From: a virus
Reading direction: 5' to 3' (one strand)
DNA length: 20,672 nucleotides
Virus record (IMG/VR): IMGVR_UViG_3300042465_001737
Location: 1 to 20,672 of that record
Shown in pieces: positions 1 to 20,672 of the stretch. Under the pieces are notes generated by a model. It saw only the letters and a program-made list of their open reading frames with translations, did no database searches and was not told the origin of the DNA. Made by a program: the position numbers and the translations under genes. Position 1 is the stretch's first letter. Each line of letters opens with the position of its first letter.

Positions 1-1
1 G

Positions 2-280
2 TCATGACTCGATCGGTGCTTCTAATTCCTCAGCTTCTGGTGCTGCGGGTGCAACGAACTCGTCAGCGTCAGCATCAAAGGTGAAACCGATGCCGGCGTA
101 GGTTCCACGAAAGTTGCCGTTGTACGAGGTCTGATGCCACTGTCCTGCCAAACCGATGCTGGCAATGAACGCCTGACCCGCTGCCTCGGACTCTGGGAAG
201 TCACCGCCGGCGCAGTCATCATTACCAACCACAATCACTTCACGGACAATGCCGTCCTCTACGCGTGCGAAATGTGCCAT
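2..280 (-). CDS. Small distal tail / fibre-associated protein
   Basis: A 92-residue acidic protein with no signal peptide or membrane segment. Its middle (about residues 46-70) has the pattern GQWHQTSYNGNFRGTYAGIG. I recognise this from small proteins encoded next to tail fibres in many aquatic phages, where the biochemical role is unknown. The C-terminus is rich in Ala, Glu and Pro. The ATG at 280 is preceded by AAGGAAAG at normal Shine-Dalgarno spacing. It follows the polyglycine adhesin gene after a 26-base gap, so a role in tail-tip or adhesin assembly is inferred from position. Its TGA stop overlaps an ATG (bases 5-3) in the ATGA arrangement, so another leftward gene probably begins at the window edge and continues outside. 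Confidence 0.75.
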   Translation of the reverse strand: MAHFARVEDGIVREVIVVGNDDCAGGDFPESEAAGQAFIASIGLAGQWHQTSYNGNFRGTYAGIGFTFDADADEFVAPAAPEAEELEAPIES

Positions 281-306
281 GACTTTCCTTTCAATAGTTG
301 AATGAA

Positions 307-2106
307 TTAAGCGGTGCGAACTGCCACGATGACTACACCAGAGCCGCCTGCGCCCGGTGTGTTTGCAGTGTTAGTTCCTCCACCACCACCGCCAGTATTA
401 GCCGTTCCAGCGGTGTTGTAAGCACCACCCCCACCAGTGCCGCCAGCACCGTCACTACCTGTTGCACCTCCGCCACCGCCACCGGCACGAGTGACTGACG
501 ATCCGGTAATACTTGAAGCCAAACCAGCGCCACCGTTAGCAGTACTTGTTCCGGCTACTCCAGCAGCACCAGCACCACCACCGCCACCGCCGAAACCTCC
601 GCCACCAGCACCACCGTTATTACCTTGGGTGCTTACACCAGCCCCAGCGGGACTTGAATTACCTCCACCGCCACCGCCAGAACCTCCACCGCCACCAGCA
701 GCAATGTTTCCTCTGCCTCCAGTTCCTCCACCGATTCCGTAATAAACATCCAAACGTGAAGTGGTTCCGGTTCTTTCTATTGCTCCACCAGCACCAACAG
801 TTACCGTTGCCGTTCCTGCCGCCAAATAAACATTGGTCGCTGAAAGATATCCTCCAGCACCGCCACCACCACCAAAAAAACTAGCAGTGTTATTGGCACC
901 ACCGCCGCCACCACCGCCGACAACGAGAACGTCCGCGAAACCGGCAACGTTCACCGTCAACGTGCCAGACGAATTGAATGTGTAATAAGCATAGTCAGCG
1001 CCGCCGACCGTATACGTTCCAGTCGCTGTGCCACCAAGTGAAGCCGCACCAGCAACAGGTGTGTAAGGGCGTGCAACACGGATGATGACTACACCGGAAC
1101 CGCCAGCGCCGCCGTTCGCTGTTGTTCCCGCACCACCGCCACCGCCGCCCAAGTTCGCGGTTGCTGCCGTTGGAACTACGTTCCCGACCGTTCCTGATGC
1201 ACCTCCACCGCTACCACCAACGCCAGCAGTGTTTCCAGTAACGACACCACCACCACCGCCGCCGCCGTAAACAGTTGACGATCCAACAATGGATGATGTT
1301 AAACCTGCGCCGCCTGCGCCTCCCGGCCCTGATGCAGTTGGCGTGCCCCCCGCCACAGTGTTGCCACCACCACCAGCACCGGCACCGTTTGAAATTACAG
1401 CGCCCGAACCACCATTGAAACCACCTTGAATTGAATTGCCGAAATTGGACGCACCAGCAGCACTGCCACCACCACCACCACCACCGTTTCCTCCATCGCC
1501 GCCGTCAAATCCAGATGCTCGGTTTGTAGTATTGATACCGCCACCGCCACCACCTGCGGAGATTACATCAGCAAATCGTGAACTTCCACCGGCTGGTGCC
1601 GGACGAAAAGCGGTTGAGTTGACAGCACCGGCACCACCAGCACCGACAGTCACAGTGAACGTGCCTGCACTTAAGAAATAATTCTGAGATGAAATAGCCT
1701 TGCCGCCGCCACCGCCGCCGCCTTGTGAAGTCCCGCCGCCGCCACCGCCGCCCACAACGAGAACGTCAGCCAGTCCAGAGGTTGACACAGTGATTGATGA
1801 ACTTGAATTGAAAGTCCAATAATCGTAGGTCACGCCACCGTCAACGTAATCGCCTGTCGGTGCGGGGCTGCTGATCGCTGCGCCACCGAGGGCGCCGCCG
1901 GTCTCTACCCAGTCGGTACCGTCATAGACCTCGGTCGTGTCGGTGTCTTTGAGAAACGAAAACATGCCCTCCACTGGCGATGCAATAGCCGACCCACGCG
2001 CAGCCGATGATGCAAACACCAAAATGCCTTGCATCAAATAGTCATTAGTGTCAGCCGCAGTGAGAACGTCACCAGCCGTGAATGTTTTGAAACCGCCAGC
2101 AGCCAT
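307..2106 (-). CDS. Polyglycine-rich tail adhesin with duplicated domain
   Basis: A 599-residue protein. Residues 1-65 (GFKTFTAGDVLTAADTNDYL... to YDGTDW) are a small domain also encoded alone by the gene just upstream. It is followed by two tandem large copies, roughly residues 84-345 and 346-599. Each copy starts with a YxYxTFNSS beta segment and an ADVLVVGGGGGGG strand, runs through many G5-G8 blocks, and ends with GAGGSGVVI. Glycine-rich domains of this kind occur in phage tail-tip and receptor-binding proteins, where glycine runs can pack as polyglycine II helices, as in the T-even/S16 gp38 adhesins. Host-surface binding is inferred from this and from its place at the distal tail end of the module. 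I chose ATG 2106 over an in-frame upstream codon at 2121, because 2106 shares one base with the preceding stop (TAATG) and matches the paralogue's start. Confidence 0.85.
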   Translation of the reverse strand: MAAGGFKTFTAGDVLTAADTNDYLMQGILVFASSAARGSAIASPVEGMFSFLKDTDTTEVYDGTDWVETGGALGGAAISSPAPTGDYVDGGVTYDYWTFNSSSSITVSTSGLADVLVVGGGGGGGTSQGGGGGGGKAISSQNYFLSAGTFTVTVGAGGAGAVNSTAFRPAPAGGSSRFADVISAGGGGGGINTTNRASGFDGGDGGNGGGGGGGSAAGASNFGNSIQGGFNGGSGAVISNGAGAGGGGNTVAGGTPTASGPGGAGGAGLTSSIVGSSTVYGGGGGGGVVTGNTAGVGGSGGGASGTVGNVVPTAATANLGGGGGGAGTTANGGAGGSGVVIIRVARPYTPVAGAASLGGTATGTYTVGGADYAYYTFNSSGTLTVNVAGFADVLVVGGGGGGGANNTASFFGGGGGAGGYLSATNVYLAAGTATVTVGAGGAIERTGTTSRLDVYYGIGGGTGGRGNIAAGGGGGSGGGGGGNSSPAGAGVSTQGNNGGAGGGGFGGGGGGAGAAGVAGTSTANGGAGLASSITGSSVTRAGGGGGGATGSDGAGGTGGGGAYNTAGTANTGGGGGGTNTANTPGAGGSGVVIVAVRTA

Positions 2107-2318
2107 TAGAAGTCCGTCCAATCTGTTCCGTCATAGAATGTCAAGGTGTCAGTGTCTTTCAAGAAAGCAAACTGACCCTCGTTGGGTGAAGCGATAGCAC
2201 TGCCACGCGCAGCAGCGGAAGCAAACACACACACCTGCTGTTGCATTATGTAATTGTTAACATCAGCAGCTGTGAGAACATCCCCAGCCGTGAACACTTT
2301 GAAACCACTTGGTGGCAT
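2106..2318 (-). CDS. Short paralogue of the adhesin N-terminal domain
   Basis: A 70-residue protein, nearly the same over its whole length as residues 1-65 of the next gene. Shared blocks are GFKxFTAGDVLTAADxNxY, FASxAARGSAIASPxEG and FLKDTDTxxxYDGTDW. This domain is common at the N-terminus of phage tail fibre and tail-tip proteins, where it probably docks the fibre to the tail. It may form a stand-alone collar subunit or be left from a duplication. The ATG at 2318 has a good GGGAG Shine-Dalgarno 6 bases upstream. The stop overlaps the adhesin start by one base, so the two are probably translationally coupled. The function is inferred from paralogy and position. Confidence 0.8.
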   Translation of the reverse strand: MPPSGFKVFTAGDVLTAADVNNYIMQQQVCVFASAAARGSAIASPNEGQFAFLKDTDTLTFYDGTDWTDF

Positions 2319-2331
2319 GTCACTCCCTTAG

Positions 2332-3534
2332 TTAGAATCCGAGCCGGCCATCGTCAAGTTGATCAAGGTCAAGAACAAACGCGGTCAAAGTCTCTGAGAA
2401 GTTGAACCGCACTGAATGGTCAGCGGGCGTGATGTTGTGCTCGATCTGGTCAACAACCACGCTGCGTTCAATCGGTGAACCAATACCCTGCGGTGTGAAC
2501 ACAATGCCCACAGGCGTTCCCAATTCCAAGCCAAGCACCTGTGCTTGTTGTGCCAGGGTGAGGGCGTTGATGCGGACTTCAAGACCGTTGACCCGTACCT
2601 GTGGCTCGGAATACCGGAACAAATAAAAGTCGGCAATGTCTTGCGCCTCGTCAACATCGGCCAACAGTGTCTTGATGTCCAACACGGTCAGCCCGTAGTT
2701 GTTGACGGCAGCGTTGCCAGCGGTGGCAATGGCGGTGCCGCCAACGTATTGCACTGACACCTGCGTGAACAAAGACTCCGTGCCAAACTCCAGTGATATA
2801 TCAGAGAAGGGAACGCCGGTGCCGTCATCTTTGAAAAACACTGTCGGCGCAGCTTGTGAAGTTGGACGCTCAAGGAACTCAAGGACGCCATCTTTGGCAA
2901 TGAATAACGCGCCACCTTCGGAGACATCAATGGTCTGCAAGTACGACAGGGCGGTGGTGTTGTCCGCAATGACATCAGCGCCCAAAGATGCAACACCGGT
3001 GTTAATGCGCCGCTTACCAATAGGCCAAGAAACGTCAGTGAGAATGGCAGACACCCGAGCACCTGATGCTTGCGCCGTTGCCGTCCCTGCCGTGATTGTT
3101 TCCCCAGCCAACAGGGTGAAACCGTCAGTGCCTTTCGCCGTAGTCGTGGCATCACCGTCAAGGGAAAATTGGAGATCCCAGTCCTCAACAATGCCGGTGA
3201 ACAACGCCTGCCCACCGACCTCGATGGACAACGCTTTGCGCGGCAGAATCGATGGCGCATAAGGCGACACCGCCGTGCCTGCCGTGGGGTCATACAACCG
3301 CGCACGGTTATCCAACACCACAGAGGCTTGGCCTGCCGTGAACGCCGTCAACTCACGCGAACGACCACGGCGCACCGACACCGACCGCACATCGTCAGAG
3401 ACATCCTCAAAGACTTCACCAGCCAACAAGAACGTGGCATTGTCCAGCTCGCCTTTAGTCGTATCGTCAAGGGTGAAAAAGTTACCGGCACCGGCCAAAG
3501 ACAAGTCAAAGGCAATGCGAACCGTGGGCTGCAT
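2332..3534 (-). CDS. Minor tail protein, baseplate hub-like
   Basis: A 400-residue protein directly after the tape measure. Residues about 49-130 carry SVSVRRGRSREL...FTAGQASVVLDNRARLYDP, then SPYAP..LPRKALSIEV and FTGIVEDW. I know this series from the minor tail protein that follows the tape measure in many actinobacterial siphophages. These proteins are thought to form the distal tail/baseplate hub to which the fibres attach. The ATG shares one base with the tape measure stop (TAATG), so no separate ribosome site is needed. There is no visible enzymatic motif. The assignment as a tail-tip structural protein is firm; the exact position in the tip is inferred. Confidence 0.8.
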   Translation of the reverse strand: MQPTVRIAFDLSLAGAGNFFTLDDTTKGELDNATFLLAGEVFEDVSDDVRSVSVRRGRSRELTAFTAGQASVVLDNRARLYDPTAGTAVSPYAPSILPRKALSIEVGGQALFTGIVEDWDLQFSLDGDATTTAKGTDGFTLLAGETITAGTATAQASGARVSAILTDVSWPIGKRRINTGVASLGADVIADNTTALSYLQTIDVSEGGALFIAKDGVLEFLERPTSQAAPTVFFKDDGTGVPFSDISLEFGTESLFTQVSVQYVGGTAIATAGNAAVNNYGLTVLDIKTLLADVDEAQDIADFYLFRYSEPQVRVNGLEVRINALTLAQQAQVLGLELGTPVGIVFTPQGIGSPIERSVVVDQIEHNITPADHSVRFNFSETLTAFVLDLDQLDDGRLGF

Positions 3535-5687
3535 TACGCCACCGTCAACGGCAGCGCACCATTGCGCCGCTGATACTGACGCAACGCGCTCACAATCTGT
3601 TCACCAACCTGGGTGCCATCAGCGCCCATGCCGGCATTGACGGTGAGGTTGATGACCGAGCCGCCCATTTGATTGTTCGGCACGATGTTGCCCGATGATG
3701 AAGGCACAAACAATTCGGGGCCAACCTCGCCGACAATGTAGGGGCGGTTACTAGACACGGGGCCGCCAGCGGCTCTGCCTGGTACGCCGCCGCTGGTGAC
3801 ACCTGAACTAATGCGCGTCACAATTTCATTGATTGATCTTGTCACCTGCACGTCAATGCGCACCTCACGGGTTGCGGCATCGGCTAGGTTGTCCATTACG
3901 TTCATCAGGCGTTTGCGGCCAATGCCGTCTTTGCCCATGTATTCTTTGAAAGCGTCAATGGTGTCCTCTGCTGTCTTGACGCCGGCAGCTTTGAACTTAA
4001 TTGCAGACTGTTCGCCAACGGCGTCGGCGATAGCGCTCACTGAGGCAACGGCGGTGTTGAGTTGCTCAACCAAGACTGCACCATTGCCGCTTAGCAGCTC
4101 TTTTGCCAACTGTGCGCCACGCTCAGCTGACAATGCAGCCACAGCGGTGAATGCTTCCTCGCTCAATTCTGTCTTGAGCAATCCTTGCAATTGCTCACCG
4201 AATTTGACGATGCCACCGGCCTGCGCAGAGATCCCGTCAACAATTCCGGTGCCGCCCTCTTTGGCTTTGTCCACGGCGCTGGCAAAGTTCAACTGACCGG
4301 TCAAACCGCCAGCAACGGAATCGCGAAAACCATTGAACTCGTCTTGTGCGGCTTGCAAGTTGGCGTTAAGTTTTTCCAAGCCTTCACTGTTGACCTGGGC
4401 TAATGCCTCTTTGAAAGTGAACACGTCTTTTGCGGCGGCGGCACTTGACGTGCCAACAGAGGTTGTTGCTGTCGCCGTTATTCTGCGCGCCGCTGCATCA
4501 TTGTTAGCCATAACAATTGCGCGGGTGCCAGCGTCTTGCATCTTTTGATCAAGTGACGACATGGCGGAAAACTGGTTGACCACAGCAACAGTTGTTGCAT
4601 CTAATGCGCCGCGCAACCTGCCCTGCTCGGACACAACACCAATCATCGCGCCCGTGGCGCTAATGTATTCGCCCTTGAGTTTCTGCAATGCGTTGGCTTG
4701 CTTTTCAGTTGTCGTGCGTGATGCAGCGCCCGCGTTAATCAAACCCTGAGTAATTTTCACAACAGTGGCCAACGGTGGGAAAAGATTCGTGGTCAACTTC
4801 AACACATCAAAGAACTCGAAAGTCGAACCTGTTGTCTTGTTCACGCTAGTGACAAGATTATTCAAAGGTTGGATGGTCAAACCCACACCAGTAATCAAGT
4901 CAGCCATTGACTGCGCCGCTGTGTCAACTGCATCGGCCATGCCAGAGGTGCCGCCAAAGGCTTCGGATATATCCTCAACCGCGTTCAGTAATGCGACGCC
5001 AATGAGTTCCTTGCCTTCATCGACAGCAATGTTCAGTTGGTTGATCTTGCCTTGGTAAGTATCGGCAGCGGCAGCAGCTTGGCCAGAGAACCTGTCAGAC
5101 AATGCAGCCGTGATCTTGTCCATGTCTTTGGACTTGAGCAGGTTGGCATCAAGGCCAGCGCCAAGGCGTGACAGCCCAGTGGTCGATCCTGTAAACGCAC
5201 GGGCAAGGGCTAGGGTGACGGCTTCAAGGTCACGGCCAGTTCCCGCGCTGACATCCATCGCCAGTTGCAGATTCTTTTGCGATAACCCAACATCACCAGT
5301 GGCGGTGACAAGTCTTTGGAAAGCAGGCCGCAACTTGTCATCAGCCACGCCAGTCTCACGCGCCAAGGCGTCAATGAACTTCTCAATGGGTGCAACTTGG
5401 TGCGCTGCGCCAACATTCTGCAACGCGATCTCAAGGGAACGCATTGCCTTTTCATCGGCTAGGGCAGCGGTGACCGAACTTTGGAAAAAGTCAAGGACGT
5501 TGCGGCCAATAACGCCAACACCAAAGGCCGCACCGATGGCTGCGCCTGCGCCAGCAAACGAGCTACTAAATGATTTGCTAAAACCTTTGGCCTGACTGTC
5601 AAGCGTTGAGATGTCTTTCTTGGCCTTCTGAACTCCTGCACCGTCATAGTCGCCATAAATGTGAACGCGAGCGCCGGTCTTTGCCAT
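3534..5687 (-). CDS. Tail tape measure protein
   Basis: A 717-residue protein that sets tail length and is threaded inside the tail tube. It is the longest gene in the tail module. A charged helical N-terminus (AKKDISTLDSQAKGF) leads into an Ala/Gly-rich hydrophobic stretch at about 44-61. A long helix-forming middle follows. The C-terminal signature, RAAGGPVSSNRPYIVGEVGPELFVPSSSG, is typical of tape measures and ends in IVPN. With the usual rule of about 1.5 angstrom per residue the tail would be near 105-110 nm, as an estimate. No lysozyme or peptidase domain is evident. The start shares one base with the previous stop (TAATG). Confidence 0.93.
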   Translation of the reverse strand: MAKTGARVHIYGDYDGAGVQKAKKDISTLDSQAKGFSKSFSSSFAGAGAAIGAAFGVGVIGRNVLDFFQSSVTAALADEKAMRSLEIALQNVGAAHQVAPIEKFIDALARETGVADDKLRPAFQRLVTATGDVGLSQKNLQLAMDVSAGTGRDLEAVTLALARAFTGSTTGLSRLGAGLDANLLKSKDMDKITAALSDRFSGQAAAAADTYQGKINQLNIAVDEGKELIGVALLNAVEDISEAFGGTSGMADAVDTAAQSMADLITGVGLTIQPLNNLVTSVNKTTGSTFEFFDVLKLTTNLFPPLATVVKITQGLINAGAASRTTTEKQANALQKLKGEYISATGAMIGVVSEQGRLRGALDATTVAVVNQFSAMSSLDQKMQDAGTRAIVMANNDAAARRITATATTSVGTSSAAAAKDVFTFKEALAQVNSEGLEKLNANLQAAQDEFNGFRDSVAGGLTGQLNFASAVDKAKEGGTGIVDGISAQAGGIVKFGEQLQGLLKTELSEEAFTAVAALSAERGAQLAKELLSGNGAVLVEQLNTAVASVSAIADAVGEQSAIKFKAAGVKTAEDTIDAFKEYMGKDGIGRKRLMNVMDNLADAATREVRIDVQVTRSINEIVTRISSGVTSGGVPGRAAGGPVSSNRPYIVGEVGPELFVPSSSGNIVPNNQMGGSVINLTVNAGMGADGTQVGEQIVSALRQYQRRNGALPLTVA

Positions 5688-6220
5688 TATCTCAACCCTG
5701 CCTTTCGCGCTTCATCAATTATTTGGTCACGGATTGCATCACGAATGTCTTGACTCATGTTCTGGTAATACGCTGCAATCAACGTGCGTGGTTGTTTGCG
5801 TGGGAAACGTTGGTTGATAACTTTGACCAAGTTTTCACCGCCGCCAGTTGTAACCCGTGAACCGTCACCCATGACTTCAAAGATGGCGCCGGCGGCGCTG
5901 GTTTGGATAACATCATAACCAAGACCGGCACTGACGCCCTTGCGCCTGAAATTGTTTTTCTTGACCTTGAAACCTCTGGCAACTTCACCGGAATCAAATG
6001 ACAAGTCACGGCCATCACGGGAGAATCTCCACTGACCCCAGTTGCTCAATGGGTTGCTGCTAGGTGTCAAATAAGTCGCGTCAACAACAACACGCTTGGC
6101 AACGCCAGTGATTGTTTTCTGAATGTTCTTGGCAGCAGATTTGTCAATGACTTCCAAGGCGTTCATCAATTGCTTAAGATTAGTGACTTCAATTTTCCAA
6201 CCACTCAGACCGCCAGCCAT
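5687..6220 (-). CDS. Neck/tail-completion-like protein (HK97 gp10-like), tentative
   Basis: A 177-residue basic protein. The N-terminus reads as two helices (VTNLKQLMNALEVIDKSAAKNIQKTI, then VAKRVVVDATYLTP). A polar middle has SNWGQWRFSRDGRDL, and the C-terminal helix is RDAIRDQIIDEARKAGL. The layout of helix, helix, beta region and a final helix resembles HK97 gp10-type tail completion proteins, which trim or bind the tail end at the neck. I cannot show this from motifs. The position is unusual: such proteins normally lie between connector and tail terminator, whereas this gene sits between gpGT and the tape measure. It starts two bases after the gpGT stop and shares a base with the tape measure start. 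Treat it as a conserved tail-assembly protein of uncertain role. Confidence 0.6.
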   Translation of the reverse strand: MAGGLSGWKIEVTNLKQLMNALEVIDKSAAKNIQKTITGVAKRVVVDATYLTPSSNPLSNWGQWRFSRDGRDLSFDSGEVARGFKVKKNNFRRKGVSAGLGYDVIQTSAAGAIFEVMGDGSRVTTGGGENLVKVINQRFPRKQPRTLIAAYYQNMSQDIRDAIRDQIIDEARKAGLR

Positions 6221-6222
6221 TG

Positions 6223-6638
6223 TCAGCCCTTCCTCCGCGCCTTGTTTGTTTCAACATGCCGCCAACGCAAATATCGGTGCATCGTTGTCAACATCCGATC
6301 CGATTCTTGCAACAGCACTGACGGTGCGATATGGAACTCATAAGCCAAGTGGACTATTGCCCAGTGTTGGCTTTGCTCTCCAAAGGGACAATTTCGGAAT
6401 CTTCTCCAAACGTGACGCTTTCAACATTTTCCAACCATGCGTGAAAGTCGCCTAAGTCTTTTTGTTTGCGACTCAAGGCGTGCCATGACAACCAGCACAA
6501 GTCGGTGAACTTCAACTCTGTCTGAAACTTTGCAACGCTGCGGTTGTAAGTTTCCTCAAAGCCAACGAAGTCCACGGCGGCAACCGAGGCTGCCGCCGTA
6601 GAACCATCGTTATAAACAACATCCAGATTCATTTTCAT
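6223..6638 (-). CDS. Tail assembly chaperone gpGT, made by -1 frameshift
   Basis: A fusion of gpG with a downstream open segment in the -1 frame, about 138 residues in all. The zero-frame codons CCT TTG at 6387-6381 form a perfect X XXY YYZ slippery heptamer (CCCTTTG). After slippage the ribosome reads GEQSQHWAIVHLAYEFHIAP, then SVLLQESDRMLTTMHRYLRW, and stops at TGA 6225-6223. Segments of the form HLAxEFxIxPSxLL...ML are typical of the T part of lambda-type tail chaperones. The -1 frame is open only from a TGA just before the slippery site to 6223, which fits this mechanism. gpGT binds tube subunits and the tape measure during tail assembly. Confidence 0.85.
6354..6638 (-). CDS. Tail assembly chaperone gpG
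   Basis: A 94-residue acidic protein between tail tube and tape measure genes, the standard place for the lambda gpG-type chaperone. It begins MKMNLDVVYNDGS, has a helical centre (FVGFEETYNRSVAKF, TDLCWLSWHAL) and an acidic tail (FGEDSEIVPLESKANTGQ). This is the product of ribosomes that do not slip at CCCTTTG (6387-6381). It should greatly outnumber gpGT. The ATG at 6638 has GGGAG 7 bases upstream. The family is known by position and architecture more than by sequence, so the frameshift partner is the best support for this call. Confidence 0.85.
   Translation of the reverse strand: MKMNLDVVYNDGSTAAASVAAVDFVGFEETYNRSVAKFQTELKFTDLCWLSWHALSRKQKDLGDFHAWLENVESVTFGEDSEIVPLESKANTGQ
6381..6387 (-). 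promoter_or_regulatory. -1 programmed ribosomal frameshift site
   Basis: The minus strand reads CCCTTTG in register C CCT TTG. Both tRNAs can re-pair after moving one base back (CCC TTT). It lies 9 codons before the gpG stop. The -1 frame downstream encodes a chaperone T-like segment ending at 6223. There is no obvious strong pseudoknot immediately after it, but I could not fold the RNA. Confidence 0.82.
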
Positions 6639-6677
6639 TGCAGGACTCCCTTGCGTAGGTGGTGGAATGAATTAGAA

Positions 6678-7094
6678 CTAGGCGCCGGTGCCGCGTGTTA
6701 CTGCGCCGGTGATTGGGAAGCTCACGGAAAATGTAGCGAGGTCGCCAACGGCTGAATCGATTGGGCTATATTCTGAAACAAGTACGGCAAATTCATAACT
6801 TGGGGAAGCCGACCCTGCGGCAGCAGTTCCTGCTGGTCGAATAGCAACAGCAGCGGTTCCGCCAAGGTTAGTGAAAAACGTTGAGTCAATTGATGCCAAC
6901 GCAAAGTCCTGGTGAAGTTCCATGGACAATGTGCCGGATTTCAACCCGCCAATTCTGTCCCTGTAGCCATTGCTGGAAAAACTGGTCACCTCAATATCAT
7001 CTGCCTCAAGTGCGATTGTGGCTTGTGCAACGTTTGCGCTGATGGTTCCGCCAGCGAAAACCACCACGGGATTCTGAACAACATATTTTGCCAT
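6678..7094 (-). CDS. Major tail (tube) protein
   Basis: A 138-residue protein between the tail terminator and gpG, the expected place for the tube subunit. The sequence is beta-rich and Ala/Ser/Thr-rich. It has VVVFAGGTISANVAQATIAL at the start, a central FSSNGYRDRIGGLKSGTLSM segment, and ends FSVSFPITGAVTRG. The pattern 'no offset, GGLKSGTLSME..QDF' is what I know from tube proteins of actinobacterial siphophages. It is shorter than lambda gpV and has no Ig-like C-terminal domain. The ATG at 7094 follows AAGGAG by 8 bases, one of the strongest ribosome sites in the window, which suits a protein needed in hundreds of copies per virion. Confidence 0.82.
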   Translation of the reverse strand: MAKYVVQNPVVVFAGGTISANVAQATIALEADDIEVTSFSSNGYRDRIGGLKSGTLSMELHQDFALASIDSTFFTNLGGTAAVAIRPAGTAAAGSASPSYEFAVLVSEYSPIDSAVGDLATFSVSFPITGAVTRGTGA

Positions 7095-7106
7095 GTTTGG
7101 CTCTCC

Positions 7107-7514
7107 TTATGCGTAAACTTGGACAACGAATTCCGCTGCCAAGTAAGTGACATCAGCAACGCTGATTTGGTTGTAACTGCGCAGGGATGTTACCCGACAG
7201 TCAAAGGCTTGACCGCCGAGAGTTCTATTGGATTGAATGGCCGCTTTGATACTTTGTGCGCCACTGCCTGAACAGTATGCGTCCAACTTATTCTGCGCCA
7301 TCCGTTCATCAACACGGCCAACAATAACCATGACGCTGAACTCATACTCGTCACCGCCGCTGCGTGCAAAGGCGGTGTCGTAAGTAATGGAGGTAGGCAT
7401 GACCACGGCAACTGGTGGGTTGATCTGGTCGGGCACCGTTGCCGCGGTGCGCAAACCTGACACGGTTGCCAAGTTGGTGGCAATGCCAGCTCGTAGCGCG
7501 GAAACGTCAGCCAT
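7107..7514 (-). CDS. Tail terminator / head-tail joining protein
   Basis: A 135-residue alpha/beta protein, MADVSALRAGIATNL at the start. It then has PPVAVVMPTSITYDTAF, FSVMVIVGRVDERMAQNKLD, SIKAAIQSNRTLGG and a final VTYLAAEFVVQVYA. The order of these blocks matches the small protein between connector and tail tube in many siphophages, which caps the tube and joins it to the neck (lambda gpU-like role). Its ATG shares one base with the connector's stop (TAATG), so expression is coupled. I see no other domain. The role is inferred from block pattern and gene order together. Confidence 0.78.
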   Translation of the reverse strand: MADVSALRAGIATNLATVSGLRTAATVPDQINPPVAVVMPTSITYDTAFARSGGDEYEFSVMVIVGRVDERMAQNKLDAYCSGSGAQSIKAAIQSNRTLGGQAFDCRVTSLRSYNQISVADVTYLAAEFVVQVYA

Positions 7515-8110
7515 TAGTTTGCTGCAATCTTTTTGAAGGGGCGAATGAGCATGGCAACATCGGGGTCAACTTTGCCCACTCTGATGGCGCCCATGTCTCC
7601 AAAGCCGGCAACACCGAGGGGACTATCAAGACGCTTGAAAATTCTTGACGCCTGAATCACTGTTGCCTGGGTTACTTGAATGGGCGTTGGTGTAAATCCG
7701 TAAACACCTTCAATGCGCACCGTTGCCTGCCGTTTGTAAATGGGCAGCAAATATTCACCGACCATGCGCAGCCGTGAGATGGGGAAAAAGTTGCCGCTGA
7801 CCCGTTGGTTCAATGGCTCGATCTGGTAGTCATTAGTCTCAAGGGTAATCAAGAATGTCAACTCACCGGCGTCATCTAACTTGACACTGACAATGCTAGT
7901 CAGGTCATCAACGTCCACCGTGTAATCATCGTTTGGTGTAAAGTCGCGGGTTGCCGTTCCTGCACTAAAAAAGTTCCGGTCACACTCGGCGTCAATCATC
8001 CGACTAGCCGACTCCACTGCCATCTCTAGCAATGAATCGTCAAGGGCGTCCGTGATCTTGGTTGCGGCTTTGATCTGAGTTAAAGTGCAGTAGCCGTTAG
8101 TTATTGCCAT
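7514..8110 (-). CDS. Head-tail connector, gp6-like
   Basis: A 198-residue protein of the HK97 gp6-like connector type, which forms the ring between portal and tail. The N-terminal helices read YCTLTQIKAATKITDALDDS, then LLEMAVESASRMIDAECDRN. This 'tolttrxxxl..i...d..l...i..As..id..c.R.F' pattern is characteristic. A beta-rich middle follows (FTPNDDYTVDVDDLTSI), then a VRIEGVYGF..TP element and C-terminal helices. The reading frame is open back to 8305, but that part overlaps the epimerase gene. ATG 8110 has GGAG 7 bases upstream and begins the conserved region, so I chose it. It overlaps the epimerase stop by 14 bases, which shows that the sugar cassette is spliced tightly into the virion operon. 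Confidence 0.82.
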   Translation of the reverse strand: MAITNGYCTLTQIKAATKITDALDDSLLEMAVESASRMIDAECDRNFFSAGTATRDFTPNDDYTVDVDDLTSIVSVKLDDAGELTFLITLETNDYQIEPLNQRVSGNFFPISRLRMVGEYLLPIYKRQATVRIEGVYGFTPTPIQVTQATVIQASRIFKRLDSPLGVAGFGDMGAIRVGKVDPDVAMLIRPFKKIAAN

Positions 8111-9050
8111 GTGTGGTCTCCAACCATTCAATGAGGCGGCCAAAGCCTTGGGCATAGCCAGTGTTTTCCATGTGTCCGTATCGTTCCCAGAACTTTGCAT
8201 TGCTGCAATCTCGGGATAACACGCCGCTGGGCTTGTCTGTCGTGTAAGTGTAAGCCGGATCGATGCTAACAATTTGAGCGCACAATTCAGCAACTTCACG
8301 CACACTCACCGCGCCTTGAAAACCAATGTTTGTTGGGCCAATGTTTTCAGAATCCATTGTCAAGGCTTCAATCTTTGCAAGGGCGTCATCAATCCACAGG
8401 TAAGAACGCAGCTGCTCACCGTTGCCCCAAATCTCAACGTGACCTGTCTCGCGTGCCGCCAACATCTTGGTGGCAATCGCGGTGGGGAACTTCATGCGCT
8501 CACCTGCGTGAGTCTGGCCGGTGCCATAGATAGTGTGCAAAATTCCAACTCGAACATCAATGGGCGCGTGCTGACCTAACAACGTGAGCATGAGTTTCGC
8601 CCTGCCATACATTTGATCCGCTGGGCCGTACTCCAATAAACCCTCATGCAGTTGCGGTGGTGACCCTGGCTCCATCTGCATCGTGGTCGGATACGCGCAG
8701 GCACTACTTGCCACGAAAGTGCGCGACACATCAGCATTGATGCACGCTTCCAACACGTTGCTGTCAATGCGCATGTTGACAACGTAAGGCCAAAAGTCGT
8801 GTGCGTGAAAGTAGCCAACGCCGCCGTGGTCGGCAGCCAAGTGGTAGACAACTTCAATGCCGGAAAGATTGGGTTGATATTTGTCGAGGGCGACAAGCTG
8901 AACGCGCTGTGCTTTGTTCCAGTTGCTCAGGCGCTGCGGATCTCGCGGGATGTTGCGCGCAATAGCCATGACATTGTGGCCACGGTCGGCCAAGTAACCC
9001 ACCATGCTTGACCCAATGAAGCCACCGGCGCCGGTGACTGCTATGTCCAC
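8097..9050 (-). CDS. NAD-dependent sugar epimerase, GDP-mannose 3,5-epimerase-like
   Basis: A 317-residue extended short-chain dehydrogenase. It has a Rossmann motif GAGGFIG (residues 7-13). It also has VVYHLAADHGGVGYF, ASSACAYP with the Ser/Cys of the active site, the catalytic YxxxK (MYGRAKLM), and EIWGNGEQLRSYLWIDD. These blocks line up with those of plant GDP-mannose 3,5-epimerase (LAADMGGMGF, ASSACIYP, MWGDGLQTRSFTFID). The cysteine of SSAC is one of that enzyme's acid/base residues. The likely reaction converts GDP-mannose to GDP-L-galactose or GDP-gulose, feeding the adjacent glycosyltransferases. GDP-fucose synthase or another epimerase/dehydratase is possible. The start is GTG 9050, overlapping the previous gene by 10 bases. 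Confidence 0.88.
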   Translation of the reverse strand: MDIAVTGAGGFIGSSMVGYLADRGHNVMAIARNIPRDPQRLSNWNKAQRVQLVALDKYQPNLSGIEVVYHLAADHGGVGYFHAHDFWPYVVNMRIDSNVLEACINADVSRTFVASSACAYPTTMQMEPGSPPQLHEGLLEYGPADQMYGRAKLMLTLLGQHAPIDVRVGILHTIYGTGQTHAGERMKFPTAIATKMLAARETGHVEIWGNGEQLRSYLWIDDALAKIEALTMDSENIGPTNIGFQGAVSVREVAELCAQIVSIDPAYTYTTDKPSGVLSRDCSNAKFWERYGHMENTGYAQGFGRLIEWLETTHGNN

Positions 9051-9685
9051 AAGTGTGACCTATTTGTGAACAACGCCTGATCTTGATTCAAATACAACGA
9101 ACCTTTGTTGTAAGTATCATCCATGTTTGCCAAGCCCCAAACCCAATGCAGGTGTTCAACTTTTGAGTCAAGGCAAGCGCGGAACTGACCTCGGAACTTG
9201 GCAGTTGCCACGGCCTCGGTGTCGCAATAGTTGTGCGTGTAGCCCTCATGCAATAAGGGCGCGCTGTTGTCAATGGTGCCACGTTCGGCATATTCACGGG
9301 TCACCAAGTAATGCGTGGCGTGACTACCTGCTAGCACGTCATGGTTGTGCAGGTCATTCGTCCCAACAAGGCCGTAATTCTTAGCGATCTCCAACAATGG
9401 CACATGCCAGTCATTGTGAAAATGTAGGTCGTCAGAGGCCACAAATAAGTGCTCGTGCGTGGTCTCGTCAACGGCGGTGTTGATTGCGCCAGAGTATGAC
9501 GGACTGCGCTTGTTAATGATGTAGGTGCGCTGTATCGCTTCGATGGCTTCGCGGGTAGGTGTGTCGTGTTCCTCAACAATAAAAATGGGGTCAATCAAGT
9601 TGCGCGGCGCCGTAGGCTCAAGGTCATCAATGACCCGTTTAATGTTGTGTGCTCGGCCCAGTGTCGGAATCAGCACCGCAATCAT
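9041..9685 (-). CDS. GT-A type glycosyltransferase (family 2-like)
   Basis: A 214-residue enzyme starting MIAVLIPTLGRAHNIKRVID, the classic N-terminal nucleotide-binding strand of GT-A enzymes. It carries ASDDLHF, the acidic metal/nucleotide-sugar motif, at roughly residues 82-88. A His/Asp-rich acceptor region follows (GTNDLHNHDVLAGSHATHYL), and then EHLHWVWGLA. It should transfer a sugar from a nucleotide donor to a protein or glycan; the acceptor cannot be read from the sequence. It lacks membrane segments, so it acts in the cytoplasm. ATG 9685 overlaps the preceding stop as ATGA. The frame extends 7 codons further but without need. It is short for the family, close to a catalytic domain alone. 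Confidence 0.8.
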   Translation of the reverse strand: MIAVLIPTLGRAHNIKRVIDDLEPTAPRNLIDPIFIVEEHDTPTREAIEAIQRTYIINKRSPSYSGAINTAVDETTHEHLFVASDDLHFHNDWHVPLLEIAKNYGLVGTNDLHNHDVLAGSHATHYLVTREYAERGTIDNSAPLLHEGYTHNYCDTEAVATAKFRGQFRACLDSKVEHLHWVWGLANMDDTYNKGSLYLNQDQALFTNRSHLWT

Positions 9686-10452
9686 GGCAACGCCACCTGC
9701 CACCAAGTCTGCGCCGCTGTTGACACCATCTCAGACAATCGGCCAGCATCCTGCCAACCGTCCACGCTCGTAATCCCAACTCGGTCATTGGTGATGCACT
9801 CGCACCCAGACAGAACCGCTTCAATGGTGGCGCGTGACTCAGACTCAAAACCAAGCGGCAAGTGGACAAACCACCTAGCCACCGCCAGCGAGTCCAACAC
9901 TTCATTGCGTGGCGCGTTAGTCAACATTTTCAATTTGATGTTGTTCTCACTTGCCCACATCCGCGCCGCCAATGGGCCTTTCAAATCGTGCAACCTTTGC
10001 GCCCATACCGCGTGATCTTGCTTAGTCTCAATCCGGCACTCGGTTGGATTCATTGGTGACAGCACCAACTCGACACGTTTCGGCTGCGTCCATTGGCGTT
10101 CAATCGCCTCATGTGCTGGCGTGTGCAAAATCAATACCTTCGCCGCATTGATCAACTGGCGCCGTGCCTCGTTGCGGGGTTGCTGATGGTGTAAGAACAC
10201 TGTCGGCTTCATATCCGCTAGGCGCGTCATTGCTTCATCAGGCAGCAAGTCAGTGCCAGTCACAATGATGTGGTCGGCGCTCAGCGCCCTCTCCCACTCC
10301 CATGCAGGCACAAGGTCAACATCTAACGGCGCAGCTTCCAACAATGTGGCGTCAGTCATCTCAGCGCCGCCGACATACTTACCAGGCAAGTGCGCAGGGT
10401 TAGCGCTGTCGGTGTCACGGGGTAGGTGATGCGTTACCCACGCAACGCTCAT
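9682..10452 (-). CDS. GT-B type glycosyltransferase, divergent
   Basis: A 256-residue protein, MSVAWVTHHLPRDTDSANPA at the start, with GGAEMTD, a helical centre and HHQQPRNEARRQLI. The C-terminal half has FVHLPLGFESESRATIEAVL and SGCECITND. The two glutamates spaced E-x7-E, followed by a small-residue turn, are the nucleotide-sugar phosphate motif of GT-B retaining transferases (GT4-like). The N-terminal Rossmann half is short, so the enzyme is compact and divergent. ATG 10452 overlaps the previous stop as ATGA. An upstream in-frame ATG at 10494 lies inside the previous gene and was rejected. It is the second transferase of the cassette and probably extends the same glycan. Confidence 0.72.
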   Translation of the reverse strand: MSVAWVTHHLPRDTDSANPAHLPGKYVGGAEMTDATLLEAAPLDVDLVPAWEWERALSADHIIVTGTDLLPDEAMTRLADMKPTVFLHHQQPRNEARRQLINAAKVLILHTPAHEAIERQWTQPKRVELVLSPMNPTECRIETKQDHAVWAQRLHDLKGPLAARMWASENNIKLKMLTNAPRNEVLDSLAVARWFVHLPLGFESESRATIEAVLSGCECITNDRVGITSVDGWQDAGRLSEMVSTAAQTWWQVALP

Positions 10453-11633
10453 GCTGCCAGCATTTTCAGATATGGTTTCCAATACTTTTTCCACACCCTG
10501 TCAGCGTCATATTCAAGGGCGTGTTTGCGTGCCTTGTCGCTGCGTCCCTTGCCGCGTTTGTATGCGGCCTCAAGGCCGTCAACAATGCTGGGGATGTTCG
10601 GAGTGGCAAACCATGACAGTTGTGTGCCGTCCCAGAATGGCTGATTCTCTGTCAACCAACCGTCACCGAGTAACTCAGGTGATGCACTGAAGTCATTAGC
10701 GATTGCCACGGTGCCACAGGCTTGCGCTTCCAACAGGGTCAAACCGAATCCCTCGCCCATGGTGCTGGCAAGTAGTACATCGGTGCCGTTGAATAGTGCA
10801 GCCATTGCCTCACTCGGGATACCGTTGTGCATGGCATGTTGGCTGACAAATTTGTAATTGTCGCCATCTTGCAATCCGCAAGCCTTCAACAGAAAGTCAA
10901 GTGCCAGACCGCCGTGGTTGCCGAATCGCTCGGTGTGCAGGTATAACCTAACGTCAGGCTTGTCTTGAGCAAAGATTGAGAACGCCAAAATGTTTTCAGC
11001 CCAGCTCTTGCGGTGGATACCACCGGCGCCGCTGGCTTTATTGGCGTTAATGATTGACACGACAAACAAACTGTCAGGGTCATCATGTTTGAAGTTCATC
11101 AACTCGCGGCCAGTCTGACCTTCATAGGTTGCACCTGGTGTGTACATCTTGGTGTCAATTGCCATGGGGATATAGATGCACTCCAAGCCGGCGCGCTGCA
11201 TTTGATCCAGTCCAAACTTGGTCACCGCAATCGGCGTGAAGTTTGGGCGTTGCAAGACTTCCAAAACTTTGGGAGGTAGTGGCTGATGGTCAACCATTGT
11301 CCACACACTCGTGGGCACGTCTTTCCACATTGCCTCAGGCATTGTCCACGCATCAAACAGACAGACAACGTGGGCAGGTAGGTCAGGGTTTTCGCGTTTC
11401 CATTGTGCAAAGTTTGCACGCACGGTGTCATTGGAATAAGCCTCAATGCCCATTGGAAATATGGGAATGTCATTCCACTCTGTGCGCATACCTTGCAAGC
11501 CATAATTGGAATTGACGGCAATGGCGTGGCCGTCTCGTTTCATACGCTCAACAACTTGCGCCGTTTGCGTACCGTAGCCAGTACCGCACCACGGTGCATT
11601 GCTGTGCCACAACATAGCCATTGGATTATTCAC
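10449..11633 (-). CDS. GT-B glycosyltransferase (GT4-like)
   Basis: About 394 residues from GTG 11633. The N-terminal domain begins MAMLWHSNAPWCGTGYGTQT, with the glycine-rich turn that follows strand 1 in GT-B enzymes. The linker IPMAIDTKMYTP matches the usual 'P.GvDt..F.P' hinge. The C-terminal domain has RKSWAENILAFSIF and GEGFGLTLLEAQACGT, the E-x7-E motif, at roughly residues 294-302 of this start. It is a soluble retaining transferase of standard length. Start choice: the frame runs to 11711, but those codons cross a 10-bp hairpin. GTG 11633 has GGAG 6 bases upstream, and the enzyme core begins just after it. ATG 11645 is an alternative. Confidence 0.82.
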   Translation of the reverse strand: MNNPMAMLWHSNAPWCGTGYGTQTAQVVERMKRDGHAIAVNSNYGLQGMRTEWNDIPIFPMGIEAYSNDTVRANFAQWKRENPDLPAHVVCLFDAWTMPEAMWKDVPTSVWTMVDHQPLPPKVLEVLQRPNFTPIAVTKFGLDQMQRAGLECIYIPMAIDTKMYTPGATYEGQTGRELMNFKHDDPDSLFVVSIINANKASGAGGIHRKSWAENILAFSIFAQDKPDVRLYLHTERFGNHGGLALDFLLKACGLQDGDNYKFVSQHAMHNGIPSEAMAALFNGTDVLLASTMGEGFGLTLLEAQACGTVAIANDFSASPELLGDGWLTENQPFWDGTQLSWFATPNIPSIVDGLEAAYKRGKGRSDKARKHALEYDADRVWKKYWKPYLKMLAA

Positions 11634-11676
11634 AGGGATCTCCATTCGCAGGTTGCGCAGGATTTGCAGGGGTGAA

Positions 11677-11713
11677 GTGTGGGAGGCCAGTCCTGCGCCC
11701 CGACCTCCCACAC
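11677..11713 (-). terminator. Hairpin after the capsid gene (attenuator-like)
   Basis: GTGTGGGAGG at 11677-11686 pairs perfectly with CCTCCCACAC at 11704-11713, a 10-bp GC-rich stem with a 17-base loop. It lies 23 bases after the capsid stop, ahead of the glycosyltransferase start. On the transcript it is followed by TTCACCCC, not a U-run, so it is not a standard intrinsic terminator. It may be a partial terminator or an mRNA-stabilising hairpin protecting the capsid message. Confidence 0.55.
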
Positions 11714-11736
11714 ACCTAACTCATTGGTGCTACCTA

Positions 11737-12939
11737 CTAGGAGGCGCCACCAATGAAGTACTTCACGGCATCGCTGCCGCCGCCACCAAGGTCACCATCA
11801 AGGCGAATGGTTGCGCGCCACGCAATTTGATCCGAGAGGAAGAACGCTTCATCTGAGCGAACCACTTCAATGCCACCCACACTGCGTGTGATGTATGCGC
11901 CGATGTCACCGAACAGAACAGACTTGACGCCTGTTCCTGCGCTGGCAACATATGGGTTTTCTCTGACCGGATATCCGAGCAACGAGCCAACCATGCCTTC
12001 AGCGGCATACGTCTGGAATAGGTAGCCCTCGGCACCCTTGAGCTGGCGAACGCTGCCCATGGTTGCGCGTGACATCATCCAACCGGCACCTGGCTGAGCC
12101 GCGTACAGCGAATCAACCGAGTGCATTAGGCTGATCAAGTTGTCAGCGGTGAAGGCACCTGTTACGCCAGTGCCACCAGTGACGCCTGAACCTGCGGCAA
12201 CGCTAATTCCGCGAGGCTGCACCGTTCCGGTTCCGAGAGTCAACAGTGAGTTGGCTGCGGTTCCGAGTGCAACACCGATCTGTGCGCCAAGGAAAGCTTG
12301 CAAGTCAATGCCGGAATCCTCAACGAGTTCACGAGATGCCACAACGAGCGTGCCGATCTTGTGTGAACGCAGTGTCAAGTTGCTGAACGTTGGGTCAGAG
12401 ACTGCAAAGGTTGCACCTTCAGCGACTGCGGTACCAGCGGGACGTGTTGACTCAACAGGCACCTTGATGTCGTTGCCACTGTTGGTGTTCAACAGGTTAA
12501 CAACTGAACCATCGAGCATGGGGCCGGTGGTGAGCAACTTAGCCTGAACGGTGGCCAAAAACCCTTGTGGTACTAATTCTGGGCCTTTTGTTGCCGTTCC
12601 TTCAGCAAGTGCGCGCTGTTCAAACTTGTATGAACGAATTTCGCCACGAGCCATTGCGCGCAGGATGTCTGAATCACTGCGAGTGTCTGACTTGATAGCA
12701 TCGGTGCGAACCTCTGGCGCAAAGGACATTGCCTCTGCAACTTTGGCGTCACGTTGTTCGGATGACCGAACTTCATTGATGTGGTCTTGACGGTTGTCCA
12801 TTTCTTTGTTGAGTGCGTCCCATGCGGTACGTTCCTCAACGGACAGTTCACGCTTCTCTGCCTCTGCGCGCTCAAGGTATGCGCGTGCAGAATACAGGTC
12901 TTTATTCTGGGCTTCAATAAGCCGCTCAAGGTAAGACAT
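11737..12939 (-). CDS. Major capsid protein, HK97 fold
   Basis: A 400-residue capsid precursor. Residues 1-60 are charged and helical (SYLERLIEAQNKDLYSARAY...EKRELSVEER), the delta domain that acts as internal scaffold and is removed by the prohead protease. The mature part probably starts near residue 100-115. It contains VNLLNTNSGNDIKVPVEST, the FSNLTLRSHKIGTLVVASRE block with the long spine helix (LVEDSGIDLQAFLGAQIGVAL), and the P-domain ending. All are typical of phage HK97-family capsid proteins. The ATG has AGGAG 5 bases upstream, a strong site suited to the most abundant product. It is preceded by a structured non-coding stretch and followed by a hairpin. Confidence 0.93.
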   Translation of the reverse strand: MSYLERLIEAQNKDLYSARAYLERAEAEKRELSVEERTAWDALNKEMDNRQDHINEVRSSEQRDAKVAEAMSFAPEVRTDAIKSDTRSDSDILRAMARGEIRSYKFEQRALAEGTATKGPELVPQGFLATVQAKLLTTGPMLDGSVVNLLNTNSGNDIKVPVESTRPAGTAVAEGATFAVSDPTFSNLTLRSHKIGTLVVASRELVEDSGIDLQAFLGAQIGVALGTAANSLLTLGTGTVQPRGISVAAGSGVTGGTGVTGAFTADNLISLMHSVDSLYAAQPGAGWMMSRATMGSVRQLKGAEGYLFQTYAAEGMVGSLLGYPVRENPYVASAGTGVKSVLFGDIGAYITRSVGGIEVVRSDEAFFLSDQIAWRATIRLDGDLGGGGSDAVKYFIGGAS

Positions 12940-12944
12940 GTTTC

Positions 12945-12985
12945 TCCTATGTGTATTTGATTAAGTCGCAGGAATGACAAGGGCG
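12945..12985 (-). promoter_or_regulatory. Candidate weak promoter and ribosome site of the capsid gene
   Basis: On the minus strand a TTGTCA-like -35 box at about 12980-12975 is followed 19 bases later by TACACA (about 12955-12950), then the AGGAG ribosome site and the capsid ATG. The spacing is longer than ideal. It could give the capsid extra transcription in addition to read-through. This rests on box similarity only. Confidence 0.22.
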
Positions 12986-13102
12986 CGGCTCCGCTACCCA
13001 AATGGCGCTGGTCGGCTCCGACCTTGCGCACAGTGCAGTGCTGGGAATTGCACCCAGTTGCCTGACAGTTTCAATGTGTGGTCAGGGCTTTCTATTCACT
13101 GC
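12981..13102 (-). ncRNA. Structured intergenic RNA element before the capsid gene
   Basis: The 169 bases between the protease and capsid genes hold no credible gene but are packed with pairing. In transcript order: a three-way junction closed by CACTGC 13097-13102 with GCAGTG 13035-13040. It encloses one hairpin CCTGAC 13061-13066/GTCAGG 13081-13086 and a second, CTGGG 13041-13045/CCCAG 13053-13057 with a 7-base loop. Next is a hairpin at 13005-13029 (GCGC, GGTCG, GCTC loop, CGACC, GCGC). Last is a hairpin at 12981-12999. All these pairs are Watson-Crick. It may act as an mRNA leader, an RNase III processing site or a small RNA. No known family is recognised. Confidence 0.5.
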
Positions 13103-13108
13103 GATAAA

Positions 13109-13822
13109 TCAGATGTTGAGTTGCTTTGCAATCAAATCCAATTTGTTCATCAAAATCCCCATCGGCACATTAGCCTCAGCGGGGACTTCATCAATCTTGC
13201 CGGCGGCGCTATCAACGACAGTGCGCAGCAAACTTGCCTGATCGTCTGACAACTCACCAAGTTCCAACGCAGCAATAGCGTCAGTGAGTGCATCAAAGTC
13301 GGTTGACGTGCGGTGCGCAATGAGTCGTAAGTTGCGAACGCTTGCTGTTGTTGCAGGGTACGCAGCGGTCGAAGTGACAACCGATACCTCATGTATTCGC
13401 ACTTCCTGCAATGTACGTTCGGCACCGTTGTCACTCCACGAATCACGCACGGTGGAAAAACCGAATGACATTGTATTGACCGTTCCGTTTTGAATCAGCA
13501 CTCGAAGGTCATTTGCATAAGTAACATTTGGCAAATCTGCCTCAACATATAAACCGTCAGGACGATCCTCAAGGCGCAAGGTCTTTGACCGAGTTGACGC
13601 CAGCACATGCAAATCAGAATGATTGACAAACATCTTGATGTCATTGCGTGACTTGAGTGACCGCGTAAAAGCACCAGGGGCGATTCTTTCAACGAATGGC
13701 AAGGGCAAAGACGGAGAATCGTATCGGGCTGCATATCCCATGAAGGTCATGCCGTCACCGGTTGTGGCTGCGCGCAGCTCCAAAGGCTCCGTGTCAATTG
13801 TTCTGATCTCTAGGTCACTCAT
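13109..13822 (-). CDS. Prohead protease alone, from internal start
   Basis: In-frame ATG 13822 begins MSDLEIRTIDTEPLELRA, where most stand-alone HK97-type proteases begin. It is preceded by AAGGAAGG at about 8 bases, a stronger ribosome site than that of the full-length protein. The product would be 237 residues, the normal size for the S78 protease, with His68, Ser119 and Glu145 as the catalytic set. Both products may be made from one message, the long one as a minor head component. Alternatively the long form is the only product and the site is chance. This is an inference from sequence only. Confidence 0.6.
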   Translation of the reverse strand: MSDLEIRTIDTEPLELRAATTGDGMTFMGYAARYDSPSLPLPFVERIAPGAFTRSLKSRNDIKMFVNHSDLHVLASTRSKTLRLEDRPDGLYVEADLPNVTYANDLRVLIQNGTVNTMSFGFSTVRDSWSDNGAERTLQEVRIHEVSVVTSTAAYPATTASVRNLRLIAHRTSTDFDALTDAIAALELGELSDDQASLLRTVVDSAAGKIDEVPAEANVPMGILMNKLDLIAKQLNI

Positions 13823-14908
13823 TGTTGTCCTTCCTTGCAAACGGTTTGATTCACGTTCCAAAAACCTGATTGCAGGCTGTGGGTTTAGTGGGTTGATTCC
13901 CCACAAGTAATGCGCCACCGCTCCGGCACCGGGCCAGTCAGGGTGGTCAGGGTCGTTGTTTTTTGGTGCTCGTAAGTCAACGGCGTGACGCTGTGACCAT
14001 GCAAACGCTCTGATGATCTTGTCATCACTGATGTTGCCGTCAGCCATTTCACGCGCTTCCCGAACAGTCTTGTCGGTTACACCGTCACCGGCAAAACCTT
14101 CACGGCGTAACTCAAGACCACGCGCTGCCGCTTCTTGCATGTAGTTTGGCGGTGTTGCCCGTGTCTCAACAATCGCTGGCGCTGTTCTCTTGGTGCTGCG
14201 TGGATGATCCGCTGGCAGCAAATCATTGTCTGTGATGTATGCAGAATTTTGTGGACGGCCAACGCGCAACAAATACAGGAAAGCGTTGACCCTAGCCATT
14301 GACCATGCAGCTCGGGAAACGCCGGGGCGGTGACTGGTGCTGTAAGCGCCAGAACCACGGCGATAAACAGCGAGCAACGTGCCGATTCTTGCCCGCGTCC
14401 AACTAGGCCGGTCTCGCGCAGTCATTGCGTCATTGTGTTCAGTGACTTTGTTTTCCAATGCGGTGCGTGTTGCTTCACTGACTTCAATGTCACCGCCAGT
14501 TCCTGCGGCGCTGCCCGGCTCGTTTTCATCGCTGCCCGTTATCTGGTCAGATGGTGGCGCCGGCGCGCGCTCTTCAACATCAGGCTGCCACGCATTGCAG
14601 TAGTAGGCGCCGTTGACGTATTCATCCCAGCGGGTGCAGAACGCTTTGTCACCTTGAATGTTTGTCTCATCATAGAAAAAGCAATTGCCACAGGCGCGAC
14701 CGTCAGGAACGTCAAGTGCCAACGCTGGCCGGTAATTCTCTGGCAGTGCGCGTTCGCCACCGGGCTCCATGTCCTCGGCAATACTGACAGCGACCATTTG
14801 CGCAATCGCTTCAGCCTTGCTTTCATGGCAACCGATTACTTCACCGTCATCTTTGATGGTTGCCCAGCCGCTGCAATCTGCCGCCTTGTCGGTGATGAAA
14901 TATGGCAT
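13109..14908 (-). CDS. Multidomain head protein with C-terminal prohead protease
   Basis: 599 residues from ATG 14908, which shares a base with the preceding stop (TGATG). Residues 1-45: DCSGWATIKDDGEVIGCHES, a small phage-head domain. Residues 71-107: four cysteines (C73, C76, C91, C104) ending YYCNAW, spaced much as in high-potential iron-sulfur proteins. Residues about 150-230: VYRRGSGAYSTSHRPGVSRA, WSMARVNAFL and DNDLLPADHP. Residues about 240-360: NYMQEAAARGLELRREGF...FAWSQRHAVD...GAVAHYLWG. Residues 363-599: S78/HK97 prohead protease, with catalytic His in MFVNHSD, Ser in MSFGF and Glu in HEVSVV, in the known order. It removes the capsid delta domain. The N-terminal modules occur in other phage head proteins but lack known roles. 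TTG 14929 is a less likely start. Confidence 0.85.
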   Translation of the reverse strand: MPYFITDKAADCSGWATIKDDGEVIGCHESKAEAIAQMVAVSIAEDMEPGGERALPENYRPALALDVPDGRACGNCFFYDETNIQGDKAFCTRWDEYVNGAYYCNAWQPDVEERAPAPPSDQITGSDENEPGSAAGTGGDIEVSEATRTALENKVTEHNDAMTARDRPSWTRARIGTLLAVYRRGSGAYSTSHRPGVSRAAWSMARVNAFLYLLRVGRPQNSAYITDNDLLPADHPRSTKRTAPAIVETRATPPNYMQEAAARGLELRREGFAGDGVTDKTVREAREMADGNISDDKIIRAFAWSQRHAVDLRAPKNNDPDHPDWPGAGAVAHYLWGINPLNPQPAIRFLERESNRLQGRTTMSDLEIRTIDTEPLELRAATTGDGMTFMGYAARYDSPSLPLPFVERIAPGAFTRSLKSRNDIKMFVNHSDLHVLASTRSKTLRLEDRPDGLYVEADLPNVTYANDLRVLIQNGTVNTMSFGFSTVRDSWSDNGAERTLQEVRIHEVSVVTSTAAYPATTASVRNLRLIAHRTSTDFDALTDAIAALELGELSDDQASLLRTVVDSAAGKIDEVPAEANVPMGILMNKLDLIAKQLNI

Positions 14909-15171
14909 CAGACCGTCTGCCTTAACCAACTTATAACGTGGTCACCGCTTGCACTTATTGCATAAAGGGCTTCACCAGGATTAAGTGTGAATTGAAGTGT
15001 CTCCTCTTTCAACAATTTCAAGCCAGTAGTTGTGGAAACACCAGTGCCGCCAAGATATATAACCTTGGTGTTGTCATTGTTGTGAACTGTCAAATAGATT
15101 GGGTTAACACTTGACCCATCAATCTGCACGGGGGTGGCTGTTCCAACAGTCGCTTGTCCGCTTGTAATCAC
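14908..15171 (-). CDS. Small beta-rich virion protein
   Basis: An 87-residue protein with no membrane segment. It reads MITSGQATVGTATPVQIDGS, VNPIYLTVHNNDNTKVIYLG, then GVSTTTGLKLLKEETLQFTL and ISASGDHVISWLRQTV. I know this arrangement (HNNDNTK...YLGG...TLNPGE.LYA.S..) from small phage proteins near head and fibre genes. They are predicted beta-sandwiches, perhaps decoration or fibre base subunits. No direct function is known to me. The GTG start at 15171 overlaps the previous stop (GTGA) and has GGAG 5 bases upstream, so it is a real, coupled gene. Confidence 0.72.
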   Translation of the reverse strand: MITSGQATVGTATPVQIDGSSVNPIYLTVHNNDNTKVIYLGGTGVSTTTGLKLLKEETLQFTLNPGEALYAISASGDHVISWLRQTV

Positions 15172-15911
15172 AATAACTCCAATGTCAAAAGTTCGTGTTC
15201 AATTAGTTGACGCGCCCAACGCGCCACCAGTTCATCACTCGGATAACGCACACCGGCAAACTGCCCTGAAACCGTCTGTGAGCCGCTAACTTTTCCGGCA
15301 TACCCTAAGGCACCAACCACGGTGGCAAACGTCTGTGTGTTGCCTTTTGCCCCACCTGTGTGCATTGTGGGCTGCGGTTGTTGCGGTCTTGGCCGGATCG
15401 GTTGCGGTCTTGGCACGTATTGGAAAAACGGCAGGTGACCAGTGACAACCTCAGGCTCGGGCGGGGGCGGTGGCGGGGGCCCATCAGGTGAACCGGATGC
15501 AGAACCTGTCGAAACCGAAACGCCAACAATATTGCCAGCTAGTGCAGGACTACCAGCGCCAGCGCCTTGGCCAACACTTTCACCGTCAACAATGCCGACA
15601 AGTGCAGGCGTGCCATCGGCGGTGCCAGTGGAAACACTGACGCCAATGACGCTGCCCGTGTTGCCTTCAACACCAACAACCGAACCGCTTGACGCCGATG
15701 AACCAACAACACTGCCAACATAACCAACAACACCAAGGGCGCTGCCGGTCGTGGTGCTTGACCCTGTTGCCGAACCTGTGAAACCTTGAACACCAACAAC
15801 TTGGCCGGTGCTCGTACTCTGCCCAACAACAAAGCCGGTGCCTTGTCCACCGAGTACATCGGTGTCAAGTTGACCAAGGCTTGCGCTGTCAAGAGTGAAC
15901 AGCCCAGCCAT
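15168..15911 (-). CDS. Repeat protein with 10-residue glycine period and proline linker
   Basis: A 247-residue low-complexity protein. Glycine occurs at every tenth residue from 30 to 140, giving about five and a half 20-residue units of the form xSxSTGxxxG VxGxxGSxxG. A linker of seven prolines and PRPQ/RPRPQQPQP follows (residues 145-182). One and a half further repeats come at 195-221, then a charged helical tail (SDELVARWARQLIEHELLTL). Such glycine/beta-turn periodicity suggests an elongated surface fibre or solenoid, with the helical tail as a binding or trimerising end. This is inference. The gene lies between two virion-like genes, starts 3 bases after its neighbour and ends overlapping the next. 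I do not recognise a family. Confidence 0.75.
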   Translation of the reverse strand: MAGLFTLDSASLGQLDTDVLGGQGTGFVVGQSTSTGQVVGVQGFTGSATGSSTTTGSALGVVGYVGSVVGSSASSGSVVGVEGNTGSVIGVSVSTGTADGTPALVGIVDGESVGQGAGAGSPALAGNIVGVSVSTGSASGSPDGPPPPPPPEPEVVTGHLPFFQYVPRPQPIRPRPQQPQPTMHTGGAKGNTQTFATVVGALGYAGKVSGSQTVSGQFAGVRYPSDELVARWARQLIEHELLTLELL

Positions 15912-15914
15912 GGA

Positions 15915-16268
15915 CTACGCCACAGATTCAGACAAGTTGCCAGCGGCGATTGTGTAAGTGCCAGCGGTTGCGAAAGTTTGATTGGTGTCCAATGCGCGTG
16001 AACCGTAGAACGTGCCAGCGGTTCCTGCCGACCAATAACCAATGAAGGCAATGGTCGTGGAACCTGGGACATCAAAGACAATGGCGCCGTCATTGACAGC
16101 GGTGCCGCCACTAGCGGCAGCCCAGTCAGCAAGTTCGCGTGTGTACGGCGAGCCGGTAACTTCATTCGCGCCGTTGGTGCTAGGGTCGGCGGTATGAAGT
16201 GACACATGCGTTGCTGCGGCGGTCAAACCGTTGAGCATAACGTTGCGTCCAGTAGTTGTCAGTGCCAT
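15915..16268 (-). CDS. Virion/tail-fibre-associated protein
   Basis: A 117-residue protein, MALTTTGRNVMLNGLTAAAT at the start. It contains HVSLHTADPS, YTRELADWAAASGG, IVFDVPGSTTIAFIGYWSAG and TFATAGTYTIAAGNL. Proteins of this outline (short helix, then THVSLHTADP, WAAASGG, FxxPxxTxVAxVG.W) are frequent in phages, often annotated as tail fibre or minor structural proteins; their role has not been settled as far as I know. There is no enzyme motif. It starts 3 bases after the portal stop, inside the head module, which is unusual for a fibre gene. It is likely a virion surface component. Confidence 0.75.
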   Translation of the reverse strand: MALTTTGRNVMLNGLTAAATHVSLHTADPSTNGANEVTGSPYTRELADWAAASGGTAVNDGAIVFDVPGSTTIAFIGYWSAGTAGTFYGSRALDTNQTFATAGTYTIAAGNLSESVA

Positions 16269-16271
16269 GGG

Positions 16272-17801
16272 TTAATTCTCCACAATCTTTGTGATGTTGC
16301 CGTCAGTGTCGCGCTCAATGTTGCGGGTGCGTGGTGCAGCCTCTGGCACGTTGACATTGACAACAGGTGCAGGCATTGAACGCAAACCCTCAGCCAATGC
16401 GTTGGCAATGTCCTCGGGGTCATAGTCGCGGGCGCCTAAATAAAGTTCCTCAACGTCAACGCCAGACTCGCCAACCTGTGCAGCGTTCTGCAACTGAACC
16501 GTTGGCAGGCCAGTGTGATCCATCGCCGGCAAACCAAGTGAGGAAAGCACGTCAATTGGATTGAAACCGACACTAATCAAACGCACGGCCATGCCGACAC
16601 GCTTGTCAGTCTCCACAATGTTTGCTGCTGCTAGGTCAACGTGTGACAACGGTACGCGCATCACATCGCCGCCTTCAACGTTGCGCAAGTCCTCAAGGCG
16701 TCTGATGTCGTTGATGGAAAGGAAACCAGCTTGGATTCCTTGGGAGTAAGCGGCGTAACGGCTTTGGATATCGCCGCGCAGCAAACCTTCCATGTTGAAC
16801 TTCAAAAACGCACCAGGCGAGATTGGTGTGAGCAAACGCCCAAACGCTTCCTCGAGCTTGTAAATGATTGGGCGCAACGTGATAGTTACAAATGAAACGC
16901 TGTCTTGCTCTTGGCTGGCGTAGGCACGGGCGCCTGGCACCTGTGAGCCGAGCATTGAAGGTTGAATCTTGAAAATCCGCGCAACTTCCTCAACCGCAAA
17001 CTTCTTGGCCTCAATGAGTTGTGCCTGTTGCGCATCGTCTGACATGCGCTCAAACTTGGCACCGCCGGTGAGAATGTTTGGCCGGTGTGCATTGCGCATG
17101 CCGTGACTGTTCTTTTCAAACTGTTCCTTCAGCCGGTCAGCCTGCTCACTGGTCATATCGCCAGGGTAGGAAATGATGCCGGAACTGACAGTGCCTTGGC
17201 CAAAGTAGCGGGCAGAGAACTCGTCAAGGGCGCGGGATATTCCCAACACGTCTTTGAGTTGATCAACGCGGGACTCACCTTTAATGTCCCCAGCTTTGCG
17301 CATGTCGGTGATGTGAACCATGTCCTCACCAGGGATGACAATGCTGTTGTCAAACAAGAACTCAATGAAGCCGCGATTGTTGCGCCGTGGTGTTACGCGC
17401 ATAGGGTCAAGGTTGGACAACGCCAACACGCTGCCGTCAGTGTCGCGCAGGATGCGAGTGTAAGAGTTGCCGGCCAGCAACATTGAAATAATGATGGTTT
17501 GGTAAAAGTCGCTGCGGCCAACGGTCGGGTCGGCTTCTGGTTGGTCAATCCACATTGGCTTTGGCCTGAATGGTAGGCGCTCTCCGTTTTGCCGGAAGAA
17601 CACGTCAAGGGGCAATGTTGAAACAGTGTCAGCAATCAACCGCACGGCAGAATAAACAACGCCAATTTTCATTGCCGCCGTCTGATTCATCTGCACACCG
17701 GCAAGGGTTTGCTGGCTGAATGTTTGGTCAGACAGGAACAATGACTGATAAGTTATTGCGCGTTCCTCTGTCGCTGGTTTGATTAAACGCCCAAGCATCA
17801 T
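16272..17801 (-). CDS. Portal protein, HK97 family
   Basis: A 509-residue portal subunit; twelve form the DNA gate at one capsid vertex and dock the terminase. The typical N-terminal blocks are visible: MKIGVVYSAVRLIADTVSTL, PLDVFFRQNG, then SDFYQTIIISMLLAGNSYTR and LDPMRVTPRRNNRGF. The clip/stem region has IKGESRVDQLKDVL and EQFEKNSHGMRNAHRPNILT. The C-terminus ends in a short acidic and VNVNVP segment. The length is usual for the family. The ATG at 17801 has GGAG 5 bases upstream and overlaps the stop of the small membrane protein (ATGATG), so translation is coupled. Confidence 0.92.
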   Translation of the reverse strand: MMLGRLIKPATEERAITYQSLFLSDQTFSQQTLAGVQMNQTAAMKIGVVYSAVRLIADTVSTLPLDVFFRQNGERLPFRPKPMWIDQPEADPTVGRSDFYQTIIISMLLAGNSYTRILRDTDGSVLALSNLDPMRVTPRRNNRGFIEFLFDNSIVIPGEDMVHITDMRKAGDIKGESRVDQLKDVLGISRALDEFSARYFGQGTVSSGIISYPGDMTSEQADRLKEQFEKNSHGMRNAHRPNILTGGAKFERMSDDAQQAQLIEAKKFAVEEVARIFKIQPSMLGSQVPGARAYASQEQDSVSFVTITLRPIIYKLEEAFGRLLTPISPGAFLKFNMEGLLRGDIQSRYAAYSQGIQAGFLSINDIRRLEDLRNVEGGDVMRVPLSHVDLAAANIVETDKRVGMAVRLISVGFNPIDVLSSLGLPAMDHTGLPTVQLQNAAQVGESGVDVEELYLGARDYDPEDIANALAEGLRSMPAPVVNVNVPEAAPRTRNIERDTDGNITKIVEN

Positions 17802-17932
17802 TCACGCTCCATTGCAATACCGAGAAGGACAAGACCAAGACCGGCGACAATTACGCCGGCAGGGATAAACACAAGACCGGCGCCAAGTGCAACAGCGGCA
17901 ATGCCTGCAATCTGAAACACGTTGGCGGTCAT
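17798..17932 (-). CDS. Small two-helix membrane protein
   Basis: A 44-residue protein, MTANVFQIAGIAAVALGAGL then VFIPAGVIVAGLGLVLLGIA, ending MERE. It is almost all hydrophobic, with two short Gly/Ala-rich membrane segments joined at VFIPAG, a hairpin. Start ATG 17932 lies 7 bases after the terminase stop (stop codon 17940-17942). The stop overlaps the portal ATG, so the gene fills the gap exactly. Similar short hydrophobic frames occur near packaging genes in other phages without assigned function. It might anchor the packaging complex to the membrane, or act in lysis or superinfection exclusion; none can be shown. Confidence 0.62.
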   Translation of the reverse strand: MTANVFQIAGIAAVALGAGLVFIPAGVIVAGLGLVLLGIAMERE

Positions 17933-17939
17933 TGGTCTC

Positions 17940-19451
17940 CTAGAAAAAGTTCACTGACGGTGGCTCAGGTTCATGCTCATGCACCCAAGTGGCGCGGTCA
18001 AACGCCATGACAAATGCAACCGCCGCGTCAATCTTGCGCGGTGAGTTGCGGTGTTCTTTCGTTATGCGCGGGCCAAGTCTGTCAGTCTTGACCACACAAT
18101 TGTTGAGATGCCTGACAAGTGTCGGGTTGTGATCGTGTAGCACATTGCCGCTCATTACGGCGTCATAGGTCTTGGCTGTCGCTGGCACCATGCGCGCCGG
18201 ACTACTTGAATTATATTCGACAATCGGCAAACCCAGCGCAGCAAGTTCCTGCATGGAACGTTGCCAGCGGAAAGGATCACACACAACCTCGGTCACATTA
18301 AAGTCACGGCAAGTGTCCATGATGGTGGCCTCAACCTCAGCAATGTCAACACGCCAGTCATCGGTGTCATTGGGTTGTTTCTCCCACGCCTTAATCAACC
18401 ACGCTGTCGGCTTAGATTCCACAGTGACACCGACAAGGGCAGTGGAGTCGCCAGAGAAAGAACCATCAAAACCGACAATGATGGGCACGGTGTGGTCAGG
18501 TGGCTCGGCCTTAGGCAATGACTCCCACGCGCCAGAGGGCAGCCACGCTGTCTGTGCGTTCACCCATTGATTCATCCGCTTAGTGCGAAACTCATTCTCA
18601 GGTGTGCGCTTGACGGCAGATTCAAAATCCTCAGGATCTTGCAAGTCACCGAAGCCAGGGTTGGCGGCAAGCCATGATGTCTTTTCGCGGTGGTCGTCAA
18701 TGTCTTTGGATTGCCACCACGCCATGAAAAATGAAGGGTCATCCACTTCACCGCTGGCAACCTTTTCGCCATACTGGTAAAGCCGGTAGCAGGTGGAGTC
18801 TTGGCCGGTGCTGTCACCTTTGACGCCGGCGGTGGTGATGCCAAGGGTCAAGGAATCGACACGCGCAGCCTGCGCCAGTGACATCACATTCCACAGTTCA
18901 TCGTTCGGCGCGGCGTGCAGCTCGTCATACAACACCAATGTTGGTGACAATCCCTCTTTGGTGAACGCCTCAGAGGAAAGCACTCGGTATACCGATCCGG
19001 TGCTGGGCACTTCAATGGCGTCCCGATAAGTCTTGGTTATGGCAGCAAGTTCGGGTGAGTTCTCCACCATGGACTTGGCGCTACCGAAAACGATGCGCGC
19101 TTGGTCTCTGTCAGCGGCGCAACTGTAAACTTCACCGCCACGCGGCCCCATGATCAAACCGTGCAAGGCAATACCTGAACCGATGGCTGACTTGCCGTTT
19201 TTACGCGCAAGACCAACCAACGCGGTGCGATGCCGTAGGCGACCATCAGGGCGGCGGGCAAAGAGATAAGACAGCAACTCACGCTGCCAAGGCCGCATGA
19301 TCAAAGGTTGACCGGCGTTGCCGCCGATGGAGTCTTTTACTTGCGGGCACATCTGTTCAATGAAGTCAGTGACAAGTGCGCCATCACCGCGCTTGCGATC
19401 AGCGGCAGGCACCTTGGTCAGCAGCGCAGGTGGCCAACCTTTTGTGGTCAT
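17940..19451 (-). CDS. Terminase large subunit
   Basis: A 503-residue packaging motor. The ATPase part has a Walker A-like GLARKNGKSA (residues 80-89), Walker B LVLYDE (172-177, catalytic Glu177) and the coupling motif LGITTAG (203-209). The RuvC-like nuclease shows acidic residues at D329 (VGFDGSFSGD), D392 (VCDPF) and D475 (KIDAAVA), so both domains appear intact. The length is normal for the P27-associated type. It binds the portal and small terminase, translocates DNA into the prohead and cuts it. The ATG shares one base with the small terminase stop (TAATG). Confidence 0.95.
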   Translation of the reverse strand: MTTKGWPPALLTKVPAADRKRGDGALVTDFIEQMCPQVKDSIGGNAGQPLIMRPWQRELLSYLFARRPDGRLRHRTALVGLARKNGKSAIGSGIALHGLIMGPRGGEVYSCAADRDQARIVFGSAKSMVENSPELAAITKTYRDAIEVPSTGSVYRVLSSEAFTKEGLSPTLVLYDELHAAPNDELWNVMSLAQAARVDSLTLGITTAGVKGDSTGQDSTCYRLYQYGEKVASGEVDDPSFFMAWWQSKDIDDHREKTSWLAANPGFGDLQDPEDFESAVKRTPENEFRTKRMNQWVNAQTAWLPSGAWESLPKAEPPDHTVPIIVGFDGSFSGDSTALVGVTVESKPTAWLIKAWEKQPNDTDDWRVDIAEVEATIMDTCRDFNVTEVVCDPFRWQRSMQELAALGLPIVEYNSSSPARMVPATAKTYDAVMSGNVLHDHNPTLVRHLNNCVVKTDRLGPRITKEHRNSPRKIDAAVAFVMAFDRATWVHEHEPEPPSVNFF

Positions 19452-19894
19452 TATCGTTGCGCAGCCCTAGCCTGCAACGCCTCAAGTTTGGACACAGCAC
19501 GCACCTCGGCCACGCCCATGCGAGTGCGGTCAACAGGTGTGAAGCCAAGGGCAGACAACATGGATTTGATTTGGTCATCAATGTTACGCAAGGCAACACG
19601 GTCACGCCATTCGCCCTCACCTGAGAGAACATAGGCGCGCAACGCCTCACGTTCCTCCATGGTCTCGGCAAGCATCTGCACAAGTTCAATGTCGGTGTTG
19701 GGCGATAACCACACGGCGCCTTCACTCCACACGCGATTCCACAAGCGCTGACCTTCATGCATCAAAGGCCGCAACACAGGTGGGATGCCATCGGCAGCGG
19801 GCAGCGCAATCACAGATGACACGGCAGGCAAGGCGCGTTTTCCTGGGTTGCCAAGTTTGCGCTGTTGCTCAATGGGCTTTGGTGGGTTAGGCAT
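19451..19894 (-). CDS. Terminase small subunit, P27 family
   Basis: A 147-residue DNA-recognition subunit. The opening MPNPPKPIEQQRKLGNPGKR is the characteristic P27-family start. The centre is helical (LMHEGQRLWNRVWSEG, TDIELVQMLAETMEEREALR) and the C-terminus has LSALGFTPVDRTRMGVAEVR. It selects phage DNA and regulates the large subunit encoded just downstream. The Shine-Dalgarno (GAGGA) is about 12 bases from the ATG, so initiation may be modest. The gene follows the PrimPol-like gene after about 30 bases. Confidence 0.92.
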   Translation of the reverse strand: MPNPPKPIEQQRKLGNPGKRALPAVSSVIALPAADGIPPVLRPLMHEGQRLWNRVWSEGAVWLSPNTDIELVQMLAETMEEREALRAYVLSGEGEWRDRVALRNIDDQIKSMLSALGFTPVDRTRMGVAEVRAVSKLEALQARAAQR

Positions 19895-19924
19895 TAGGTC
19901 ACAATCCTCAGTTCGCAGGTGAAA

Positions 19925-20470
19925 CTAGACAGGCAAAGACTCGACAAGTTCGGTGATGTTGGCAAGGCGTGCAGGGAACTTGGAAAACCTGCGACCCGTC
20001 ACGGTCATGTAGCGCCCACGGTCATACACTTCAACGCCATCGGCGCGCCGACCTTTGCCAATTTCGGCAAAACCAAAGATGTGCAAACCCGTGCCAGACG
20101 GTGACACCTCAACGTAAGTGTCAGGACAACGCGCAAGAATGTCACGCGCCCACGGCAATGCACGACCGTCAACGAGGCAATGGTCAAGATCAATGCAGGC
20201 GATGCCATCACCAGCGAGAACGAAGCCAACGCCGTCACCGATGTCTGACTGGGCAACGGTATCGAAGTCAGCCCATGTGTCAGGGTTGGTGCTCGAGGCG
20301 TTGTGACCAGTGACAGTCATCGGCACTTTGTTGCGATGTCGCACCCAACGAGGCAGCGCCATCAACTCGCGTGGTGGCTGTCGGCGTGAGTACGCCACGC
20401 GGCACTTGACCGAACATGTCACGGCGCCGGCGCGAGCTGTAAAAAATTGGTGGCACTGTGCGCAGGTCAT
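19925..20470 (-). CDS. Zinc-ribbon plus PrimPol-like (AEP) domain protein
   Basis: 181 residues from ATG 20470. The N-terminus MTCAQCHQFFTARAGAVTCS VKC carries a CxxC...CxxxC zinc site (residues 3, 6, 19, 23). The rest matches the N-terminal domain of bifunctional primase-polymerases: GDGVGFVLAGDGIACIDLDH with the DxD metal pair, then SPSGTGLHIFG with the catalytic Ser/His, and EVYDRGRYMTVTGR. All three core motifs appear present. No helicase domain follows, so it is a stand-alone primase-like protein of about a quarter of the usual fused length. It may prime replication or be a repurposed nucleotide-binding protein. The frame extends to 20572, but 20470 sits 6 bases after a TATGAT box, which fits a leaderless message. 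Confidence 0.78.
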   Translation of the reverse strand: MTCAQCHQFFTARAGAVTCSVKCRVAYSRRQPPRELMALPRWVRHRNKVPMTVTGHNASSTNPDTWADFDTVAQSDIGDGVGFVLAGDGIACIDLDHCLVDGRALPWARDILARCPDTYVEVSPSGTGLHIFGFAEIGKGRRADGVEVYDRGRYMTVTGRRFSKFPARLANITELVESLPV

Positions 20471-20476
20471 GGTGCA

Positions 20477-20482
20477 ATCATA
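20477..20482 (-). promoter_or_regulatory. -10 box of a leaderless promoter (leftward)
   Basis: TATGAT on the minus strand, six bases (TGCACC) before ATG 20470. This is the spacing of leaderless transcripts, where transcription begins at or next to the start codon, common in Actinobacteria. No good -35 box or Shine-Dalgarno is present. It probably opens the PrimPol and packaging operon. Confidence 0.5.
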
Positions 20483-20593
20483 GTGCAGCGCAACGGTTTT
20501 CGCGTTGTAACACTTAAAAAATTGGAGGCAATTTGAGGGGGCATAGGCGCCACAACTTTGCCAAACCTGCAACCCTTGGCGTGCTCAATGTGC

Positions 20594-20599
20594 TACGGT
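20594..20599 (+). promoter_or_regulatory. -10 box of a leaderless promoter (rightward)
   Basis: TACGGT on the plus strand, six bases (CTCACC) before GTG 20606, the same geometry as the leftward box (TAnnnT, then six bases ending CACC, then the start). No Shine-Dalgarno is seen. This makes 20483-20593 a divergent control region. No gene is seen in it. Confidence 0.4.
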
Positions 20600-20605
20600 C
20601 TCACC

Positions 20606-20672
20606 GTGGCCAGAATCAACGCCTGCGGGCATCCTGCGGCAAAGGGTCGAAATGCGGATGCGCACGCGGAGC
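20606..20672 (+). CDS. Rightward gene, 5' part only
   Basis: From GTG 20606 the frame is open to the window edge and gives MARINACGHPAAKGRNADAH AE. The opening MARxxxCGHP resembles the start of small phage proteins with a zinc-type cysteine/histidine pair, including some HNH nucleases. Only 22 residues are visible, so no function can be named. It is the only rightward gene and would start an early or regulatory set transcribed away from the virion genes. Confidence 0.35.
   Translation, partial: MARINACGHPAAKGRNADAHAE

Follow-up and report, generated by a model that had tools for sequence, protein, structure and literature searches.

The gap between the prohead protease and major capsid genes of the virus record analysed here (a 20.7-kb stretch, below termed the window) almost certainly carries, as homology and covariation indicate, the tRNA-like domain (TLD) of a tmRNA that has lost its mRNA-like domain and that forms an optional module between the protease stop codon and a tandem-hairpin leader of the capsid gene. 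The hairpin pair is a separate capsid leader, more widely kept than the TLD and present with or without it. The preliminary description of this DNA had placed a compact structured RNA directly ahead of the capsid gene, and a conserved one was indeed found there, on the minus strand; what had been missed is that its three-way junction is a tmRNA TLD and that this junction is an optional module apart from the hairpins. The position of the TLD, its family and the hairpin leader appear to be undescribed in the open-access literature searched, in which one phage TLD-only tmRNA is on record, that of mycobacteriophage DS6A.

The late genes of the window, i.e., terminase, portal, prohead protease and capsid, all lie on the minus strand. 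The protease gene (14929-13109; PF04586, Pfam E=5e-37) is followed by a gap of 169 nt (13108-12940) and then by the gene of an HK97-type major capsid protein (12939-11737; PF05065, Pfam E=5e-51), with a Shine-Dalgarno-like AGGAG ahead of the capsid ATG (12944-12948, minus strand), seen directly in the sequence. A promoter and an intrinsic terminator were sought around this gap of the window and none was found. Other spacers of the operon had been described as only a few bases long, which holds for most of them, but not for gaps of 138 nt (17802-17939) and 133 nt (6221-6353). The former, between terminase and portal genes, contains an unlisted open reading frame of ~44 codons, hydrophobic by eye, and the latter, in the tail gene region, possibly belongs to a tail-chaperone frameshift product. 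Epimerase and glycosyltransferase genes (8097-11711) stand between the capsid gene and the next head genes; in phage phiPsal1 glycosyltransferases also directly follow the capsid gene.

Free folding of the minus strand from 13102 to 12981 yields a three-way junction and then two hairpins. The junction (13102-13035) corresponds to an acceptor stem, a stem-less D-loop, a P2-like arm and a T-arm, and the whole TLD-only tmRNA-like element, which belongs to a subgroup with a 6-bp acceptor, extends over 13031-13102 (minus strand), beginning 6 nt downstream of the protease stop codon; constrained and free folds agree. The acceptor strands GCAGTG (13097-13102) and CACTGC (13035-13040) pair with each other, the discriminator A is located at 13034, and the element ends with ACTG where ACCA would be expected. 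The D-loop-like linker AATAGAAAGC (13087-13096) has no D-stem and aligns with ATTGGTAAGC of the group B relatives. The P2-like arm (13061-13086), which replaces the anticodon arm, has the form CCTGAC-loop-GTCAGG with a 14-nt loop; 6 bp are possible, and the minimum free energy (MFE) structure shows a near-equivalent version of seven pairs with a bulge. The T-arm (13041-13057) reads CTGGG-TGCAATT-CCCAG, its loop being TTCGATT in locus L032 and in group B. Stems of 6, 5 and 6 pairs had been proposed for the junction, and the same numbers are recovered as acceptor, T-stem and an arm able to pair 6. Hairpin 1 of the capsid leader (13003-13030, minus) has the core GGTCG-GAGC-CGACC at 13023-13010, with a conserved loop and a covarying stem, and hairpin 2 (12981-12999, minus) has the core GCG-GAGC-CGC with the loop of hairpin 1 at a conserved spacing. 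Both (13023-13010 and 12999-12981) carry the loop-side motif CGGAGCCG, as had been noticed earlier. The statement that nearly the whole spacer is paired was too strong, since pairing reaches ~59% of the 122 nt and a smaller share of the 169-nt gap.

The folding energy, suggested earlier as a check, gave a marginal result: on the minus strand it was only modestly below that of shuffled sequences (z=-2.0, with 6 of 200 shuffles equally good), while the plus strand gave z=-0.2 and the junction with its 3′ flank z=-1.3. The comparison with relatives must therefore decide. Relatives were gathered by their capsid protein, thus independently of the RNA, which provided 48 viral loci, and more were added via an alignment of diverse capsids. 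The sequences are almost all metagenomic, phiPsal1 (host Pontimonas) being the sole relative with a known host; a scan of genome contigs for prophage relatives returned one distant fragment, which was left out of the analysis. In the protease-capsid gap the close relatives carry an element of the window type (group A) and the more distant ones a clearly tRNA-like sequence, for example GGGGGTG-ATTGGTAAGC-[arm]-TCGGG-TTCGACT-CCCGA-CACCTCC-ACCA. The elements are 72-75 or 80-83 nt long, lie 87-118 nt upstream of the capsid start codon and are always on the coding strand. Free MFE folding produced the TLD architecture (acceptor, stem-less D-loop, P2 arm, T-arm) in the window and in nearly all relatives.

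The identity of the element follows from the tmRNA model of Rfam (RF00023, cut-off 47), which matched five of the homologues in the protease-capsid gap above its cut-off: L051 (phiPsal1) with 54.6 bits, L014 with 50.6, L093 with 50.4, L017 with 49.3 and L026 with 47.7. Other gap homologues remained below it (e.g., L143 with 46.2 and L111 with 41.1 bits). The matches in homologues run from the first to the last model position with ~290 positions deleted, and the mRNA-like domain, comprising the tag reading frame and pseudoknots, is absent from all homologues. A real tRNA gene was ruled out, since ARAGORN called no canonical tRNA (cloverleaf, D-arm, anticodon arm) in the window or in 22 relatives, and a match to the plant-virus tRNA-like RF00233 (E=0.3, lax Rfam search) proved to be a T-arm look-alike.

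Covariation, also suggested earlier as a check, gave a clear answer. Over 10 relatives and 19 pairs, with P2 registers picked by a script, pairing amounted to 96.8% (70.9% when shuffled) and the covariation score reached 0.678, compared with 0.164 for shuffled alignments and at most 0.113 for slid-partner controls. The acceptor stem and the T-arm are 100% paired in each of the 31 distinct copies. Every one of the five T-arm pairs shows double changes, and in the members with a 7-bp acceptor (24 distinct) pairs 4-6 change on both sides. The G3:U70 pair is invariant in 24 of 24 such members, whereas the pairs around it vary in a compensatory way. This pair is the determinant for alanyl-tRNA synthetase (AlaRS) and is described as completely conserved in tmRNA (PMC3985003); since it would read as an A-C mismatch on the opposite strand, the RNA corresponds to the coding strand.

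The window itself belongs to a divergent part of the family, as group A together with locus L010 has a 6-bp acceptor and lacks G3:U70. RF00023 gave no match in the window even at a lax threshold, and likewise none for group A, and thus a new covariance model, R1, was built from ten 7-bp members only, with the subgroup of the window excluded. In a search without filters R1, whose E-values are rough, found its best match in the entire window at 13103-13031 on the minus strand (29.0 bits, E=1.1e-4), the next one scoring 16.2 bits. The group A relatives obtained 32-38.5 bits and L010 34.6 bits, and the remaining weak matches came from tRNA genes of L256 and from a single short fragment of L216. 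No R1 match appeared in loci judged TLD-less or in cultured capsid relatives with short gaps (phiC31 and its type, Samora, and phages of Vibrio, Bordetella, cyanobacteria, Sinorhizobium and Oscillospiraceae), whose gaps of ~8-75 nt are too short for the element. Within the subgroup, compensatory changes in each of the three stems set L032 apart from the window, its acceptor being GGAGTG/CACTCC and the P2-like arm CCTAGC/GCTAGG (GCAGTG/CACTGC and CCTGAC/GTCAGG in the window). L032 also combines a D-loop GG with the T-loop TTCGATT, where the window combines AG with TGCAATT; this single event falls in the pair that would join the D- and T-loop, the T-loop change in the window's subgroup being U55 to G.

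The double-hairpin leader is a second conserved element and more widespread than the TLD. Of the 63 distinct leaders examined, 50 had exactly two hairpins with an identical loop, GGAGCC or, in group B, TGAGCGNYCCGCC, ~50-90 nt upstream of the start codon and with a loop-to-loop distance of 24-27 nt (one exception, 31). Covariation is seen in the stems of hairpin 1 (96.7% paired versus 61.7% shuffled); hairpin 2 is less variable, and its covariation support is weaker. A gene-blind pattern scan for tandem hairpins returned at least 131 sites, of which at least 73 lie immediately ahead of a capsid gene of this family, and among these 73 listed sites a TLD was recognisable in nine. The capsid tree comprises 72 rows, 42 of them with a TLD, a distribution that requires at least nine gains or losses; presence and absence were called with a simple descriptor and, for part of the set, with R1. 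As the leader is kept with or without the TLD and the TLD is patchy on the tree, the hairpin leader is the constant component, and the TLD is inserted optionally after the protease stop codon and ahead of hairpin 1. Tandem GGAGCC hairpins thus widely precede the genes of this capsid family in uncultured phages (L268-L382), mostly without a TLD among the matches listed. Clade C (L035-L049) has another repeated motif, ACGCCCTAACCACGGGAC twice, at the position of the hairpin leader.

The elements share with tmRNA (ssrA, RF00023) the acceptor stem, the stem-less D-loop, the P2-like arm, the T-arm and, in 7-bp members, G3:U70, but they lack the mRNA-like domain and pseudoknots, have 72-83 nt against the 374 positions of the model and are embedded in a protein operon. 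Mitochondrial and plastid tmRNAs without a coding sequence are likewise TLDs without a tag reading frame, two plastid cases being ~65 bp long, yet these are organelle genes whereas the present elements are phage leaders (PMC11915505). The closest counterpart is DS6A, whose tmRNA is reported to be little more than a TLD; whether or not it can be charged with alanine, a DS6A-like molecule strongly inhibits tmRNA, possibly via titration of SmpB (PMC4131195; PMC11915505). Both systems are phage-borne, reduced to about the TLD and devoid of a tag reading frame, but DS6A is a single reported case, whereas the present elements make up a family with a fixed place between the protease gene and the capsid gene; the subgroup of the window differs further by its 6-bp acceptor and the absence of G3:U70.

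On balance, we favour the view that the tmRNA TLD module, probably released by RNase P, both interferes with host trans-translation and separates the messages. TLDs of tmRNAs are RNase P substrates, and RNase P together with a 3′ nuclease would most likely excise the domain from the head-gene transcript, as with tmRNA precursors. Once free, the RNA would compete for SmpB with the tmRNA of the host, and charged forms would compete for AlaRS and EF-Tu as well; judged by the effect published for a TLD-only RNA, this competition would damp trans-translation during phage protein synthesis. The same cuts would part the protease message from that of the capsid, which would then begin with the two hairpins. 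Inhibition in trans is favoured by the precedent, and an accessory function agrees with the optional presence, while the fixed place before the capsid gene, which a purely trans-acting RNA would not need, fits a processing role and hints at a cis role. Since the alanine pair is gone in the window's subgroup, its members would act without alanine, e.g., by SmpB binding, or would keep only the processing role; alanine charging cannot be the point there unless another synthetase acts. The junction may be a small RNA or an RNase site, both of which the preliminary description had proposed, and stabilisation of the capsid message, its other suggestion, would suit the two hairpins more than the junction. 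A more tentative proposal is a dual-function leader, in which processing would free a tmRNA mimic that damps ribosome rescue during late expression and, at the same time, a capsid message with a double-hairpin cap; if so, anti-host action and capsid output would be tied to one transcript.

Inhibition in trans and processing are compatible, which is why the combined reading is placed ahead of processing in cis alone. The latter, which we consider rather unlikely, would make the TLD a punctuation mark, i.e., an RNase P/tRNase Z cutting site that parts the protease and capsid messages, with hairpins that protect the new 5′ end and no role in trans. The constant strand and distance from the capsid start, the protease stop codon a few nt upstream of the TLD, the tandem hairpins that begin right after its 3′ end and the fold kept by the window's subgroup despite loss of the alanine pair all agree with it, as does the fact that RNase P processes pre-tmRNA and acts on tRNA-like structures and some mRNAs (PMC11143913). 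In tRNA punctuation and RNase P cleavage of polycistronic mRNAs a tRNA-like fold in the message can similarly be cut at its 5′ end, although for the present element the cut is a prediction (PMC11143913). Many close relatives without a TLD nevertheless have the capsid leader, hence the cut is not required; moreover, cutting alone leaves the invariant G3:U70 of the 7-bp members unexplained, and stand-alone TLD-only RNAs were found elsewhere in phages.

A decaying tmRNA or tRNA gene remnant without present function would account for the patchy presence on the capsid tree, the missing G3:U70 of the subgroup that includes the window and the failure of RF00023 to detect the window's element, but is improbable given that stems of this subgroup still change in pairs (L032 versus the rest), that acceptor and T-stems are fully paired in every distinct copy and that position and length are constant. 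Genes for tmRNA are common integration sites, and a copy of host ssrA sequence that serves as an attP site or was left as an integration scar would agree with the 3′ end of group B, GGTTCGAYTCCCGACACCTCCACCA, as a scan with this end also matched many sequences read as tmRNA 3′ ends, and with the tyrosine integrase encoded by some relatives. This candidate is weak and very improbable: an integrase, where there is one, lies at a distance of 6-17 kb, the records of the window and of phiPsal1 showed none, a whole domain with both acceptor strands and compensatory changes is kept, and insertion at the gap would split the head genes. Finally, control of the capsid gene by a cobalamin (AdoCbl-II) riboswitch was suggested by a match to RF01689 at a lax Rfam threshold (minus strand, 13077-13005; 20.8 bits, with E=0.017 for 251 bases) and was rejected as practically inconceivable, because the score is far under the cut-off of 36.5, the match spans the T-arm and hairpin 1, i.e., two separate modules, and the relatives do not conserve it, keeping the tRNA-like stems instead or, in some cases, the hairpins alone.

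The family keeps one position across phages with capsids down to ~36% identical, with an alanine pair invariant in most members, and thus provides a testable case for phages targeting trans-translation. Its many natural variants, the alanine-less ones like that of the window included, could separate charging from SmpB binding.

TLD-only RNAs also stand alone in other phages. An unannotated one was found within the tRNA cluster of Streptomyces phage LuckySocke (L256:2501-2581; RF00023, 57.1 bits), and BLAST with it matched GiJojo, Alone3, pSt2308 and BRock over most of its length and Riptide weakly, which suggests more such RNAs in these phages. Uncultured phages contain further ones at L237:1116-1191 (70.9 bits), L146:732-655 on the minus strand (67.6) and L216:4021-3940 on the minus strand (51.0); that of L237 adjoins a tRNA-Tyr-like gene and that of L216 is near a manA RNA. 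The broad TLD-only pattern is biased to GGTG/TTGGT forms and no frequencies are drawn from it. A recurrent tRNA-like sequence, AAGGTGG...CCATCTT with the T-loop TTCGATT, not called by ARAGORN, was observed in L162, L163, L169, L175-L177, L209, L225, L238, L239, L243, L250 and L253.
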